Part shown: piece after piece, positions 1 to 64,000 of the stretch
Numbering within the stretch: position 1 is the first letter of the stretch
Layout: each line of letters begins with the position of its first letter
Position numbers and translations under genes: made by a program
Notes under the pieces: generated by a model
Told to the model about the DNA's origin: nothing
Database searches by the model: none
Seen by the model: the letters and a program-made list of their open reading frames with translations, nothing else
NCBI GenBank assembly: GCA_038400315.1
Contig: CP151667.1
Location: forward strand, 4,227,174 to 4,291,173
DNA length: 64,000 nt
Source of the DNA: Isosphaeraceae bacterium EP7
Lineage (GTDB): Bacteria > Planctomycetota > Planctomycetia > Isosphaerales > Isosphaeraceae
Reading direction: 5' to 3'

Positions 1-3000
1 GGGCATACCTCAGCCCGAACCGCTCGCCGAGCGGCCGGTCGCGGCCGATGACCTCGAAGGCGACGGCCGACGTCGCGTCGCCGGGGACGATCAGGAGCCG
101 TTCAACGCCATTGAAGGCGGGACCGAAGGGGCGGATCAGGACGTCGTCGAGGAACGTCCCCCAGTCCTGGGCCTGCGGCGGGGGGGGCATGCCCGAGGGG
201 GTGCTGGGCCGATCCGGCTCGGGCAGGAGTCCGATCAGGGCGTCGGCCCGGCCTGGCTCGGAGACGCGTAGGCCTCGCCCGGAATCGCCCAGCTCCGAGC
301 GCCAGGCCTCGACCGCCCTGCGCAGGAGGGTCCGCGTGACCGGCACGCGCCTGGCCTCGACCCCCAGGCCCGGCCGGATCAGGAAGCCGACGAGCGACTC
401 GGGGCCGGCAGCCGCATAGACCAGCACCGCCTCGCCGGTGCGGAGCTTGAGCCCCTCGACGTCGACCCCCTTCGCCGGCCCTTCGAGGTCGAGTCGGGCG
501 CCGTCGGCTTCGATCCCGGCAGGGGGTTCCTCGGCCTCAGTTTCCCCGCCCAGCCAGGCGACGAGCCGCCGCTCGGCCTGCGGGCGGCCCGACTCGGGCA
601 GGAACGCCATCGAGGCCGAGGCGAGTGAACGGCCGACTCGATCGCCCCATCGTCGTCGGTCGGCGCGGTCGAGCGCGGCGAGGGCTTCCTCGGGCCTGCC
701 GGTGGCGAGCTTGCAGCGTGCGGTCCCTCGGGCAATCCGGCCGTCGGCCCCGAGGATCGGCCGCGAGGCCTCGCCGCCGGTCCCCTTCAGGGCGCGGTCC
801 GCCAGCCGCCGCCTCAGGTCCGAGAGCAGGTCGGCCGCCGCGTCGGGCTGCCCGGCGCGTTCCAGGATCTCGGCGCGTTCCAGGTCGGCCTCGGCCGCGA
901 GCCAGGGGCGCCCCGCGGACCGGTGCGCGGCGGCGATCCCGTCCAGCTCGTTAAGTACGCGGGACAGCTCAGGGACCTGTGAGGGGTCGGTCGCCTTGCC
1001 GACTTCCTCGGCCGCCAGCCGCCTGGCCCTGATGTGAGGGGCGACCGCCGCGTGCCAGGGCCCCGCGTCCGCGAGATGGCCGGCACGTGCCAGGAAGGTT
1101 GCCCGCCGGAGATCCCAGGCGGGCTCATCGGCGAGCGAGACTCCGGCGAGGTCGACCCCGTCTCGCCAGCGACCCAGGGCTGCCAGCGCAGTCAGCCTTC
1201 CCAGGGCCGCCTCGCGCCAGAGGCCAGGGCGGCCGGCCCGGTCGACCCTCGCCAGGACCCGGGCGTCGGCCGCCTCGGCGGTCGGCCAGTCCTCGCGGCC
1301 AGCGGCCAGCGCCGCGACAATCCGGTCCAGCTCCGGGACCATCCGCAGGACCGGGTCGGACCGGATCGACGGGCCGAGGGTCGCCACGACCGGGCCGGCC
1401 GGCCCCCCCTCGCCCTCGACCGACGCGATCCAGCCGCCCAGGGCCTCGGACAGGACACGGAGCCGGGGCATCGGCGGGCTCGATCGAGATGCCAACTCGG
1501 CGGCCAGCCGCGCGTGGTCGCGGGCCTCGGCCGCGTCGATCCCGTCGCCCCCATCCAGGCCGGGGGCCAGCTCGACGGCGAGCCAGAATTCCATCTCGGC
1601 CTGGCGGTCGAGCCGCTCGCGCCGGCCGAATGCCGCCGAGGCCCGGCGGACCGACTCCACGACCGTCGCGGTCGGGCGCCCTTGCCGCCGCTCGATCGTC
1701 GCCCTCAGCGTCAGGACCTCGGCCGCAGCCAGCGGTGTCATGCCCGGGTCCGCCTCCAGGTGGAGGAGCGGCCCGGACAGGTCGTCGCCCTCGCCCCGGT
1801 CGACCCGGTCGACGAGCGACTCGTATCGGGCCGCCAGCGCCGTGGGCAGGTCGAGCTCAGCCGAAGATCCGCGGCGCCGGTAGAGGCGACGGTCGGGCTG
1901 GAAGGCCAGGTCGGCGGCATCTTCCAGTGACCAGGAAACAGCCCGCCGGAGCGCCGATGCCGTCGGAATCAGCTCGATCCGCCCCGACGCCCTGGCCAGA
2001 CCGATCCGCCCGCCATCGGGCGAGGTCGAGGCCGCAGTCCAGCGATCCAGGGGCTCGGACGCGGCGAGAAACCGGGCACGCGACGCGAGCGAACTCGGCG
2101 AAACTTCGGCCGGAATCAGGAGCACCCCGCCGACGATGGGGACCATCACCGAACGCTCGCCGGCGGTGCCCACGAACGCGATCGTGCCGGCTGCGTCCGC
2201 AACCGAGAGCCGCAGCGCCGGGCCGCCGACGACCCGCTCGATCGAGACGACCGGCCCTTCGGCCAGTCGTGCCAGGCCGGCCGAAGGAGACTTTCCGCCC
2301 GCCGTCGCCACCGCGATCGCCGCCCCGAGGTTGACTCCCTGCCCCGAGAGGTCGCGGCGATGCCGCTCGACGCTTCCCCCGGCGCGGCGGACGAGCAAGC
2401 TCGCGCCACCTGCATCGAACGCGATCGACGTGGGCCTCAGCCCGGGGGAAAGTGAGGCCGGCTTCTGCTCGCCCGAGGGGCCCGCGATCCGTCCGTCGGG
2501 GGTGGTCGTGACGCGGAGGAGCCGGCCGTCGTCGAGGCCAGCGATCACGTCTCCGTCTACGTCGGGCGAGCAGGCCAGCGCCGAGACGGCACCGCAGTCG
2601 AGCCTGGCTATCGGCTGCGTCGATTCGCCCGAGACGTCCCAGAGGACCAGGCCGGCCAGGTCGCCGGTGACGACCCGGCCGCCGGGGCTCACTCCCAGGG
2701 CCCTGGCCCCCGTCTCGGCCGGCGAGACGAAGGTCGGCCGGTCCGACCGGTCGGGCATGTAGACGGCGAATCGCCCGTCGAGGAACCGGACCACCAACCG
2801 CAAGGTTCCCGCCCTGAGGCCCATCCCCTCGGCCCAGGCGAACTCGACCGCGGGGGTTGCCTGGCCGTCGGGCCTTCGGAGCGAAACCGTCCCGAGTTCC
2901 GCCGTTGCGGCCGATTTCCGGGGGCGAGCGGGCCGCGCGGGATCGTCGAACGGGCAGCCCGTCGCCGTCAGGAGGGCGAGCATGGCCGCGAGCCAGGCCG

Positions 3001-3019
3001 GCCCGGGGCTTCGGCTCAT
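1..3019 (-). CDS. CHAT-domain lipoprotein with propeller-like N-terminus (C-terminus cut by window edge)
   Basis: One uninterrupted frame of about 1,006 codons runs off the left edge, so the C-terminus is missing. The start at 3019 overlaps the stop of the upstream hydrolase as ATGA. The first 22 residues form a hydrophobic leader ending in LTATGC, a plausible but non-ideal lipobox. Residues about 60-330 contain repeated short beta-rich stretches such as TGDLAGLVLWDVSG, resembling WD40/propeller blades. The middle (about 370-800) is Ala/Arg/Glu-rich and helical, possibly TPR-like. From about residue 845 the sequence (EAVLVYAAAGPESLVGFLIR, later LLIVPGD...VAFEVIG) resembles the caspase-like CHAT domain. 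The catalytic His/Cys motifs cannot be judged because the end is absent. CHAT proteins are caspase/separase-clan; protease activity here is inference only. Confidence 0.75.
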   Translation of the reverse strand, partial: MSRSPGPAWLAAMLALLTATGCPFDDPARPARPRKSAATAELGTVSLRRPDGQATPAVEFAWAEGMGLRAGTLRLVVRFLDGRFAVYMPDRSDRPTFVSPAETGARALGVSPGGRVVTGDLAGLVLWDVSGESTQPIARLDCGAVSALACSPDVDGDVIAGLDDGRLLRVTTTPDGRIAGPSGEQKPASLSPGLRPTSIAFDAGGASLLVRRAGGSVERHRRDLSGQGVNLGAAIAVATAGGKSPSAGLARLAEGPVVSIERVVGGPALRLSVADAAGTIAFVGTAGERSVMVPIVGGVLLIPAEVSPSSLASRARFLAASEPLDRWTAASTSPDGGRIGLARASGRIELIPTASALRRAVSWSLEDAADLAFQPDRRLYRRRGSSAELDLPTALAARYESLVDRVDRGEGDDLSGPLLHLEADPGMTPLAAAEVLTLRATIERRQGRPTATVVESVRRASAAFGRRERLDRQAEMEFWLAVELAPGLDGGDGIDAAEARDHARLAAELASRSSPPMPRLRVLSEALGGWIASVEGEGGPAGPVVATLGPSIRSDPVLRMVPELDRIVAALAAGREDWPTAEAADARVLARVDRAGRPGLWREAALGRLTALAALGRWRDGVDLAGVSLADEPAWDLRRATFLARAGHLADAGPWHAAVAPHIRARRLAAEEVGKATDPSQVPELSRVLNELDGIAAAHRSAGRPWLAAEADLERAEILERAGQPDAAADLLSDLRRRLADRALKGTGGEASRPILGADGRIARGTARCKLATGRPEEALAALDRADRRRWGDRVGRSLASASMAFLPESGRPQAERRLVAWLGGETEAEEPPAGIEADGARLDLEGPAKGVDVEGLKLRTGEAVLVYAAAGPESLVGFLIRPGLGVEARRVPVTRTLLRRAVEAWRSELGDSGRGLRVSEPGRADALIGLLPEPDRPSTPSGMPPPPQAQDWGTFLDDVLIRPFGPAFNGVERLLIVPGDATSAVAFEVIGRDRPLGERFGLRYA

Positions 3020-3789
3020 GCCAGCCCGCCGAGGAACTCGCGCAAGGCGGCATTGGTCCGTTCGGGCTGCTCCAGCGGGGCCAGATGACCGGCCCCCGGC
3101 ACCACCACGAACCTGGCGCCGGGGATCGCGGCGGCCATCGTCCGCGACTCCTCCAGGGGGATGAGCTGGTCTTCCTCGCCGGCAAGCACCAGGGTCGGGA
3201 CCTTGATCGAGCCGAGGAAGTCGGTCCGATCCGGCCTGACGGCCATCCCCCGGGCCGCCGCCGCCACCCCCTCGGCGGACGCCCCTCGCATCACCCGGCC
3301 CATCCGCTCGACCAGCTCGGGTTTCGCCTGATAGGTGGCCGGCGCGAAGAGTTTGGGCAGGGAGGCCCTGACCGCAAGCTCGGGGCTACCGGCCTCTTCG
3401 ACCATCGTCGCCAGCTCCTTGCGACCCCTGGCCGTCGAAGGCGAATCGATGCCCGCCCGCGTGTTCAGCAGGAGCAGGGCCCGGACGAGCTCGGGGTTGT
3501 TCTCGGCGATCGCCAGGGCCACATACCCGCCCATCGACAGCCCGCCCACGACGGGCGGGGCCGGCAGTTGAAGCGACTCGATGAGCGCCACGACCTCTTC
3601 GGCCATCTCGTCGATCGTCAGGGTGCCCGGGATCGCCGGCGACCGGCCGTGGCCGGGGAGGTCGGGCGTGATCAGGCGGTAGTCTCCCGCCAGGGCCTCG
3701 ACCTGGTCGCTCCAGGTTGTTCGGTCGAAAGGATATCCGTGCAAGAGCACGACGGCCGGCCCGGCCCCCTGGTCGTCATAAGCGAGCAT
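3016..3789 (-). CDS. alpha/beta-fold hydrolase
   Basis: A 257-residue single-domain alpha/beta hydrolase. The motifs are the oxyanion-loop HGYPF near residue 18, the nucleophile elbow GLSMGG with Ser about 85, the acid in GEEDQLIP (Asp about 207) and the catalytic His in GAGHLAPLEQPE (about 235). That is a complete Ser-Asp-His triad. Length and order fit the esterase / enol-lactone hydrolase group; the substrate cannot be told. I chose the ATG at 3789 because the homology-like sequence (LAYDDQGAGPAVVLLHG) begins there; an upstream in-frame start would add 20 unlikely residues. The stop overlaps the start of the CHAT lipoprotein by 4 bases, so the two are probably co-translated. Cytoplasmic: no signal peptide. 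Confidence 0.9.
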   Translation of the reverse strand: MLAYDDQGAGPAVVLLHGYPFDRTTWSDQVEALAGDYRLITPDLPGHGRSPAIPGTLTIDEMAEEVVALIESLQLPAPPVVGGLSMGGYVALAIAENNPELVRALLLLNTRAGIDSPSTARGRKELATMVEEAGSPELAVRASLPKLFAPATYQAKPELVERMGRVMRGASAEGVAAAARGMAVRPDRTDFLGSIKVPTLVLAGEEDQLIPLEESRTMAAAIPGARFVVVPGAGHLAPLEQPERTNAALREFLGGLA

Positions 3790-3950
3790 CGTCGATGGCC
3801 CCCAATCGGCGTCCTGCGTCCTGGCTCCACGGATTCTAGGCCACCTCATCGGGCCCGGTCAACGTCGAGACAGGTGACCTTGCACCCTTGAGAATCGCGA
3901 GCCGGTCGACCATCGTTGAGCATCCCCGAACCCAAACCCAGGTCAATCGC

Positions 3951-4868
3951 ATGCTCGCAGCTCGATCTCAGATGCAACTCCTGTCCGCACTGGCCTTGCT
4001 CGGCCTGGCGGCGGCCGGCTCCACGGCCAGGGCCGACGACTTCGGCCGGCTCGACGGCAAGGTCCTCGAGCGGGTCGCGGGCGAGGCGAAGCCGGCGCCG
4101 GGGCCGCTCACCATGTCGGCGATCGCGCGGCTTCCGGCCGTGCTGGCCGGCTCAAGGTCACCTCTGCTCGTGGCCAGGAGCAACGAGAAGGGGATGGCCC
4201 GGCTGCTGGTCGCCCCTGCGTTGAAGAAGCGGGCCGGCGGCGGCGAGCCGATCCCGGTCCTGATCATCGAGCGGTTCGACGCCTTCGCCGCCGGCGAGTC
4301 GACCACCCGCCAGGCCCATGCCCAGGACCTGATGCTCTTCGACGGCTTCGAGTTCGACCTCGACGCCGGCCAGGTCGTGCCCTCGGGGCAGGGGGGCGAC
4401 CTCAGGTTCTCGGCCGAGGGCGAGGGAGGCCCGCGGCTGATCGCCCTCGGGGACGCACAACTGTTCATCCCCGAGTCCAACCCGCTGCCCGCCGCGCCCG
4501 AGCCGGGCAAGCCCTCGGCGGGCCGGGCGGTGATCCCGGGCGACTTCGGCGGGGTTTACCGCCTGAATGCCGACGGCCAGTGGACCGGCTCGCTGGAGCT
4601 GAAGGTCGGGCCCGAGGGCGAGGTCTCTGGCCGGTTCGCCTCGGACCTGAACGGGACGGTCTACCCGGTCGAGGGGGAGGTCTCGCGGGAGTCGCCCCAG
4701 AAGGTCAGCTTCCGCGTCAAGTACCCCCGGGCCGAGCAGGATTTCGAGGGCAGGCTCTTCACCGAGGGGAAGAATGCCCTGGCCGGGACCGTCGTCATGC
4801 TGGGCAAAGCTTATGGGTTCTATGCCCTGCGCGAGACGGCCCCGGAGCCCGCTCCGGCCGGGAAGTAG
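3951..4868 (+). CDS. secreted protein of unknown function
   Basis: A 305-residue protein. The chosen ATG gives a clean Sec signal peptide (hydrophobic LLSALALLGLAAAG, then ARA-D as a likely cleavage site). An upstream in-frame start exists at 3888 but would bury this leader. The mature part has two regions: an Ala/Leu-rich N-terminal half, and a C-terminal beta-rich region (about residues 190-295) with alternating Gly/hydrophobic pattern starting at GDFGGVYRLN. I recognise no catalytic motif. It ends one base from the stop of der, which converges from the other strand. Probably periplasmic; function unknown. Confidence 0.75.
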   Translation: MLAARSQMQLLSALALLGLAAAGSTARADDFGRLDGKVLERVAGEAKPAPGPLTMSAIARLPAVLAGSRSPLLVARSNEKGMARLLVAPALKKRAGGGEPIPVLIIERFDAFAAGESTTRQAHAQDLMLFDGFEFDLDAGQVVPSGQGGDLRFSAEGEGGPRLIALGDAQLFIPESNPLPAAPEPGKPSAGRAVIPGDFGGVYRLNADGQWTGSLELKVGPEGEVSGRFASDLNGTVYPVEGEVSRESPQKVSFRVKYPRAEQDFEGRLFTEGKNALAGTVVMLGKAYGFYALRETAPEPAPAGK

Positions 4869-4869
4869 G

Positions 4870-6390
4870 TCAGTCCTCGGTCTCGGCGAGCAGCTCGTTG
4901 ATCTCGTGGTTGAGCATGCCCATGTCGGCCCCCTCGTCGTCGAAGTCGTCATCGAAGCTGTCGATGTCGTCGCGGCCCATGCGGCTGCCGTAGTCGACCC
5001 TGGGGTCGGAGACGGCAGTCTCGCGGCGGCCGCTGTCGCCGACCTCGGTCTGCGACCTCGCCCTGAGGTAGAGCTTGATCGGGATGTCCTGGAACGGCAG
5101 CCGCTCGCGGAAGGCGTTGAGCAGGTAGCGCTGGTAGGTCGGCTCGAACAGGGACGGCCGGTTGACGAACAGGACGATCGTCGGCGGGGCCGAGCCGACC
5201 TGGGTGGCGTAGTAGACCCTGGGGAACTTGCTGTCCTTGCCGGTCGGCGGGTGCGCCTCCAGGGCCTCGCGGACGATCCGGTTGAGCATGCCGGTGCCCA
5301 CCCGGCCGTTGGCCTGCTTGAACATCGACTGAGCAAGGTTCAAGAGCGCTTTCACGTTCTTGCCCGTCTTGGCGGTGATGAACGCCATGGGCATGTACGT
5401 CATGTTGCGGAACGAGGCCTGCACGGCCCCCGCCGCGCGGCCGGTGGCGTTCTCGATCCGGCCGGCAGGGTCGGACATCACCAGGTCCCACTTGTTGAAC
5501 ACGAAGATGCACGGCTTGAACTGCTTGGCGATGTAGTCGGCAAGCTGCTTGTCCAGCCGCGAGATCCCCTGCGTCGGGTCCAGGAACAGCAGGACCACGT
5601 CGGCGCGGCGGATCGAACGCTCGGCCCGGTGCACGCTGTAGAAGTCCAGGTCGTCGCGGATCTTCGCCTTGCGGCGGATGCCCGCCGTGTCGATCGCGGT
5701 GAACGGCAGGCCGTCCAACTCGAACCGGACGTCGACGGAGTCGCGGGTGGTGCCGGCGACCTCCGAGACGATCATCCGCTCGGCGTGGGCCAGGGTGTTG
5801 ATGAAGGTCGACTTGCCCGTGTTGGGCCGGCCGACAGCCGCGATCTTCATCACCGACTCGCGCGGCCGGAAGTCGTCGCCGGTCGGCAACCGCTCGGCGA
5901 TCATCTTCTCCAGCAGCCGCTTGTTGCGCCTCTGCTCCACGGAGATGTACACCGGCTTGCCGCGGCCGAGCTTGTAGAAGTCGCCGCCTCGGCTGTCGAA
6001 CTCCTCGGTATCGGCCTTGTTAATCACCAGGATGACCGGCGTGCTCAGGGGCCGCAGGCGCTCGGCCACCTCCTCGTCGAGCGGCATCCGGCCGTCGCGG
6101 ACGTCGACGACGAAGAGGATCAGGTCGGCCTCGTTCAGGGCCGTCTCGATCTGGCTGTCGACGTGCGCGCTCAGGTCGTCGCGGTCGACCATGCCGATCC
6201 CGCCGGTGTCGATCAGCTCGAAGAACCGGGCGTTGGCGTCCTCGCCGACCTGGGCCAGGGTCCCGACCCGGTCTCGGGTCACGCCCGCGACGTCGTCGAC
6301 GATCGCGATCCGGCGGCCCGCGAGCCAGTTCATGAGGGACGATTTGCCCACGTTGGGGCGGCCGACGATCACCACTTTGGGCAATGCCAT
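4870..6390 (-). CDS. der: ribosome-associated GTPase Der (EngA)
   Basis: A 506-residue protein with the diagnostic tandem GTPase architecture of Der. G domain 1 starts at the N-terminus (GRPNVGKSS, DTGGIG, NKAD). G domain 2 follows (GRPNTGKST, DTAGIRRK, NKWD). A KH-like C-terminal domain follows (around VYYATQVGSAPPTIVLFVN). Der is needed for 50S ribosomal subunit maturation. The start at 6390 (MALPKVVIVGRPN) is the usual Der start; in-frame upstream sequence is not conserved-looking. The last roughly 35 residues are a very acidic tail (DDDFDDEGAD), a lineage-type extension. It converges on the secreted protein upstream in coordinates and is divergent from the membrane protein at 6633. Confidence 0.97.
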   Translation of the reverse strand: MALPKVVIVGRPNVGKSSLMNWLAGRRIAIVDDVAGVTRDRVGTLAQVGEDANARFFELIDTGGIGMVDRDDLSAHVDSQIETALNEADLILFVVDVRDGRMPLDEEVAERLRPLSTPVILVINKADTEEFDSRGGDFYKLGRGKPVYISVEQRRNKRLLEKMIAERLPTGDDFRPRESVMKIAAVGRPNTGKSTFINTLAHAERMIVSEVAGTTRDSVDVRFELDGLPFTAIDTAGIRRKAKIRDDLDFYSVHRAERSIRRADVVLLFLDPTQGISRLDKQLADYIAKQFKPCIFVFNKWDLVMSDPAGRIENATGRAAGAVQASFRNMTYMPMAFITAKTGKNVKALLNLAQSMFKQANGRVGTGMLNRIVREALEAHPPTGKDSKFPRVYYATQVGSAPPTIVLFVNRPSLFEPTYQRYLLNAFRERLPFQDIPIKLYLRARSQTEVGDSGRRETAVSDPRVDYGSRMGRDDIDSFDDDFDDEGADMGMLNHEINELLAETED

Positions 6391-6632
6391 GAGGAACGAA
6401 CTCCGGGCGTCGTATCCCGACCCCGCAGGGTCCGGCGACGCCAATCCACTGGAACGGTCGACGTAGGGCCCCGTCCTATCCCGGAACGGCCGCAACGAGA
6501 GCGGCCGCCTGGCCCCGTCCCCGGCCCGACCTGGGTCAATTTCACCCAGGGCGGCCGGGCCCCGCTTCGTCTCACGACGATCGGCGCACGACACAAGGTT
6601 TATTATAAAGGAATCCATCCGAGGGCAACAGC

Positions 6633-7400
6633 GTGATTGATGATATGGTCCCAGAGCAACCGACCGATCCGGCATCAGGAGCAAGCTTTGAGGGCTCCTC
6701 CGCGATTTTCGAGGCCACCGACATTTTCAAGGGGCTCCCCACCCCGGGGCGTCTGGATTTGCTGACATCCATGAATGAGGGCGATCGGATTGCCCTGTTG
6801 GGTTCCCTTTCCCCGGACGACCGCCGCGCCCTGATGGACGGGCTCGCCGCGCGTGGGGCACTCTCCCCCGCCGAGACCCCGGAACCGGCACCGGCCGTCA
6901 TCCCCGGCAATGACCTGACCATGCCCGACCTGGCGGCGTTCGTCGTCGGGGCGGCCGTCGCTTCGGCCCACCTCCGGCCGCAGTTGGATGGCGGAATCCT
7001 CGGCGTCACCTGGCTCATCCTCGGCCCCGTCTTCGTCCTGATCTCGGTCACCGCCTCGGGCCCGTTCCTACTCTGGATCAGGCGCCGGGTCCGCCGGGTT
7101 TCTGGATATCCCAAGCTTGGCGATTTGCTCTGGGGCATGCTCGGTGCTCCCTGGGTCATCTTCGCCCCCTTCGCGGGTCACGCGCATTCCGATGTCAGCC
7201 TCGCCGCGATCGGTCTTTCCTGGTCCCTGGGCCTGGCGTGTGTGGTCGCCCTGGCCGCGGTCGTGTTGAACTGGTCCAACGTCAGCCCCGAGCGGGCCTC
7301 GCTGACGGCCGGCCCCCCCTGGACGAATCGCCTCGGCCTGTTCCTCGCGGTCGCCTGGCCGTTCCAGTGCGCCTCGTGCCTGGCCGTCCTCAGCGGCTGA
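6633..7400 (+). CDS. multi-pass membrane protein of unknown function
   Basis: A 255-residue protein. The GTG at 6633 is preceded by GAGGG at 6621-6625, and an ATG four codons downstream (6645) is an alternative. Residues 1-95 are soluble and contain a short helical segment (LLTSMNEGDRIALLGSLSPDDRRALMDGL) resembling a small helical repeat. From about residue 97 there are four to five predicted membrane helices (around LAAFVVGAAVASA, TWLILGPVFVLISVTA, LAAIGLSWSLGLACVVALAAV and LGLFLAVAWPFQC). I do not recognise the family. It is followed at 29 bases by another membrane protein with its own Shine-Dalgarno, so the pair is probably an operon. Confidence 0.75.
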   Translation: MIDDMVPEQPTDPASGASFEGSSAIFEATDIFKGLPTPGRLDLLTSMNEGDRIALLGSLSPDDRRALMDGLAARGALSPAETPEPAPAVIPGNDLTMPDLAAFVVGAAVASAHLRPQLDGGILGVTWLILGPVFVLISVTASGPFLLWIRRRVRRVSGYPKLGDLLWGMLGAPWVIFAPFAGHAHSDVSLAAIGLSWSLGLACVVALAAVVLNWSNVSPERASLTAGPPWTNRLGLFLAVAWPFQCASCLAVLSG

Positions 7401-7429
7401 GCGTGCGCCAAGACACCGGAGGCCCGAGC

Positions 7430-7960
7430 ATGACCGAACCCGCCCCGCCTCGCCGCTTCCGGCTGCTCGACACGGCGGCCCTGGTCGTGGGCTACGGCCT
7501 GGCCTCGCTCCTCGTCCGCGCGTTCTGGCCCGAGGCCCCCACGACCCCGTTTCCCGTCGCCGCGGCCATCGGCCTGGAATACCTCTGGCTCGGCCTGGCC
7601 ATGAGCGGGCCCATCGTCATGGCGGCCAACCGCCGCAAGCCCCCCGACGACATCGACGACGACGAGACCCCCGACTCCGAGCGTCCCAGGGCCACCTGGG
7701 CCGAGAACGCCTGGATCCTGGTCGGCGTCTACTGGATCTGCCTGACCATCCTGGTCGTCCCCGCGCGTCTCCGTACCACCCGCGTCTCCGACGTCGCCTT
7801 CCTCGGCGTCTTCCCCATCCTCGCCTCGATCGCCCTCGGCTGGCTCTCCCGCAAGGAGCAGCCCCCGGAATACAACTGGACCCACAAGACCGCCGTCTGG
7901 CTGATCCTCACCTGGCCCGCCGCCTGGGTCGTCCTCATCCTCCTGGGCAAGGTCCTGTAG
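7430..7960 (+). CDS. membrane protein of unknown function
   Basis: A 176-residue protein starting at the ATG at 7430, with a good ribosome binding site (CGGAGG at 7417-7422). It has about four hydrophobic segments: LLDTAALVVGYGLASLLV, the region around AAIGLEYLWLGLAMSGPIV, AWILVGVYWICLTILVV, and a C-terminal pair ending WLILTWPAAWVVLILLG. An acidic loop (PPDDIDDDETPDSE) lies between helices 2 and 3. No catalytic motif is seen. The longer reading of the same frame starting at 7238 lies inside the preceding gene and is rejected. Likely co-transcribed with the membrane protein just upstream. Confidence 0.8.
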   Translation: MTEPAPPRRFRLLDTAALVVGYGLASLLVRAFWPEAPTTPFPVAAAIGLEYLWLGLAMSGPIVMAANRRKPPDDIDDDETPDSERPRATWAENAWILVGVYWICLTILVVPARLRTTRVSDVAFLGVFPILASIALGWLSRKEQPPEYNWTHKTAVWLILTWPAAWVVLILLGKVL

Positions 7961-8240
7961 CTCGTCTCCCGGTGCCATGTTCTTGCAAAGCATGGGCATG
8001 AGTCAATCGACCCCCGATCCCCGGACACACTCCACGCGCAAGCCCGCCGCATCGCCCGACCGCGCGACGAGGGAAAACAGGGACTGGCTCCGCAGCGAAG
8101 CGCAGGTGCCTGTCTCCGTTTTCCCGGCAGACCGTTGGGGACGCGACGTTCAGGCGGGAACCGCGCGGCCAGTGCGTGGAAACCCCTCGATCCAACCGGA
8201 TTGTTAAAGATCGGCACATTTCCAGGATACCGGCCCGACT

Positions 8241-9521
8241 TCAGGCAGCCGGCAGGGCGACAATGCGGAGCAATTCCGGGCGAACCGTCCGGGTCACCAC
8301 CGCCGAAGGCCGGGCCAGCCGCCGGCGGGGCCTGACCGCCCGCATCAAGGTCCGCGCGACCGCACCCGGCCCGGCAAGCGAGCGGGCCAGCAAGAGCAAT
8401 CGGCCCGCGAGATGGGTCCGCCCGGCGAGTTGGCCCGACCCCCCGCGTTGGCTTCGTTCGGCGCGTTGCATCCGCAAAGCGTCGTGGCTTCGTTCGGAGC
8501 GAGGAACAGCCCCGGCGGGCAGGGAATGGCCGTTGCTTGATGCGTGGTCGCCCCGATCATGCGTCCGATCGGAATCGGGCGTGGGGGCGCCGGGATCGGG
8601 GTTGGGGGCGGGAGATTCCGGGTGCGGGACCGGGTCGGGCGCGCACCAGACGGAGGAGACCTGCCGGGGACGCTCAACATAATCGTGCGTCATCACCGGG
8701 ATCGGGGCCGGCTTCTGGCGCCCCTTGTGCAGCATGTCCAGCGCCCACCGCTGTCGGCGGAAGCTGGCCGTCTCGTACCGACGAAGCAGGACCAGCGTCG
8801 GGTCATCGACGGCGATCAGGCCCATCGACGTCGCCTCGCGCAGGTCATCATCAATCGCGTCGAGCGCCTCTTCACGGCGCATCAGCAGCCCGTCAATCTC
8901 CGATTCGACCAGCTCCCGCAAGTGGGACATCAGGGCATCGCCGTCGGATGGATCGAGCGGGTTGTCCATCTCGCGGACCTCGGCGGAAACCCCCATCAGG
9001 TCCATCGCCAGCGACCGCTGCGGTTCGCTCCAATCCCCCGTTTTTTCCAGCACCTTGCCCAGCGCCTGCCAGCGGACCAGCATCCAGTCGCACCCGGCCG
9101 AACTCGTCGACAGCTTGGGCGCCACCTCATCAGGGCACCCCGCCAGAGTCTTCCCCAGCTTCGCCGCCTCGGCCTTCCGCTCGTCGAGCCAGCACGCCCC
9201 GGCCCGCCGAGCCCGGACATCCCGCACCAGCCGCTCCTCGATCCGGCAGCGGTCGATCCGCACGCTCTCGATCGCAATCGTCTCGACCAGCCCCAGCTCG
9301 AACGCGTTCATCGGCCGCAGCGACGAGACCAACTGCTCGCCCCGCTCGCGGGCGGCCTGCGCCTCGTCCTCGGGGACCACCACCCCGGCGCCGGCCAGCC
9401 CGTGGATCAGGCTATTGCGCCGAGACCGCGCCTTGCCCTCCTCGGTCCTGGGCCCGGTGCTCTTCTGCGCGTTGCGGCGATTGGCGTCGATCCGGCGCTG
9501 GCTGCTCTCGGAGTTTCCCAT
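8241..9521 (-). CDS. protein of unknown function with 'RRxDANRRNAQKSTGP' N-terminal motif
   Basis: A 426-residue protein. The N-terminus (SQRRIDANRRNAQKSTGPRT, then EGKARSRRNSLIHGL) is a basic motif I remember from many uncharacterised, often multicopy planctomycete and acidobacterial proteins; no function is assigned to it. Residues about 50-290 are charged and helical and look properly coding. The last 120 residues are Arg/Pro-rich and low in complexity. A neighbouring minus-strand frame over 8345-8680 reads short repeats (APNEATTLCGCNAPNEANAGG-like), so a frameshift or length variation at the C-terminal end is possible. The basic, repeat-like character hints at nucleic-acid contact, but that is a guess. 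Confidence 0.7.
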   Translation of the reverse strand: MGNSESSQRRIDANRRNAQKSTGPRTEEGKARSRRNSLIHGLAGAGVVVPEDEAQAARERGEQLVSSLRPMNAFELGLVETIAIESVRIDRCRIEERLVRDVRARRAGACWLDERKAEAAKLGKTLAGCPDEVAPKLSTSSAGCDWMLVRWQALGKVLEKTGDWSEPQRSLAMDLMGVSAEVREMDNPLDPSDGDALMSHLRELVESEIDGLLMRREEALDAIDDDLREATSMGLIAVDDPTLVLLRRYETASFRRQRWALDMLHKGRQKPAPIPVMTHDYVERPRQVSSVWCAPDPVPHPESPAPNPDPGAPTPDSDRTHDRGDHASSNGHSLPAGAVPRSERSHDALRMQRAERSQRGGSGQLAGRTHLAGRLLLLARSLAGPGAVARTLMRAVRPRRRLARPSAVVTRTVRPELLRIVALPAA

Positions 9522-10016
9522 GGTGCTGCGTCGCTTCCTTGGGGTGCGGATTCAGGAGGTGTGCAAGCCTCGCCGACATCGGCGAAGGGCCCGGACCGCG
9601 CGACTTCGCGCCAGTCCTTGGGGCCTCTCCTCAAGAATATCCCCTAAGCGGGAGATAATGCCCCAAGAAAATCGACAAATTCGGAAAAGAATTCCGGACC
9701 CCCATCTCGGCCCGGCAAAATCCCGCCCGCGTCCGGGCCTGAACGGGCCGAAATCGCGCCCGGCACCCTCCGTGTCCAGGGCAGTCCAGACCTTAGCCGC
9801 GGGGAGCGACGGGGCACGCGGCCGAAAAGGCATGTCCCGTCGAGCCCCGCCCAATCATCAACTCCGGCTGACCCCGCCCAATCCTCAATGGCCCTCATCC
9901 GTTCCGTCCATTCGAGCCTTGCGACCTCCCTTGGGCGTGGATAGGCTCGCAGTCGTCCGCGACGCGCGGTGGTCTCCGCCCGCCCTGAAAGCGATCCGAC
10001 CGCTTTGGAGTGTTCC
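9522..10016. other. 495-base intergenic region without a supported gene
   Basis: This stretch separates two divergently transcribed genes and should hold both promoters. Short frames cross it on both strands, but none has convincing codon bias or a recognisable product. The left part (about 9640-9710) is AT-richer (AAGAAAATCGACAAATTCGGAAAAG) than the surroundings. A 17-base direct repeat, 16/17 identical, occurs at 9845-9861 and 9872-9888 (CCCCGCCCAATCATCAA / CCCCGCCCAATCCTCAA), with a 27-base period. I see no RNA gene. Confidence 0.5.
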
Positions 10017-10565
10017 ATGCCCCGCAATTTCGTGCTGACCCTGGCCGGGCCCGACCGGATCGGGATCGTCGAGGAAGTGACCCGCCTGGTGCTCGAGAAG
10101 GGCGGCAACGTGGAGGCCAGCCGCATGGCGCGTCTCGGCGGCGAGTTCGCCGTCCTGATGCTCGTCGCGACCCCCGCGGGCAAGGGCGACGTGACCGAGG
10201 CCGATTTCGACGGCCTGAAGGCCCAGGGCTACAAGCTCTCCGTCGCCCCCGCCGCCATGCCCGCCGACTCCGCGCACGAAGGCTGGAACCCCTACCGGAT
10301 CGAAGTCGACGGGGCCGACAACGAGGGCATCATCCACGAAGTCTCCCGCCACCTGGCCGCCCACGGAATCAGCATCGAGGAAATGGACTCCGAGTCCGCC
10401 CCCGCCCCCACCAGCGGAGTCCCCCTCTTCTCCATGAGAGCCCTCGTCCTCGTCCCCCCCGATGTCGACGAAGCCTGGACCGACGGCCTCAAGGAGATCG
10501 GCTGGCGGATGAACCTGGAAATCGACGTCGCGCCTGCGTCGGAGGATGAGGTCGATGAGGATTGA
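10017..10565 (+). CDS. tandem ACT-domain protein, GcvR-like
   Basis: A 182-residue protein consisting of two ACT domains. The first (residues about 1-80) begins FVLTLAGPDRIGIVEEVTRL with the glycine-rich turn typical of amino-acid-binding ACT domains. The second (about 90-170) contains YRIEVDGADNEGIIHEVSRH. This is the architecture of GcvR, the accessory repressor of the glycine cleavage system, and of related stand-alone ACT regulators. No DNA-binding domain is present, so it would act by binding a partner protein and an amino acid. No gcv genes are in the window, so the regulatory target is unknown. The ATG at 10017 was chosen because the ACT fold starts immediately after it. The C-terminus is acidic. 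Confidence 0.85.
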   Translation: MPRNFVLTLAGPDRIGIVEEVTRLVLEKGGNVEASRMARLGGEFAVLMLVATPAGKGDVTEADFDGLKAQGYKLSVAPAAMPADSAHEGWNPYRIEVDGADNEGIIHEVSRHLAAHGISIEEMDSESAPAPTSGVPLFSMRALVLVPPDVDEAWTDGLKEIGWRMNLEIDVAPASEDEVDED

Positions 10566-10641
10566 CGGGCGAGGGCAGGTCACCTAAACACTGGATTCCC
10601 CCCCTCTAGCCAGCCGAAGCCCGAGGCCTGGGCCCTTCTAG

Positions 10642-11577
10642 TTAGTAGGATCCGGCGGACACGATCTCACCACCGCTCCTCGTCGAGAGGGCCCTCCACA
10701 CCTCGATCGAGATCGTTTCTCTTGCCGACACGACGTGACCGTCCGCGAACAGGCAGTTCGACGAGGTCCCGTGGAGGCTACCGGCGGTGTAGGCACCCTC
10801 CTGGGCATACCCGTCGTTGGAGCACGTCTTCCCATTCGGCGTGATGTTGTGGTTGTAGACTGTCATGCTCAACTGCCCTTCGAGCCATTTGAGGCCCTTG
10901 GCCTCGCGCTCCGCGAGCGCCGTGCTGCCGAGGCAGGCGGCGATGAATGCGTCAAACTTCTCGGGCCCTCGGATCATCGGCGTGATGTAGACCTGCCGCT
11001 TGGGCTCAGGATCGGGCGCGGTCGGGGGCGGGCTGACCAGCCATTCGGACATCGCCACGGTATTGGACATGCCATCCGCGATGCCGGCGATCCGGATGGG
11101 CTGTTCGAAGCCGTTCACGAAGATGCCGTTGCTCGAGGCCTCGGGCACCGAATTCCTCTGGGCACCGAAGCCGATGCACACGGGATAGCTGGCGGGTCCG
11201 CCCGGGCCACGAGCGGCGGAGTCCGAAGGGCAGGCGAAGATGGAGAGCGACGTGGATCCGACGGTCCTGTTCTGCGACGAATAGGGGTTCACGTTGAAAT
11301 TGATCGAGTGGTACAAGGCCGTCTGCTCGCAGAACGGGAGCATCATTGAGTGGGCCGAGAAACCGTTGATATTGCCCGCGAACGGCATCGAGCTCAGCGC
11401 GGTTTCGTATGACGACAGGGCGATGCCCAACTGACGGAGATTCTGCATACAGCTGGCCCGCCTAGCCGCCTCGCGTGCCGCCTGGACCGCGGGCAGCAGG
11501 ATCGCGATCAATACACCGATGATGAGGGCCGCGACCATCGCCTCGATCAACGTGAATCCGTTCACTCGTCGTCGCAT
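10642..11577 (-). CDS. DUF1559 family pseudopilin-like protein
   Basis: A 311-residue member of the DUF1559 (SBP_bac_10) family, expanded in planctomycetes. The N-terminus has a type IV prepilin cleavage/methylation signal (NGFTLIEAM) followed by a hydrophobic helix (VAALIIGVLIAILLPAVQAA) and the family signature REAARRASCMQNLRQLGIAL. The C-terminal part has the H/DG-type motif region LFADGHV, characteristic of the family, and ends in SGGEIVSAGSY. The ATG at 11577 puts the prepilin signal 7 residues in; the upstream in-frame start would add 24 non-conserved residues. It is probably processed by a prepilin peptidase and held in or exported across the inner membrane. The actual role of the family is unknown. 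Confidence 0.93.
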   Translation of the reverse strand: MRRRVNGFTLIEAMVAALIIGVLIAILLPAVQAAREAARRASCMQNLRQLGIALSSYETALSSMPFAGNINGFSAHSMMLPFCEQTALYHSINFNVNPYSSQNRTVGSTSLSIFACPSDSAARGPGGPASYPVCIGFGAQRNSVPEASSNGIFVNGFEQPIRIAGIADGMSNTVAMSEWLVSPPPTAPDPEPKRQVYITPMIRGPEKFDAFIAACLGSTALAEREAKGLKWLEGQLSMTVYNHNITPNGKTCSNDGYAQEGAYTAGSLHGTSSNCLFADGHVVSARETISIEVWRALSTRSGGEIVSAGSY

Positions 11578-11632
11578 GGATGACCTCGGGTTGGCCGGTC
11601 GAGTTGGAATCGGGACGGCGGACAATGTCATC

Positions 11633-11723
11633 GAGGGAAAAGGGGACATTCTACTTTATTGAAGTGGGCCCGCCTTCCTGGGGCGGGGCTTGGAAAAGTA
11701 GAACGTCCCCTTTTTCCCTTTCA
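11633..11723. repeat. REP/MITE-like inverted repeat element (best-preserved copy)
   Basis: The left arm (11633-11657) reads GGGAAAAGGGGACATTCTAC followed by TTT. The right arm (about 11694-11723) is its reverse complement with one substitution and one extra A. About 35 bases separate the arms, including a GC-rich inner stem (GGGCCCGCC...GGGGCGGGG). It lies between the DUF1559 gene and the secreted TPR gene, outside both reading frames. Related partial copies occur at 12673-12698, 13385-13409 and 15703-15770. Such elements are typical of REP sequences mobilised by distant tyrosine transposases (RAYT); that link is inference, as no transposase is in the window. Confidence 0.7.
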
Positions 11724-12545
11724 ACGAGGACTTGGCGTTTTGGGTGAGGTTGCGGTGGACATCTCGATGACGGCAATTCTCTGCTTCGCGGCCTTGGCCT
11801 GGGGGCTGTCCGGGTAATTTTGGATCAGCAAGCGGTAGGCTTTCAAGGCTTCGGAGGGCTTCCCCATCGACTCCAGATGGCCGGCCTTCAAGAGCAACAA
11901 GGCGGCTTCGTCGGGAGCAGGCTCGTCTTCCTGGGCGAGTTCGATCAGGTCGCTCCGGTTGAGCTTGCGCCCCAAGCCCACGAGCAAATTCGTCGCCTCA
12001 TTGACGGTCGTGATGTCTGCCTCCATCTTCCGGACTGCCAGAAGCCAATCGACGGCAGCTTCCCGCTTGCCCTGGCGTATCAGGGACTTTGCGATCGCGA
12101 GGTCTGAATTCGCCTTCGTCACCGAGCCAGGGGCTTGCGATCCGCCCTTGCCGGTCGAGTTTTGACTGTCCGCGACGGCGACTGACGCCGAGGTAGGCTT
12201 GGATGTCGTTCTCGCCCGCTTCTTCTTCGACCTTCCACCTATCCGGGGTGACGGCGGAATGTATCCTGTCGCGTCGTGGCCAGTCGCCCGGTAGGGCTGG
12301 GCGTTGATAGCCTCGGCAAGCCCGCCGCCGAAGCCCATGCCGACTCCGCCCCCGTAACTGCCGTCATATCCGGCGGAGTTCGGCAGGAACTGGCCACCGG
12401 CGTAGAACTTGCCGTTGACGGTGATACCGCCGGCCGGGGCGTGCCGCTGCTGGGCCATGCATTCGCCGGAAACGGTCAGAATCAGGTATGCCGAGATTCC
12501 CAGAACGATGCGTCTTGAAATCGTCTTTGTGGACGGTTTGGACAT
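11721..12545 (-). CDS. secreted protein with C-terminal TPR-like repeats
   Basis: A 274-residue protein with an N-terminal Sec signal peptide (hydrophobic IVLGISAYLILTVSG, possible cleavage near CMA-QQ). After it comes a Gly/Tyr-rich low-complexity stretch (GYDGSYGGGVGMGFGGG) and a basic, Ser/Thr-rich linker. The last 110 residues are helical, with at least one good TPR unit (ALLLLKAGHLESMGKPSEAL, then AYRLLIQNYPDSPQAKAA). This suggests a periplasmic scaffold or binding role. The base composition is somewhat lower in GC than its neighbours. The stop lies directly against the right arm of the inverted repeat at 11633-11723. Confidence 0.75.
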   Translation of the reverse strand: MSKPSTKTISRRIVLGISAYLILTVSGECMAQQRHAPAGGITVNGKFYAGGQFLPNSAGYDGSYGGGVGMGFGGGLAEAINAQPYRATGHDATGYIPPSPRIGGRSKKKRARTTSKPTSASVAVADSQNSTGKGGSQAPGSVTKANSDLAIAKSLIRQGKREAAVDWLLAVRKMEADITTVNEATNLLVGLGRKLNRSDLIELAQEDEPAPDEAALLLLKAGHLESMGKPSEALKAYRLLIQNYPDSPQAKAAKQRIAVIEMSTATSPKTPSPR

Positions 12546-12672
12546 GATTCAACTCGATGGGGGGCGAACTTCAGAGCGTCGAGGCGAGATCATCAGGTAT
12601 ATCGTGCGATCATGCAATCGTGTCGGGGCGAAATGAGTCTTCCCGGCGACGAAAGTGCCGGCGGCGGGGCGA

Positions 12673-12698
12673 GAGGGGAAAAGGGGACATCGAATCGA
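12673..12698. repeat. partial copy of the GGGAAAAGGGGACAT repeat
   Basis: The 15-mer GGGAAAAGGGGACAT at 12676-12690 is identical to the left arm of the element at 11633-11723. After it the sequence diverges (CGAATCGACCCCCC). No matching right arm was found nearby. It lies in the 264-base gap between the TPR protein and the SnoaL-like gene. Confidence 0.6.
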
Positions 12699-12809
12699 CC
12701 CCCCCGAAGTCGCCACGCTCGGCTGGGATCGGCCCGATGTGCCGGAGAGGGTTAACCTGGCCAATCTCTCGAAGATCGGGCAGCGGGAGGTCGAGTCACG
12801 CGGACCCGA

Positions 12810-13220
12810 TCAGCTCGTCGTCGCCCCCAGCTGCATCATCAGGCCCAAGGTGTCCATAAGGATTCGGGTGTCCTTGATCCGCCCTTCGATAAGCCGGTCG
12901 ATGACCATTCCCCATACGGACACACCGCGGCCGGTGGCCGGGATGCCGAGGAATGGCCCGTTGTGGGTCCCGGTCCACGCGAACCGAGTGAGCACGCGGT
13001 CGCCTTCGGTGAGTTGCTCCTCGATGGTCCAGTGCATGTCGGGGAACGCGGCACGCATGCCACGCAGGACGTCCTGAAGGCCGGTTAGGCCAGGTCCCTG
13101 GCCCGGGAACGGAACAAGTTCGACCACGTCCTCCCAGGCGAACCGATCGGCCCCGTCCACGTCCCCCTGATTGATGACCTCCTCGATGAACCGGCGGACG
13201 ATGGCGGCATTGTCGGGCAT
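12810..13220 (-). CDS. SnoaL-like ester cyclase family protein
   Basis: A 136-residue protein of the NTF2-like superfamily, SnoaL / ester-cyclase branch. The pattern is N-terminal NAAIVRRFIEEVINQGDVDG, then FAWEDVVELVPFPGQGPGLTG with the typical GLxG loop, then DMHWTIEEQLTEGDRVLTRF and WTGTHNGPFLGIPATGRGV. The last of these is the hallmark of the family (W-x-G-T-H-x-G-x-F-x-G-x-P-x-T-G). The start at 13220 is preceded by GGAGA on the coding strand. SnoaL proteins close polyketide rings, but most short stand-alone members have unknown substrates. No polyketide genes are nearby, so a generic small-molecule enzyme is the safest call. Confidence 0.88.
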   Translation of the reverse strand: MPDNAAIVRRFIEEVINQGDVDGADRFAWEDVVELVPFPGQGPGLTGLQDVLRGMRAAFPDMHWTIEEQLTEGDRVLTRFAWTGTHNGPFLGIPATGRGVSVWGMVIDRLIEGRIKDTRILMDTLGLMMQLGATTS

Positions 13221-13384
13221 GGACGGTTCTCCGGACGGTTCGGGCGACCCCAAAGAGGCCCGGAGAGTTTACCGCGGTCCTGACCTCTGCGCAAGGGTGA
13301 CCCCATGGCGAGCTAAGTCGTTGCCGGTTCCCATGATCTCGCACGCGGCCCGCCCCGCGGTTCTCGCCCGGAGCAGCTTTCGAA

Positions 13385-13409
13385 GGAAAGGGAAAAGGGG
13401 ATCGATTCA
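13385..13409. repeat. partial copy of the GGGAAAAGGGGA repeat
   Basis: GGGAAAAGGGGA at 13390-13401 matches the first 12 bases of the left arm of the element at 11633-11723; the following bases (TCGATTCACG) resemble those of the copy at 12673. It lies about 90 bases upstream of the PEP-CTERM gene, inside its likely promoter region. Confidence 0.45.
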
Positions 13410-13500
13410 CGACGTTAAGATTCTTCTGGATTCAACGCATCACCCATGGCATCATGATCGGCTCTTCTCGTCATCACCTTTCTATCGAGAATCTCCGACG

Positions 13501-14385
13501 ATGCGAACGAGGATCTATTCCACCGGTCTCCTTTGTCTCGCGATGATCGCGACAGCGTCCTCGGCCCGGTCCGAGGCGATCGGGATTTCCTTTTACGGCA
13601 GCCTCTACGACATCGACCTGGCGACCGGTGCTGCCACAAATCTCCGGAACACGGGGCTTCAGTCGGTTGTCGGGGTCGCCCTGCGTGCGGATGGCGCCCT
13701 GTTTACGATGACGACATTCGGCGACAACATCCCATCAACGCTCATGCGCATCGACCCGCTCACCGGGGCCGCGACTGTCATCGGTGCGGTGGGCCTGGAC
13801 ATCCGCGAGGGCGACCTCGGCTTCGACCCGAGCACCCAAGAACTGTTCGGGCTCTTTAACCTCGGGAGCGGGGGTACGCAGAGCCTGCTGCGATTGGATG
13901 CCGACACGGGGCAGGCCACGGTGATCGGTGTGGTCCCGGGGGGGGTTGACGATATGTCCGGCCTGACATTCGACGCGTCGGGTAATCTGCTCGTCCTGGA
14001 GACTCGCATCAGCACGGATGGAGACTCAAGGCTCCTGACGCTGGACAAATCGACCGGTGCAATCCTCTCTGCGCTGACGCTCGATCGTCAACTCGGAGTG
14101 GTCGGGGGTCTCTCGTACGACGGCCTCTCCGGCAATCTCTACCTCGTCGAAGGCAATTTCGGCTCATCCGACCCGAATTCCCTCTACACGGTTGATCGGA
14201 CAACGGGTGGATTGACCGCGGTCGGGCCGACCGGCCTATCGACCGAAGGCCTGGCGGGCCTGACGATCACCCCGTTCGCAGTCGCGGTCCCGGAGCCGGC
14301 GTCAGTTGTTCTTTTAGGCCTTGGTGTCGCAGGCCTCGGGGTCCGGCTCCTACGTCAGCCCCACCGTCGGGCCATGACCCGTTAG
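13501..14385 (+). CDS. PEP-CTERM sorting-domain protein, propeller-like
   Basis: A 294-residue exported protein. The N-terminal signal peptide (STGLLCLAMIATASSARS) follows the ATG at 13501. The body has repeated units of the form LYDIDLATGAAT, LMRIDPLTGAAT, LLRLDADTGQAT, LLTLDKSTGAI and LYTVDRTTGGLT. These look like five or more beta-propeller blades, similar to proteins annotated DUF4394 or WD40-like. The C-terminus carries a full PEP-CTERM signal: VPEPASVVLLGLGVAGLG plus an Arg-rich tail. That signal is recognised by exosortase/EpsH-type enzymes, which move such proteins to the surface in exopolysaccharide-producing bacteria. No exosortase gene lies in the window. An upstream start at 13171 would overlap the divergent SnoaL gene and bury the signal peptide. 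Confidence 0.9.
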   Translation: MRTRIYSTGLLCLAMIATASSARSEAIGISFYGSLYDIDLATGAATNLRNTGLQSVVGVALRADGALFTMTTFGDNIPSTLMRIDPLTGAATVIGAVGLDIREGDLGFDPSTQELFGLFNLGSGGTQSLLRLDADTGQATVIGVVPGGVDDMSGLTFDASGNLLVLETRISTDGDSRLLTLDKSTGAILSALTLDRQLGVVGGLSYDGLSGNLYLVEGNFGSSDPNSLYTVDRTTGGLTAVGPTGLSTEGLAGLTITPFAVAVPEPASVVLLGLGVAGLGVRLLRQPHRRAMTR

Positions 14386-14406
14386 GTGGACGACCAGTTC
14401 CCCGCC

Positions 14407-14793
14407 TTAACGTGGGCGCAATGCGGCCCACTCCAGGAGGGCGTCGAGTGCCGGGCACATCGCCTTGCCCCACTCGGTCAACTCGTATTCAACCTTCGGG
14501 GGGACCTGGGGATAGACGGTCCGCTTGACCACGCCGTCTCGCTCGAGCTCGCGGAGCTGCTGGATCAGCATCTTCTGCGAGACGGCGGGCAGGGCCTTCT
14601 CCAGCTCCGAGAATCGCAGGACCCCGCTGCCGAAAAGCTGGAAGATGATGGCCATCTTCCATCGCCCCTCCAGGATGCGAAACGCATCCGCGACGCCGCT
14701 GGCGGCCATCGCGGGGGTGACGTCGTCTAACTTACCTGTGGGTGAGTACCCCACTTTTTTGTCTGTTCTTGCCATGGTTGTCAGTATAGCCAT
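14407..14793 (-). CDS. HxlR-family winged-helix transcriptional regulator
   Basis: A 128-residue HxlR-type regulator. The winged-helix region covers residues about 30-115: VADAFRILEGRWKMAIIFQL, LRFSELEKALPAVSQKMLIQ, then QLRELERDGVVKRTVYPQVP and the wing/strand KVEYELTEWGK. The family normally has a conserved Cys near the N-terminal helix for redox or electrophile sensing; here the position before the GRWK motif holds no Cys, so sensing is unclear. Starts at 14793 or 14775 (both ATG) are possible. It is divergent from the SDR gene at 14870. HxlR regulators commonly control the divergently placed oxidoreductase, and an inverted repeat sits between the two genes. Confidence 0.9.
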   Translation of the reverse strand: MAILTTMARTDKKVGYSPTGKLDDVTPAMAASGVADAFRILEGRWKMAIIFQLFGSGVLRFSELEKALPAVSQKMLIQQLRELERDGVVKRTVYPQVPPKVEYELTEWGKAMCPALDALLEWAALRPR

Positions 14794-14799
14794 AAAGTT

Positions 14800-14861
14800 C
14801 GGCTCAAGCGATTGGCCCTCTCGGTTTGTGTTGACCGACGGCTGCTGAATCGCTCAAGCCG
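14800..14861. promoter_or_regulatory. inverted repeat between the HxlR and SDR genes, possible operator
   Basis: CGGCTCAAGCGATT (14800-14813) and AATCGCTCAAGCCG (14848-14861) form an imperfect inverted repeat (12 of 14 positions complementary), with 34 bases between the arms. The region is the 76-base gap shared by both divergent promoters, and the right arm lies 8 bases before the SDR start codon. HxlR proteins bind dyad sites in such gaps. The assignment is inference from position and symmetry only. Confidence 0.4.
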
Positions 14862-14869
14862 AGGCGACG

Positions 14870-15652
14870 ATGAGCAATTATCTGGGGTTCAAGGGCACAC
14901 GAGCCCTCGTCACGGGCGGCAGTAAGGGCATCGGCGAGGCGGTCGTCCGGCGAATGCGGGAGGCCGGTGCGACGGTGCTCACCACCGCTCGCACGCGGCC
15001 CGCGGACATCCCGGACGACGAGTTTTTCGTCACTGCGGACGTGGCGACTGCCGAGGGCTGTACGACCGTGGCTGACGCGGTCCTGGGGCGACTTGGCGGG
15101 GTCGATGTCGTGGTCCACGTCGTCGGCGGGTCATCGGCCCGCGCGGGAGGGTTCGCGGCGCTCGACGACGGCGCATGGCGGCGGGCACTCGACCTGAACC
15201 TGTTCCCGGCGGTCCGATTGGATCGGGCCCTGCTGCCGTCGATGCTCGAGCGGGGGGCGGGCGTCATCATCCACGTCAGCTCGATTCAGCGAGTTTTGCC
15301 CCTGCCCGAGGCCACGATGGCCTACGCCGCGGCGAAGGCCGCGTTGTCGAACTACAGCAAGGGGCTCTCGAAAGAAGTGAGCCCGAAGGGCGTCCGCGTG
15401 GTCCAGGTCTCGCCCGGGTGGGTCGAGACCGAGGCCTCCACGGGACTTCTCCGGGAGTTGTCGAAGACGATGGGTTCAGGGATCGAGGAGGCCCGCCAGG
15501 CTCTGATGGCCTCGCTCGGGGGCATCCCTATCGGCCGGCCGGCCCGTCCCGAAGAGGTGGCGGACCTCATCGCGTTCCTCGCCTCGCCACGAGCGGCCTC
15601 CATCACGGGGGCCGAGTACGTCATCGACGGAGGGACGGTGCCCACGGTGTAA
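14870..15652 (+). CDS. short-chain dehydrogenase/reductase
   Basis: A 260-residue classical SDR. Cofactor motif TGGSKGIG at about residues 15-22, catalytic Ser in HVSSIQ (about 142), YxxxK in YAAAK (about 155-159), and the C-terminal [11 protein letters not shown] typical of SDR oxidoreductases. TTARTRP after beta-strand 2 has basic residues, suggesting NADP(H) preference. The substrate is not predictable. Divergent from an HxlR regulator 76 bases away, so it may be induced by a reactive carbonyl, quinone or similar stress; that is inference. Confidence 0.93.
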
Positions 15653-15702
15653 GACCTCGAGGTTGATCTGCCGCTTGATCATCACCCCATGACCTGCCCA
15701 CC

Positions 15703-15770
15703 TTATGGGAAGGGGACATTCGACTTGATTGAAGCGAGGTCGTCTTGCTGGGGCGCGAGGAGCACGACGT
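15703..15770. repeat. diverged copy of the REP/MITE-like element
   Basis: From 15711 the sequence aligns with the element at 11641 over about 50 bases: AGGGGACATTCGACTTGATT here against AGGGGACATTCTACTTTATT there, continuing through GAAG and the shared CTGGGGCG core. I count roughly three quarters identity. The right arm is not clearly recognisable, so this copy is decayed or truncated. It lies between the SDR gene and the NmrA-type gene. Confidence 0.55.
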
Positions 15771-15938
15771 CGAGTCGAGCTTCTCGCGGGGTTGCTGCGG
15801 AGTTGTCACACAATCGGGGCCGGTTTCGTCCTTGTGGTCAGTCGGGGGCATCGGTGGGATTGGACCGGGTCGCACTCGTCGAGTGGCGGCTCTGGTCCTT
15901 CCGCCGCGATGTGCGGGCGACAATTCGGGAGACTTGCC

Positions 15939-16700
15939 ATGAAGATTGTGGTGATTGGCGGCAGCGGGCTTATTGGTACGAAGCTCGTGAGCAACTTGCG
16001 GGCGGCTGGCCACGAGGTCGTGTCGGCGTCGCCCTCGTCGGGCGTGAATACGCTCACGGGCGAGGGCCTTGCCGAGGCTCTGGCGGGGGCCAGCGTGGTC
16101 GTCGATGTGGCGAACTCGCCTTCGTTCGAGGACAAGGCCGTCATGGACTTCTTTGAGACGACGGGCCGGAATATCCTCGCCGCCGAGGCGATTGCCGGGG
16201 TTTCCCACCATGTCGCCCTGTCGGTCGTCGGCACCGAACGGCTGCTGGCGAGCGGGTATTTCCGGGCGAAGATGGCCCAGGAAACGCTGATCCAGGGCGC
16301 GAAGATCCCCTACACGATCGTGCGGTCGACGCAGTTCTTCGAGTTCGTCGGCGGCATCGCCCAATCGGCCACCGAAGGGACGACCGTCCGCCTCTCGCCG
16401 GCCCTGTTGCAGCCGATCGTTTCCGATGACGTCGCCGCGATCCTCGCCGAGGTCGCCGTCGCGGAGCCCTTGAATGGCACGATCGAGATCGCCGGCCCCG
16501 AGGCCATCGCCCTCGACGAACTCGTCCGCCGCTATTTGATCGCGAACCATGACCCGCGAACCGTCATCACCGATCCCAAGGCCGGATACTTCGGCACCGA
16601 GGTGGACGACCGGAGCCTGACCCCCGGCCCCGGCCCCGGCGCCCGCCTCGGCGCCACCCGTTACAACGACTGGCTCGGGCGTACCGCCGCCAAGGCTTGA
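15939..16700 (+). CDS. NmrA/SDR-type NAD(P)-binding protein
   Basis: A 253-residue atypical SDR. The N-terminal Rossmann motif is MKIVVIGGSGLIGTKLVSNL (GGSGLIG), followed by a second strand with VVSASPSSGVNTLTGEGL. There is no YxxxK catalytic pair; the sequence HHVALSVVGTERLLASGYFRAK and YTIVRSTQFFEFV are typical of the NmrA-like / NAD(P)H-binding (PF13460) group, which act as redox sensors or isoflavone-reductase-like enzymes. The ATG at 15939 is preceded by GGGAGA. It follows the SDR gene by 286 bases, so an operon is uncertain. Confidence 0.88.
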   Translation: MKIVVIGGSGLIGTKLVSNLRAAGHEVVSASPSSGVNTLTGEGLAEALAGASVVVDVANSPSFEDKAVMDFFETTGRNILAAEAIAGVSHHVALSVVGTERLLASGYFRAKMAQETLIQGAKIPYTIVRSTQFFEFVGGIAQSATEGTTVRLSPALLQPIVSDDVAAILAEVAVAEPLNGTIEIAGPEAIALDELVRRYLIANHDPRTVITDPKAGYFGTEVDDRSLTPGPGPGARLGATRYNDWLGRTAAKA

Positions 16701-16889
16701 GGCATCGTGCGGCCCCATGCTTCCGGAAGGCCTACTCCGAGTCTTCACGGTCCGAGGTCGATGTGCCGCTGCCGGTGGCTTCACCGCGGCGGGGAAAGGG
16801 GGGATACTCTCCCTTTTGTCGGGAAGGCCGGCGGTCTCGGACGCGAGGGGCGGTCTTCGAGATCGACGCATGGGAAACGGGGGCTCGAA

Positions 16890-17789
16890 GTGACGATTGA
16901 CGCGGACCACATTCGTCTTGGACGACGGGCCTTCCTCAAGAACGGGACTCTGGTGCTGGCGGCGGCCTCTCTGGGGTCGGCGAAGCTGATCGCCGACGAG
17001 GGCGCTCCGCGCGTGCGTGTGGGGCTTATCACCGACCTGCATTACGCCGACAAGGCGCCGGCCGGCACGCGGCACTACCGGGAGACGCTGGCGAAGCTCG
17101 ACGAGGCGGCCCGGCAGTTCGAGCAAGACAAGCCGGCGTTCCTGGTGGAACTCGGGGACCTGATTGATGCGGCCGACTCGGTGGATGTGGAGTTGGGCTA
17201 TCTCAGGACGATCGAAGGGAAATTCTCGGCGATCTGCAAGGATCGGCACTACGTCCTGGGCAATCACTGCGTGGAGACGCTGAGGAAAGAGGAGTTCCTG
17301 GGCGACGTCGGGCAGGCGACGTCGTACGAGTCGTTCGACCGGGGCGGAATCCATTTCGTCGTGCTGGATGCCTGCTTCCGCGGCGATGGCAAGCCGTATG
17401 GCCGGAAGAACTCGAAGTGGGACGACGCCAACATTCCCGCCGCCGAACTCGAATGGCTGGAAGGGGATCTCAAGGCGAATGACAAGCCGGTCGTCGTGTT
17501 CGCGCACCAACGTCTGGATGTCAGCAATGCTCACGGCGTGAAGAATAACGGCGAGGTGCGGAAGGTCCTCGAAGCGTCGGGGCGGGTCCTGGCCGTGTTC
17601 CAGGGGCACAGCCATCAGAACGACCTCAAGGAGATCGGCGGGATCCACTACTGCACGCTGGTCGCGATGGTGGAAGGCTCGGGCGCCGAGAACAGCGGTT
17701 ACTCGCTCCTGGAGATCGGATCGGATGGGACGATCGAGCTGACCGGGTTCCGCAAGCAGAAGGGGCATACCTGGGAGCGTCCGCAATAA
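16890..17789 (+). CDS. Tat-exported metallophosphoesterase
   Basis: A 299-residue protein. I place the start at the GTG at 16890 because the next residues form a twin-arginine signal (LGRRAFLKNGTLVLAAASLG). The longer frame from 16707 would place it far inside the protein. The calcineurin-like metal-binding motifs are all present: ITDLHY (D-x-H), ELGDLID (GDxxD), LGNHC (GNH), VFAHQ and FQGHSH (GHxH). The family hydrolyses phosphomono- or diesters using two metal ions. The arrangement with RHYRETLAKLDEA after the first motif resembles exported alkaline-phosphatase / ADP-ribose-type phosphoesterases. Export by Tat suggests folding with metal in the cytoplasm before action in the periplasm. The substrate is not known. 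Confidence 0.9.
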   Translation: MTIDADHIRLGRRAFLKNGTLVLAAASLGSAKLIADEGAPRVRVGLITDLHYADKAPAGTRHYRETLAKLDEAARQFEQDKPAFLVELGDLIDAADSVDVELGYLRTIEGKFSAICKDRHYVLGNHCVETLRKEEFLGDVGQATSYESFDRGGIHFVVLDACFRGDGKPYGRKNSKWDDANIPAAELEWLEGDLKANDKPVVVFAHQRLDVSNAHGVKNNGEVRKVLEASGRVLAVFQGHSHQNDLKEIGGIHYCTLVAMVEGSGAENSGYSLLEIGSDGTIELTGFRKQKGHTWERPQ

Positions 17790-17968
17790 ACGCTTGCCTT
17801 CGGGATGTTCGAGTTTGTGATCCGGCATCCTTGGAAGGTCGAGCACACCGTTCTTGCCCTCTCGGTCGTCGCCCCGACGGCGACCCCCACGACGGTCGCG
17901 TCGGGGTTCATTACGATGGACACCTCGCTCGATTCGAGCGATGCGCGACCCGAGGGGCTCGACCCGTG

Positions 17969-19705
17969 GTGAATCATCGGCGCGGGCTTCGGCTCGGTCT
18001 CGGCCCCGTCTTCGCGTTCGAGTGGACGGCGTGCTCGCGGCGGTGGCAATGGTATGCGCTGCGGGTGTTGTTCGCGGGGACGCTGCTGGCGGCGCTCCTG
18101 GTGGCCAACTCTCAATATGTAGGGCCAAGAAGCGGGGCGACGCTGCGCGACCTGGCGAAGCTCGGCGAGAATTTCTACATCGCGATGATCGGGACCCAGC
18201 TGACCCTGGTGCTGCTGGCGGCCCCGGCCGCCACGGCAGGCGCGGTCTGCCACGATCGTTCGTCGGGCATGTTGACTCACGTGCTCCTCACCGACCTGTC
18301 CGACTCCGAGATCGTCCTCGGCAAGCTCGCCGCCCGGCTGGTGCCGGTGGTCGGGCTGGTGGGCTGCGCGTTGCCGCTGATGGCGATCCTGACCCTGATG
18401 GGCGGGGTCGACCCCGAGGCGCTCGTCGGGGCGTCGCTCGTGACGGTCGGTCTGGCGGTGCTGGGGTGCTCGCTCGCGTTCCTCCTCTCGCTCTGGGCGA
18501 GGAAGACGCACGAGGCATTGCTCGGCACCTATGCCGTCTGGGGGATCTGGCTAGCCGGCCGGCCGTTCCTCGGGTTGTTGAACTCGGCGTTCGGATTGTC
18601 CTTGGCCGTTCCCCCCAGGCTGGTCGATCCCTATTACCTGGCCTTCGCGCCTTACTGGTCTCCCGGCACCGTTTCGTTGGGCGAGTACGGCCTCTTCCTG
18701 GCCGCCACCACCGGTGTCGCGTGTGTGCTCGTCGCCGTCGCGGTGTTCAGGCTCCGGGCGGTTTGCACCCGGGTGAACGTCGCCAGGAAGCTGAGCGTTC
18801 GAGGCCGGCTTGAGAGGTTCGCCGCCCGACTCGACCCGTCGCGGCTTCTGCCCGGCCCCTCGCTCGACTTCAACCCGGTGCTCTGGCGCGAGTGGCACCG
18901 GGCTCGCCCCTCGGGGATGGCACGCGTCGTGGGTGCGTGCTTCATGGCGAGTGCGGTCGTCGCGAGCCTCGCCGCGATCATGATGCCGAGGTCTTCGTTC
19001 AGCATGGCCTGGGTCAACGGCCTCCAGGTCTCGATCGGGATGCTCCTGCTGAGCGTGACGGCGGCGACGTCGCTGGCCGAGGAGCGGGCTCGGGGAAGCC
19101 TCGACGTGCTGATGACGACGACGCTCTCCACGCGCCAGATTGTCATGGGCAAATGGCTGGGGACGTTCCGCCTGGTCCCCTGGTTGGCGGTCCTGCCCGT
19201 CCTTGTCATCCTTTGCAGCGATCCCTTGAAGCGGGCTTACGTTCGTTCCGCCCTGCTGACGTTCCTCTTCGTTCTCGTCTGCGGTGCGGCGGTCACCGGT
19301 CTGGGGCTCGCGATGGCGACCTGGTGCTCCAGGCTCGGTCGGGCGATCGCGCTGACGGTTTCGATCTATGTCCTCCTTGCGGTCGGCTGGTTTTTCATCG
19401 GGGCGGTCTCCATGAGGAGCCCCGACGGAGAGGGGTGGATGATGGCCAGCCCCTTCTTCTTCCCGGGCCAGCTGGCGGCCGACATGTGCGCCAATAACCC
19501 CGATCGAAATCACATCGAGTGGGCGATCTACTGGACGCAGGTCTATGCGGTCGCTGCCGTACTGCTCTTTGTCGCGACGCTGCTCACCTTCAACCGATGC
19601 CTGGGCCGAGTCGAGGTCGGGCTCCCCCTGGCTCGTCCGATGCTGCGAGACGGGGCCGAAACCGTGAAGACCGTGGCGATCGGCGGCGATCCGGCGGGTC
19701 ATTGA
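17969..19705 (+). CDS. ABC-2 type transporter permease-like membrane protein
   Basis: About 578 residues, with two homologous-looking halves each holding about six membrane helices. The first half includes WYALRVLFAGTLLAALLVAN and GTQLTLVLLAAPAATAGAVC. The second begins near FNPVLWREWHRARPSGMARV and continues with MLLLSVTAATSLAEERARGS. The motifs EERARGSLDVLMTTTLSTRQ and HDRSSGMLTHVLLTDLSDSE are the conserved ABC-2 permease 'E(R/K)..GTLE.LL.TPLS' signature, seen twice. I chose GTG 17969 (GAGGGG at 17952-17957); GTG 17966 is equivalent. No ATP-binding subunit is adjacent, so its partner must be encoded elsewhere. Confidence 0.82.
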   Translation: MNHRRGLRLGLGPVFAFEWTACSRRWQWYALRVLFAGTLLAALLVANSQYVGPRSGATLRDLAKLGENFYIAMIGTQLTLVLLAAPAATAGAVCHDRSSGMLTHVLLTDLSDSEIVLGKLAARLVPVVGLVGCALPLMAILTLMGGVDPEALVGASLVTVGLAVLGCSLAFLLSLWARKTHEALLGTYAVWGIWLAGRPFLGLLNSAFGLSLAVPPRLVDPYYLAFAPYWSPGTVSLGEYGLFLAATTGVACVLVAVAVFRLRAVCTRVNVARKLSVRGRLERFAARLDPSRLLPGPSLDFNPVLWREWHRARPSGMARVVGACFMASAVVASLAAIMMPRSSFSMAWVNGLQVSIGMLLLSVTAATSLAEERARGSLDVLMTTTLSTRQIVMGKWLGTFRLVPWLAVLPVLVILCSDPLKRAYVRSALLTFLFVLVCGAAVTGLGLAMATWCSRLGRAIALTVSIYVLLAVGWFFIGAVSMRSPDGEGWMMASPFFFPGQLAADMCANNPDRNHIEWAIYWTQVYAVAAVLLFVATLLTFNRCLGRVEVGLPLARPMLRDGAETVKTVAIGGDPAGH

Positions 19706-19896
19706 GCCGCGGGTACTGTCGGTGGCGGCGTCCGAGAGACGCTCGGCGTCCCTCGTGAGGGGTCGGATCCGGCTCTTTGTCGCGGAGGACGTCCCACCAA
19801 AAAAGTTGACCTACGCTTGTCTCGGCCCAGACGTGCATGGACTTCCCCGATGATGGGGAACGGGCGGGGCCCGCGCGGTTGACTTTGAGGGTTCTG

Positions 19897-21339
19897 ATGA
19901 TGCTCCGCCGATCGGTGGTTGCCGGCGTGGCCTGCTGCGTTGCGGCCGTGTTCGTCGCCGGCGTGGCCCAAGGGGCTGCTCCCGTCCCGGCCGCGGGGAC
20001 GGAAGGGGGGAGGGGACGGTTCCCGGATTTCGGGTTCTTGCCCCAGGGGTATTCCGGCCGGAGCTTCAAGCTCAGCCAGGACTATCCGTCGGTTGCGCCG
20101 GACAAATCCGCGGTCCCCGAGTTTTTCGGGGCGGAGACGCGGAGCGACTGGGTGGAAGGGTCGCTGCGGGCGGGCTGGAAGCCGTATATGCTGGCCCTCA
20201 GGCGATATTGCTATGAAGGGAATGTCGAGGCCGACTGGCGGGTCGAGGAGAACAAGGTCCGCCGCTGGTATCACATGCCCTGGCAGCACTTCGGCCCCAC
20301 CGGGCGCGAGGGAATCCGAGGGATGACGAAGGAGGCGGAGGTCAAGAAGTACCAGCTCGCCCCGGGACAGACGTACTCCGGCGGGCAGACCTATGCCGTG
20401 GCGTATTACAACGAGATCGCGGGATACACGATCGGCCAGGTCTGGAAGAACCACGAGGCCCCCGACTTGCAGGGCGGGGCGGAGTTCGGCCACGGCTCGG
20501 TGATTTGCAAGCTGCTGTACGTGGACGTGCCGACCGAGCAGGTGCCCAGCCTGGTGGATCCGATCCTCTGGCAGGGCTATATCTGCGACAACTTCGCGTC
20601 GGACAATCGCTCGGTGCGGCCGCTCGCCCTGATCCAGATGGACGTCATGGTGCGGGACGACCGGACGCCGACGGGCTGGCTGTTCGGCACGTTCCAGTAC
20701 AACGGGACGCTGAAGCGGGCCGACCGCTGGGACAACCTCGTGCCCGTGGGAGTGCAGTGGGGCAACGACGAGGGAGTCAGGACCGACAAGTATCACATCC
20801 GCTGCCCCGAGCGGACCTTGACGGTCGCGGAGATCCGGGAATCGATCATCAACGAGGACCGGGACGAATTGCCCGCGACCCACCTGGGGTGGAACGGCCG
20901 CCTGAACGGTCCGGTGGACAATCCCCGCAGTTCTTGCATGAGCTGCCACTCGACGGCCCAGTATCCGATCAAGTCGGAGATGGCCCCGTTCTTCGAACAG
21001 AACCCCCCGGCGCCGGGCGACGATCGCTGGATGCGCTGGTTCAAGAACAACAAGTGCACCAGCAAGGGGGGCGTCGCGTTCGACGAGGGGAGCCAGTCGG
21101 CCGATTTCTGCATCCAGCTCGTGCAGGGGATCGACAACTTCCATCGCTGGAAAGACCAACGAGGCGGGATCTTCGCCTCCGAGATCGACAAGCCCGGGGT
21201 GCTCGACCGCCCCGAGGCCAGCCGCGACCGGCCCGAGACCGACCGGAATGACCGGAACGACCTGGGCCTGGACCCCAAGCCGCTGTCGAGCATCCAGCCC
21301 GACCAGGACGACGAGCCCGACCCGCTGCCGAAGCGATAA
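19897..21339 (+). CDS. exported monoheme c-type-like protein
   Basis: About 480 residues with a Sec signal peptide (SVVAGVACCVAAVFVAGVAQ, AQG-A cleavage). ATG 19897 or 19900 both fit the GAGGG at 19887-19891. The body is rich in Trp/Tyr/Gly without clear repeats. One heme-attachment motif, CMSCH in NPRSSCMSCHSTAQ, lies near residue 350, which makes this a likely periplasmic monoheme cytochrome. The fold is not a standard small cytochrome c, so the large N-terminal part is unassigned. The C-terminal 50 residues are highly charged and disordered-looking (RDRPETDRNDRNDLG). It is followed by a DUF1501 protein on the same strand. Confidence 0.75.
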   Translation: MMLRRSVVAGVACCVAAVFVAGVAQGAAPVPAAGTEGGRGRFPDFGFLPQGYSGRSFKLSQDYPSVAPDKSAVPEFFGAETRSDWVEGSLRAGWKPYMLALRRYCYEGNVEADWRVEENKVRRWYHMPWQHFGPTGREGIRGMTKEAEVKKYQLAPGQTYSGGQTYAVAYYNEIAGYTIGQVWKNHEAPDLQGGAEFGHGSVICKLLYVDVPTEQVPSLVDPILWQGYICDNFASDNRSVRPLALIQMDVMVRDDRTPTGWLFGTFQYNGTLKRADRWDNLVPVGVQWGNDEGVRTDKYHIRCPERTLTVAEIRESIINEDRDELPATHLGWNGRLNGPVDNPRSSCMSCHSTAQYPIKSEMAPFFEQNPPAPGDDRWMRWFKNNKCTSKGGVAFDEGSQSADFCIQLVQGIDNFHRWKDQRGGIFASEIDKPGVLDRPEASRDRPETDRNDRNDLGLDPKPLSSIQPDQDDEPDPLPKR

Positions 21340-21572
21340 CGATCTGTCACTTCGCGAGAAGAACTGAGGACCGGTGCGGCGGCCGCGAGGAGCGGGCCGC
21401 GGTGCCGGTCCTCTTCGCATGCGCAAGCCGACTTTCAGAGGGGCTTTCCTCCTCTTCGGGCACTGTCGGGGCGGCGTTTATCGCTTGCTTGATGAATGTT
21501 GGAATTTTTGCTAGGGTTCGTGGATCCCAGACCTCAAACCTATGCACGAATTTCGAGAGCGGAGCGGCTCGG

Positions 21573-22970
21573 ATGCTTCGATTCCTCGGCCCTTCGTCCC
21601 GTCTTTGCGACGGCTTGACACGCCGCGAGATCCTCCGCGTAGGCGGGCTCGGCTTGCTGGGCTCGGGCCTGAACATCGCGGACCTGGCCCGCGCCGGGGT
21701 CGCCGGGGGGCGTGCGTCGGCCGGCTCGACGTTCGGGCGGGCCAGGTCGTGCATCGCGCTGTTCCTGATGGGCGGGGTGCCGCAGCACTCCACCTGGGAC
21801 CCCAAGCCGGACGCCCCCGAGCAGATTCGCGGCGAGTTCCGGCCGATCGCCACGAAGGTTCCCGGCCTGAGCCTCTCGGAGCTGATGCCGCGGACCGCCG
21901 CGGTGGCCGACAAGCTCTGCATCCTGCGGGCGATGTCCACGGGCGACAACGCCCACTCGTCCAGCGGCTATTACATGCTGACCGGGCAGCCCCACAACCC
22001 GAAGAATTTCGAGAACGCCAACCCGGGGGCGCCCAACGATGCCCCGGTGCTGGGTGCGCTGGTCGGCCGGCTCGCCCCGCCCCTGGGCGGTTTGCCTTCC
22101 GCCGTGACGCTGCCGCACCGGATCTTCAATACCGACGGCAGCATCTGGCCCGGCCAGGATGCGGGGTTCCTGGGCCGGTCGAGCGACCCCTGGTTGTTGA
22201 ACGCCGTGCCGACCGCCGAGGGCTACCAGATCCGGGAGATCAACCTGCCCGCGGACCTCGACCCGGCCCGGCTGGGGCGGCGCAAAAGTCTCCTCGACGA
22301 GGTCAACGCCTTCAGCCAGGGCCTCGGGGCGAAGTCGATGGAGGGGCTGACCCGGCAGGCGCTCGACCTCCTCTCGTCGGCCCAGGCGCGACGGGCATTC
22401 CAGCTCGATGACGAGCCGAGAGAGAGCCGCGACCGTTACGGGGCCAGCCCGTTCGGCCAGGGGGTGTTGCTGGCCCGCCGCCTGGTCGAGGCCGGGGTCC
22501 GGCTGGCGCAGGTCAACTGGTATCGGGCGGCCGACGAGCCGCAGGCCAATCCCTGCTGGGACAGCCACGAGAACGAGGCGGGCCGCCTCAAGACGGTGCT
22601 GATGCCGCCGACCGATCAGGCCTACTCGGCGCTGCTCGAAGACCTCGACCGGCGAGGCCTCCTGGACGAGACGCTGGTCGTCTGCATGTCCGAGTTCGGC
22701 CGGACGCCGAACCTCGATGCCAGGGGGGGCCGGGGCCACTGGGGGACCGTCTTCTCGGTGAGCCTCGCGGGCGGAGGGGTGCGCGGAGGCCAGGTGTACG
22801 GGGCTTCGGACAAGATCGGCGGCGACCCGCGCGACGGGCTGGTTCGGCCCGAAGATCTGGCGGCCACCATCTTCCACTGCCTCGGCTACAGCCCCGACAC
22901 CGAGTACCAAGATCCCCTCGGCCGCCCCCACCCGATCAGCCGGGGCACGGTCCTCCACGCGATCCTCTGA
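21573..22970 (+). CDS. DUF1501 family Tat-exported protein
   Basis: A 465-residue member of DUF1501, a planctomycete-expanded family in the alkaline-phosphatase/sulfatase-like superfamily. A twin-arginine signal (LTRREILRVGGLGLLGSG) lies at residues 15-32. Family motifs follow: CIALFLMGGVPQHSTWDPKP, MSTGDNAHSSSGYYMLTGQP and VVCMSEFGRTPNLDARGGRG then HWG. In most planctomycete genomes DUF1501 genes follow a DUF1549/DUF1553 cytochrome-containing partner. Here the preceding gene is a monoheme protein instead. The start at 21573 was picked because the Tat signal begins just after it; the longer frame from 21402 has no leader. Confidence 0.93.
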   Translation: MLRFLGPSSRLCDGLTRREILRVGGLGLLGSGLNIADLARAGVAGGRASAGSTFGRARSCIALFLMGGVPQHSTWDPKPDAPEQIRGEFRPIATKVPGLSLSELMPRTAAVADKLCILRAMSTGDNAHSSSGYYMLTGQPHNPKNFENANPGAPNDAPVLGALVGRLAPPLGGLPSAVTLPHRIFNTDGSIWPGQDAGFLGRSSDPWLLNAVPTAEGYQIREINLPADLDPARLGRRKSLLDEVNAFSQGLGAKSMEGLTRQALDLLSSAQARRAFQLDDEPRESRDRYGASPFGQGVLLARRLVEAGVRLAQVNWYRAADEPQANPCWDSHENEAGRLKTVLMPPTDQAYSALLEDLDRRGLLDETLVVCMSEFGRTPNLDARGGRGHWGTVFSVSLAGGGVRGGQVYGASDKIGGDPRDGLVRPEDLAATIFHCLGYSPDTEYQDPLGRPHPISRGTVLHAIL

Positions 22971-23122
22971 CGTCGATCGGTGATCGCGAGGTCCGATCGG
23001 TCGAGCATGGATTCCCGGGCAATTCAGGGCACCGGGGATTCCGCCGGGCGGGACTCTGAAGTTCTTGGGTCGCGTCGGGAAGTCTCGGCATAATTTCGGA
23101 CGTGGTTGGGCGAACGTCTTCC

Positions 23123-24781
23123 ATGAGCCACGAAAACCCCTCCCTCGGCCGACGATCCGACCTGGACGCCCTGCGGGCGGGCGCCATGCTGCTGGGGATC
23201 GTCCTGCACGGGTCGCTCTCGTTCTTCCCGTCGTTCTGGGTCGTCACGGATCGTCGGCAGGATCCTGCTTTCGGGATCGTGTTCTCGGCCATCCATGGCT
23301 TCCGGATGCCGCTCTTCTTCGTCATGTGCGGTTTCTTCAGCGCCATGCTGCTCCACCGCCGAGGCCGTTGGGCGCTGGTCAAGCACCGGTTCCACAGGGT
23401 GTTCCTCCCGTTGTTGCTGGGGATGGCCACCGTCGTCCCGGCCACGATCTGGATCTCGGGCGTCGCGATGTCGTCCGCCCCCCCCAAGCCGGCCGCCCTG
23501 AAGCCGGCCGCCAAGGCGTCGAACATCTGGACGGCCGCCCAGGCAGGGGACCTCGGCGCCATCGAGGGGTACCTGGCGAGCGGTGTGGCGGTGGATGAGA
23601 CGGATCCCGAACAGGGCGGGACGCCGCTGCTCTGGGCGGGGGCCTCCGGTCGGGCCGAGGCGATCGAACTGCTCATCAAGCGGGGCGCCGATGTGAACGC
23701 CTCCGACCGTGAAGGCGGGACGGCCCTGCACGCGGCGGCCTTTCTGGGTCACGAGCTTACCGTCGATGTGCTCCTCAGGAACGGCGCGAAGGTCAACGCG
23801 ACGAATAAGCGCGGTAACACGCCTCTCGATCTCGCGGTCCTCGATGAGGAGACCACCCGGTTCTACGCGTCGCTCCTCCAACTCAAGGCGAACGAAGACG
23901 GGTTGGGACGGCACAAGGCCACGATCGCGGAGTCCCTGCGCCAGCGTGGCGCGAAGGTGGGGCGCACGACGAGCGTGGCGGAACTGCTGATGCAGATCCC
24001 CATCTTCCACCACCTCTGGTTCCTCTGGTTTCTCTGGTGGCTCGTCGTCGGCTATGCGGCCCTCTCCGCCCTCGGCGCGAGGCTGCCCTCGGTCCACCTG
24101 CCCGACTGGCTGGTCCTCTCGCCCGCCCGCTACCTCTGGCTGGTCCCACTGACGATGATTCCCCATTGGTCCATGGGAGACGGGGGCGCGTCCCCGATCT
24201 TCGGGCCCGATACCTCGATCGGCCTTCTGCCGATCCCGCACGTCCTGGCCTATTACGCGATCTTCTTCGGCTTCGGTGCCCTCTATTACGGGGCCGAAGA
24301 CCGGTCCGGTCGCGTCGGCCTGCGATGGTGGCTGCCGCTCTCGATCGGGCTCCTCGTCGTCTTCCCGCTGGGGATGGCCCTCATGGCGGGCTGGGCCGGG
24401 CCCGCGGGCGCTGAACTCGGGCCGCTGCAGCGACGAGTCCTGATGGTTCTGTTGCAGGCGGCCTTCCCCTGGCTCATGACGTTCGGACTCATGGGATTGT
24501 TCCGGCGGGTCTGCTCGGTCGAGAGCCCGACGATGCGTTATCTGTCCGACTCGGCATACTGGCTCTATCTCGCCCACCTGCCGCTGATCATCGGGGCCCA
24601 GTACGTGGTCCGAGACTGGCCGATCCCGGCCCCGGTGAAGTTCGTGCTCATCGTCGTGGCGGTGACCGCGTTCCTGTTGTGGACCTATCAGGCCATGGTC
24701 CGCTACACCTGGCTGGGGCGGTTGCTGAACGGGCCGCGCACCAGGCCCGCGCCTGCCGGGGCGCCCGTCGTCGTCGCATGA
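23123..24781 (+). CDS. acyltransferase-3 family membrane protein with internal ankyrin repeats
   Basis: A 552-residue protein. Residues 1-115 are the first part of an acyltransferase family 3 (OpgC/MdoC-like) membrane enzyme: RRSDLDALRAGAMLLGIVLH with the catalytic-type His, then FRMPLFFVMCGFFSAMLL. Residues about 118-285 are an insertion containing three ankyrin-type repeats (TAAQAGDLGAIEGYLASGVA, TPLLWAGASGRAEAIELLIK and TALHAAAFLGHELTVDVLLR, then GNTPLDLAVL). From about residue 290 the membrane enzyme resumes with about eight helices (FHHLWFLWFLWWLVVGYAAL, AYWLYLAHLPLIIGAQYVV). The family transfers acyl groups to sugars, often periplasmic glucans. The insertion sits in one loop, on the cytoplasmic side or periplasmic side depending on topology. 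The reading frame is continuous, so this is not an assembly artefact of two genes. Confidence 0.88.
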   Translation: MSHENPSLGRRSDLDALRAGAMLLGIVLHGSLSFFPSFWVVTDRRQDPAFGIVFSAIHGFRMPLFFVMCGFFSAMLLHRRGRWALVKHRFHRVFLPLLLGMATVVPATIWISGVAMSSAPPKPAALKPAAKASNIWTAAQAGDLGAIEGYLASGVAVDETDPEQGGTPLLWAGASGRAEAIELLIKRGADVNASDREGGTALHAAAFLGHELTVDVLLRNGAKVNATNKRGNTPLDLAVLDEETTRFYASLLQLKANEDGLGRHKATIAESLRQRGAKVGRTTSVAELLMQIPIFHHLWFLWFLWWLVVGYAALSALGARLPSVHLPDWLVLSPARYLWLVPLTMIPHWSMGDGGASPIFGPDTSIGLLPIPHVLAYYAIFFGFGALYYGAEDRSGRVGLRWWLPLSIGLLVVFPLGMALMAGWAGPAGAELGPLQRRVLMVLLQAAFPWLMTFGLMGLFRRVCSVESPTMRYLSDSAYWLYLAHLPLIIGAQYVVRDWPIPAPVKFVLIVVAVTAFLLWTYQAMVRYTWLGRLLNGPRTRPAPAGAPVVVA

Positions 24782-24846
24782 AGCCGTGTCACGTCAGTGA
24801 CGTCTGCGTTAACGGCCGATCCCTCACGCTCGGGGGACCGGACCGA

Positions 24847-25350
24847 TCAGGGGGCCTGCGAGGTGGCCGCGCCCTGGGACAGGAGGTTGTCGAGGTCCAG
24901 GTGCCGGGAGAACATGGCCAGGCCGCCGTCATGGTCGCGCGGCCATTCCTCGCGGGGGCGGTCCCAGTAGAGTTCCACGCCGTTGCCGTCGGGGTCGCGG
25001 ATATAGAGGGCCTCGCTGACCCCATGGTCGCTCGCGCCTTCCAGGGGGATTCCTGCCGCGATGAGCTTTCGCAGGGCATCGGCGAGCGCGACGCGGGTCG
25101 GATAGACGATGGCCAGGTGATAGAGGCCGGTGGTGCCCGGCGGCGGGGGCGTGCCGCCGAGGCTCTCCCATGTGTTCAGGGCGATGTGATGGTGGTAGCC
25201 GCCCGCGGAGAGGAACGCGGCGCTCTTGCCGTACCGCTGGGTCAGCCCGAAGCCGAGCACACCGCGGTAGAAGTCGAGGGCGCGGTCCAGGTCGGCCACC
25301 TTGAGGTGGACATGCCCGATCCCGACGCGTGGATCGATTGGCTCGCTCAT
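24847..25350 (-). CDS. VOC family dioxygenase/glyoxalase-like protein
   Basis: A 167-residue vicinal-oxygen-chelate protein with two betaalphabetabetabeta modules. Metal ligands are visible: His in IGHVHLKVADLDRALDFYRG, His in LYHLAIVYPTR, and Glu in DPDGNGVELYWDRP. The phrase DPDGNGVELYWDRP strongly resembles catechol 2,3-dioxygenase (CatE-like) extradiol enzymes. The C-terminal region (MFSRHLDLDNLLSQ) fits the same group. The substrate is unknown. It lies alone between the acyltransferase gene and an SGNH hydrolase gene, oriented opposite to the former. Confidence 0.9.
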   Translation of the reverse strand: MSEPIDPRVGIGHVHLKVADLDRALDFYRGVLGFGLTQRYGKSAAFLSAGGYHHHIALNTWESLGGTPPPPGTTGLYHLAIVYPTRVALADALRKLIAAGIPLEGASDHGVSEALYIRDPDGNGVELYWDRPREEWPRDHDGGLAMFSRHLDLDNLLSQGAATSQAP

Positions 25351-25428
25351 GGCCCTGCTCCCGGTCGTTTCCTGGGGCGGATGTCGGCGACCAGGACATG
25401 GACCGGGCCGCCGACATGCCTGCCATCG

Positions 25429-26622
25429 TCAAGGTTTTCCCGATGTCTTCCCGGCCAAGAGGGCGGGATCGACCAGGAGGGCGAGGATCGCCTGGGCGTA
25501 GACGCGGTGGCCATAGTCGTTGGGGTGATTGACCCCGTTGCCGTTGAGGTCGAGGTGATGCTTCCGAGCCAGCAATCGACTCCAGATTGAAGTGAGGTCG
25601 ACGAGGACGACTCCCGGGGCTTCGAGCGAGGCCAGCGCTTCGCGGTACTCGGGGAACATCGACGGCGGGGTCGCCATCCAGTCGGGGTTGCCGGTCATGG
25701 TGGCGACCAGGATGACTTCGGTCTCCGCATTCGTCGCATGGATGCGCTTGAGCATGGCTTCGATGTTCGCCCGGAACGCCTTGGGGTTACGCCCGCCGAC
25801 GTCGTTCATCCCGTAGGCGATCACGATCAGGTCGGGGTTCGACTTCAGGAGCTTGTCGACGTCGTTGAGCCCTTGCCCCGACGACCAGCCGCCGACGGCG
25901 AAATTGCGGAGCGTGACCTTGGCGCCGTAGGTCGCCTCGAGCTGGGCCGCGACCAGCGTGGGGTAGGGGGGGAGGAACGGGAGTGTCTTGGTGAACTCCG
26001 ATGCGTTGTATCCCTCGGAGATGCTGTCGCCGCTAACGGCGATCGTCACGGGCTGCTTCGCCTTGAGCCTGTCGATGGTTCGCCCGAGCCGTTCGCCCGC
26101 GAACGAAGGTCTGTAGGCATCCCACTTCGCGTCCCTGGGGACGTAGCTTACCTCGACCTGGCGGTCGTGGAAGAAGTGGGCGTTGTCGAAGAGGATGCTC
26201 GTCTCGGGATGACCTGTGCGGTGGCCGATGCTATTGGGCGATCCCTTGGGAGGGAACAGCTCCCCCTCGGCGAGCGACGCGATTTTCGAACCCTGGGGGA
26301 GCACGATCCCCGAGCCGTCGGGGGTCAGTTGATAGTCGGTCTCGTTCTCGAACGAGCGGAGTCCATCGGCGGAACGGACTTCGAGCACGCGTTCGGCGTC
26401 ATAGAGGAGCCTGGCCGACGGCTTGCCGTCCGCCCCCTTGATGAACAGCACGCTCTCGCGGTGGATGGTGCCGCCGTCCCAGGGCCCCTTGAGAAGGTGG
26501 AGATCGGGCAGGCGTTCGGAGATCGGCGCCGGTCGCGGCTGCGGATCTTCGGCCCGTGCGGGGGTGGCCACGAGGCCGATCAATGCCGGGAGGGACAGGA
26601 CACAGCGCGATCGGAATTGCAT
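25429..26622 (-). CDS. secreted SGNH/GDSL hydrolase
   Basis: A 397-residue exported protein with a signal peptide (CVLSLPALIGLVATPARA, then E). Residues about 30-185 form an N-terminal beta-rich domain with no recognised name. The SGNH hydrolase domain follows: block I IAVSGDSISEGYN (Ser), block II with Gly in VGGWSSGQG, block III IAYGMNDVG (Asn), and block V LNGNGVNHPNDYGHRVYAQ (Asp/His). All four residues are present. This family deacetylates or de-esterifies sugars and polysaccharides. Being secreted, it probably acts on carbohydrate in the periplasm or outside. It may share a promoter region with the next upstream SDR, which is on the same strand 69 bases away. Confidence 0.9.
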   Translation of the reverse strand: MQFRSRCVLSLPALIGLVATPARAEDPQPRPAPISERLPDLHLLKGPWDGGTIHRESVLFIKGADGKPSARLLYDAERVLEVRSADGLRSFENETDYQLTPDGSGIVLPQGSKIASLAEGELFPPKGSPNSIGHRTGHPETSILFDNAHFFHDRQVEVSYVPRDAKWDAYRPSFAGERLGRTIDRLKAKQPVTIAVSGDSISEGYNASEFTKTLPFLPPYPTLVAAQLEATYGAKVTLRNFAVGGWSSGQGLNDVDKLLKSNPDLIVIAYGMNDVGGRNPKAFRANIEAMLKRIHATNAETEVILVATMTGNPDWMATPPSMFPEYREALASLEAPGVVLVDLTSIWSRLLARKHHLDLNGNGVNHPNDYGHRVYAQAILALLVDPALLAGKTSGKP

Positions 26623-26690
26623 CGGGATTCTCCGCGAGGATGGATTGTTCGTTTCGGCGGCCCGTTGCGGGGCGGGAGAGGCCGGCCAGC

Positions 26691-27431
26691 TCAGATGAGG
26701 CCGCCATTGGCGCGGATGTTCTGCCCGGTCACCCAGCGAGACTCGTCGCCGGCCAGCCAGGCCACGACGTCGGCGATGTCTTCCGGCCGACCAAGCCGGC
26801 CCAGGGCGGCCATCTGGGCGAACCGCTGCTTGTCCTGCTCGGACTTCCCCTGGCTGAACAGCTCGGTGTCGGTCGGGCCGGGGGAGACGACGTTCACGGT
26901 GATCCCGCGAGGTCCCAGCTCTTTGGCCAGGACGCGGGACATCTGCTCGACGGCCCCTTTGGTGGCGACGTAGGCCCCGTAGGTCGGCAGCATCATCGCG
27001 GTGGTCGACGACGAGAAGTTGATGATACGCCCGCCGTCGGCCATCCGTCGCGCGGCCTGCTGGCAGGCGAAGAAGACCCCCTTGACGTTGACGGCGAAGA
27101 GGCGGTCGAACTCTTCCTCGGTCACGTCGGCGATGGGCGCGTTGGTCAGGGCGCCCGCGTTGTTGACCAGGATGTCGAGCCGGCCGTATCGGCCGATCGC
27201 CTCGTCAAAGAGTCGCACCACGTCAGCGACCCTGCCCACGTCGGCCTGCACGGCAAAAGCCTTGCCGCCCGCCTCTTCGACGGCGGCGACGGTGTCGCCT
27301 GCTGCCTGGGCGTTGCCCGAATAATTGACGACGACCGAGGCCCCCTCCCGACCCAGGCGAACGGCGATCGACCGGCCGATCCCCCGGGAGGCCCCCGTCA
27401 CCAATGCGACCTTCCCGACGAGTCCCGGCAT
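26691..27431 (-). CDS. short-chain dehydrogenase, 3-oxoacyl reductase-like
   Basis: A 246-residue classical SDR starting at the ATG at 27431, with an excellent ribosome binding site (AGGGGGAG on the coding strand). Cofactor motif TGASRGIG, NNAG at about residues 85-88, catalytic Ser in NFSSSTTAM, YxxxK in YVATK, and the terminal WVTGQNIRANGG. The sequence resembles FabG-type 3-oxoacyl reductases and glucose-dehydrogenase-like SDRs. It is not in a fatty-acid operon, so I do not give a fabG symbol. The frame from 27656 is longer but its first 75 residues look non-coding. Confidence 0.93.
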   Translation of the reverse strand: MPGLVGKVALVTGASRGIGRSIAVRLGREGASVVVNYSGNAQAAGDTVAAVEEAGGKAFAVQADVGRVADVVRLFDEAIGRYGRLDILVNNAGALTNAPIADVTEEEFDRLFAVNVKGVFFACQQAARRMADGGRIINFSSSTTAMMLPTYGAYVATKGAVEQMSRVLAKELGPRGITVNVVSPGPTDTELFSQGKSEQDKQRFAQMAALGRLGRPEDIADVVAWLAGDESRWVTGQNIRANGGLI

Positions 27432-27704
27432 GCTGTCTCCCCCTTTGACGACCCGCTGGTTGCACGACCGGCCCGGCCCGAGATCATTGACGGGCGGGAG
27501 CCATGCGACCGGGCGATTGTAACCCGGCGTTGGGGGTGGGGCGACGGGCCTCGCCGGCCGGTCCGATCGCCGCGAGGCGTGCCATGGTCGGGGGGAGAGT
27601 GCTCGGGCGGCCGGCAGCCCGGACTTCTTCCGGGGTAAGGAATGTCCTCCATTCACTCATGTCGCGGGGGCTGGTACGCTCGTCGGGTACCGGAGGAGCA
27701 CGCA

Positions 27705-29036
27705 ATGCCCGTGGAACGACTGGCCCGCCCGCTCGAACTCATCCCGGCGTTTGCATCGACGGTGCTCCACCTACCAACGCGGGTGCGTGGCTACAGGAGG
27801 TTCGCCGTCCTGGCGGTTTATCTGCTGGCGATCGTCGCGACCTGGACGTTGCTCTGGAGGTGGTCGCAGCTGCGTGAACTCCCCGACGTCGGGGATCGGG
27901 CGTTTCGCGTCACGCGCACGCGGCCACCCGCCGAGCTCAATGCCTTCGGCCCTTATCTCAGGGCGATCGAGGGGCTCGGTGAGGTGATCGAGGCCCAAGG
28001 TGGCGTAGCAACGAGCGGGTACGTCGACCAGAACGGGGTGGACCCCGTGATGCGGGCCTGGATGTCGCAGCATCCCGGGGCGATGGAGCTGCTGATCGAG
28101 GGAGCGTCTCGCCCCGATGCGTTCATCGACGTCGAGGGGGGTATGACCGGGGCGAGGGCGACCGCGATCAGGCTCGAAGCGACGAAGAGGCTGGCGGCGC
28201 TCGCCGACGCGGCGCTGATGGAGGCGGGGCGGCTCAGGAGAGAAGGGGACCTGGCCGGGGCCTGGGCGCACTTGATTGCCGCGATCAGGGCCAGTCGTCA
28301 CATGGCGATGGCGGAGCCGACGGCCCGCTTCGAGGCGTCAAACCTGGCCGAGGTGGCGATCGAACCGGTCTTTGAATGGGGCCGCGACCCGAAGGTCGAC
28401 CTCGCCCTGCTGAGACGGGCCCTCGACGAGCTGGCGGCGGCCGAGGCGCTCACGCGGCCAATCTCGGACGTCTATCGGGCGCAATACGCGACCGCCGAGG
28501 AATCGCTCTCGAACTTGCGGCCTCTGATCCACGGGTGGTCGGAGGTGCGTCAGCCGGCGGAATGGCCCGACCCACTGGCGCACACCCCCGCCCTGGAATC
28601 CTTCCTGAACGGGGAGCCCGAGCGGAGCCGCAGGGTCTTGCGACTCCTGGCCGCGAATGACCTCGCCTGGTGCGACCGGCCGATCTTCGAACGGCCGGAA
28701 TTTGCCGAGCCCCGCCTGCGGATCTACGCGAGCGACCCGGCCGCGCTGGCGGCGGCCCGGGCGCTCCCCGCCGACGATCTGGCCCGATGGCTCGACTCGA
28801 GCCTGATCGCGCCCACGCTGCTCTGGAGGCTGGGCGAGGCCGAGCTTGTGGATCGGGGTGACCGCCAGTGGATGGCCCTGCTCAAGGATGCGGTCGCCGT
28901 GCCGCTGTTTACCCGCGAGATGGGCCGCCCACCCGCTTTTTCCGCCGAGGCCATCCGTCACTATTTCCCCGATCCGGCCGCCGCGTTGGATCCAGTCGAG
29001 CCGGGGCCGGCTTCCGGTCGGGTCGAGGAGAAATGA
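27705..29036 (+). CDS. single-pass membrane protein of unknown function
   Basis: A 443-residue protein starting at ATG 27705, with CGGAGGAG at 27691-27698. One transmembrane helix lies near the N-terminus (FAVLAVYLLAIVATWTLLWR, residues about 32-51), leaving a large presumably periplasmic domain. That domain is rich in Ala/Leu/Arg helices with acidic residues; parts (DLAGAWAHLIAAIRASRHMA) look TPR-like but below a level I would call. No catalytic motif. Similar single-helix proteins are common in planctomycete genomes and remain unnamed. Confidence 0.75.
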   Translation: MPVERLARPLELIPAFASTVLHLPTRVRGYRRFAVLAVYLLAIVATWTLLWRWSQLRELPDVGDRAFRVTRTRPPAELNAFGPYLRAIEGLGEVIEAQGGVATSGYVDQNGVDPVMRAWMSQHPGAMELLIEGASRPDAFIDVEGGMTGARATAIRLEATKRLAALADAALMEAGRLRREGDLAGAWAHLIAAIRASRHMAMAEPTARFEASNLAEVAIEPVFEWGRDPKVDLALLRRALDELAAAEALTRPISDVYRAQYATAEESLSNLRPLIHGWSEVRQPAEWPDPLAHTPALESFLNGEPERSRRVLRLLAANDLAWCDRPIFERPEFAEPRLRIYASDPAALAAARALPADDLARWLDSSLIAPTLLWRLGEAELVDRGDRQWMALLKDAVAVPLFTREMGRPPAFSAEAIRHYFPDPAAALDPVEPGPASGRVEEK

Positions 29037-29045
29037 CCGGCGTGC

Positions 29046-29897
29046 TCAAGCCCGGCCGTTGGGCTCGATGAGCGGGCCGTAGAAGGCGGGGCGGCGGTCG
29101 CCGATGCGGTCGACTTCGTGCTTGCCGGGGACCCGGATGAGGCGCTTGGTTCGGGCACGGATGGGGTCGATGTCGGCCTGGAGGATGACCTCTTCGTCGG
29201 GGCCGGCCATGGCAAGGACGTTGCCGGCGGGGTCGACGATGGAGCTCCGGCCGATGAAGCGGAAGCCGGCTTCTTCGCCGACCCGGTTGATGGCCATCGC
29301 GTAGACGACGTTCTCCATCGCCCGGGTGGGCATCATGTGCTCGGCGGCGCACTCGGCGTGGGTGGGCCAGTTGGTCGGCAGGACGAGGAGGTCTGCGCCC
29401 AGGAGCGTCTGGATGCGGCCGGTCTCGGGGAATCCGGCGTCGTAGCAGATGTGCATGCCGATGCGAACGTCGCCGGCATTAAGCACGTCCAGGGGGCGGT
29501 CGCCGGGGTCGACGTGCATGTCGATGCCCAGGAACGGCAGGTGGATCTTGCGATAGGAGCCGACCAGGCCCGAGGGGCCGACGAGGACGCAGGCATTGAA
29601 GAGTCGGTCGCCGTCGCGCTCCAGCAGGCCGAAGACGGCGTGAACTCCTAGGCGGGCGCAGGCCTCGGCGACCTTGTTCGTGGCGGGGCCGGGGATGGTC
29701 TCGGCGTGGTCCATGCCCTCGGCCTTGCTGCCGAAGCCGTAGCCGGTGAGGGCGCACTCGGGGAACGCGATGAGCGCGGCGCCCGTGGCGGCGGCCTCGT
29801 CGAGCTTCGAGAGGATCGCGTCGAGGTTGCGGCCGAGCTTGCCCAGCTTCGGCTCCATCTGCACGGCGGCCACCCGGACCAGTTTGGACGTGCTCAA
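29046..29897 (-). CDS. nitrilase-superfamily carbon-nitrogen hydrolase
   Basis: About 283 residues. The Glu-Lys-Cys triad is complete: Glu in LIAFPECALTGYGFG, Lys in GSYRKIHLPFLG, and Cys in IGMHICYDAGFPETGR. These proteins hydrolyse amides or N-carbamoyl groups, more rarely nitriles; this one resembles the amidase / beta-ureidopropionase-like branches. I chose the TTG at 29897 because GTGAGG lies upstream at the right distance and LVRVAAVQMEP then falls where the fold begins. A GTG at 29933 is the alternative and would overlap the preceding gene by 28 bases. It is the last gene of the YhdT-symporter-M81 operon, 8 bases after the M81 stop. Confidence 0.92.
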   Translation of the reverse strand: MSTSKLVRVAAVQMEPKLGKLGRNLDAILSKLDEAAATGAALIAFPECALTGYGFGSKAEGMDHAETIPGPATNKVAEACARLGVHAVFGLLERDGDRLFNACVLVGPSGLVGSYRKIHLPFLGIDMHVDPGDRPLDVLNAGDVRIGMHICYDAGFPETGRIQTLLGADLLVLPTNWPTHAECAAEHMMPTRAMENVVYAMAINRVGEEAGFRFIGRSSIVDPAGNVLAMAGPDEEVILQADIDPIRARTKRLIRVPGKHEVDRIGDRRPAFYGPLIEPNGRA

Positions 29898-29905
29898 GGT
29901 CGGCC

Positions 29906-31417
29906 TCACTTCGAAGGAACTTGGTCGGTCCACACGGTGCCGGGGTCGAGCGGGAGGATCGGCCGGCGGATCCGATGATACTCGAACAGCCTCGGATTGG
30001 CGGCGGTCAGGCCCGGCGTATCGACCTCGATGACCGTCCCCCCGAGCGGGACATAGGCCGCCTTGTAGGCGACCGCCGCCTTGACGACGATCTGGTCGAA
30101 GCCGTGCGGGTCGAGCCCCAGGCTGGTGATCTGCCCCAGGCTGAACGGCGGATGCCTGAGCGAGTTGACCACGACGGCATGCTCGCCGCCCGGCGCGGCG
30201 GGAACACGAATGACGGCCGTCGGCCCCTGGTCGTTCAGGCGGATCCCGCCGTGGCGGGCCTGCTCCTCGACGTAGAGCCCGTCGTGTAGCGTCTCGACCC
30301 GGCCGGAGACGAACACGGGGGGGGCATTCGTGTCGGCCTTGCCACCGACTTCCAGGTGCACGGTGGCCCCGACGCCGGCGTCGCGGCAGGCCTGCGCGGC
30401 CGCGGGGTCGTGCAGGACGACCAGGCTCGGGCCGGCGTCCTGGCGGATCAGCTCGTGCAGCAGGACCGTGCTGTCGGCCGCGGATCCGCCGCCGATGTTA
30501 TCTCCCAGGTCGATGAGCAGCGCGGGGCGAGCGGTGACCTGCCTGGCCAGGGCGACCGCCTCGGCGGGGCCGGGAGGGCCGGCGGTGAGGGTGGCGCGGG
30601 CGGCCCAGAGGGATTCGCCCAGGAAGCTGGCCTCGCGGCGGGCGAGCGCGGCATCGCCGTCGGCGACGACCACGCAGGTCGGGCCGCAGGCGGGGACGTC
30701 GGCGTAGGGGAAGCCGGCGAGCAGGCTGGCGTCGAGGATCCCGGCCGAACTCGCGAGGATGTTCGTCTGCGCCATCAGGGCGGCCATCGGCCCGCGCCCG
30801 GTCTCCTGGGCGAGCAGGTGGATGAGCATCGGGGGCTTGGAGATCGCCTGGACGGGCCTGATCTGCCCGAGAGCCGCCCGGTAGGCCAGGGTCGCCGCTT
30901 TGAGGCCGCGCGGGCGCTGGTCGACGTGCGGGTACGTCTGGTAGGCGACGAGGGCGTTGGACTGGGCGGCCATCTGCTCCGAGACGTTGGCATGGAGGTC
31001 GAGCGTGACGATGAGCGGCTTGTCGGGCCCGATCGTCCGTCGCACTCGGGCCAGGGTCTCGCCGTCGGCGTCGTCCAGCCCTTCCACGGCCATCGCGCCG
31101 TGGAGCGCGAGCAGGACGGCGTCGAGGGGGCCCGCGGCCTGGATCTGGTTGAGCAGCCTGTCGACGAGGATCTCGTAGGTGTCGCGGCCGACGGTGCCCG
31201 ACGGTGTGGCCCAGGCCATGAGCGTCGGGACGGCCTCGAAGCCGAGGGACTTCGCGCCCTCGAAGAAGCCGCCGACCTCGTGGTGTGCGTCTCCCCAGCG
31301 GTCGCGGATGCCCGGGCCGACTTCGAGCCCGCCCGACTCGAAGCCGCCGAGGCCGGTAGGCGTGGCGGAGAAGGTGTTCGACTCGTGCATGAGGCCGCCG
31401 ACGGCGATCCGGATCAT
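29906..31417 (-). CDS. M81 family (MlrC-like) metallohydrolase
   Basis: A 503-residue protein of the M81/MlrC family, with the N-terminal DUF1485-type domain: IRIAVGGLMHESNTFSATPT, AVLLALHGAMAVEGLDDADG, then VTLDLHANVSEQM. Zinc-ligand-type His and Asp residues are in HGAM and DLHAN. The C-terminal MlrC domain contains LLIDLGDNIGGGSAADSTVL and VVVNSLRHPPFSLGQ. MlrC was described from microcystin degradation, but most homologues are unrelated to it and sit beside amide- or imide-processing genes. Here it is between a sodium symporter and a nitrilase-type amidase, so an amide or imide catabolic role is likely. Cytoplasmic. Confidence 0.9.
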   Translation of the reverse strand: MIRIAVGGLMHESNTFSATPTGLGGFESGGLEVGPGIRDRWGDAHHEVGGFFEGAKSLGFEAVPTLMAWATPSGTVGRDTYEILVDRLLNQIQAAGPLDAVLLALHGAMAVEGLDDADGETLARVRRTIGPDKPLIVTLDLHANVSEQMAAQSNALVAYQTYPHVDQRPRGLKAATLAYRAALGQIRPVQAISKPPMLIHLLAQETGRGPMAALMAQTNILASSAGILDASLLAGFPYADVPACGPTCVVVADGDAALARREASFLGESLWAARATLTAGPPGPAEAVALARQVTARPALLIDLGDNIGGGSAADSTVLLHELIRQDAGPSLVVLHDPAAAQACRDAGVGATVHLEVGGKADTNAPPVFVSGRVETLHDGLYVEEQARHGGIRLNDQGPTAVIRVPAAPGGEHAVVVNSLRHPPFSLGQITSLGLDPHGFDQIVVKAAVAYKAAYVPLGGTVIEVDTPGLTAANPRLFEYHRIRRPILPLDPGTVWTDQVPSK

Positions 31418-31489
31418 GGGAGGCGGCCCTCGTCATTCGTGAAGGTCGGGCGCGGCGGGTGAGAACCGTCCGCCGCGCCCTGGTCTCGT

Positions 31490-33172
31490 TCAGACGGCCG
31501 GGCTCGCGCCGTGGGCGTGGCCTTCCGCGGCGTGCCTCAGGTCCAACGTCGCCGGGGCCGGCGCATTGGGGGGCTGGACATCGAAGAGCAGCGAGACGCG
31601 TTCCTCGTCGAGGGGGGCCGTCAGCAGGCTGACGATGACACCCGCGGCGAGCGATGCGCCCAGGCCCCAGACGCAGGGGTCGAGGCCCAGCAGGTAATAG
31701 GCCACGAACAGGCCGGTGGGCTGGGGGCCGATCGTCGGGTCGACTCCGTACTTATATTTCAGCACGAAGCCGGCGACGTAGAGGCCCATGGTGACGGCGG
31801 CGCCCACCGACATCGCGGCGATCGCGCCGGCGGCGTTGGCCCTGCGCCAGAAGGCCCCCAGCATCGCGGGCATCAGGAAGGCCGCGGCCATCCCGCTGGA
31901 GGAGAAGACCACGATCATTTGCAGGTACTGCGGGGGATTGATCGCGACGACGGCGGCCAGGATGCCGACGCCGACGGTGGCGATGTAGCTCGCCCGCTCG
32001 ACCTCGCGCTCCGTCGCCGCGGGGCGAAGGAACCGCTGGTAGACGTCGCGCACCAGGCCCGAGGCGACGATGAGCAGGAACCCGCTGACGGTGCTCATGA
32101 CGGCCCCGTAGGGGGCGGCCATGATCAGGCCGGCGATGTAGGGGTTGGCCAGCTTGATGACCATCCGCGGCATCACCTCGTCGGGCTTGGCCAGGTCGGG
32201 CAGGATGCTCCTGGCGGCGACGAAGATGAGCACGAGCGGCACGTAGATCACGATGTTGTAGAACACCAGGTAGATGATCGACGTGCGGAGCGTGCGCGAG
32301 TCCTTGAAGGACATCAGGCGGACCATCGTCGAGGGCTGGCCCATGCCGGTGATGGCCCACATGACGAAGAACGAGAAGGCTAAACCGATGGTATGGAAGT
32401 CTCGACCCGCCCCGGGCCCGAAGGCGAACCCGTTGCCGGCCAGCTCCATCCCCTTGGTCGTCGCCTGCTCCATGCCCCCCACCTGCCACAGCGCAAGTGG
32501 GAGCAGGATCATCACCCCCACGGCCATGACGAGGCTCTGGAAGACGTCGGTCCAGACCGCCGCGAGGAACCCGCCGTAGGCCGTGTAGGCGATGACGGTG
32601 ATGGAGAAGATCGCCAGCCCGAGGAAGTAGCCGATGTCGGCCGTGGCCGGGGTGTCCTCGGTGACGAACATGTTGACCGTCTCGGAGGGGAGCACGGTCT
32701 TGAGGATCACGGCGCCGGCCTTGAACTGCGGGACCAGGTTGCAGGTGAGGAAGAACATGACCAGGAGGCTGGTGAGCAGGCCCAGCGTGGGGCTGCCGAA
32801 CCGCTCGCGGAAGAGGTCGGGCAGTGTAATCGCGCCGGTGCGCCTGGAGAGCTGGCCGATGCGCTTGCCCAGCACGCCCAGCACGGTGAGCGGGGCGATC
32901 ATGTACGAGGCGATCCAGAGGCCGACCACCCAGCCGTGGGTGTAGATCAGCGCGGGGAAGCCCATGAAGGTGCCGCCGCTCATGACGGCCGCCGTCAGCG
33001 CGACGGCGAAGGCGCCCAGCGAGCGGTTGCCCAGGAAGTATTTCTGGAGGAAGCCGGCCCTGCGGCTGGCGACCATGTTGGCCACCACGCCCAGGCCGAG
33101 CGAGATGAGCGTGAAGAGGACCAGGGCCACCAGCGTCGCGGGCTGGGCCCTCCCGGGATCGACGTCAGGCAT
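31490..33172 (-). CDS. sodium:solute symporter family transporter
   Basis: A 560-residue SSS-family transporter with about 13 membrane helices. The start at 33172 overlaps the preceding small gene by 8 bases. Typical SSS features are an N-terminal YFLGNRSLGAFAVALTAAVM and the TVIAYTAYGGFLAAVWTDVF motif in the sixth to seventh helix region. The YhdT-type partner just upstream makes it resemble PanF, the sodium/pantothenate symporter. However, its operon partners (M81 hydrolase and nitrilase) suggest another substrate, perhaps an amide or cyclic imide. The C-terminal tail is Pro/Ala-rich with an HAxEGHAHG-type stretch. Confidence 0.93.
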   Translation of the reverse strand: MPDVDPGRAQPATLVALVLFTLISLGLGVVANMVASRRAGFLQKYFLGNRSLGAFAVALTAAVMSGGTFMGFPALIYTHGWVVGLWIASYMIAPLTVLGVLGKRIGQLSRRTGAITLPDLFRERFGSPTLGLLTSLLVMFFLTCNLVPQFKAGAVILKTVLPSETVNMFVTEDTPATADIGYFLGLAIFSITVIAYTAYGGFLAAVWTDVFQSLVMAVGVMILLPLALWQVGGMEQATTKGMELAGNGFAFGPGAGRDFHTIGLAFSFFVMWAITGMGQPSTMVRLMSFKDSRTLRTSIIYLVFYNIVIYVPLVLIFVAARSILPDLAKPDEVMPRMVIKLANPYIAGLIMAAPYGAVMSTVSGFLLIVASGLVRDVYQRFLRPAATEREVERASYIATVGVGILAAVVAINPPQYLQMIVVFSSSGMAAAFLMPAMLGAFWRRANAAGAIAAMSVGAAVTMGLYVAGFVLKYKYGVDPTIGPQPTGLFVAYYLLGLDPCVWGLGASLAAGVIVSLLTAPLDEERVSLLFDVQPPNAPAPATLDLRHAAEGHAHGASPAV

Positions 33173-33491
33173 CGACGGCCCCCTCGCGGATGTCCGCCTC
33201 GAGCTCCGCGGAATGGTCGACGCCCAAATCATCGTCCTTCATGACGAAACCGGCGAACCAGACGGTGAACACGCCGCAGACCAGCCAGGGGACGATCCAA
33301 CCCCAGAAGGCCCACGAGGGGATCCCCCAGATGGGCTTGACGTCGGCCGGGCCCAGCGTGCGGGTGGCGGTGTTATAGCCGAAAAGATACGAATAAGTGC
33401 AGCAATAGATCGTGGCCGCGAGCCAGGCGAGGCCGATCCAGATGGCCTCCCTGCGCGCGTTCTTCAGCACGGGATCGGTCGACTCGGCCAA
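33165..33491 (-). CDS. YhdT/DUF997 family small membrane protein
   Basis: A 108-residue protein starting with TTG at 33491, supported by a near-perfect GGAGGAG site 6 bases upstream on the coding strand. Two membrane helices: AIWIGLAWLAATIYCCTYSY and FWGWIVPWLVCGVFTVWFAG. The order and short length match DUF997 (YhdT), a family usually encoded immediately before PanF-type sodium symporters. The C-terminal 25 residues are acidic. Overlaps the symporter start by 8 bases (ATGCCTGA), implying translational coupling and perhaps a physical complex. Confidence 0.85.
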   Translation of the reverse strand: MAESTDPVLKNARREAIWIGLAWLAATIYCCTYSYLFGYNTATRTLGPADVKPIWGIPSWAFWGWIVPWLVCGVFTVWFAGFVMKDDDLGVDHSAELEADIREGAVDA

Positions 33492-33758
33492 GGCGGGCTC
33501 CTCCGAACGAGGTGGGCGAAACCGATCAAGGAACCGGCGGGTGGTCGGCCCGGCATGCGGGCCGCAAGGGCGGTAGGCTGAACCGTTGTCTCACGCGGCG
33601 GCCCAGGTTGCAACCGGTTACCCGAAACCGCATTACTTGGCGAAAATTCTGCATCAAGTCTCAAACAATCCCCTTGTATTCTTTAGAACTTCCGGTCATC
33701 TTCACGATCACCTCTCCCCTAACGGCTGGTCTGCACCCTCACATCTGAGGAGCAAGTC

Positions 33759-34805
33759 GTGATTCGACGAAATCGTGCGCACGGACTCCGCGCAGGCTTC
33801 ACCCTCATCGAGCTCCTCGTTGTCATCTCAATCATCGCGGTGCTGATCGCCCTGCTGCTGCCGGCCGTCCAGTCGGCCCGCGAGGCGGCCCGCAGGACGC
33901 AGTGCGTCAACAATCTGAAGCAAATCGGCCTGGCGATGCACAATTACGAGAGTGCCAACGGCGCCCTGCCGCCGGCCAAGATCCGCTCGGGGAGCTGCGG
34001 GGCCGACTATCCCGCCTCCAACGGCCTCCCCTCGGGCTGGATCCTCAACACGACGGGCTTCACCATGATCCTCAGCATGATGGAGCAGTCGACGCTATCC
34101 AACGCCTACAACTTCAGCCAGGCGTCGTCGAACAGCCTGAGCTGGTTCCTCTCGGGCAACAAGACGCTGGCGGGCAATGCCCTGGTCAACACGACCGTCA
34201 CCGGCTCAATGGTCGCCGCCTTCTGGTGCCCCTCGGACAATCCTCCCGAGTCGAAGGACTTTGACGTCGCCGGCTTCGGGCCTTACTCGATGCAGAAGGC
34301 CCGCCGCAGCAATTACGGGCTGATGTCCAGCAGGTACACCGAATACGACTGCCCGCCGGCCTCGGCCAACTACAGCGATCGGGGGATGTTCTTCACCGAC
34401 CTCTCCACCACGTTCGGCAGCGTCACCGACGGGCTGAGCAACACCTGCATGGTCGGCGAGATCCGTCAGAAGAAGCTCGACTGGACGGCCGACTACTCGG
34501 TCCAATACTTCGGGCCTTACTGGGGCTCGGGCACGCACACGTCCACTCACGCGGTGGTCTATCCGCCCACGCATGCCAATGCCCCGACCTCCGTTCCGAA
34601 CGCGGGCTGGGTGTTCGACGGGCAGAGCGCCAACCCGCAGAATCTCCCCTATGCCTGGCGGATCAGCGGCCTCCACCCCGGCGGCGTGAACATGGGCATG
34701 GGCGACGGCAGCGTCCGGTTCTTCAAGAACACGGTCAACACCTACACCTGGTGGGCCGTGCAGACGATCTCCGGCGGCGAGATCGTCAGCTCCGACGCCC
34801 TCTGA
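33759..34805 (+). CDS. DUF1559 family pseudopilin-like protein
   Basis: A 348-residue DUF1559 protein beginning with GTG at 33759, preceded by GAGGAG at 33747-33752. N-terminal prepilin signal RAGFTLIELLVVISIIAVLI, then the family signature QSAREAARRTQCVNNLKQIG and LAMHNYESANGALPPAK. The C-terminal DG motif lies in MGMGDGSVRFFKN, and the protein ends SGGEIVSSDAL. The helical N-terminus is expected to be cut and methylated by a prepilin peptidase. The two small lipoprotein genes directly downstream on the same strand are a frequent context for this family in planctomycetes. Confidence 0.95.
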   Translation: MIRRNRAHGLRAGFTLIELLVVISIIAVLIALLLPAVQSAREAARRTQCVNNLKQIGLAMHNYESANGALPPAKIRSGSCGADYPASNGLPSGWILNTTGFTMILSMMEQSTLSNAYNFSQASSNSLSWFLSGNKTLAGNALVNTTVTGSMVAAFWCPSDNPPESKDFDVAGFGPYSMQKARRSNYGLMSSRYTEYDCPPASANYSDRGMFFTDLSTTFGSVTDGLSNTCMVGEIRQKKLDWTADYSVQYFGPYWGSGTHTSTHAVVYPPTHANAPTSVPNAGWVFDGQSANPQNLPYAWRISGLHPGGVNMGMGDGSVRFFKNTVNTYTWWAVQTISGGEIVSSDAL

Positions 34806-34908
34806 GGCGCGGGCCGAGTCGAACTGATGCTGGGGCCGGTCGCCGCCCGATCACCGGCGGCTGCCGGCCGTACTCCGATCGAACAGGCCCCGTCGAGAGT
34901 TCACGATC

Positions 34909-35400
34909 ATGGCTCGCAGGCTTCTTTTCCGACCCCTCGCCGGGGCGGCCTGCTCATTGGCCGTCCTGGCCGGCTGCGGCGAAGACGGGCCAACGCTCGT
35001 GCCCGTCAGGGGCACGGTGACCCTGAACGGCCAGCCGCTGGCCGATGCCGAAATCGTCTTCGTCCCCGACCCAGCCAACACCGACGTCACGGGCGGCCGC
35101 GACAAGTCCGGCCCCGATGGCAATTATCTCGCCACGTACAACGGCCGATCGGGCCTGGCCGTGGGGCGGTACAAGGTCCTCGTCAGCAAGAAAGCCGAGG
35201 CCCCTCCCGGCATGGTCCTTCCCGATGCGATCAAGATGGACCGCGTGCAGCAGGAGATGATGGGGATCCGCAAGGAAATCCTGCCCAGCAAGTATTCCAG
35301 CGCGACGAAGTCGGACTTCGCGGCCGACATCAAGGAACAGGGGGGCGTCTTCGACTTCGACGTCAAGGCCCCCGCCAGCAAGGTCGCCTCCAAGAAGTGA
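34909..35400 (+). CDS. small lipoprotein with carboxypeptidase-regulatory-like fold
   Basis: A 163-residue lipoprotein: signal sequence LAGAACSLAVLAGC with lipobox LAGC at residues 20-23. The mature part starts with VPVRGTVTLNGQPLADAEIV FVP and continues to GRYKVLVS, the Ig-like pattern of carboxypeptidase-regulatory-like domains. Such small proteins are typical neighbours of DUF1559 genes in planctomycetes. The stop is followed by a 14-bp perfect inverted repeat (35417-35460). The Lys-rich C-terminal end (KAPASKVASKK) is probably unstructured. Function unknown. Confidence 0.88.
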   Translation: MARRLLFRPLAGAACSLAVLAGCGEDGPTLVPVRGTVTLNGQPLADAEIVFVPDPANTDVTGGRDKSGPDGNYLATYNGRSGLAVGRYKVLVSKKAEAPPGMVLPDAIKMDRVQQEMMGIRKEILPSKYSSATKSDFAADIKEQGGVFDFDVKAPASKVASKK

Positions 35401-35416
35401 ACTGAACGAATCCCGA

Positions 35417-35460
35417 CGCGGCCGCGTCCCCCATCTCCGCGACGGCGGGACGCGGCCGCG
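35417..35460. terminator. strong GC hairpin between two lipoprotein genes
   Basis: CGCGGCCGCGTCCC (35417-35430) and GGGACGCGGCCGCG (35447-35460) are perfect inverted repeats with a 16-base loop. It lies 17 bases after the stop of the first lipoprotein. No T-run follows, so it could be an intrinsic-terminator-like or mRNA-stabilising hairpin rather than a classic terminator. Confidence 0.6.
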
Positions 35461-35491
35461 CTTCCCATGGCCGACTATGAGGGAAGCGCCC

Positions 35492-36082
35492 TTGAACGAT
35501 CGACTCGCCGCATTGTGGCCCCTCCTCGCCTGCACCCTCCTGGCCGGCTGCGAGATGGGCTCCGCAGATTCCGCCCGCCCCAGGTCGCCCAAGCGTGTCC
35601 CGACCTCGGGGGTGGTCACCCTCGACGGGAAGCCGCTGGCCGGGGCCGTCGTCACGTTCCTGCCCATCGATGAAGAGGGGAGCCTGACCGTCAGCGACGT
35701 CCGAGAGGGCGGGCACTACGACCTGACCTATGTCACATTTCCCGGTGGGACCGCCCCGGGCAAATATAAGGTCGCCGTCAGCTATCTGATCGGGACCGAC
35801 GGTCGCCCCGTCGATCTGGGGACCCGCAGCGCCTTGCAGGTGCCCAAGGAGGCAATCGAGGCCAAGGAGCGCCTGCCCAAGAAGTACAGCGACCTGGGCG
35901 TGACCACGCTGGTCGCCGTCGTCCCCCCGGCGGGGGGCACCTTCGATTTCCCGCTGGAGGGGCCGCTCTTGCCGGGCCCCGATGTTAAGCTGGGCGACGC
36001 AGACCTGGAATCGGAGCAACCTCCTCCCGATCGTCCAGGTCTCGCCGATCCGAACCTACCGCCATCGACCGAACCGAAGTGA
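35492..36082 (+). CDS. small lipoprotein with carboxypeptidase-regulatory-like fold
   Basis: About 196 residues. I prefer TTG 35492, which has GAGGGAAG a few bases upstream; the ATG at 35477 would add five residues and lies too close to that site. Signal sequence ends in LLACTLLAGC (lipobox LAGC). The mature protein has SGVVTLDGKPLAGAVVTFLP and APGKYKVAVSY, the same Ig-like pattern as its upstream neighbour, so the two are likely paralogues. The C-terminal part is Pro-rich. Its stop overlaps the region just ahead of the CxxCH dehydrogenase start. Confidence 0.85.
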   Translation: MNDRLAALWPLLACTLLAGCEMGSADSARPRSPKRVPTSGVVTLDGKPLAGAVVTFLPIDEEGSLTVSDVREGGHYDLTYVTFPGGTAPGKYKVAVSYLIGTDGRPVDLGTRSALQVPKEAIEAKERLPKKYSDLGVTTLVAVVPPAGGTFDFPLEGPLLPGPDVKLGDADLESEQPPPDRPGLADPNLPPSTEPK

Positions 36083-36099
36083 CCGGAGACCCGCGGGTG

Positions 36100-39000
36100 A
36101 TGACGACTGCCCAGATCTGCTCTCGCCCGCGGGGTCGCCGCCTCGGCTCCTCCATGATCCTCTCCCTTCTCTGCCTCACCAGTGGCGCGACGGCCGCCCT
36201 CGGGCAGGGCCCGACACCCCCGGCGGCCCCTCGCGTGGGCGGCCTGACTCCGGAGCAAGCCCGGGCGAAGATGACCCTGGCGCAGGGGATCTCCGCCGGT
36301 GTCTTCGCCTCGGAGCCGATGGTCCGCCAGCCGGTCGCGGCCTGCTTCGACGAGCGCGGGCGGATGTGGGTGATCGAATACCTCCAATATCCGAACCCCG
36401 CGGGCCTGAAGCCGGTCAAGGTCGACCAGTTCCTGCGCACCGAGTACGACCGCGTGCCCGAGCCGCCCCCCAAAGGCCCGCGCGGGGCCGATCGGATCAA
36501 GATCCTCGAGGACACCGACGGCGACGGCGTGGCCGACAAGTCGACGGTCTTCCTGGAAGGCCTGAACCTCGCCACCGGCATCGCCGTAGGCCGCGGCGGA
36601 GTCTTCATCGGGCAGGCACCTTACCTGCTCTTCTATCCCGACAAGGACCGCGACGACCGGCCCGACGGCGACCCCGAGGTCCTGCTCTCGGGCTTCGGCC
36701 TCCAGGACGCCCACGCCACCCTCAATTCGCTGACCTGGGGCCCCGACGGCTGGCTCTATGGGGCGCAGGGGAGTACCGTTACCGCCAAGATCCGCGGGAT
36801 CGAGTTCCAGCAGGGCATCTGGCGCTATCAGGTCGAGTCCAAGCGTTTTGAGCTCTTCGCCGAGGGGGGCGGGAACACCTACGGGCTCGACTTCGACCGC
36901 ACGGGCAACCTCTTCGGGTCGTCCAACGGCGGCTTCATCGCGTTCCACATGGTGCAGGGGGGCTACTACTGGAAGGGCTTCGCCAAGCACGGGCCGCTGC
37001 ATAACCCCAACACGTTCGGCTACTTCGACGCCATTCGCTACGTCGGCACCAAGGTTGGCGGGCACGTCACGCCCGGCGGGATCATCTACAAGGGCGGGGC
37101 CTTCCCGGCTGAGTTCGACGGCGCTTTCATCGGCGGGAACCTGCTGGCCAACGCCGTGTACTGGCACACGCTGACCCAGGACGGGTCGACCTTCGCCGGC
37201 AAGTTCGCCGGGACCCTACTCGATTCCCACGACCCCTGGTTCAGGCCCGTCGACCATCTCGTCGGGCCCGACGGCGCCGTCTATGTGGTCGACTGGCACG
37301 ACAAGCGGGCCAGCCACCTCGATCCCCGCGACAACTGGGACCGTTCCAACGGACGGATCTTCCGGATCACCCACGGGGCCGGCAAGGCCACGGCGCCCTT
37401 CGACCTGGCGGCGAAGTCCACCGCCGAGCTGGTCGCCCTGCGAACCAGCCGCAATGACTGGTACGCCGCGGAGGCCCGGCGGATCCTCGCCGATCGCCGC
37501 GACCCCGGGGCGATCCCCGCGCTGAAGGCGCTGCTGGCCGACGACCGCGATGAGACCCTGGCGTGCCGCGACCTCTGGATGCTCAACATCTGCGGCGCCC
37601 TGGATGACGCCTACGCGGAGTCAGTCCTGTCGCACCCGGTCGCCGCCGTCAGGCGCTGGACAGTCCGGCTGCTCGGCGACGACCGGAGGATGAACGCGAC
37701 GCTCCGGGGCAAGCTCCTGGCGCTCGCCTCGGACGACCCCGACGCCACCGTCCGGTCCCAACTCGCGGCCAGCTGCCAGCGCTGGGACACCGCCGACGCC
37801 CTGCCGATCCTGGGCAGGCTGGCAAGCCGCTCGGAGGACGCCGGCGATCGGTTCATCCCGATGCAGCTCTGGTGGGCGCTGGAGCGGCATCTCGGCGACC
37901 ATGCCGATGACGTCGTCGGTTTGATGGCGGACCGCGACGTCCAGGGATCGCCAATCGTCCGCGAGATCCTGCTCGAGCGGCTGGCCCGGGCCCTCGGTTC
38001 ACGCGGCACCGAGGCCGACTTCAGCCGTTGGACGCGGCTCCTCGAAGCGGCCCCGAGCCGCGATCAGGTCGACCGGCTCATCGCCGGATTGGAGAAGGGC
38101 CTGGAGGGGCGGAAAATCGACGAGGTCCCCCCGGCCCTGGCCCACTCGATGCGCACCCTGGCCGCCGCCGACACGCCGAGCGTGGCCCAGCTTCGGCTGG
38201 CGATCCGGCTCGGTGTCGACGACGCCTACGCCCGGGCCGTCGTTCTTGCCGGCGAGCGAGGCACGCCCGAGGTCGATCGCATCGCGCTGATCGAGATCCT
38301 CGGGCAGCGGCCTGAGCCTGCCGGGGAAGTGGCCCTGCTTAAGCTGATCGGCTCCGATCAGGCCCAGGCGCCGCGAACGGCCGCCGTCGCGGCGCTCGGA
38401 GGCTACGATCGCCCCGCGATCGCCGATGCCCTGGTCGCCCTCGTGCCGGGCCTTCCCGCGGCGATCCGCGACCGCGTCGTCGACGTCCTTTGCAGCCGCA
38501 AGAGCTGGGCGGGCACCCTGGTCGGGGCGATCGAGGCGGGCAAGATCCCCGTGAAGGACATCAGGGCGGCGCAGGTGATCAAGATCGCCCAGCTGAGCGA
38601 TCCGGCCCTGACCTCGCGTCTCGAGGGGGTCTGGGGTCGCGTGCCCACCTCCAACTCGGCGGAGAAGGCCCGACGCATCGCCGAGGTCCGGGGGATGCTG
38701 CCCGAAGGGGACAAGGGCGACCCCAAGCGGGGTGTGCTCGTCTTCCGCGAGCACTGCGCCACCTGCCATCTGCTGCACGGGGAGGGAACCGCGATCGGCC
38801 CGGATCTCACCGGCGCGGAGCGGGGCGACCTCGACTTCCTGCTCACCAGCCTGGTCGCCCCCGGGGCGGTGATCCGCAAGGAATACCAGGCGCAGACGGT
38901 TGCCATCGACGACGGCCGGGTGCTCACCGGACTCATCGTCGAGGAGTCGCCGGCGGCGATCACGCTGCTCGACGCCAACCGCCAGAAGACGGTCATCCCC

Positions 39001-39129
39001 CGCGACGGGATCGAGGAGCTGAAGCTCTCGGAGACGTCGCTGATGCCCGAGGGGATCCTCGACAAGCTGAACGAAGGCCAGGTCCGCGACCTGTTCCGTT
39101 ACCTCCAATCGAGCCCGCCCGCACGCTGA
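36100..39129 (+). CDS. PVC-type membrane-bound dehydrogenase with heme-binding CxxCH domain
   Basis: A 1,009-residue exported protein. Residues 1-35 are a signal peptide (SSMILSLLCLTSGATAALG). Residues about 50-430 form a glucose/sorbosone-dehydrogenase-like beta-propeller (FDERGRMWVIEYLQYPNPAG, RIKILEDTDGDGVADKSTVF, LTWGPDGWLYGAQG, AVYVVDWHDKRASHLDP). Residues about 440-870 are HEAT-like helical repeats. The C-terminal domain has one heme motif, CATCH in FREHCATCHLLHGEGTAIGP, then DLTGAERGDLDFLLTSL and the family ending LLDANRQKTVIPRDGIEELK. This is the architecture of planctomycete 'PVC-type heme-binding CxxCH' proteins, whose substrates are unknown. The ATG at 36100 or GTG at 36097 both follow a GGAG site. 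Confidence 0.94.
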   Translation: MTTAQICSRPRGRRLGSSMILSLLCLTSGATAALGQGPTPPAAPRVGGLTPEQARAKMTLAQGISAGVFASEPMVRQPVAACFDERGRMWVIEYLQYPNPAGLKPVKVDQFLRTEYDRVPEPPPKGPRGADRIKILEDTDGDGVADKSTVFLEGLNLATGIAVGRGGVFIGQAPYLLFYPDKDRDDRPDGDPEVLLSGFGLQDAHATLNSLTWGPDGWLYGAQGSTVTAKIRGIEFQQGIWRYQVESKRFELFAEGGGNTYGLDFDRTGNLFGSSNGGFIAFHMVQGGYYWKGFAKHGPLHNPNTFGYFDAIRYVGTKVGGHVTPGGIIYKGGAFPAEFDGAFIGGNLLANAVYWHTLTQDGSTFAGKFAGTLLDSHDPWFRPVDHLVGPDGAVYVVDWHDKRASHLDPRDNWDRSNGRIFRITHGAGKATAPFDLAAKSTAELVALRTSRNDWYAAEARRILADRRDPGAIPALKALLADDRDETLACRDLWMLNICGALDDAYAESVLSHPVAAVRRWTVRLLGDDRRMNATLRGKLLALASDDPDATVRSQLAASCQRWDTADALPILGRLASRSEDAGDRFIPMQLWWALERHLGDHADDVVGLMADRDVQGSPIVREILLERLARALGSRGTEADFSRWTRLLEAAPSRDQVDRLIAGLEKGLEGRKIDEVPPALAHSMRTLAAADTPSVAQLRLAIRLGVDDAYARAVVLAGERGTPEVDRIALIEILGQRPEPAGEVALLKLIGSDQAQAPRTAAVAALGGYDRPAIADALVALVPGLPAAIRDRVVDVLCSRKSWAGTLVGAIEAGKIPVKDIRAAQVIKIAQLSDPALTSRLEGVWGRVPTSNSAEKARRIAEVRGMLPEGDKGDPKRGVLVFREHCATCHLLHGEGTAIGPDLTGAERGDLDFLLTSLVAPGAVIRKEYQAQTVAIDDGRVLTGLIVEESPAAITLLDANRQKTVIPRDGIEELKLSETSLMPEGILDKLNEGQVRDLFRYLQSSPPAR

Positions 39130-39475
39130 CGCCGACCCTCGGACCACCCGGGGAGGCATGGATCAGTTGATGATTGTTTGAGTCGCGCGATCGCGTCGAC
39201 GAGGGGTCGCGCGACCCCTCGGGGCATCAATCCCGAGTTTTCTCGTCGTCAAGCTCCAGGGTTTGCGGGTCTCGACGGCCAGAGACGGATCCATTCAAGA
39301 ATGATTGTTTGAAGTTCGAAGGCCGGCAAAATTTCTTTGGCGTGAATGGCCTTTTATTGCGGGAAATCGTGGTTTTCGGACAAAGATCCGTCTTCGAATG
39401 GTGAAAAACTGACTCCGGAGTCATAGACTTCCTCGATGCCTTCTCTATGATGTCCTGACACGTCTCGACGGTGGG
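39130..39475. other. 346-base intergenic region with a perfect palindrome
   Basis: No gene is supported here. GAGGGGTCGCGCGACCCCTC at 39201-39220 is a perfect 20-base palindrome, usable as an 8-bp stem with a GCGC loop; it follows the CxxCH dehydrogenase and may end its transcript. The 12-mer ATGATTGTTTGA occurs twice (39171-39182 and 39301-39312). The stretch 39290-39420 is AT-richer than its surroundings and may hold the promoter of the small gene at 39476. Confidence 0.5.
39201..39220. terminator. palindromic hairpin downstream of the CxxCH dehydrogenase
   Basis: Perfect 20-base palindrome; an 8-bp GC-rich stem with GCGC loop lies 72 bases after the stop codon at 39129. No T-run follows. 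A terminator or RNA-stability role is inferred only from position. Confidence 0.4.
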
Positions 39476-39922
39476 ATGAGCTTCTCCGTCGATTTTGCAA
39501 CCTGCCCCGATCGGCTCGGGCTGCGTCCCTTCCCGATTGTGCGCGGCGTCCAGGGATTCGGATCCGTGCGCACCTCGTCTGTCCGTTGCTCCCCGAGCGA
39601 GCGGACGCACGACGACCCGCAGTCCACCTTCGGCATGTGCTCTTATCGCGGCGAGCAGGAGAAGCGCCACGACTCCCGGTTCGTCTCGGCGAGCTGCAAA
39701 CGCCCCGACAACTTCGACTCGAGGATGGCCGATCGCAGTGTCTGGTTCGTCAAGCGTATGAACAGATGCAACCCCGTGCGGGCCCTGGGTCGCAAGGTCG
39801 GCGGCGAGATCGTCGTCGCCGATGCGTCGCGGAAACGTGCCGAGTCCTTCGAGAATTGCGGCCGGGGCGACAAGCCCGGCCCTAACCCCAAGAACGTCCG
39901 CGTCATCGCCACGAAGACGTGA
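39476..39922 (+). CDS. small Cys- and Arg-rich protein of unknown function
   Basis: A 148-residue frame. The second half especially has the strong G/C third-position bias of real genes here (codons for NPVRALGRKVGGEIVVADAS and ENCGRGDKPGPNPKNVRVI). It is basic with several Cys residues (MCSYRGEQEK, SASCKRPDNF, NRCNP, ENCGRGDK). No signal peptide, no known domain. The start is uncertain: ATG 39476 or an internal ATG at 39635. A strong hairpin terminator 50 bases after the stop supports transcription on this strand. I cannot name a family. Confidence 0.5.
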   Translation: MSFSVDFATCPDRLGLRPFPIVRGVQGFGSVRTSSVRCSPSERTHDDPQSTFGMCSYRGEQEKRHDSRFVSASCKRPDNFDSRMADRSVWFVKRMNRCNPVRALGRKVGGEIVVADASRKRAESFENCGRGDKPGPNPKNVRVIATKT

Positions 39923-39972
39923 TTCGCCCCCCGATCGGAGCTGATCGGCGCGTTGGCGCGGACGTTCTTGCC

Positions 39973-40006
39973 GATGGCCGGCCCCTCTCCCGAGGGGCCG
40001 GCCATC
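39973..40006. terminator. strong intrinsic-terminator-like hairpin between convergent genes
   Basis: GATGGCCGGCCCCTC (39973-39987) and GAGGGGCCGGCCATC (39992-40006) form a perfect 15-bp stem with a 4-base loop, followed by TCGTGTTTC. It sits between the plus-strand small gene ending at 39922 and the minus-strand oxidoreductase ending at 40043, so it can serve both. Confidence 0.75.
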
Positions 40007-40042
40007 TCGTGTTTCGGGGGTTGATGCCGAGGAGCCCAGGCC

Positions 40043-41173
40043 TCAGGCCTGCTCGTTGACGGCATCCTTGCGGCCGACGCGAGAGGTGAGGAATTTGGGG
40101 CGAGGCGGCACCGATCCGGCGGGGTCGCCGCCGTGGAATCCGCGCGGGCCGATCGGGCCTCTGGCGCTCCCTTCCCAGGCGTGCCGATTGATGCTGTCGA
40201 CCACCTGATCGGCCAGGCGCATCGCGCGGAGGGCGATCTCGCCCGAGACGATGGGGGCGGTCCGGGCGCGGATCGAGCGGACGAAGTCCTCGAGTTCCAG
40301 GGCTAGCGGCTCCCGGCCCGAGCACTGAATCGACTCGGGCTGGAGCACCGTGCCGAAGACGTGATCCTTGACGGCCGGCGGGCTGGACAGGTCGACGCCT
40401 TCGAGCTGGAGATCGCCCCGGAGCAGGGCTTCCGAGGGCCGGACGATCGTGGCTTGCCTGGCGCCGAAGTCGAGCGTGGCGTAGCCTTCGGGGCCATATA
40501 AACGCATCTTGCGCACGGCCTGGTAGCTGGCGCGGCTCGCGGTGATATTGGCCACCGCACCGTCCTCGAATTCGATCCGGGCGTTGGCCACGTCTTCGAG
40601 CGTCCCGAAGAGGCTGACGCCGACGGCCTCGACCGAGCGGACGGGGGCCGCGATGAGGGACAGGATCAGGTCGAGGTCGTGGATCATCAGGTCGTGGACG
40701 ACGCCGATGTCGGTCGACCTGAACGTGTAAGTGCCCAGCCGTTCCGCGGCGATGTATTTCGGCCGGAGGTCCAGGCCGTCGAGCGCGGAGAGGGTCGGGT
40801 TGAACCGTTCGATGTGGCCGACCTGGAGCGTGGCGCCCGAAGTCCTGGCCAGCTCGACGAGCTCTGCGCCCTCGATCGAGTCGATCGCAAGCGGCTTCTC
40901 GACCATTGCGGAGAGGCCGCGACGGAGGAATTCGCCGGCGACCTCGCGGTGGGCCGAGGTGGGGACGGCGACGCTCACGGCGTCGACCTGGTCGAGCATT
41001 TCGCGCCAGTCGGCGAACCAGGTGGTGCCGCAGCGGTCAGCGACGGCCCGGCCCTGATCGGGACGGGAGTCGGCGACGCCGACGAGCAGGACGTCGTCCA
41101 TGGAGGCGAGGACCCGCGCGTGATGCTGGCCGAGATGGCCGACCCCGACGACTCCGAGGCGAAGGCGATGCAT
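40043..41173 (-). CDS. Gfo/Idh/MocA family oxidoreductase, possibly GnnA-like
   Basis: A 376-residue NAD(P)-dependent oxidoreductase. Rossmann motif GVVGVGHLGQHHARVLAS at the N-terminus, the EKP motif in AMVEKPLAIDS, and the catalytic-type His/Asp pattern in VVHDLMIHDLDLILSLI. It starts one base after lpxA. Gfo/Idh/MocA enzymes beside lpxA are often GnnA, which oxidises UDP-GlcNAc at C3 before transamination by GnnB, giving lipid A with 3-amino sugars. No gnnB is in the window, so this is a hypothesis. The last 45 residues are a Gly/Pro/Arg-rich extension (GPIGPRGFHGGDPAGSVPPR). Confidence 0.88.
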   Translation of the reverse strand: MHRLRLGVVGVGHLGQHHARVLASMDDVLLVGVADSRPDQGRAVADRCGTTWFADWREMLDQVDAVSVAVPTSAHREVAGEFLRRGLSAMVEKPLAIDSIEGAELVELARTSGATLQVGHIERFNPTLSALDGLDLRPKYIAAERLGTYTFRSTDIGVVHDLMIHDLDLILSLIAAPVRSVEAVGVSLFGTLEDVANARIEFEDGAVANITASRASYQAVRKMRLYGPEGYATLDFGARQATIVRPSEALLRGDLQLEGVDLSSPPAVKDHVFGTVLQPESIQCSGREPLALELEDFVRSIRARTAPIVSGEIALRAMRLADQVVDSINRHAWEGSARGPIGPRGFHGGDPAGSVPPRPKFLTSRVGRKDAVNEQA

Positions 41174-41174
41174 G

Positions 41175-41981
41175 TCAGCCCTTTCTCATGCGTTCTCGGG
41201 CCCGGCCGTGCTTGCCCTCGGCCTGGTCGTTGATGAATCGGAGCAGGCGGGCCACTTCCGGGGTCATGTGCCCGTGGGACGAGAGGATCTCGGCGGCGTG
41301 GGTGGCCGACATCTTGGCGCGATAGATCAGGCGATGGGCCTCGTGCAGCGCGTCGATCCCCTCGGGGCCGATGCCGTTGCGCTTCAGGCCGACCACGTTG
41401 ATGCAGCGGACCTTCGATGGATTGCCGTCGATGAGCATGTACGGCGGGACGTCGTGGACGATGCGCGACTGGCCGCCGATGAAGCTGTAGCCGCCGATGG
41501 ACGCGTAGTGGTGCACGGCCACGCTGCCCGAGACGCTGGCGTGCGACTCGATGTGGACGTGGCCGCCGAGCATCGTGCCATTGGCGATGGTGATCCGGTC
41601 GCCGAGCTTGCAGTCGTGGGCGACATGCGTGGTGGCCATCAGGAAGCAGTGGTCACCGATCCGGGTGACGCCGTCTTCCTTCTCGGTCCCGCGGTTGATC
41701 GTCACGCCTTCGCGGATGATATTGTGGTCGCCGATGGAGACCCGGGTTGGGGAGCCCTGATAGGAGAAGTCCTGCGGGTCTCCGCCGATGACGGTGAAGG
41801 GGCTGAAGACGTTCCCCTCGCCGATGTCGGCCACACCCAGGATGCAGACGTGACCGATCAGGCGGGTCCCCCGGCCGATCTTGACGTCGGCCCCGACGAC
41901 GCAATAGGGGCCGACTTCGACGTCGTCGGCCAGCTCCGCCCGGGGGTCGACGCATGCGGTATCGGCGACGAGAGTGGCCAT
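41175..41981 (-). CDS. lpxA: LpxA, acyl-ACP--UDP-N-acetylglucosamine O-acyltransferase
   Basis: A 268-residue left-handed beta-helix acyltransferase. Hexapeptide repeats run over residues about 15-190 (ELADDVEVGPYCVVGADVKI, IGDHCFLMATTHVAHDCKLG). The catalytic His corresponds to THVAHDC. The C-terminal helical domain begins near GLKRNGIGPEGIDALHEAHR, characteristic of LpxA rather than LpxD. It adds the first hydroxyacyl chain to UDP-GlcNAc (or, if the neighbour is GnnA, to a 3-amino analogue) in lipid A synthesis. It follows the lpxC-fabZ gene on the same strand, 72 bases away. Confidence 0.95.
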   Translation of the reverse strand: MATLVADTACVDPRAELADDVEVGPYCVVGADVKIGRGTRLIGHVCILGVADIGEGNVFSPFTVIGGDPQDFSYQGSPTRVSIGDHNIIREGVTINRGTEKEDGVTRIGDHCFLMATTHVAHDCKLGDRITIANGTMLGGHVHIESHASVSGSVAVHHYASIGGYSFIGGQSRIVHDVPPYMLIDGNPSKVRCINVVGLKRNGIGPEGIDALHEAHRLIYRAKMSATHAAEILSSHGHMTPEVARLLRFINDQAEGKHGRARERMRKG

Positions 41982-42053
41982 TGGACGCTTCCTCGCTCAG
42001 GGATCACGCCGCGCCGGACGTCCCGGCGGGCGACAGGCGGATACGACGCCCGC

Positions 42054-43376
42054 TCAAGCGGCCCGATCGGCCTCGACCATCACGAATTTGATCTTGGCTT
42101 CCGCCGCGAGCTGGCCGTCGACCCGGGCCACGCCCTGGACGGAGGCCGACCGCTCCTTGATCCGGATCCCGTCAACTTCCAGGCGGAGCTGGTCTCCCGG
42201 GATGACCGGGCGCCTCAGCTTCACGCCGTCGATCGACGCGATCAGGGCCACCATGCCCGTGGGGTCGATCTTCTCGGCGATCATCAGGCCGGCGGCCTGA
42301 GCCAACGCCTCGACGATCAGCACACCGGGCATGATCGGCCGATCCGGCCAGTGACCTTGAAAGAACGGTTCGTTACAGCTGACGTTCTTGATCGCCACCA
42401 CCCGCCGGCCCGGCGTCAGCTCCAGCACGCGGTCGACCAGCAGGAAGGGGTAGCGGTGCGGCAAGATCCGGCGAATCGCCGCGAAGTCGCGCGGGCCGCC
42501 GTCGATCCGCGTGCTCTGGCTCGACCTCTCGACGGAGGCGAGCAGCTTGCGCACCAGCCTGGCGTTGAGCTCGTGCCCCGAGCGATGGGCCACGACGTGG
42601 CCGGCCAGGTCGACGCCCAGCATGGCCAGGTCGCCGACCATGTCCAGGATCTTGTGGCGCACGCACTCGTCGTGATAGCGGAGGGTGTTGCCCACCACGC
42701 CATCGGGCCCGAAGATCAGCAGGTCGGAGTAGGTCGTTCGGCTCCCCACCCCGGCGTTGCGCAGGGAGTCGGCCTCGGACTGGAGGAGAAACGTCCGGCT
42801 CGGGGCCAGCTCGTTCCGGAAATTCTCCGGGCTGATCTCGACGAACCGACTCTGGCTGCCGATGGGCGACTGCCGGCCGTAGTCGAGGTTGTACGAGAGC
42901 ACCAGGCGGTCGGGGGCGCCGGGGTGCGCGGTGAGGATCGAGTCCCCCTCGCGAACCGTGACGGGCCGGTCGATGACGTAGGTCGACCTGGGCTGGCCCT
43001 GGTCGGAGGCGCCCGCGTGGTTCAGGGCCTCGACGAAGGCCTGGCTCGACCCGTCGCAGCCGGGGGTCTCGGGCCCGTCGATCTCGACGATGCAATTGTC
43101 GATCTGGAGGCCCGAGAGCGCGGCCATGACGTGCTCGACCATCTCGACGACGGCCGGGCCATCCTGGATGGTCGTGCGACGCTGCCTGGGGATGACCTTG
43201 GAGACGTGGGCGCGGACCGACGGCGACCCGGGCAGGTCGGACCGCACGAAGACGACGCCTCTTCCCGTCTCGGCGGGGCGAAACGTCATCCTGACGTCGA
43301 GCCCCGAGAGGAAACTGACTCCGCTGAGCGACGATTCGCGGGCGATCGTGCGCTGCGGACGGCTCGCGGTGAGCAT
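42054..43376 (-). CDS. lpxC: LpxC-FabZ fusion: UDP-3-O-acyl-GlcNAc deacetylase / hydroxyacyl-ACP dehydratase
   Basis: A 440-residue fusion. Residues 1-290 are LpxC: QRTIARESSLSGV at the start, zinc ligand His in VEMVEHVMAALSG, the HxxxD ligands in CVRHKILDMVGDLAMLG, and the catalytic His in VVAHRSGHELNARLV. Residues about 300-440 are FabZ: AIRRILPHRYPFLLVDRVLE (catalytic His) and MPGVLIVEALAQAAGLM (catalytic Glu). LpxC commits the pathway to lipid A; FabZ makes unsaturated acyl-ACP. Such fusions are known in Bacteroidetes and some other phyla. The ATG at 43376 fits LpxC's usual start, with AGGGG upstream; the GTG at 43418 gives a longer, less likely form. Confidence 0.95.
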   Translation of the reverse strand: MLTASRPQRTIARESSLSGVSFLSGLDVRMTFRPAETGRGVVFVRSDLPGSPSVRAHVSKVIPRQRRTTIQDGPAVVEMVEHVMAALSGLQIDNCIVEIDGPETPGCDGSSQAFVEALNHAGASDQGQPRSTYVIDRPVTVREGDSILTAHPGAPDRLVLSYNLDYGRQSPIGSQSRFVEISPENFRNELAPSRTFLLQSEADSLRNAGVGSRTTYSDLLIFGPDGVVGNTLRYHDECVRHKILDMVGDLAMLGVDLAGHVVAHRSGHELNARLVRKLLASVERSSQSTRIDGGPRDFAAIRRILPHRYPFLLVDRVLELTPGRRVVAIKNVSCNEPFFQGHWPDRPIMPGVLIVEALAQAAGLMIAEKIDPTGMVALIASIDGVKLRRPVIPGDQLRLEVDGIRIKERSASVQGVARVDGQLAAEAKIKFVMVEADRAA

Positions 43377-43547
43377 GCGAGTCGGACCCCTACATCCGTG
43401 TTGGGTGATCCTGTCCACGCCGTTCGATCGGATCGTGGCCGGGCCGCTGTGCGCAGCCCGGCCCTGGTCGGGTCGATCTGGCCCGCCTTGGCCGATCGAG
43501 CGTCGTGGTCCATTGTGACCTGGGAGCTGGGCCCCGGCCGGTTCGGT

Positions 43548-44285
43548 TTAGCGGCCCTGGCCTGCGGCAGGCGCGGTCGGCGCGGCAGGCGTCGTGCCCG
43601 GGGCGGCGGCCCTGGGCTTGGGGGCGACTCCGCCGGCCTGGCGATAGGCGTTGTTCAGGTGGAGGACGACGTCGTTGGTGATGTCGTTGCGAGGGTCGGA
43701 GTAGATCATCGCCTTTGACATGGCCAGGCCGACCGACTCCGGGTCGCTGCCGCTGACCGGCGAGCTGGACGTCTTGATGACGTGCGTGATCTTGCGATAG
43801 GGGGCCACCCGGGCCACCATCGCCTGGATCTCGTTGTAGACGGTGGCGACCGACTCCGCCTCGCGGCGGGCGAATTCCATCTGCGACTGCTGCTTCATCG
43901 CCTCGCCCTTGGCCGCGAGGCTGGTGATCTCGATCTCGACCTTCTTGTAGTCGGGGCTCGACGGCGCCAGCTTGGACATCTTTTCGGAGGCCAGCTTGGC
44001 GTCATTCATGATCTGCATCAGGTCGGCCTTGCGGGCCTGGACGGCCGCGGCGAACTCCTCGGAGTTGACCTTGAACTTGTCGTACTTGCGGAGGGCTTCC
44101 TCCAGGTCGATCGTGCCCAGGACCGTCACCGCAGGGGCGGGCGGTGCGGTGGCCGCGGTGGTGGCCCCGGTGGCAACCCTCTGCACCTTGGCGTCCGGCT
44201 GCTGCGCCAGGACGGGGACGACGACGAGGCAGAGGCCTCCCAAGCCCGAGCCGAGGGCCCAGGACACGCGCGCCGAGATGGACAT
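43548..44285 (-). CDS. OmpH/Skp-family periplasmic protein
   Basis: A 245-residue exported protein. Signal peptide GSGLGGLCLVVVPVLA-Q. The body (about residues 50-200) has a long charged helix (VNSEEFAAAVQARKADLMQI, AAKGEAMKQQSQMEFARREA) typical of the Skp/OmpH coiled-coil tentacles, starting with VLGTIDLEEALRKYDKFKV. Skp carries outer-membrane proteins through the periplasm. The C-terminal 40 residues are Ala/Pro-rich. It lies directly upstream of lpxC-fabZ on the same strand, which matches the common skp-lpxD-fabZ-lpxA block; lpxD is not present here. Confidence 0.85.
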   Translation of the reverse strand: MSISARVSWALGSGLGGLCLVVVPVLAQQPDAKVQRVATGATTAATAPPAPAVTVLGTIDLEEALRKYDKFKVNSEEFAAAVQARKADLMQIMNDAKLASEKMSKLAPSSPDYKKVEIEITSLAAKGEAMKQQSQMEFARREAESVATVYNEIQAMVARVAPYRKITHVIKTSSSPVSGSDPESVGLAMSKAMIYSDPRNDITNDVVLHLNNAYRQAGGVAPKPRAAAPGTTPAAPTAPAAGQGR

Positions 44286-44471
44286 CGATCGAACTCCTTT
44301 TCGATGCGAGAGTGCCGGGTTGTGCTTCCGGGCTGTCGTCGGCCGCCAGCGTCATCGTTGGCAGATCAAGGTGAAGGCCTTGACCGACGGCGGGGCATAT
44401 CGTGTCGGAATCGGCAGAAAGGGTCAAGTCGACCCGGACGAATCGGGGGGATCGATTCGTAAGGAGTCTGT

Positions 44472-44512
44472 CAACGACGACACGCGGGGCGTCGCGCCCC
44501 GCGAAGTCGTTG
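44472..44512. terminator. GC hairpin downstream of the ArsR gene
   Basis: CGCGGGGCG (44483-44491) and CGCCCCGCG (44495-44503) form a 9-bp stem with a TCG loop, extended by an outer CAACGAC/GTCGTTG pairing (44472-44478 with 44506-44512). On the minus strand it starts 24 bases after the ArsR stop at 44537. No T-run is present. Confidence 0.55.
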
Positions 44513-44536
44513 TAACAGGCGGCCTCGATCGGCGGC

Positions 44537-44941
44537 TCAGCGGTTGGGCAGGCTCAGCGTGAAGTCCTGGAACTTGATCTTGCTCGGCATCGGGCCGGCG
44601 GCGGAGAAGAGGCTCTCGAGCAGCTCGCCGAAGTGATCGGTCCGGACGCTGTAGAAATTGTGCTTCCCCTCGCGGCGGGATTCGATCAGCCCGGAGACGC
44701 GCAGGAGGGCGAGGTGGTGGCTGACGGCGGGCTGGCTCTGGCCGAGGCGGTCGCAGAGGGCCGTGACGTGCAACTCTTGATTCTGGGCCAAATAGAGGAG
44801 AATCCGGAGGCGGGTCTCGTCGCTGAGGAGCTTGAAGACTTGTGCCAGCTCGCGTACCGAGGAGTCGGAGACGGGAGGCATGGTCTGGACCGCGGTCGCG
44901 GTGCTCTCGCCCACTTTTTTCGTCGTCGTCTTCCGTGCCAT
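44537..44941 (-). CDS. ArsR-family winged-helix regulator
   Basis: A 134-residue ArsR/SmtB-type repressor. Residues about 28-110 form the winged helix: VRELAQVFKLLSDETRLRIL, then LHVTALCDRLGQSQPAVSHH (recognition helix), LALLRVSGLIESRREGKHNF YSV (wing). The metal-binding ELCVCDL motif of true ArsR is not conserved: the equivalent is VTALCDRL with a single Cys. So metal sensing is not assured. N-terminal 25 residues are basic and disordered. Lies alone between ompH-like and dapA genes; the target is unknown. Confidence 0.9.
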   Translation of the reverse strand: MARKTTTKKVGESTATAVQTMPPVSDSSVRELAQVFKLLSDETRLRILLYLAQNQELHVTALCDRLGQSQPAVSHHLALLRVSGLIESRREGKHNFYSVRTDHFGELLESLFSAAGPMPSKIKFQDFTLSLPNR

Positions 44942-45137
44942 GGATGCTCACCTTTACGGATCGGAGTAAAGAACCCGGATGACCCGGGACCAGAGCCTCG
45001 GGAAAGCCCCGAGACGCGAGCAGCTGAGAGTCCCTGCCGGTCATGCTCGCGGATGACCTGGCCGGCCAAATCAATGGTTTGAAGATGAGTGGTTCGGACC
45101 ACTCATCGAGGAAGAACACAGCAAAGGATGCGCCGCA

Positions 45138-46079
45138 TCAACGGCCATCCTCGAGTAAGCCGTAGCCGATGAGGCTCCGGCGGACAATCTCGCGCGACCG
45201 TTCGTCGAGCGGGGTGAGCGGCAACCGGACCTCGCCATTGCCGCGTCCCAGCAGGGCCATGGCCTGCTTCAGCGGGATCGGGTTCGACGCGAGGCCTAGC
45301 AGGTCGCGGCAGAGAGGGAAGAGCTTCGCGTGCCGACGGCGAGCCGCGACAACGTCCCCGCGGGCAAATTCGGCCACCATGGCCATGACGTCACGCGGCA
45401 CGATGTTGGCGGCGACCGAGATCACCCCCTCACCGCCCACTGCCATCATCGGCAGGGTCAGGCTGTCATCGCCGGAGAGGAGCGTCAGGTCGGTGCGGCT
45501 GACCAGCTCGCTGACCCGGTCGAGGGAGCCGCTGGCCTCCTTCATTGCCACGATGGGGGCGATCTTCGAGAGCCGCTCGACGGTGTCGGCCTCGATGTCG
45601 CGCCCGGTTCTTGAAGGAATGTTGTACAAGACGATGGGTAGATCCGTTGCCTCGGCAATCTTGGCGAAGTGGGCGTAGAGCCCTTCCTGCGTCGGGCGAT
45701 TGTAGTAGGGCCCGACGATCAGGGCGGCGTCGACCCCGGCACGGGCGGCGAACTTGGTCAGCCGGACCGCCTCGGACGTGGAATTCGAACCCGTGCCGGC
45801 GATCACCTTGGCCCGGCCCGCGGCCCTCTCGACGACCAACCCGACGACGCGCTCGTGCTCGTCGTGCGAGAGCGTCGGGCTCTCCCCGGTCGTCCCCACG
45901 GGGCTCAGGACCGGCGTCCCCTGCTCGAGGTGCCAGTCGACCATCCGGCCGAGGGCGACCTCGTCCAAATCGCCGTCGCGAAATGGGGTGACGAGGGCGA
46001 CGGTGCACCCCGCGAAAGCCCGCCCCTTTGATCGTCGTTCGTCGCCCACGCTGATCCCCTTGGTGTCAGATGTCAACAT
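45138..46079 (-). CDS. dapA: 4-hydroxy-tetrahydrodipicolinate synthase
   Basis: A 313-residue class I aldolase of the DapA family. Motifs: VALVTPFRDGDLDEVALGRM, VGTTGESPTLSHDEH (GTTGE pocket), VGPYYNRPTQEGLYAHF, catalytic Tyr in LYNIPSRTGRDI and Schiff-base Lys in IVAMKEASGSLDR. It condenses pyruvate with aspartate semialdehyde at the entry to lysine/diaminopimelate synthesis. All hallmark residues are present, so DapA proper is more likely than a paralogous aldolase, though not certain. It is followed on the same strand by the ArsR gene, not by other dap genes. Confidence 0.92.
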   Translation of the reverse strand: MLTSDTKGISVGDERRSKGRAFAGCTVALVTPFRDGDLDEVALGRMVDWHLEQGTPVLSPVGTTGESPTLSHDEHERVVGLVVERAAGRAKVIAGTGSNSTSEAVRLTKFAARAGVDAALIVGPYYNRPTQEGLYAHFAKIAEATDLPIVLYNIPSRTGRDIEADTVERLSKIAPIVAMKEASGSLDRVSELVSRTDLTLLSGDDSLTLPMMAVGGEGVISVAANIVPRDVMAMVAEFARGDVVAARRRHAKLFPLCRDLLGLASNPIPLKQAMALLGRGNGEVRLPLTPLDERSREIVRRSLIGYGLLEDGR

Positions 46080-46116
46080 GATAGAAGCAAATCCTTAAAA
46101 GGGAAGTGTATGTCCC

Positions 46117-46860
46117 TCAGAATTGCGTGACCCCACGAGGCCTTTGTCCATGCATGAGCGCTTTCATCTCGCCCACGGCGCGATCCAGGCCGACCATGAT
46201 CGCCCTAGCAATAATGCTGTGACCGATGTTTAACTCAGTCATCCCGCCAATTTCGGACACGCGGGTCACGTTCAGATAATCCAATCCGTGGCCCGCGTGG
46301 AGCAGCAGTCCGAGTCCCAGGGCCGAGGCCGAAGCCCGCGAAAGATCGCCAAATTCAGCGTCCCTCGCCTCTGCCGTCGACGCGTCGGCGTAGCGGCCGG
46401 TGTGCAGCTCGACGGCCTGTGCGCCGCAGTCGGCCGAGGCCGCGACCTGATCGGGGTGCGGGTCGATGAAGAGGCTGACCTCGAGCCCCGCCGCGCGGCA
46501 GCGGGCCACGGCGGCGGAGACCCGGGCGCGCTGGCCGACCACGTCGAGGCCCCCCTCGGTGGTCAGCTCCTCGCGGCGCTCGGGCACGAAGGTCAGCTGG
46601 TCGGGGCGGGCCGCGATCGCCAGGTCGATGATCGAGGGCTCCAGCGACAGCTCCAGATTCAGGCGCGTCGAGATCGTCTCGCGCAAGACGCGGAGGTCGC
46701 GGTCCTGGATGTGCCGGCGATCCTCTCGCAAATGGATCGTGATCCCGTCGGCGCCCGCGAGCTCGGCGATTACGGCGCCGTGCACGGGGTCGGGCAGCCG
46801 GCCGCCGCGTGCCTGCCGGATGGTGGCGATGTGGTCGATATTGACGCCCAGGCGCGGCAT
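46117..46860 (-). CDS. pdxJ: pyridoxine 5'-phosphate synthase
   Basis: A 247-residue TIM-barrel enzyme. The family-defining N-terminus [19 protein letters not shown] and the motifs [56 protein letters not shown] and [17 protein letters not shown] are all present. PdxJ makes pyridoxine 5'-phosphate from 1-deoxyxylulose 5-phosphate and amino-acetone phosphate, the last step of the DXP-dependent vitamin B6 route. The ATG at 46860 has a GAGGAGA site upstream. It is followed by dapA on the same strand 37 bases away and preceded by the helicase gene. Confidence 0.97.
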
Positions 46861-46934
46861 GATTCGTCTCCTCTGGGTCGGCCGGCGAGCCCCGCGGGGA
46901 GGTCCCGGCCTGCGTTCGAATGGGGGGGGCATCG

Positions 46935-49184
46935 TCAGCGGCTTGCCACCACTCGCAGGGGCGACCGGGCCAGGACGAACGTCCGTTCCCCGCCGATGGT
47001 GAAGGCGACGCGACCCTTGCGATTCGGCCCGGCGCCGTCGACGGCGACCAGCCGGCCGATGCCATATTGGGGGTGAATGACCGAGACTCCCGGCCGAAGT
47101 GCGTCGATGTCTTCCGGGGCGCGGGCCTGCGGAAGGCCCGCAAGGGCTGCGGCGGTGGTCAGGCGGAATTCCGACGGGGGCCTGCGGCTCGGGGTGGGCG
47201 TGGTCGGCTCGCGCTTCTGCGGCGGGGCCGACGGCCAGCTCGCGCGGAAGCTGAGCGAATCGCGCTCCGAGAGGTCGACATGATCGATGCTCTCCTCGGG
47301 AAGCTCGGCCAGGAACGGCGAGGGGATGGCCACCTGGCGCTGGCCCCGGAAGTCGCGGATCCGGCAGTGGCTGAGATAGAGTTCGCGCTCGGCCCGGGTG
47401 ATCCCGACGAAGAAGAGCCGACGCTCTTCCTCCATCTCGGAGTCGCTCTCCAGGGCTCGCGAGTGCGGCAGCAGGTTCTGCTCGATGCCGACGATGAAGA
47501 CGACGGGGAACTCAAGCCCCTTGGCCGCGTGCAGGGTCATCAGGGCGACCGCCCCCTTGCCGTCGTCCCAGCGATCGACGGCCGAGGCCAGGCTGATATC
47601 CTCGAGGAAGTCGAGGATCGACGAGCCCGGGTGCTCCTGATCGAAGGCACGCGCCGCGGTGATCAACTCGTCGATGTTGGCCAGCCGGTCCTCGCCGCCG
47701 CCGGACTTGTCCTCGGCCAGCGCCTCGCGGTATCCGGTCAGGGTCAGCAGCCGGCGGATGACCTCCTCGGAGGGGTGATCGCGGAGCGTGTTCAGCTCGT
47801 CCATCAGCATGGCGAAGTCGCGCAATGATCGCGCGGCCTTGTCCTTCATGCCGGGGATCGAGGCCCCCTCGCGGGCCATCGCCAGCATCGGCAGCGAGAG
47901 CGCCCTGGCCCGTTCCGACAGCCGTCCCAGGGTCGTCTTGCCCAGCCCGCGGGGGGGGACGTTCACGACCCTGTCAAAGGCGACGTCATCCTTGGGGTTC
48001 GACAGGAGATTCAGGTAGGAGAGGACGTCCTTGATCTCTTGACGCTGATAAAAGGAGACACCGCCGATGATCTGATAGGGGATTTTGGCGGCTCGCAACG
48101 CGGCCTCCAGGCCTCGGGTCAAGGCCGTAATCCTGCAGAAAATGGCGATGTCGGCGTAGGTCCGGTTGCCTTCTCTGACGAGCTCGACGATCTTCGATGC
48201 CACGCCGCGTGCCTCGTCGGCCTCGGCGGCGTAGGTGGTCAGGTTGACCTGGTCGCCGTCGGCGTTCTCAGTCAGGAGCGATTTCGGCTTGCGCTTTCGG
48301 TTGTGACGGATGAGGGAATCGGCCACCCTCAAGATATTTTTCGTGCTCCGATAATTCTGCTCGAGCTTGACGACCTTGCTGCCCGGGTAGTCGTGCTCGA
48401 ATTCGAGGATGTTGTTGAGATTGGCCCCGCGCCAGCCGTAGATCGACTGGTCGGGGTCGCCGGTGACGCATAGGTTGGGCGTGTCGCGCGAGAGGGCACG
48501 GATGATCCCATATTGCGCGATGTTGGTGTCCTGATACTCGTCAACCAGGATATAGCGGAACCGGGCGTCGAGGGTTTTGCGCACATCCGGGTGAGATTTC
48601 AGAATTGTGACGAGGTGGACCAGCAGGTCGTCGAAATCGACGGCCGAGGACTCGACGAGCTTCTTCTGATATTCGGCGTAGACCTTGGCGGCCACGGCGG
48701 CGACGTGGTCGCCGGCTCGCTTCGCCATCAACTCGGGGGTGATCAGGTCGTTCTTGGCCCGGCTGATGATCGAGTCGATCCGCTCGGGGGTGACCCCCGC
48801 GGCGGCGAGGTCGAGCCGCTCGACGGCCGACTTGACCGCCCTGAGTCGGTCCGACTGGTCGTAGATTGTGAAGGATCGGTCAAGGCCCACAAGGGGGGCG
48901 TATGACCGCAGGAGCCTGGCGCAGAGGGCGTGGAAGGTGCCGACCCAGACCTTGGAGTCGGGCGCCAGCGCCTCGATGCGCTGGCGCATCTCGCCGGCCG
49001 CCTTGTTCGTGAAGGTGAGGGCCAGGATGTTCGAACCGTGGACGCCCCGCGAGAGCAGGTTGGCGACCCGCCTGGTGATCACGCGAGTCTTGCCCGAGCC
49101 GGCGCCTGCGAGGACGAGCAGGGGGCCGTCGACGTGGGCGACGGCCTCGCGCTGGGCTGCTGTCAGGTCGCTATTCGGATCCAT
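46935..49184 (-). CDS. pcrA: UvrD/PcrA-type superfamily 1 DNA helicase
   Basis: A 749-residue SF1A helicase. Motifs: Q-motif LTAAQREAV, Walker [17 protein letters not shown], Ia [98 protein letters not shown] and [18 protein letters not shown]. Helicases of this type unwind DNA 3'-to-5' in repair and replication restart. The C-terminal 60 residues ([20 protein letters not shown]) form the Tudor-like domain of PcrA/UvrD. The preceding ~70 residues are a Pro/Arg-rich linker. The gene is divergent from acpS. Confidence 0.96.
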
Positions 49185-49535
49185 GAAGCGATCTACCCGA
49201 GACGTGTACGGGGCGGCGGGCGCGAACCATCGGGCCGGGGCCGCCGGTCGCGGATACCCAGACTATAGCCGACGAATGGCCTTGCCGCGACAGGAACATC
49301 GACCATATGCGGGCCCGTCATGGCCGGATGACCCATCGAACCGTGGTTGCATGAGCAATCGTTCGTCGCAAAATCGGCGCATCTTGCCGCCGCGGGGCGC
49401 CGTCCGGCATTGGCCAGGCCGGGACCCGGTCGATAAACTGGCTCGACGCGAGGCCGGTGCTCCCGCATCGCCCGCGGCGGCCGACAATCGAAGACATGTA
49501 CGCGAAGAGCGCCCGCCCACGGGAGTAGCCGTTCG

Positions 49536-49985
49536 ATGAATATCCTGGGAATCGGCACCGACATCATCGAATGCCCGCGGATCGGCAAGATGATCGAGAC
49601 GCACGGAGAGGTCTTCCTGCGTCGGGTCTACACCGACCGGGAGATTCGCTACTGCAATGCACGCAAGCACGCGATCGAGCATTTCGCCGGGCGATGGGCC
49701 GCCAAGGAGGCAATCCTGAAGGCCCTGGGGACCGGCTGGGCTCGGGGAATCGCCTGGACGGACCTGGAAGTCCGGAACCTGCCGGGCGGCGCGCCTAAGG
49801 TCCACGTCCGCGGAGGTGCCAAGGACGCCGCGATCGGCCGCGGGATCGGCGACATCGTGGTCTCGATCTCGCACTGCCGGACGTACGCCACGGCCTTCGC
49901 GCTCGCGATGGCCGGCGGGGTCGGGGGGGCTCCCGGCTCGCTGTTCGAAGCGGGCCGGGAGCCCGACGAGCCCGAGGGTTACTGA
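49536..49985 (+). CDS. acpS: holo-[acyl-carrier-protein] synthase
   Basis: A 149-residue phosphopantetheinyl transferase of the AcpS type. Motif 1 GIGTDIIECPRI with metal-binding Asp at about residue 8; motif 2 HFAGRWAAKEAILKALGTGW with the catalytic Glu/Lys. The C-terminal SISHCRTYATAFALA completes the fold. It transfers the 4'-phosphopantetheine arm from CoA to ACP. Family members are about 120-130 residues, so the last 30 residues (GGAPGSLFEAGREPDEPEGY) are an extra tail. GGGAG precedes the ATG at 49536. Converges with the glutaredoxin gene across a short GGCGCC hairpin. Confidence 0.95.
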   Translation: MNILGIGTDIIECPRIGKMIETHGEVFLRRVYTDREIRYCNARKHAIEHFAGRWAAKEAILKALGTGWARGIAWTDLEVRNLPGGAPKVHVRGGAKDAAIGRGIGDIVVSISHCRTYATAFALAMAGGVGGAPGSLFEAGREPDEPEGY

Positions 49986-50000
49986 CGGGCCCGGCGCCGT

Positions 50001-50279
50001 TCAGGCGCCAGGCGTCGCGCCGGTGGCCACCTCGGTCGCCTGGTCGACGGCCCGGCGAAGCTCGTCGGGGCCCGGGTTGAACAGGGTCTCGTTGTTAATC
50101 CGGATGGTCGGCAAGACCCGCTTGCCGCCGTTCAGGTCGGCCAGATATTCGTTCAGCTCGGGCGACTCGTCGACATCCTTGAACTCGAAAGGGATCTGCT
50201 TGGCGTGCAGCAGGGCGGTGGCTCTGGTGGTGTCGGGGCAGGTCGTCGATCCGTAAACGGTCACATTTGCCTGGGACAT
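50001..50279 (-). CDS. glutaredoxin-like protein with CPDT active site
   Basis: A 92-residue thioredoxin-fold protein: VTVYGSTTCPDTTRATALLH, then a glutaredoxin core with FEFKDVDESPELNEYLADLN and the cis-Pro loop KRVLPTIRINNETLFNPG. The active-site motif is C-P-D-T, with a single Cys, rather than CPYC. Glutaredoxin-family proteins with this CPDT motif are known from actinobacteria and others, where they may use other thiols than glutathione. The start at 50279 has a GAGGTG site; the longer frame from 50408 overlaps the topA gene. Confidence 0.85.
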   Translation of the reverse strand: MSQANVTVYGSTTCPDTTRATALLHAKQIPFEFKDVDESPELNEYLADLNGGKRVLPTIRINNETLFNPGPDELRRAVDQATEVATGATPGA

Positions 50280-50391
50280 GGGAAGCACCTCTCCCCACAC
50301 GCGGGGGCCTTTACATCGTTCGGGAAGGCGAGCGAATCCTCGCCCCTCGCCCTCCAACGATGCAAAGGCCGCGCCGCGGCGGGCTGAGGGG

Positions 50392-53169
50392 TCAATCTTC
50401 GCCGTCAACTTCCACCTCGGCGTCGACTTCGACGTCGAGTTCCACGTCGGAGTCGGCCGCGGCCGCCTCGTCGGTGGGTAGCTCGGGCTTCTCGCCGGTG
50501 GCCGCCGAGATCTTCTCCAGGCTCAGCTCGCTGGGCTCGCGGGTCCCCTTGCATTTGGGGTATTTCGAACAGCCGAGGAAGTAGCCCCGGCGTCCCTTGC
50601 GCACGGTCATCGTGCTGCCGCAGTCCTCGCAGGTCTCGTCGACCTGGATCGACTTGAGGTCGGGGCCGCTCGATGCCGAGGCGGGGGCGGCGGTGGCCAG
50701 GTCGCCCAGCTTGTCCTTCAGGTCATCGGGAATGGGCGCGGTGGTCCGGCACTTGGGATAGTTCAGGCAGCCGAGGAAGGCACCCCGGCGTCCCTGCTTC
50801 AGGCCCATCGGCCCGCCGCACTTCTCGCACTTCACGTCCACCGCCACCGGCACGACCGGCTTGCCCGCATCATCCACGGGCATGGTGTTGCGGCACTTGG
50901 GGTAGCCCGTGCAGCCGAGGAACGACCCGCGTGAGCCGGTCCGCAAGGCCATCGGCTTGCCGCACTTGTCGCAGACGTGCTCGGTCTCGATCTTCGACGG
51001 GACGGGCTTGCCGTCCACGGGGTCGATGTTGAACGACTCCTTGCAACCTGGGTAGCCCGAGCACGACAGGAACGGCCCGCGCTTGCTCTCGCGGAGCATC
51101 AGGGGTTTGCCGCATTTGGGGCATTTGTGCTCGGTCTCGACCGCCGCGGGCCGGGCCTGGCCGTCCATGGGGCGGGTGGCCTTGCACTCGGGGTAGCGGG
51201 TGCAGCCCAGGAACGAGCCGGTCTTGGTGAACTTGATCGCCATCGGGGCATTGCAGTCCTGGCAGAGCTCCTTGCTCAGGACCTGCACCTTCTCCATTTT
51301 CGTCTCGGCCTCTTTCAGGGCCTCCTGGAAGGGGTGATAAAACTCGTCGAGAACGCGGGTCATCTCGACGTTGGAGCTAGCGATCCCGTCGAGCTCGTCC
51401 TCCATATGGGACGTGAACTTCAGGTCGAGGATCTTGGGGAAGTGCTTGACCAATAGCTCGGTGACGATCATCCCCAGGTCGGTGGCGAAGAATTTCCGGT
51501 CCTTCTGCTCGACGTAGAGCCGGTCCTGGATCGTCTGGATGATCGGCGCGTACGTGCTCGGCCGGCCGATGTTCTCCTTTTCCAGGGCCTTGATCAGCGT
51601 GGCCTCGGAGAACCGGGGGGGCGGCTGGGTGAAGTGCTGGGTCGGGTCGACCGAGTGCATGTCCAGGGCCGATCCCTGGCTGACGTTCGGCAGGAGCGCA
51701 TCCTCCTGCTTGCCCGCCGGCGGCAGCGCCCGCCGGTAGCCGTCGAACTTCATGATCTTGCCCTGGGCCTTGAACAGCCCCTCGCCGGCGCGGACCTGGA
51801 CGTTCGTCACGGCGAAGACCGCGGGGGTCATCTGGCTGGCGACGAACCGCTTGTAGATCAACGAATAGAGCTTGTACTGGTCGATCGACAGCTTGCCCCG
51901 CATCGACTCGGGGTCGAGCGACAGGTCGGTCGGGCGGATGGCCTCGTGGGCCTCTTGCGCCTGCTTGTTCGCGGCATATCGGTTCGGCTTGGCGGGCACG
52001 TAGCGGTCGCCATATTGCTTGGCGATCATCTCGCGGACGCCGGCGATCGAGTCCTCGGAGACCCGCAAGCTGTCGGTACGCATGTAGGTGATGAGCCCGG
52101 TGGGCCCGTCGCCGCCGACGTCGATGCCTTCGTATAGCTCCTGGGCGATCTTCATCGTCCGCTTGCCCGAGAACCGCAGGCGGATGACCGACTGCTGCTG
52201 GAGCGTGCTGGTCTTGAACGGGGCGTCGGCCTTGTCGAGCTTCTCCTGCTCCTCGACGGAGGAGACGGCGAAGCTGGCGGTGACAAGGGCGTCGCGTGCG
52301 GCCGTCGCGTCCAGCTCGTTATCGGCCTTGAACTTCTGTCCCTTCCACTCGGCCAGCTCGGCCTCGAAGCGGTCGGACTCGGCGGTCGACCCGGCCGGGG
52401 AGACGGTGGCGGAGATGCGCCAGTATTCCTCGCTGACGAAGGCCTTGATCTCGGCCTCGCGCTCGGCGATCAGGCGGACGGCGACCGACTGGACCCGGCC
52501 GGCGCTGAGGTGGCGGGCCACCTTGCTCCAGAGCAGGGGGCTGAGCTGATAGCCGACGAAGCGGTCGAGGAACCGCCTGGCCTGCTGGGCGTTGACCTTG
52601 TCCATGTCGATCGGGCCGGCGTGATTGAACGCCTCTTTGACGGCCTTCTCGGTGATCTCGTAGAACATCACGCGCTTGACGCGGTCGTCGGGCAGTCCCA
52701 GGGCTTCCTGAAGATGCCAGGCGATGGCCTCCCCCTCGCGGTCGGGGTCAGTCGCCAGGTAGACCATCGAGGCGCGGTCGGCTTCCTTCTTCAGGTCGAC
52801 GACGGTGGCCTTCTTCTTGTCGGGCACGACATAGCTGGGGACGTACCCGTTGAGGACGTCGATGCCCAGGTCTCGGACCTTGCCTCGCTCGGGCAGGTCG
52901 CGGACGTGGCCCATGCTCGCCTTGACGACGAAGGCAGGGCCGAGGAACTTGCCGATCGACTTGGCCTTCTTGGGGCTCTCGACGATGACCAGGCTGCGGC
53001 CACCCTTCGGTGTGCTGTCCGCGTCGGATTTGGCCACCTTGGGCTTGGCGACGCGCTTGGTCGCGGGCTTGGTCGCGGCCTTCGGCTTGGCCGGGGCCTT
53101 CTTGGTCGTTCGTTTAGGGGTCGGCTCGGACCCCGGTTCGGTCTCAGACTTGGCGGACTTGCGGGCCAC
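50392..53169 (-). CDS. topA: DNA topoisomerase I with five C-terminal zinc ribbons
   Basis: A 925-residue type IA topoisomerase. It starts with GTG at 53169 behind AGGAAG. Residues 1-55 are a basic Lys/Ala/Pro-rich extension. The Toprim domain follows (SLVIVESPKKAKSIGKFLG, ATDPDREGEAIAWHL), then the catalytic Tyr in GLITYMRTDSLRVSEDS. Near residue 640 on come five zinc-ribbon modules with near-identical spacing: CQDCNAPMAIKF, CPKCGKPLMLRE, CDKCGKPMALRT, CEKCGGPMGLKQ and CEDCGSTMTVRK, each followed by a second CxYPxC pair. The protein ends in a repetitive acidic tail (DVELDVEVDAEVEVDGED). It relaxes negative supercoils in DNA. E. coli TopA has three such ribbons. Confidence 0.96.
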   Translation of the reverse strand: MARKSAKSETEPGSEPTPKRTTKKAPAKPKAATKPATKRVAKPKVAKSDADSTPKGGRSLVIVESPKKAKSIGKFLGPAFVVKASMGHVRDLPERGKVRDLGIDVLNGYVPSYVVPDKKKATVVDLKKEADRASMVYLATDPDREGEAIAWHLQEALGLPDDRVKRVMFYEITEKAVKEAFNHAGPIDMDKVNAQQARRFLDRFVGYQLSPLLWSKVARHLSAGRVQSVAVRLIAEREAEIKAFVSEEYWRISATVSPAGSTAESDRFEAELAEWKGQKFKADNELDATAARDALVTASFAVSSVEEQEKLDKADAPFKTSTLQQQSVIRLRFSGKRTMKIAQELYEGIDVGGDGPTGLITYMRTDSLRVSEDSIAGVREMIAKQYGDRYVPAKPNRYAANKQAQEAHEAIRPTDLSLDPESMRGKLSIDQYKLYSLIYKRFVASQMTPAVFAVTNVQVRAGEGLFKAQGKIMKFDGYRRALPPAGKQEDALLPNVSQGSALDMHSVDPTQHFTQPPPRFSEATLIKALEKENIGRPSTYAPIIQTIQDRLYVEQKDRKFFATDLGMIVTELLVKHFPKILDLKFTSHMEDELDGIASSNVEMTRVLDEFYHPFQEALKEAETKMEKVQVLSKELCQDCNAPMAIKFTKTGSFLGCTRYPECKATRPMDGQARPAAVETEHKCPKCGKPLMLRESKRGPFLSCSGYPGCKESFNIDPVDGKPVPSKIETEHVCDKCGKPMALRTGSRGSFLGCTGYPKCRNTMPVDDAGKPVVPVAVDVKCEKCGGPMGLKQGRRGAFLGCLNYPKCRTTAPIPDDLKDKLGDLATAAPASASSGPDLKSIQVDETCEDCGSTMTVRKGRRGYFLGCSKYPKCKGTREPSELSLEKISAATGEKPELPTDEAAAADSDVELDVEVDAEVEVDGED

Positions 53170-53412
53170 GATGTCTTCCTATCATTGATGCAGCAAACGA
53201 CTTGAGGCCACCGACGGTCGAGCCACGGGGGCCGGCCGGTTTCCGGGGCGGGGCCCGGTCTGCCTTGGCTGCGGCGATGCGTGTTGTTACACTTCAAGAG
53301 AGGCCGGCGATTCGGAAGTCGCGCCCTTCAAATAGCTAGGGTATCGGCGCCTGTCAAGGGGGCCGGCATCGGGCGAGGCCCGCCCCAGAATCCACCGCGT
53401 CGAGATAACCTC

Positions 53413-55320
53413 ATGCCCTTCTCCGTCTTCCGTCAACACCAGAAGAAACTCCTGGCTGTCTTCGGCATCATGGCCATGATCAGCTTCGTGCTGGCCGATA
53501 GCCTACCCAGGTTCTTCAGCCCGGCCGAGGGGCCCAATGGCGGAGATCCGGTCGTCGCCCGGCTCTACGGCAGCGATGTCCACCGCTCCGACCTGGCCAA
53601 GCTGGCCCAGGATCGGCGGTTCGCCAACATGTTCGTCGGCCAGATTGTCGGCAACCCCGGCCTGACCCCCTTCGGCGGCTACAGTACCCGTGACCTGGTC
53701 TCCGGGCTTATTTTACGCCACGAGGCCGATCGCCTGGGCCTACCCGACTCGCCGCAGGTCGCCCGCGACTGGCTCAAGCAGGTCACCAACAACCGGATGA
53801 CCCGCGAGCTCTTCGACGTGGTGATGGCGGGGTTCGCCGACCAGATCACCGGCGAGCAGGCCCTCTCGGCCATCTCATCGCAGGTCAGGCTGACCCAGGT
53901 CCCCCGGCTCATGGCCGGCACGATGGTGACCCCCTTCGACGTCTTCCGCTCCTATCGGGATCAGTCCGAGAGCGTCTCGGCCAAGGTCATCAGCGTGGCC
54001 ACGGCCGATTATCTCAAGTCGATCAAGGATCCCTCCCCGGCCGAGCTGCAGGCCTTCTTCGACAAGTATAAGGACGCCTTGCCGGACCCCTCGAGCGAGA
54101 CGCCCGGCTTCAAGGTCCCCCGCCAGATCCAGGCCGAGATCCTCAGCATCGACGGCGCGGCACTCGCCAGGCAGATCCGGCCGACCCTGACCGATGCCGA
54201 GCTCCGCGTCAGCTACGACGGCCGCAAGGACGAGTTCGCCATCCCTTCGGAGCTGCCCGCCGAGATCTTCAAGGACGGAGCGGACCTCACCCCGGTCCTC
54301 TACCAGTCGTTCGACGAGGTGAAGGACGGGCTGGCCAACAGCCTGGCCGAGGAAAAGGCCCAGGCCGACATCTCCGCCAAGTTCACCGCCTTGAAGGATG
54401 AGGTGCTCATCCCGTTCGCCGACAAGTATCAGGAAGCGATCGACGAGATCAAGGACGCCCAGAAGAACGGCGAGACCCCCACCACCACACTCCCCAAGCC
54501 GGCGGACCTGGAGCCGGTCGCGAAAAAGGCTGGGCTGAACTACGAGAAGAGCCCGCTGCTGGACCGCGAGCAGGCGGGCCGCTACGGCCAGGTGGCCAAC
54601 GCCGAGCTGGGCCTTAGCCCGCTCAGCGGCGGTCGGAAATTCGCCGACGAGATGTTCGACGCTCGCAATGCCCTGTACGAGCCGATGGAATTCACCGACG
54701 CCGACCGCCGCCGGTTCCTCGTGCTCAAGACTCAGGACAACCCGCCGAGGGTTCCCACGCTCGACGAGGTGAAGGCCGAGGTCACGCTCGCCTGGAAGTC
54801 GGAGCAGGCCCGCCCGCTGGCCCAGAAGGCCGCCGACGAGCTTGCCGAGAAGCTTCGAAAGGCGGGGGGCAAGGTCGAAGGGGCCACGTTCGAGGGCCGA
54901 CCGGTCGTTGTCACGGGCGCCGTCCCCAAGCTTCAGCCGGGCCTGCCCATCCCGGGCCAGTTCCTCGACGCTGGGGCGCCCACCCCCTCGACGATCCTGG
55001 AGCTTCCCGACCCCAGCCCGACGCTCAGGGACGACTACTTCGCCCTTGAGCCCGGGAAGGTCGCCATCGGCTGGAACGCCCCCAAGACGATCGCCTACGT
55101 GCTGACCCTCGATCGCCGGACGCCCGCCGCCTTCTCCGACCTCTTCGGCCGCGTCAGCTCCTATGCCGTCTATCAGCGTGAGGCCATGAACGAGGCGGCC
55201 CGCGTCGCCGGCGAGACCTTCATGGCCAAGCTCCGCAAGGACGCCGGCCTGCCCGACGACTGGGTGCCCGAGGACGAGGCCGATCGCGCCAACTCGGCCT
55301 CGCAGACCGCCAGTCTCTGA
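53413..55320 (+). CDS. PpiD/SurA-N-type membrane-anchored chaperone
   Basis: A 635-residue protein with one N-terminal membrane anchor (KLLAVFGIMAMISFVLADSL). It then has a SurA_N-like helical region (VHRSDLAKLAQDRRFANMFV and DLVSGLILRHEADRLGLPDS). Residues about 210-450 form a further helical region (ISVATADYLKSIKDPSPAEL and related). I see no parvulin PPIase active-site set, so this is PpiD-like in layout but may lack isomerase activity. Such proteins help fold exported proteins at the inner membrane. The start at 53413 places the anchor near the N-terminus; the longer frame from 53281 is unsupported. Confidence 0.8.
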   Translation: MPFSVFRQHQKKLLAVFGIMAMISFVLADSLPRFFSPAEGPNGGDPVVARLYGSDVHRSDLAKLAQDRRFANMFVGQIVGNPGLTPFGGYSTRDLVSGLILRHEADRLGLPDSPQVARDWLKQVTNNRMTRELFDVVMAGFADQITGEQALSAISSQVRLTQVPRLMAGTMVTPFDVFRSYRDQSESVSAKVISVATADYLKSIKDPSPAELQAFFDKYKDALPDPSSETPGFKVPRQIQAEILSIDGAALARQIRPTLTDAELRVSYDGRKDEFAIPSELPAEIFKDGADLTPVLYQSFDEVKDGLANSLAEEKAQADISAKFTALKDEVLIPFADKYQEAIDEIKDAQKNGETPTTTLPKPADLEPVAKKAGLNYEKSPLLDREQAGRYGQVANAELGLSPLSGGRKFADEMFDARNALYEPMEFTDADRRRFLVLKTQDNPPRVPTLDEVKAEVTLAWKSEQARPLAQKAADELAEKLRKAGGKVEGATFEGRPVVVTGAVPKLQPGLPIPGQFLDAGAPTPSTILELPDPSPTLRDDYFALEPGKVAIGWNAPKTIAYVLTLDRRTPAAFSDLFGRVSSYAVYQREAMNEAARVAGETFMAKLRKDAGLPDDWVPEDEADRANSASQTASL

Positions 55321-55574
55321 TCCAATGACCCAACCCTCGCCGGCAGGCCATACCTTGGCCGAGCCGGCGAGCATGTCCCGGGTTCGTTTCGTATCGGGAG
55401 CCGCAACCGGCCATTGACGCCGGCGTGCGGCCCCGATTTTTTACTGTAAGTCGTTATGTGAAAACAGCTTCGGAATCATTTTTCCGATCCTGGCGGGCGG
55501 GACATCCTCCTGATCTGCGACGACCGATGCGACACCCGCCCCGCTGGCAGCGGGCTCTTTCGGGGGCAATCTGG

Positions 55575-56315
55575 ATGACTTCTTACAGCGACGAGGCCGA
55601 CGAATACTTCGTCAACATGAACCTCAGCACCGAGATGGAGCTGCCCGACAATCGCGACACCGTGCTCCATTTCTATGAGCGAATGAGCAAGGCGTTCCCC
55701 GACTTGCAGAACTTCTACACCAGGGAGAACGACGACCTCGTCCTTGAAGGGGACAAGGAGTCGGGCTCCTACCGATGGCTGACCATCGAGGCCCGCCGAC
55801 TCTGTTCGGGGCATGTGAATCCCGAGAGCCTGGACGAGGCCTACCGTCAGCACGAGATGGTCCTCGACCTGGCCCCCCACCTCTTGACCCTCAGCGTGCT
55901 CGACTGCGAGGCGCTCGACCTGATGTACGGGTTCGACTTCAACTACGAAGGCAACCACGACGAGATCGTCGTCGAGGCCCTCGGCCTCGGTTCGGGCTTC
56001 GAAGGGGTCCTTGAGACCGGCGGGACGGTGCTCAACTACGAGCCCTCGATCACGCTGGCCCTCGATCCCGGCTGTCGGCTCCAGGCCCGGCTGTCGATCG
56101 AGACCCGCACCAGCGCCTACCAGGTGCGCACCGGCGAGTTCGGCGACGACCAGATCAGCGTCTACTTCACCGTCAGGCAATACTGGAACAACGTGGCGGG
56201 CGACTCGTTCGTCGACTCCCTGCGCCGCCAGCGTGCCATCGGCGAGAAGTACGTCGAGTCGGCCGTCATCCCGCGTATCGTCCGGCCGATGGCACGGGCG
56301 ATCGCCGCGCGTTAG
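55575..56315 (+). CDS. conserved-looking soluble protein of unknown function
   Basis: A 246-residue acidic soluble protein. It begins TSYSDEADEYFVNMNLSTEM, with strong coding bias throughout. No signal peptide and no membrane helix. Long alternating helix and strand segments, with charged-aromatic clusters (DLMYGFDFNYEGNHDEIVVE, ISVYFTVRQYWNNV). I think I have seen this in planctomycete genomes but cannot assign a family. It ends 49 bases before the aminotransferase start, so the two may be co-transcribed. Confidence 0.8.
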   Translation: MTSYSDEADEYFVNMNLSTEMELPDNRDTVLHFYERMSKAFPDLQNFYTRENDDLVLEGDKESGSYRWLTIEARRLCSGHVNPESLDEAYRQHEMVLDLAPHLLTLSVLDCEALDLMYGFDFNYEGNHDEIVVEALGLGSGFEGVLETGGTVLNYEPSITLALDPGCRLQARLSIETRTSAYQVRTGEFGDDQISVYFTVRQYWNNVAGDSFVDSLRRQRAIGEKYVESAVIPRIVRPMARAIAAR

Positions 56316-56364
56316 TCTCGGCGTCGGGCGACCGCGACCATCCACGACGAGGCGACGACCGACC

Positions 56365-57618
56365 ATGCCGCGACTGAGCCGACTTGCGGGCGGCCTCACC
56401 GCCGAGACCGCGTTCACCGTGCTGGCCCTGGCCAGGGCCCTGAAAGCGAAGGGCAAGGACGTCGTGGAGCTGGAGATCGGCGACAGCCCGTTCCCCAGCC
56501 CGCCGCACGCCAAGGCGGCCGGCATCCGCGCGATCGAGCAGAACGAGACCGGTTATGGCCCGAGCCTGGGCCTGCCCGAGTTCCGCGCCGCCGCCGCCCG
56601 GATGGTCCGCGACGAGTTCGGCATCCGGGCCGGCGCCGAGAACGTGGTCATCGCGTCCGGCGCGAAGCCGTTCGAGCAATACTTTGCCGAAGCCCTGCTC
56701 GACCCCGGCGACGGCGTGCTCGTCTTCAGCCCGCACTTCCCCACCTACCTGCCCAACATCGAGCGCCGGGGGGCCCGAGCCGTCCTGGAACCGCTCCGCG
56801 CCGAGGACAAATTCCGCCCCCGGGCCGAGTCTGTCAGGCGCTTCCTGGAGACCGACCCCAGCCCCCGGGCCATCTTCCTGAACTCGCCGCACAACCCCAC
56901 CGGCGGCGTGGCCACGCTCGAAGACCTGGAGGAGATCGCCGACGTCGTCCGAGGCACCGACCTGATGGTCTTCTCCGACGAGCCTTACTGCCACATGATC
57001 TGGGACGGCCGTCACGAGTCGATCGCCGCGCTGCCCGGGATGCTCGACCAGACTGTGGCGGCCTACACGTTCAGCAAGTCATACAGCATGAGCGGCTGGC
57101 GTATCGGCTTCGCGGTGGCCCACCCCGACGTGGTCGACGCAATCGGCAAGCTGATCAACACCACCGCGTCGTGCAGCCCCCCGTTCGTCCAGCGGGGGGC
57201 CATCGCCGCACTCGAGCGCGACAGGCCGGACCGCGACGCGACGATGTCCAAGTTCCGCACCAAGGTCGAGACCCTGACCCGTGGCCTTGCCCTCATCGAT
57301 GGCCTGACAGTCCGGGAGCCGGTGGGGACGTTCTACGTCTTCCCCGACGTCCGGCCCATCTGCAATCGCCTGGGCATCACCTCCCACGGCCTGGCCCTCT
57401 ACCTCCTGGAAGGCGCCGACGACGCCTTCGGGGTCGCCTGCCTCGGTGGAGAATGCTTCGGCCCCGCCGGAGCCGGCTTCCTCCGCTTCAGCTGCGCCGA
57501 GCCCGACGACCGGATCGCCCGGGCCCTCGCCTTCTTGCCCGGCGCCTTGGCCGACACCGCCCGTGTGGCCGCTTACCTGGCCCTTCACCCGGAACACCGC
57601 GCGACCGCCCCATATTGA
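56365..57618 (+). CDS. PLP-dependent class I/II aminotransferase
   Basis: A 417-residue fold-type I aminotransferase. The PLP-Lys lies in AYTFSKSYSMSGWRIGFAVA. Other motifs are the substrate/phosphate-loop NSPHNPTGGVATLED, FSDEPYCHMIWDG (Asp ring contact), and Arg in GFLRFSCAEPDDRI. The set matches class I aspartate-like aminotransferases, and the N-terminus (VVELEIGDSPFPSPPHAKAA) is close to that of aspartate aminotransferases. The substrate cannot be fixed from sequence alone. A 16-base palindrome follows the stop at 57664-57679. Confidence 0.92.
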   Translation: MPRLSRLAGGLTAETAFTVLALARALKAKGKDVVELEIGDSPFPSPPHAKAAGIRAIEQNETGYGPSLGLPEFRAAAARMVRDEFGIRAGAENVVIASGAKPFEQYFAEALLDPGDGVLVFSPHFPTYLPNIERRGARAVLEPLRAEDKFRPRAESVRRFLETDPSPRAIFLNSPHNPTGGVATLEDLEEIADVVRGTDLMVFSDEPYCHMIWDGRHESIAALPGMLDQTVAAYTFSKSYSMSGWRIGFAVAHPDVVDAIGKLINTTASCSPPFVQRGAIAALERDRPDRDATMSKFRTKVETLTRGLALIDGLTVREPVGTFYVFPDVRPICNRLGITSHGLALYLLEGADDAFGVACLGGECFGPAGAGFLRFSCAEPDDRIARALAFLPGALADTARVAAYLALHPEHRATAPY

Positions 57619-58073
57619 TGGGCAGCATCAACTCCGGGCCAGGACTGACGGTCTGAGATCCCCGACCCCGGCCGGGGTCAAGTCGCCATCGAGTGAGTGA
57701 TCCGAGCTGACGTCGTTTCCATTGCCCAGCCGGGCAAGGTGGGGCCCTCTGGCCCGTGGTCTCGTTCGGTGCATTCGAAGGTGCTCATTCGTCGGTTGTC
57801 TCCCGCGCGATTGCCACGTCGCCCGATGGCTTGATCCGGGCTGCGCCGGGATTTTGCTCGCCGCCACATCCCACCGATTCGATCGATCCGCCCCAGGCGC
57901 AGCGGGTCTCAATGCGATGGCGTCAGACTCGGTCGATTGTCAAGAGAGCGTGGAGAATTTGCGACAAGTCAAAGCATTAGCTGGCAATGCGGCAAATGTT
58001 TTATGATATTCGTCGGCTAAAGAGATGCCGATTCGGCCGTTGTTCGTCCCCCCCATCTAGGTCCGGCCCAAGC
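57619..58073. other. 455-base intergenic region
   Basis: No supported gene. GACCCCGGCCGGGGTC at 57664-57679 is a perfect 16-base palindrome 46 bases after the aminotransferase stop, a candidate terminator. Towards the right the region becomes AT-richer (57950-58020, with TTTTATGATATTCG), probably the promoter of the patatin-like gene at 58074. I could not define a convincing -35 box. Confidence 0.5.
57664..57679. terminator. palindromic hairpin after the aminotransferase gene
   Basis: GACCCCGGCCGGGGTC is a perfect palindrome; a 6-bp stem with GGCC loop is possible. It lies 46 bases past the stop codon. No T-run follows, so the terminator assignment is tentative. Confidence 0.4.
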
Positions 58074-61000
58074 ATGAATCAAAATTATGATGCCAATTCG
58101 ACACATGGCGAATTGGATAATGAAGCGGATATGGTCGAGCCGCCTACTCGTCCCTTCCTCGACGACACGACGTCCCCTGCGGAATCCCGACAACGGGATC
58201 CTGGCGGAAGCGAAGAAGGGACCGAATCGTGGCAGGAGCGAGTTTGCCGGCTGGCCCACCTGAAAGGCGAGGTCTTCGTATCCGAGCCTCGGAAGGTCTA
58301 TCGTGCTGAGCATCAGGCGATCGCCGAGCGTCGACGGTTCTTCGAGCAGGGGGATTTGAAAGCGGGGGAGAGTCTGGAGGACCCCGACGGCGAGAAAGTC
58401 AAGGATGACCTCATCGGCCTTTCCCTGTCGGGCGGCGGGATTCGCTCGGCGATGTTCAATCTGGGCCTTTTGCAAGCCTTCTGGAGGCGAGGTGTTCTTC
58501 CTCAGATCGATTATCTGGCGACCGTCTCCGGCGGCGGTTACGTCGGCTCCCGGCTGACCCAGGCGGCCGCGACCTGGTCGGCGGAACAATCTGACGACAG
58601 CAAAGATCAGAGCCGCCGGGCGACAAAGTCCGATGGCGATCCTAAGGGGGCGGTGCCATGGTTCCCGTTCGACTTCCGGGCCAATCGGCCCGTGGCCGCG
58701 AACTCGACCGGCCCTCGCCAGATCTACAATCGGGGCGACTACCTGAATGATCCTTTCCGGTTCTTCTTCCAATGGTTGCCTGGCATGGTCATCAACCTCG
58801 TCATCGTGCTCTCTATGCTGGCGATCGTCGCGTCGGCCGCCGCCTGGATCTTCCGGGCCTTCGATCACCCATGGGTCGATTCCGGGATGCGCGGTTGCGT
58901 TATGCAGATGCTCATGGGGCTGCGCCACATCGGTGTCTACTTAGGGATAGATTGGTCGAGTAATTGCGATACTTCTCGACCCAGGAACGCCTTCATCGGT
59001 CAGTGCTGTGTCTTGGCGACGCTCCTTGTGCTCTGGATCGCGCTGCTGGGCCTGGCGTTCAGCGTCCGCAGGCATCTCGGTCCGTCGCGGTTCAAGCGGA
59101 TGGCCAGGGGCATTTTAACGATCGTTGTGGCTTGCTACCTATTCGTCGCGGCCGTGGGATTCACGTCACTCCTCCGCTGGCCCCAAGGTAATCCGAAATG
59201 CGACACCGCGGGATACTTGTCTAAAGACAAGGATGTCCCCGCCAAGGATCCGCAGAATATTAAGCAGCCGACGGGAATGGAATTCAACCGCACCCTGAGT
59301 CTTTCCAACGAGATCTTGAAGCCGCAGGATCCCACGGCAACTGACCATTTGCGAAAAAAGCGAGCCCGGGAGCTGGCGCAGGTTGTCGAGTACTTGGTCG
59401 ATGAGGATCCCTGGTATCAGGTTAGGGCCCTGAAATCGTGGGAGCGTCTCAAGGATGATCCCTCCCAAGCAGGCTCGCAAGGCAGGAACCTCGTCAATCG
59501 ACTCATTACTACCTTGGCAGTGCTCAGGGCTGAATCGCCGGACGGTGTTGTTTGGAGCTTCGACCGGGTCACGAAGGCATTAAGATCGATCTGGATTGGG
59601 TCGCCTGACCAGGTCGTAAAGGGTTTCGAGGTTCTCGATTCCCCAGACATCACAGAAACGATCACTGCGCAAGCAAAAATTCTCTTCTGGCCCGCCTCCA
59701 GGGATTTGATCGCCGCCTGTGAGGAACTGAAGGTCGAACCTGTCAAAGTTTTCGACGGGACGCCTTCCAGGAATTTGGGAACATTTCGCGAAAGTATGAT
59801 CGCCCTGGAGACGTCGAGCTTGATTGTCACCGATTTGACCCGTGCGATGATCCCGGCCCTCATTTTCTCGGCTTTGTATGGGGTCCTGCACCTCGCTCGC
59901 TACGTTTTGGTCGACATGCACCCTCGGAACAACGGGCGTCTGCGTTGGTTGGAGGGGAAACTAGGTGCCCTCTCATGGATCGCGGCGTTGCTGGGCATTT
60001 TTGTCCTCCTCGGGAATGGCGACACCGACATCGGTGGCTTCAAATACTTGAGGCCGGACGCCTGGAACAATATCAGCGCCGACGACTCGAATGAGGGCAT
60101 CCTGCCCAGCGCGAGGTATTCGCTGCAAGAAGGCCTCCAGGCCTTCATACACACGATCCTGCTCGTGCCTACCGCCATCGCCGCAGCCCTGGCCCTGGTG
60201 CCGATCCTCGCGCCCGGCAAGTTCCTCCAGAGCAGCGAGCGGCCCAGGGACTCGGTGCAGGGCCTCGTCTACCGTCTGGTCGTGGGCTCATTCATCCTCG
60301 TCTTTCCTCTGGCCGCGTTCTTCTTCCTGGCCAGGGAGAACGTCTCGGGCGCGGCGCCTTCGAAAACGGAAACGGCCACCTACGAGAGGGAGGCCATTCC
60401 TGGTCGAGGCGAGGACAGACCGCCGGATGCCTCGGGCCTCGCAACCGACCCCAATCGATCGAACGCCGACGAGCCGCGGGGCGGCGAACCCGGGCAGGTG
60501 CCGGTGAAGAACATCGCTCGGATGGCGTATTGTCCCGCGGGCCTTTTCACCACCTTCGGCTACCTGATTCAGAATGACCAGGCTATTCGGGGCCTGATTT
60601 TCTTCGCCGGCCTGGCCGTCTTCTTCATCCTGGGGACGCTCTCGAACGTCAACCGCTCGTCGATCCACTACTTCTACCGCGAGAAGCTGCGCGAGACGTA
60701 TCTCAACTGGGACAGGGACATCGGCAGGGATAAGACTGTCGCGGAAAGGCCCGACTATCGCAAGCTAAAGGACCAGCGGGGCAGTGAGGTCGGCGCCCCG
60801 TATCATATCCTGTCGGCGACGTTGAACGTCATCGTGAACCCCACCGAGCGCCGAGAGCTGAAGGAAATCCGCCACAATTTCATCTTCTCGCCGCTCTACT
60901 GCGGCTCGAAGGAGGTCGGGTTCCGCAGGACCGACAAATATCACGGGGGAGTCGACTTGGCCGATGCGATCGCGATCTCCGGGGGTGCCATCAGCCCCAT

Positions 61001-61853
61001 CCAGGGTCTCACTTTCGGTGGCCGGTTCTGGATGGTCCTGCTCAATGCGAGGCTGGGCCAGTGGTACGCCAATCCCAACCCGAAATTCGAGCCGTGGTCC
61101 ATGCCCACGATCCCGAGCCTGATGGCCGAGTACTTCTTTCACAGCTGGAAGAAGCGGGGCCATTATTTCCTCTCCGATGGCGCCCACCGCGACAACCTCG
61201 GCCTGGAGCTGCTCCTCCTGCGTCGTTGCCGTCTCATCATCGTCTCGGACGTCTCGCACGACCCCAAATATGAGCTGAACGACCTCATCCGCGACCTGCG
61301 GCGGGCACGGATCTGGGAGGGCATTCAGTTCCGGCCGCTGTCGATGAAGGCGATGGAGGAGGCCATCCCCAGGCTCTTCAAGACGGTCCCATCCGCGGCG
61401 CCGCTCTTCGGCCTAGACCAGTTCTCCGACGATGTGGCCGCGAAGGCCGCGGGCAAGAAATATACGCGGGAGAATTTCTTCCTCATCCAGATCTGCTATC
61501 CCTCAATCCCGCCCGAGAAGGATGGGACCGGCGGCGAACCGGCGCGTGATGGGCTGCTGATCGTCGTAAAACCGTCGCTCAGTGCCCGGTTCCCGACGCC
61601 GGGCGAATTGGAGCAGCACTACAAGATCAACCCGTCCTTCCCGCACGACCCGGATCTCGAGCAAATCTACGAGGAGGATCGGATCGAGGCCTATCGCCAG
61701 CTCGGCGAGCACATCGGGATTTCGCTCTCAAACGGGCTGAGCTGCCTCGTCGACACCGACGCCGACCAGAGCTTCGCGTCGAAGCGGGCCTCATTCTTCG
61801 AGCTCAGCGATCGAATCCTGAAGGCAGCCGGCTCGAACTCTCGCACCGAGTAG
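58074..61853 (+). CDS. large membrane-embedded patatin-like phospholipase family protein
   Basis: A 1,259-residue protein. Near residues 115-165 it has the patatin oxyanion and nucleophile motifs: LIGLSLSGGGIRSAMFNLGL and DYLATVSGGGYVGSRL, with Ser 152 as likely nucleophile. Catalytic Asp is in LSDGAHRDNLGLELLLLRR (Asp 1035). Between them are about eight membrane helices (for example GMVINLVIVLSMLAIVASAA, ATLLVLWIALLGLAFSV, ILTIVVACYLFVAAVGFTSL, ALIFSALYGVLHLARYVL, TILLVPTAIAAALALVPILA, GLIFFAGLAVFFILGTL) and a large soluble loop at residues about 380-590. Patatins are lipid acyl hydrolases. GC is visibly lower here than in neighbours (about 53% in 59281-59340 by my count), which hints at transfer. 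The ATG at 58074 was chosen over an AT-rich upstream extension. Confidence 0.85.
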   Translation: MNQNYDANSTHGELDNEADMVEPPTRPFLDDTTSPAESRQRDPGGSEEGTESWQERVCRLAHLKGEVFVSEPRKVYRAEHQAIAERRRFFEQGDLKAGESLEDPDGEKVKDDLIGLSLSGGGIRSAMFNLGLLQAFWRRGVLPQIDYLATVSGGGYVGSRLTQAAATWSAEQSDDSKDQSRRATKSDGDPKGAVPWFPFDFRANRPVAANSTGPRQIYNRGDYLNDPFRFFFQWLPGMVINLVIVLSMLAIVASAAAWIFRAFDHPWVDSGMRGCVMQMLMGLRHIGVYLGIDWSSNCDTSRPRNAFIGQCCVLATLLVLWIALLGLAFSVRRHLGPSRFKRMARGILTIVVACYLFVAAVGFTSLLRWPQGNPKCDTAGYLSKDKDVPAKDPQNIKQPTGMEFNRTLSLSNEILKPQDPTATDHLRKKRARELAQVVEYLVDEDPWYQVRALKSWERLKDDPSQAGSQGRNLVNRLITTLAVLRAESPDGVVWSFDRVTKALRSIWIGSPDQVVKGFEVLDSPDITETITAQAKILFWPASRDLIAACEELKVEPVKVFDGTPSRNLGTFRESMIALETSSLIVTDLTRAMIPALIFSALYGVLHLARYVLVDMHPRNNGRLRWLEGKLGALSWIAALLGIFVLLGNGDTDIGGFKYLRPDAWNNISADDSNEGILPSARYSLQEGLQAFIHTILLVPTAIAAALALVPILAPGKFLQSSERPRDSVQGLVYRLVVGSFILVFPLAAFFFLARENVSGAAPSKTETATYEREAIPGRGEDRPPDASGLATDPNRSNADEPRGGEPGQVPVKNIARMAYCPAGLFTTFGYLIQNDQAIRGLIFFAGLAVFFILGTLSNVNRSSIHYFYREKLRETYLNWDRDIGRDKTVAERPDYRKLKDQRGSEVGAPYHILSATLNVIVNPTERRELKEIRHNFIFSPLYCGSKEVGFRRTDKYHGGVDLADAIAISGGAISPIQGLTFGGRFWMVLLNARLGQWYANPNPKFEPWSMPTIPSLMAEYFFHSWKKRGHYFLSDGAHRDNLGLELLLLRRCRLIIVSDVSHDPKYELNDLIRDLRRARIWEGIQFRPLSMKAMEEAIPRLFKTVPSAAPLFGLDQFSDDVAAKAAGKKYTRENFFLIQICYPSIPPEKDGTGGEPARDGLLIVVKPSLSARFPTPGELEQHYKINPSFPHDPDLEQIYEEDRIEAYRQLGEHIGISLSNGLSCLVDTDADQSFASKRASFFELSDRILKAAGSNSRTE

Positions 61854-62224
61854 GTCGCAGCGTCCGGCTCCTCGTCGAGGAATGCGACAATCGCAGGAGC
61901 TTCGACGAGATAAGGGATGTAAACAATCGGAAAATCCGCACATGATTGTGCGTTATAGCGATAATATTGACCGATGATCGAATGGGGGACGATAATGTCC
62001 CCCTCCTCACTTCTTGCGAGCCCTCGGGACAGCCTCGCGACATCGGGACGATGGTCGGCCTGCATCCTACATCGTATGTCCTCTCCTTCGAGGATGGGAG
62101 CAGACGCGGCGTCATAGGCCGACACCGGCCGGTTTGGCGGAGAACGATTCGGAATGATGGATAAAAACGTCCCCCCGGAGGCTTTCTTTCTCATAGAGCA
62201 ATCGAATGCCCTGGAGGACGGACC
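61854..62224. other. 371-base intergenic region with one hairpin
   Basis: No supported gene; minus-strand frames over 61691-62194 lack the usual third-position bias and no product is recognisable. GGGGGAC (61984-61990) and GTCCCCC (61997-62003) form a 7-bp stem with a GATAAT loop, 130 bases after the patatin stop. The part upstream of 62225 probably holds the sigma-factor promoter. Confidence 0.5.
61984..62003. terminator. short hairpin downstream of the patatin-like gene
   Basis: GGGGGAC GATAAT GTCCCCC: a perfect 7-bp stem with a six-base loop, followed by TCCTCACTTCTT. It lies 130 bases after the stop at 61853, which is rather far; the role as terminator is tentative. Confidence 0.35.
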
Positions 62225-63913
62225 ATGGGACGAAACCCTGGCGGCTCAGCCCGCCTCTACTTCAAGTCGCTCGTCGAGGGCGAACATCAATCCGGACTGA
62301 CCGACGGTCAACTCCTGGAGCGGTTTACGACCGGCAACCCCGACTCATCCTCGCTTGCATTCGCCGGCCTGGTCGAGCGTCATGGCCCGATGGTCCTCAG
62401 GACTTGCCGGGGAATCCTCCGGGATGAGCACGAGGCGATGGACGCCTACCAGGCAACATTCCTCGTTCTCGTGCTCAAAAGCCGGTCGCTCTGGGTCCTC
62501 GAGTCCGCGGGCCCCTGGCTGCATCGGGTCGCATGCAGGGCGGCCAGGAGGCTTCGGACCGGGGCGAGGCGTCGTCGAGAGATGGAACGAACGCTGTTCG
62601 GGAGAATCGCGGCCGGCCGGCCGGCCGGGCCTCCGGACGGCCTGGTCGCGGCGATGCACGAGGTCCTCGACCGACTCCCCGAGCGTCAGCGCGTGCCGAT
62701 GATCCTCTGCGACCTCGAGGGCCTCACCTGCGAGGCGGCGGCACGCCGGGTCGGGTGCCCCATCGGCACCCTCGCCAGTCGACTCTCCCGAGGCCGAGAA
62801 CTACTCCGCGTCGGGCTCATACGCCGCGGATATGCCCCGTCCATCGCCGTCTCCTTCGCCGATCACGCGTGCGAATTCGGCGGTTCGACGGTCCCTCGTT
62901 CCCTCGCCGAGTCGGTCGCCGCCCTCGTTGGCGGTGGTGCCGACGGCCTCGGGACGGTGTCCGGTTCTTCCATCCAGATTGCTCGTTCGGTCGCGAGGAG
63001 CATGATCATGGCCAAGATGATGTCAGCCTGCGCCATCACCGCCGTCGCCCTGGGTCTCTGCGCGACGTCAACCTGGACCCTGCGGCCCGGCCTCGGCTCG
63101 CAGCGGCCGGATGGGACGTCGCCCGATGTCAAAGCCGGAGCGACGGAGAAAAACGCCAGGCCCGAGGCCAAGGTCCGGGTTCTCGCGGCGGGGGAAAATC
63201 TCCACGGTCCCGGGAACGTCGACAATCGTTGGGAAGGCGGGAGGGAATCCGACCTCTTCCGAGTTCCCGCACCGCCCCAGCCCCTCCACCGGGACGAGGC
63301 GGGCCCGATTGGGCCGGAGAGTCGGCAGGCGATCGTCTATCTGGACGGTTCGGTCAAGCTCTGGAAGTATCACGGGCCGAATTCAGTGCTGGCGACCTTG
63401 CGGCATGACGAGCCGATCCGGAGCTTCGGCTTCGTCGCGGACGTGGGCCTGTTGCTCACCACGTCGGACCATACGGTCAAATCCTGGGATGCCTTGACCG
63501 GTGCGCCTCGCAAGGTGCTGGCGGGGCAGACGGCGCCATGGCTGAATCCCGCACTCCCGATCAGCGGGAGGCGATTCGTCACGACGTCGCCGGGTCTGAA
63601 GGGGTTGACGATCTGGGACGGGAGGTCGATGGAACCCGTGGCGACATTTCCATCGATGAGCCTGGAAATCCGCGATCGGCCCATCCCGTCGCGGGACGGT
63701 AAGACGCTCGCCGTCTTCAGGTCCGATCCGGCCTTCTCCGCGGAATTGATCGACTTGAGGTCGAAGAGTTCATTCGCCACGCTCAGGGAACCCTGCGCGG
63801 CACTGGCCGAGTTCGACCACGGCGGCTACTCCTCGAATTATCTCACCGATTCGGGTCGTTTCTGGTCCGTCGCACGCCTCCTGTCTCCGCCTCACGAGGA
63901 TGCGGAGGACTGA
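62225..63913 (+). CDS. ECF sigma factor fused to a membrane helix and a propeller-like C-terminus
   Basis: A 562-residue fusion starting at ATG 62225 with GGAGGAC upstream. Region 2 (residues about 25-110) includes LRTCRGILRDEHEAMDAYQA TFLVL. Region 4 (about 140-200) includes VLDRLPERQRVPMILCDLEG and CPIGTLASRLSRGRELLRVG, a standard sigma-70 region 4.2. After residue 250 comes one membrane helix (MMSACAITAVALGLCATSTW), then a soluble part with WD40-like units (AIVYLDGSVKLWKYHGPNSV, VGLLLTTSDHTVKSWDALTG, LKGLTIWDGRSMEPVATFPS). This layout, in which the sigma factor carries its own C-terminal sensor-like extension, occurs in planctomycete ECF groups and replaces a separate anti-sigma factor. 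The trigger is unknown. Confidence 0.9.
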   Translation: MGRNPGGSARLYFKSLVEGEHQSGLTDGQLLERFTTGNPDSSSLAFAGLVERHGPMVLRTCRGILRDEHEAMDAYQATFLVLVLKSRSLWVLESAGPWLHRVACRAARRLRTGARRRREMERTLFGRIAAGRPAGPPDGLVAAMHEVLDRLPERQRVPMILCDLEGLTCEAAARRVGCPIGTLASRLSRGRELLRVGLIRRGYAPSIAVSFADHACEFGGSTVPRSLAESVAALVGGGADGLGTVSGSSIQIARSVARSMIMAKMMSACAITAVALGLCATSTWTLRPGLGSQRPDGTSPDVKAGATEKNARPEAKVRVLAAGENLHGPGNVDNRWEGGRESDLFRVPAPPQPLHRDEAGPIGPESRQAIVYLDGSVKLWKYHGPNSVLATLRHDEPIRSFGFVADVGLLLTTSDHTVKSWDALTGAPRKVLAGQTAPWLNPALPISGRRFVTTSPGLKGLTIWDGRSMEPVATFPSMSLEIRDRPIPSRDGKTLAVFRSDPAFSAELIDLRSKSSFATLREPCAALAEFDHGGYSSNYLTDSGRFWSVARLLSPPHEDAED

Positions 63914-64000
63914 GGACGCGGCGGGCTGTCAGTCCGAGATTCTTCAGTGTCTGCCCGATTCTCCCTTCGAATCCGGGGGAAATCGGTTGTCGCCCGGGCC

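Follow-up and report, generated by a model that had tools for sequence, protein, structure and literature searches.

An integral-membrane patatin/cPLA2-like family with a predicted membrane domain between the catalytic serine and aspartate

Patatin and cPLA2 enzymes mostly need recruitment to membranes, and two proteins with this core fold, CapE and AbCapV, have a part in defence. Human cPLA2 has an Arg200/Ser228/Asp549 site in which Ser and Asp lie far apart in sequence, and its recruitment to membranes is mainly through a C2 domain (PMC6550875); the dyad of VipD is Ser73 and Asp288 (PMC12871566). A literature search that covered titles and abstract openings, with subscription papers mostly outside it, found none that describes a patatin whose Ser and Asp are separated by a membrane domain. 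The patatin/cPLA2 fold is already known, and a membrane domain between its nucleophile and acid, as our sequence comparisons and models predict for many bacteria, would be a new variant of it.

We analyzed a gene in a 64,000-nucleotide stretch of the Isosphaeraceae bacterium EP7 genome (contig CP151667.1), hereafter the window. The frame at 58074-61853 on the forward strand gives a 1259-aa translation without an inner stop, and an alternative earlier ATG at 57987 would extend it to 1288 aa. Its features are as follows.

58074..61853, + strand: whole gene, 1259 aa, predicted integral-membrane patatin/cPLA2-fold protein; the start may be 57987
58386..58613, + strand: N-terminal part of the predicted catalytic fold, residues 105-180; AlphaFold confidence 89-96 over residues 110-169
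58428..58448, + strand: oxyanion loop SGGGIRS, residues 119-125; SGGG and R invariant in 98/98 aligned sequences
58527..58529, + strand: Ser152, putative nucleophile, in TVSGGGYVG; invariant in 98/98 aligned sequences
58752..60641, + strand: inserted membrane region, residues 227-856, eight hydrophobic segments; absent from ordinary patatins
59169..59855, + strand: large loop, residues 366-594, predicted outside the cytosol; one weak match in 58 other genomes
60651..60704, + strand: conserved motif NRSSIHYFYREKLRETYL, residues 860-877, directly after the last membrane segment; alignments A2 and A5
60786..61823, + strand: C-terminal part of the predicted catalytic fold, residues 905-1250; within the fold matches
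61176..61178, + strand: Asp1035, predicted catalytic Asp of the DG motif; invariant in 96/96 long proteins including the window protein

The original prediction named Ser152 (in VSGGGYVG) and Asp1035 (in SDGAHRDN) as a patatin dyad, with eight membrane segments and a large loop between them. Both residues are located in these motifs, Asp1035 heading the stretch D1035-G1036-A1037, and their invariance across the 96 long proteins exceeds chance as a sequence pattern. Gly154 is likewise invariant among the aligned sequences; the first Gly position of the GxSxG consensus is Thr150 here, and Gly is missing there also in the ordinary patatins L052 and L053. Our Kyte-Doolittle scan recovered eight hydrophobic segments between Ser and Asp, with a 229-residue stretch (about 366-594) separating segments 3 and 4. 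The Ser-Asp separation is 883 residues, vs 321 in cPLA2 and 170-215 in six ordinary patatins from the same searches. PlpD and other patatin-like phospholipases share the catalytic core, oxyanion loop, Ser and DG-Asp with the window protein but have no such insert, which backs the view of the membrane part as an insertion.

One search for relatives contributed the 80 best-ranked of 580 confirmed stretches (out of 595 candidates), a sample that favors look-alikes because it was ranked by similarity to an insert-bearing query. Three of these contigs, with split or short frames (L055, L065, L110), were dropped, and some retained frames extend to the edge of their contig. The 96 long proteins kept, the window protein plus 95 relatives, span eleven phyla by record title. 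All 96 have the split order of oxyanion loop and Ser, then 362-943 residues containing 4-14 hydrophobic segments, then DG-Asp. Judged from these sequences, the split architecture is a property of a large family and not peculiar to the window gene. L116, with the same length and score as L113, was omitted from alignment A2 and the tree. Genes on rhizobial plasmids named 'patatin-like phospholipase family protein' in RefSeq belong to the same family by match and record name (11 of the 25 plasmid records with a match were opened); they share 25-31% identity with the window protein over its C-terminal part (tblastn). Mesorhizobium L134 aligns at 65% to L092, the second family member that we modelled.

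Profile libraries hardly detect this family. Pfam Patatin (PF01734) scored 26.4 bits on the window protein, under the gathering cut-off of 27.7, and covered only profile positions 1-53 of 191, the start of the domain; the sister protein L036 scored 30.1, and 48 of the 49 members of alignment A4 matched at E 0.001. NCBIfam gave no match for the window protein or for any of the 49 family members scanned. The window protein differs from cPLA2 in having no C2 family among Pfam matches up to E 10 and a PLA2_B score of 12.1 bits, under the cut-off of 23. Its C-terminal half alone had no Pfam family, and when PDB sequences were searched up to E 10 with a profile of 58 C-terminal halves, neither a patatin nor a cPLA2 came up. 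With the whole-length profile, cPLA2, VipD and ExoU matched through the N-terminal half only, and the best matches were unrelated membrane proteins. The two halves of the family profile aligned in order to ordinary patatin L052 (residues 10-81, then 143-304); alignment probability for the C-terminal half was 26% with L052 and 83% with L053, and 12% with patatin L001, where the wrong region was aligned.

Structure prediction argues that the two ends pack together, a possibility raised in the original prediction. The AlphaFold model of the window protein matched cPLA2 1cjy_B with Z 23.9 (392 aligned, rmsd 3.5, model residues 4-1188; Foldseek E 1.3e-4) and PlpD 5fya_A with Z 19.1 (233 of 253 residues aligned, model residues 53-1166), and both matches span the insert. 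CapE 9ioq (Z 17.8), AbCapV (Z 15.8) and patatin 4pka (Z 15.2) followed. All 25 structural matches with Z of at least 11 began at or before model residue 53 and ended at or after residue 1164. In the C-terminal part, 26 of 35 ten-residue blocks had confidence of at least 85, with one loop at 57-63. The L092 model (pTM 0.82) likewise holds both ends in one fold (cPLA2 Z 24.7, CapE Z 19.2, PlpD Z 18.4, AbCapV Z 17.2), although it is not independent data, since most of its alignment rows are common with those of the window protein. For both models the best match was cPLA2 (human 1cjy and GIVD 5iz5; four entries, 346-398 aligned, Z 21-25). By these fold matches, both ends are predicted to form a single patatin/cPLA2 fold. 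Together with the family-wide split, this places the proteins as a putative integral-membrane patatin family, a variant of known enzymes. The middle of the window model is poor (residues 211-770 mostly <60), so the model does not inform on gating, and parts of the L092 insert also fall <50.

That poor middle and the low Pfam score are what might be expected if two separate proteins had been fused by chance, or if the enzyme were dead. We regard this as hardly credible: the window protein and its 95 long relatives all retain the oxyanion loop, the Ser and the Asp, and in two models the two ends come together in a single fold. The same conservation and models led us to reject chance motifs and a pair of unrelated domains.

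The window protein is probably a fat-cutting enzyme. Lysine and arginine near its segments number 29 on the N side vs 13 on the other, and the N side is richer in 48 of the 52 family members with an even segment count. This charge bias supports a cytosolic location for both catalytic halves; an odd count, in 43 of 95 members, would at face value put the halves on opposite membrane sides. Within the conserved motif, N860 and Y868 are invariant in all 95 rows of alignment A2 and all 58 rows of alignment A5. The large loop gave one weak match (E 0.0038, in a frame with a stop) and no convincing relative in 58 other genomes, that of sister L036 (G036) included.

Taking its parts jointly, we consider it fairly likely that the protein is an inner-membrane lipid acyl hydrolase with a split patatin/cPLA2 fold, cytosolic halves and coupling through the membrane domain. 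The eight-segment domain would split the catalytic fold after the nucleophile helix, and the C-terminal part would close the fold and bring in the catalytic Asp; both halves would face the cytosol, next to the inner leaflet. The insert would tether the enzyme, keep the active site against its substrate and perhaps gate it, so that it may regulate lipid access as originally proposed. The N-x2-S-x-H-x2-Y-R motif, which connects the final segment with the C-terminal half, probably couples signals from the membrane or outside to activity, and the 229-residue outside loop would be the likeliest sensor. Lipase activity, coupling and sensing are what we infer for the window protein. A family that builds a membrane domain into a catalytic fold would offer a testable model of lipid cleavage switched by the membrane itself.

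The membrane part could instead be a mere anchor that keeps a patatin at the bilayer with no regulatory role, a reading we hold to be possible but rather unlikely. The wide variation in segment number (4-14) and gap among relatives with conserved catalytic halves is consistent with it, as is the large loop without a convincing relative. The invariance of N860 and Y868, however, seems more than anchoring requires, and an anchor could presumably be appended at one end.

Neighboring genes differ among relatives. A TIR or TIR-SLOG-like gene lay in the stretch at 11 of the 102 family loci examined; one, from Rhizobium, matched a Thoeris ThsB model at 7.7e-53, with Nmad2 or SLOG genes nearby. ThsB-like genes were seen beside relatives of a single clade. 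The nine TIR loci in the tree all fall within one 15-row clade, in which six rows had no TIR gene seen, two of these (L115, L093) being on short contigs. The N-terminal extension of this clade is helical, with a best Z of 8.2 (p130Cas) that may reflect only a common arrangement, and six members scanned at E 0.05 had no family other than Patatin. The TIR-linked clade is a tangible candidate for a defence effector not yet described. These loci, with CapE and AbCapV among the fold matches, raise the reading that phage infection triggers lipid cleavage and cell death. For the window protein such abortive infection is improbable. It lies outside the TIR clade, and its Ser is at 152 vs 161-343 in TIR-clade frames (161 from a shortened frame). 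Its gene adjoins an aminotransferase gene and a sigma factor gene, with no defence gene among the neighbors by Pfam, whereas CapE and AbCapV form nucleotide-bound filaments according to their structure entry titles. PADLOC returned no family for it, nor for relatives L092, L112 and L123, and a scan of its genome with PF01582 and PF13676 gave no TIR gene at E 0.001.

By Pfam calls on representatives, RoxA-like cytochrome genes occurred at 8 of the 102 loci, at six of them directly abutting or overlapping a lipase frame of like strand, and GMC oxidoreductase genes lay in the stretch at four (within 50 bp at two) and were fused at three. Relatives beside such genes may supply fatty acids to an oxidising, oxylipin-like pathway; that the window protein does so has only a slim chance, as neither RoxA-like, GMC nor TIR genes stand beside its gene. 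The GMC-type label did not cluster on the tree (an equally low value arose in 79 of 500 shuffles), which also speaks against this reading and led us to reject GMC as a clade marker. A broader and tentative reading, which we doubt more than we credit, is of a deep, unnamed, cross-phylum membrane cPLA2-like family in which the state of the membrane domain switches cleavage. The active site would exist only when the two cytosolic halves meet around that domain. TIR-made nucleotide signals would act through the N-terminal domain in one clade, as a Thoeris-like system with a membrane-lipase effector; redox partners would be the input in other relatives and the outside loop in the window protein.

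The original prediction had also read low GC as a sign of acquisition from elsewhere. We compared 181 frames of at least 300 aa, the window gene included; they were taken from the window and 20 genome samples with an ORF caller of our own. The GC of the window frame (from 57987) was lower, really but moderately so, at 0.602 vs a mean of 0.669 (sd 0.029), the 4th lowest. Third-position GC (0.763 vs 0.855) ranked 16th lowest and the codon index 12th lowest. Acquisition would fit the low GC but is not proven by it, as 15 other sampled genes were equal or lower in third-position GC and genes of the family from elsewhere are not generally GC-poor. A phage origin was rejected, the gene having no tblastn match at E 0.001 in 50,697 phage records. 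Among relatives, 46 of 89 frames fell below their own flanks in GC.

The patatin-like gene on which the original prediction centred is an open frame with zero internal stops on translation.

58074-61853, forward strand, patatin-like gene, 1259 residues; alternative start at 57987, 29 codons upstream
Ser152 of its protein, within TVSGGGYVG
Asp1035 of its protein, within SDGAHRDN

The wide separation claimed for the two catalytic residues was confirmed in the translated frame (883 residues), and the eight membrane segments claimed between them were matched by a count of eight hydrophobic segments. The Pfam Patatin profile covered the protein through profile positions 1-53 of 191 only, scoring 26.4 bits, just below the family's own cut-off of 27.7, and an NCBIfam search of the protein returned zero families. 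A Pfam search of the window genome (E 0.001) recovered the 407-aa patatin frame L002 and one more patatin and missed this gene, which was single-copy in the 7.2 Mb genome, its sole other match being 49 residues of L002.

Residues 60-1259 were folded from a 95-member family alignment (pTM 0.68), giving confident ends (most blocks >85) around a middle that was mostly <60. Among solved structures, human cPLA2 matched this model with a Foldseek E of 1.3e-4 and a Z of 23.9; 392 residues aligned at an rmsd of 3.5, spanning positions 4-1188 of the model. PlpD had 233 of 253 residues aligned (Z 19.1, model 53-1166), and patatin, CapE, and iPLA2 beta were further matches. All 25 rows with Z ≥11 began N-terminal of the insert and finished C-terminal of it. 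A second model, of the Rhizobium lusitanum relative L092 folded with 49 sequences (pTM 0.82), returned the same match list (cPLA2 Z 24.7, CapE Z 19.2, PlpD Z 18.4) and had six helices of ≥17 residues in the insert region, with confidence <50 in parts; this model is a repeat rather than independent data because most rows are common to the two alignments. From the near-complete PlpD coverage and the motifs we conclude that Ser152 and Asp1035 would meet in the predicted fold. Both the original observation and its central prediction, one patatin fold assembled from the N- and C-terminal parts, stand; the matches span the insert in two models. The modelled fold and the catalytic residues place the protein in the patatin/cPLA2 fold superfamily, but it differs from group IV cPLA2 in having no C2 and a low PLA2_B score and is not a member of that group.

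The split was a trait of the family. In a first set of 21 frames, window gene included, 19 were long, with 6-10 hydrophobic segments lying between Ser and Asp and the oxyanion loop ahead of Ser, and were spread over 15 of the 59 searched genomes; the remaining two were ordinary patatins. Adding 77 of 80 named-genome contigs, the split was present in 96/96 long proteins (gap 362-943, 4-14 segments), though these contigs came from the best 80 among 580 confirmed stretches, so that the scan favours look-alikes. Ordinary patatins met in the protein searches served as the control (seven hits, six measurable), and all six had Ser-Asp gaps ≤215: L052 176, L053 172, L165 176, L166 177, L167 215, and L002 170. 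The seventh, L168, was a 147-aa frame without a DG motif. L001, the other patatin of the window genome, had a gap of 118. On L052 the two half-profiles of the family fell in the expected order, at residues 10-81 and 143-304, and they did so on L053 as well; the C-terminal match was weak (probability 26% with L052, 83% with L053). Against L001 the C-terminal half-profile reached 12%, in the wrong region. The membrane part is a family-wide insertion. The literature searches listed no published description of a patatin whose Ser-Asp pair is split by a membrane domain.

Immediately following the last segment, N860 and Y868 were invariant in 95/95 rows of the family alignment and 58/58 rows of a second alignment; the C-terminal half has other residues outside the catalytic motifs that are invariant in the former, among them S969, R1050, P1190, and R1208. 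Because the linking residues are unchanging while the membrane domain varies greatly, this invariant link argues for a possible coupling of the insert to the catalytic half. Positive charges near the segments of the window protein numbered 29 on the N-terminal side vs 13 on the opposite side. Of the 52/95 members with an even segment count, 48 had more positive charges on the N side and 4 had fewer; the 43 with odd counts are unreadable by charge bias, and the segment caller is crude. Around the last segment, the following flank carried more K+R than the preceding one in 66/95 members, fewer in 10, and the same number in 19. The comparison at the first segment favoured the N flank in 43 of the 95, went against it in 21, and was tied in 31; the window protein taken alone was opposite in direction (1 vs 2). 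On balance, the positive-charge bias puts both catalytic halves in the cytosol. The 229-residue loop between segments 3 and 4 is predicted outside, and a search of 58 other genomes gave no convincing match to it; it would therefore be a putative sensor private to the window protein.

Neighbours were surveyed at 102 loci, including the window and six plasmid regions, and locus counts are lower bounds because the stretches were of unequal length and ORFs came from our own caller. The relatives' neighbourhoods point to two uses.

TIR, Nmad2, or TIR-SLOG neighbours: L092, L105, L106, L112, L113, L123, L126, L072, L091, L134, L160
RoxA-like gene touching the lipase gene: L070, L076, L078, L114, L127, L129; also RoxA-like: L081, L087
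GMC oxidoreductase fused N-terminal to the split patatin in one frame: L037:7697-12535, L047:5758-10593, L135:4035-8723

A TIR or TIR-SLOG-like gene lay within the stretch at at least 11 of the 102 loci. TIR representatives scored as ThsB-type (Pfam 4.4e-21, PADLOC ThsB 7.7e-53), and other representatives near these relatives scored as Nmad2 and SLOG cluster 2. All nine TIR-associated loci in the tree fell inside one 15-row clade, and 15/15 clade members had an additional N-terminal stretch in their frames (L126 partial). Several TIR genes occurred in 2 of 11 plasmid regions checked by annotation (one region had no annotated features). These relatives are candidates for a Thoeris-like system with a putative membrane lipase effector. 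RoxA-like cytochrome c genes occurred at at least 8/102 loci, touching the lipase frame at six, and were paired in succession at some loci. GMC oxidoreductase genes were in the stretch at at least 4/102 loci, within 50 bp at two, and fused at three; a conserved gene encoding roughly 800-1060 aa adjoins the fused frames. On a Phyllobacterium plasmid (L161:11381-14230), an animal-type haem peroxidase gene (PF03098) lies ~2 kb downstream of a split-patatin relative. The relative carried by a Bradyrhizobium plasmid (L136:3203-9209) adjoins a Mov34-type gene and a small patatin, an arrangement reminiscent of a CBASS locus.

The window gene had none of the TIR, RoxA-like, GMC, or haem peroxidase neighbours of its relatives, and a TIR profile search gave zero matches in its genome. 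Upstream are an aminotransferase and a frame that matched no Pfam family, and downstream is a sigma-70-type factor with WD40-like repeats; the window was in none of the listed neighbour clusters. In the tree the window protein paired (99) with L036, which belongs to the same taxonomic family, and the pair sat within a set of ten rows (98) made up of two Planctomycetota and relatives from the window's family or class. Within this set, the near-twins L034 and L035 had neighbours in common, and L036 and L038 shared one neighbour cluster, whose longest gene encodes a PAS-type histidine kinase.

The lower GC ascribed to the gene was real (0.602 vs 0.669), and its sister L036 was 0.069 under its flanks. 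GC was below the flanks in 46 of 89 family frames elsewhere, matched by the family profile and including one or more short patatins (that of L136), so the family is not GC-poor as a rule. Counting its own genome, the family was present in 5/45 genomes of the same taxonomic family (E 1e-20) and 7/149 drawn from the phylum (E 1e-15). The moderate composition bias together with this patchy distribution suggests, but does not prove, horizontal movement, the acquisition from elsewhere that had been proposed. Another lower-GC3 stretch of the window, 11724-14382, holds frames 11724-12545 (0.755) and 13171-14382 (0.728).
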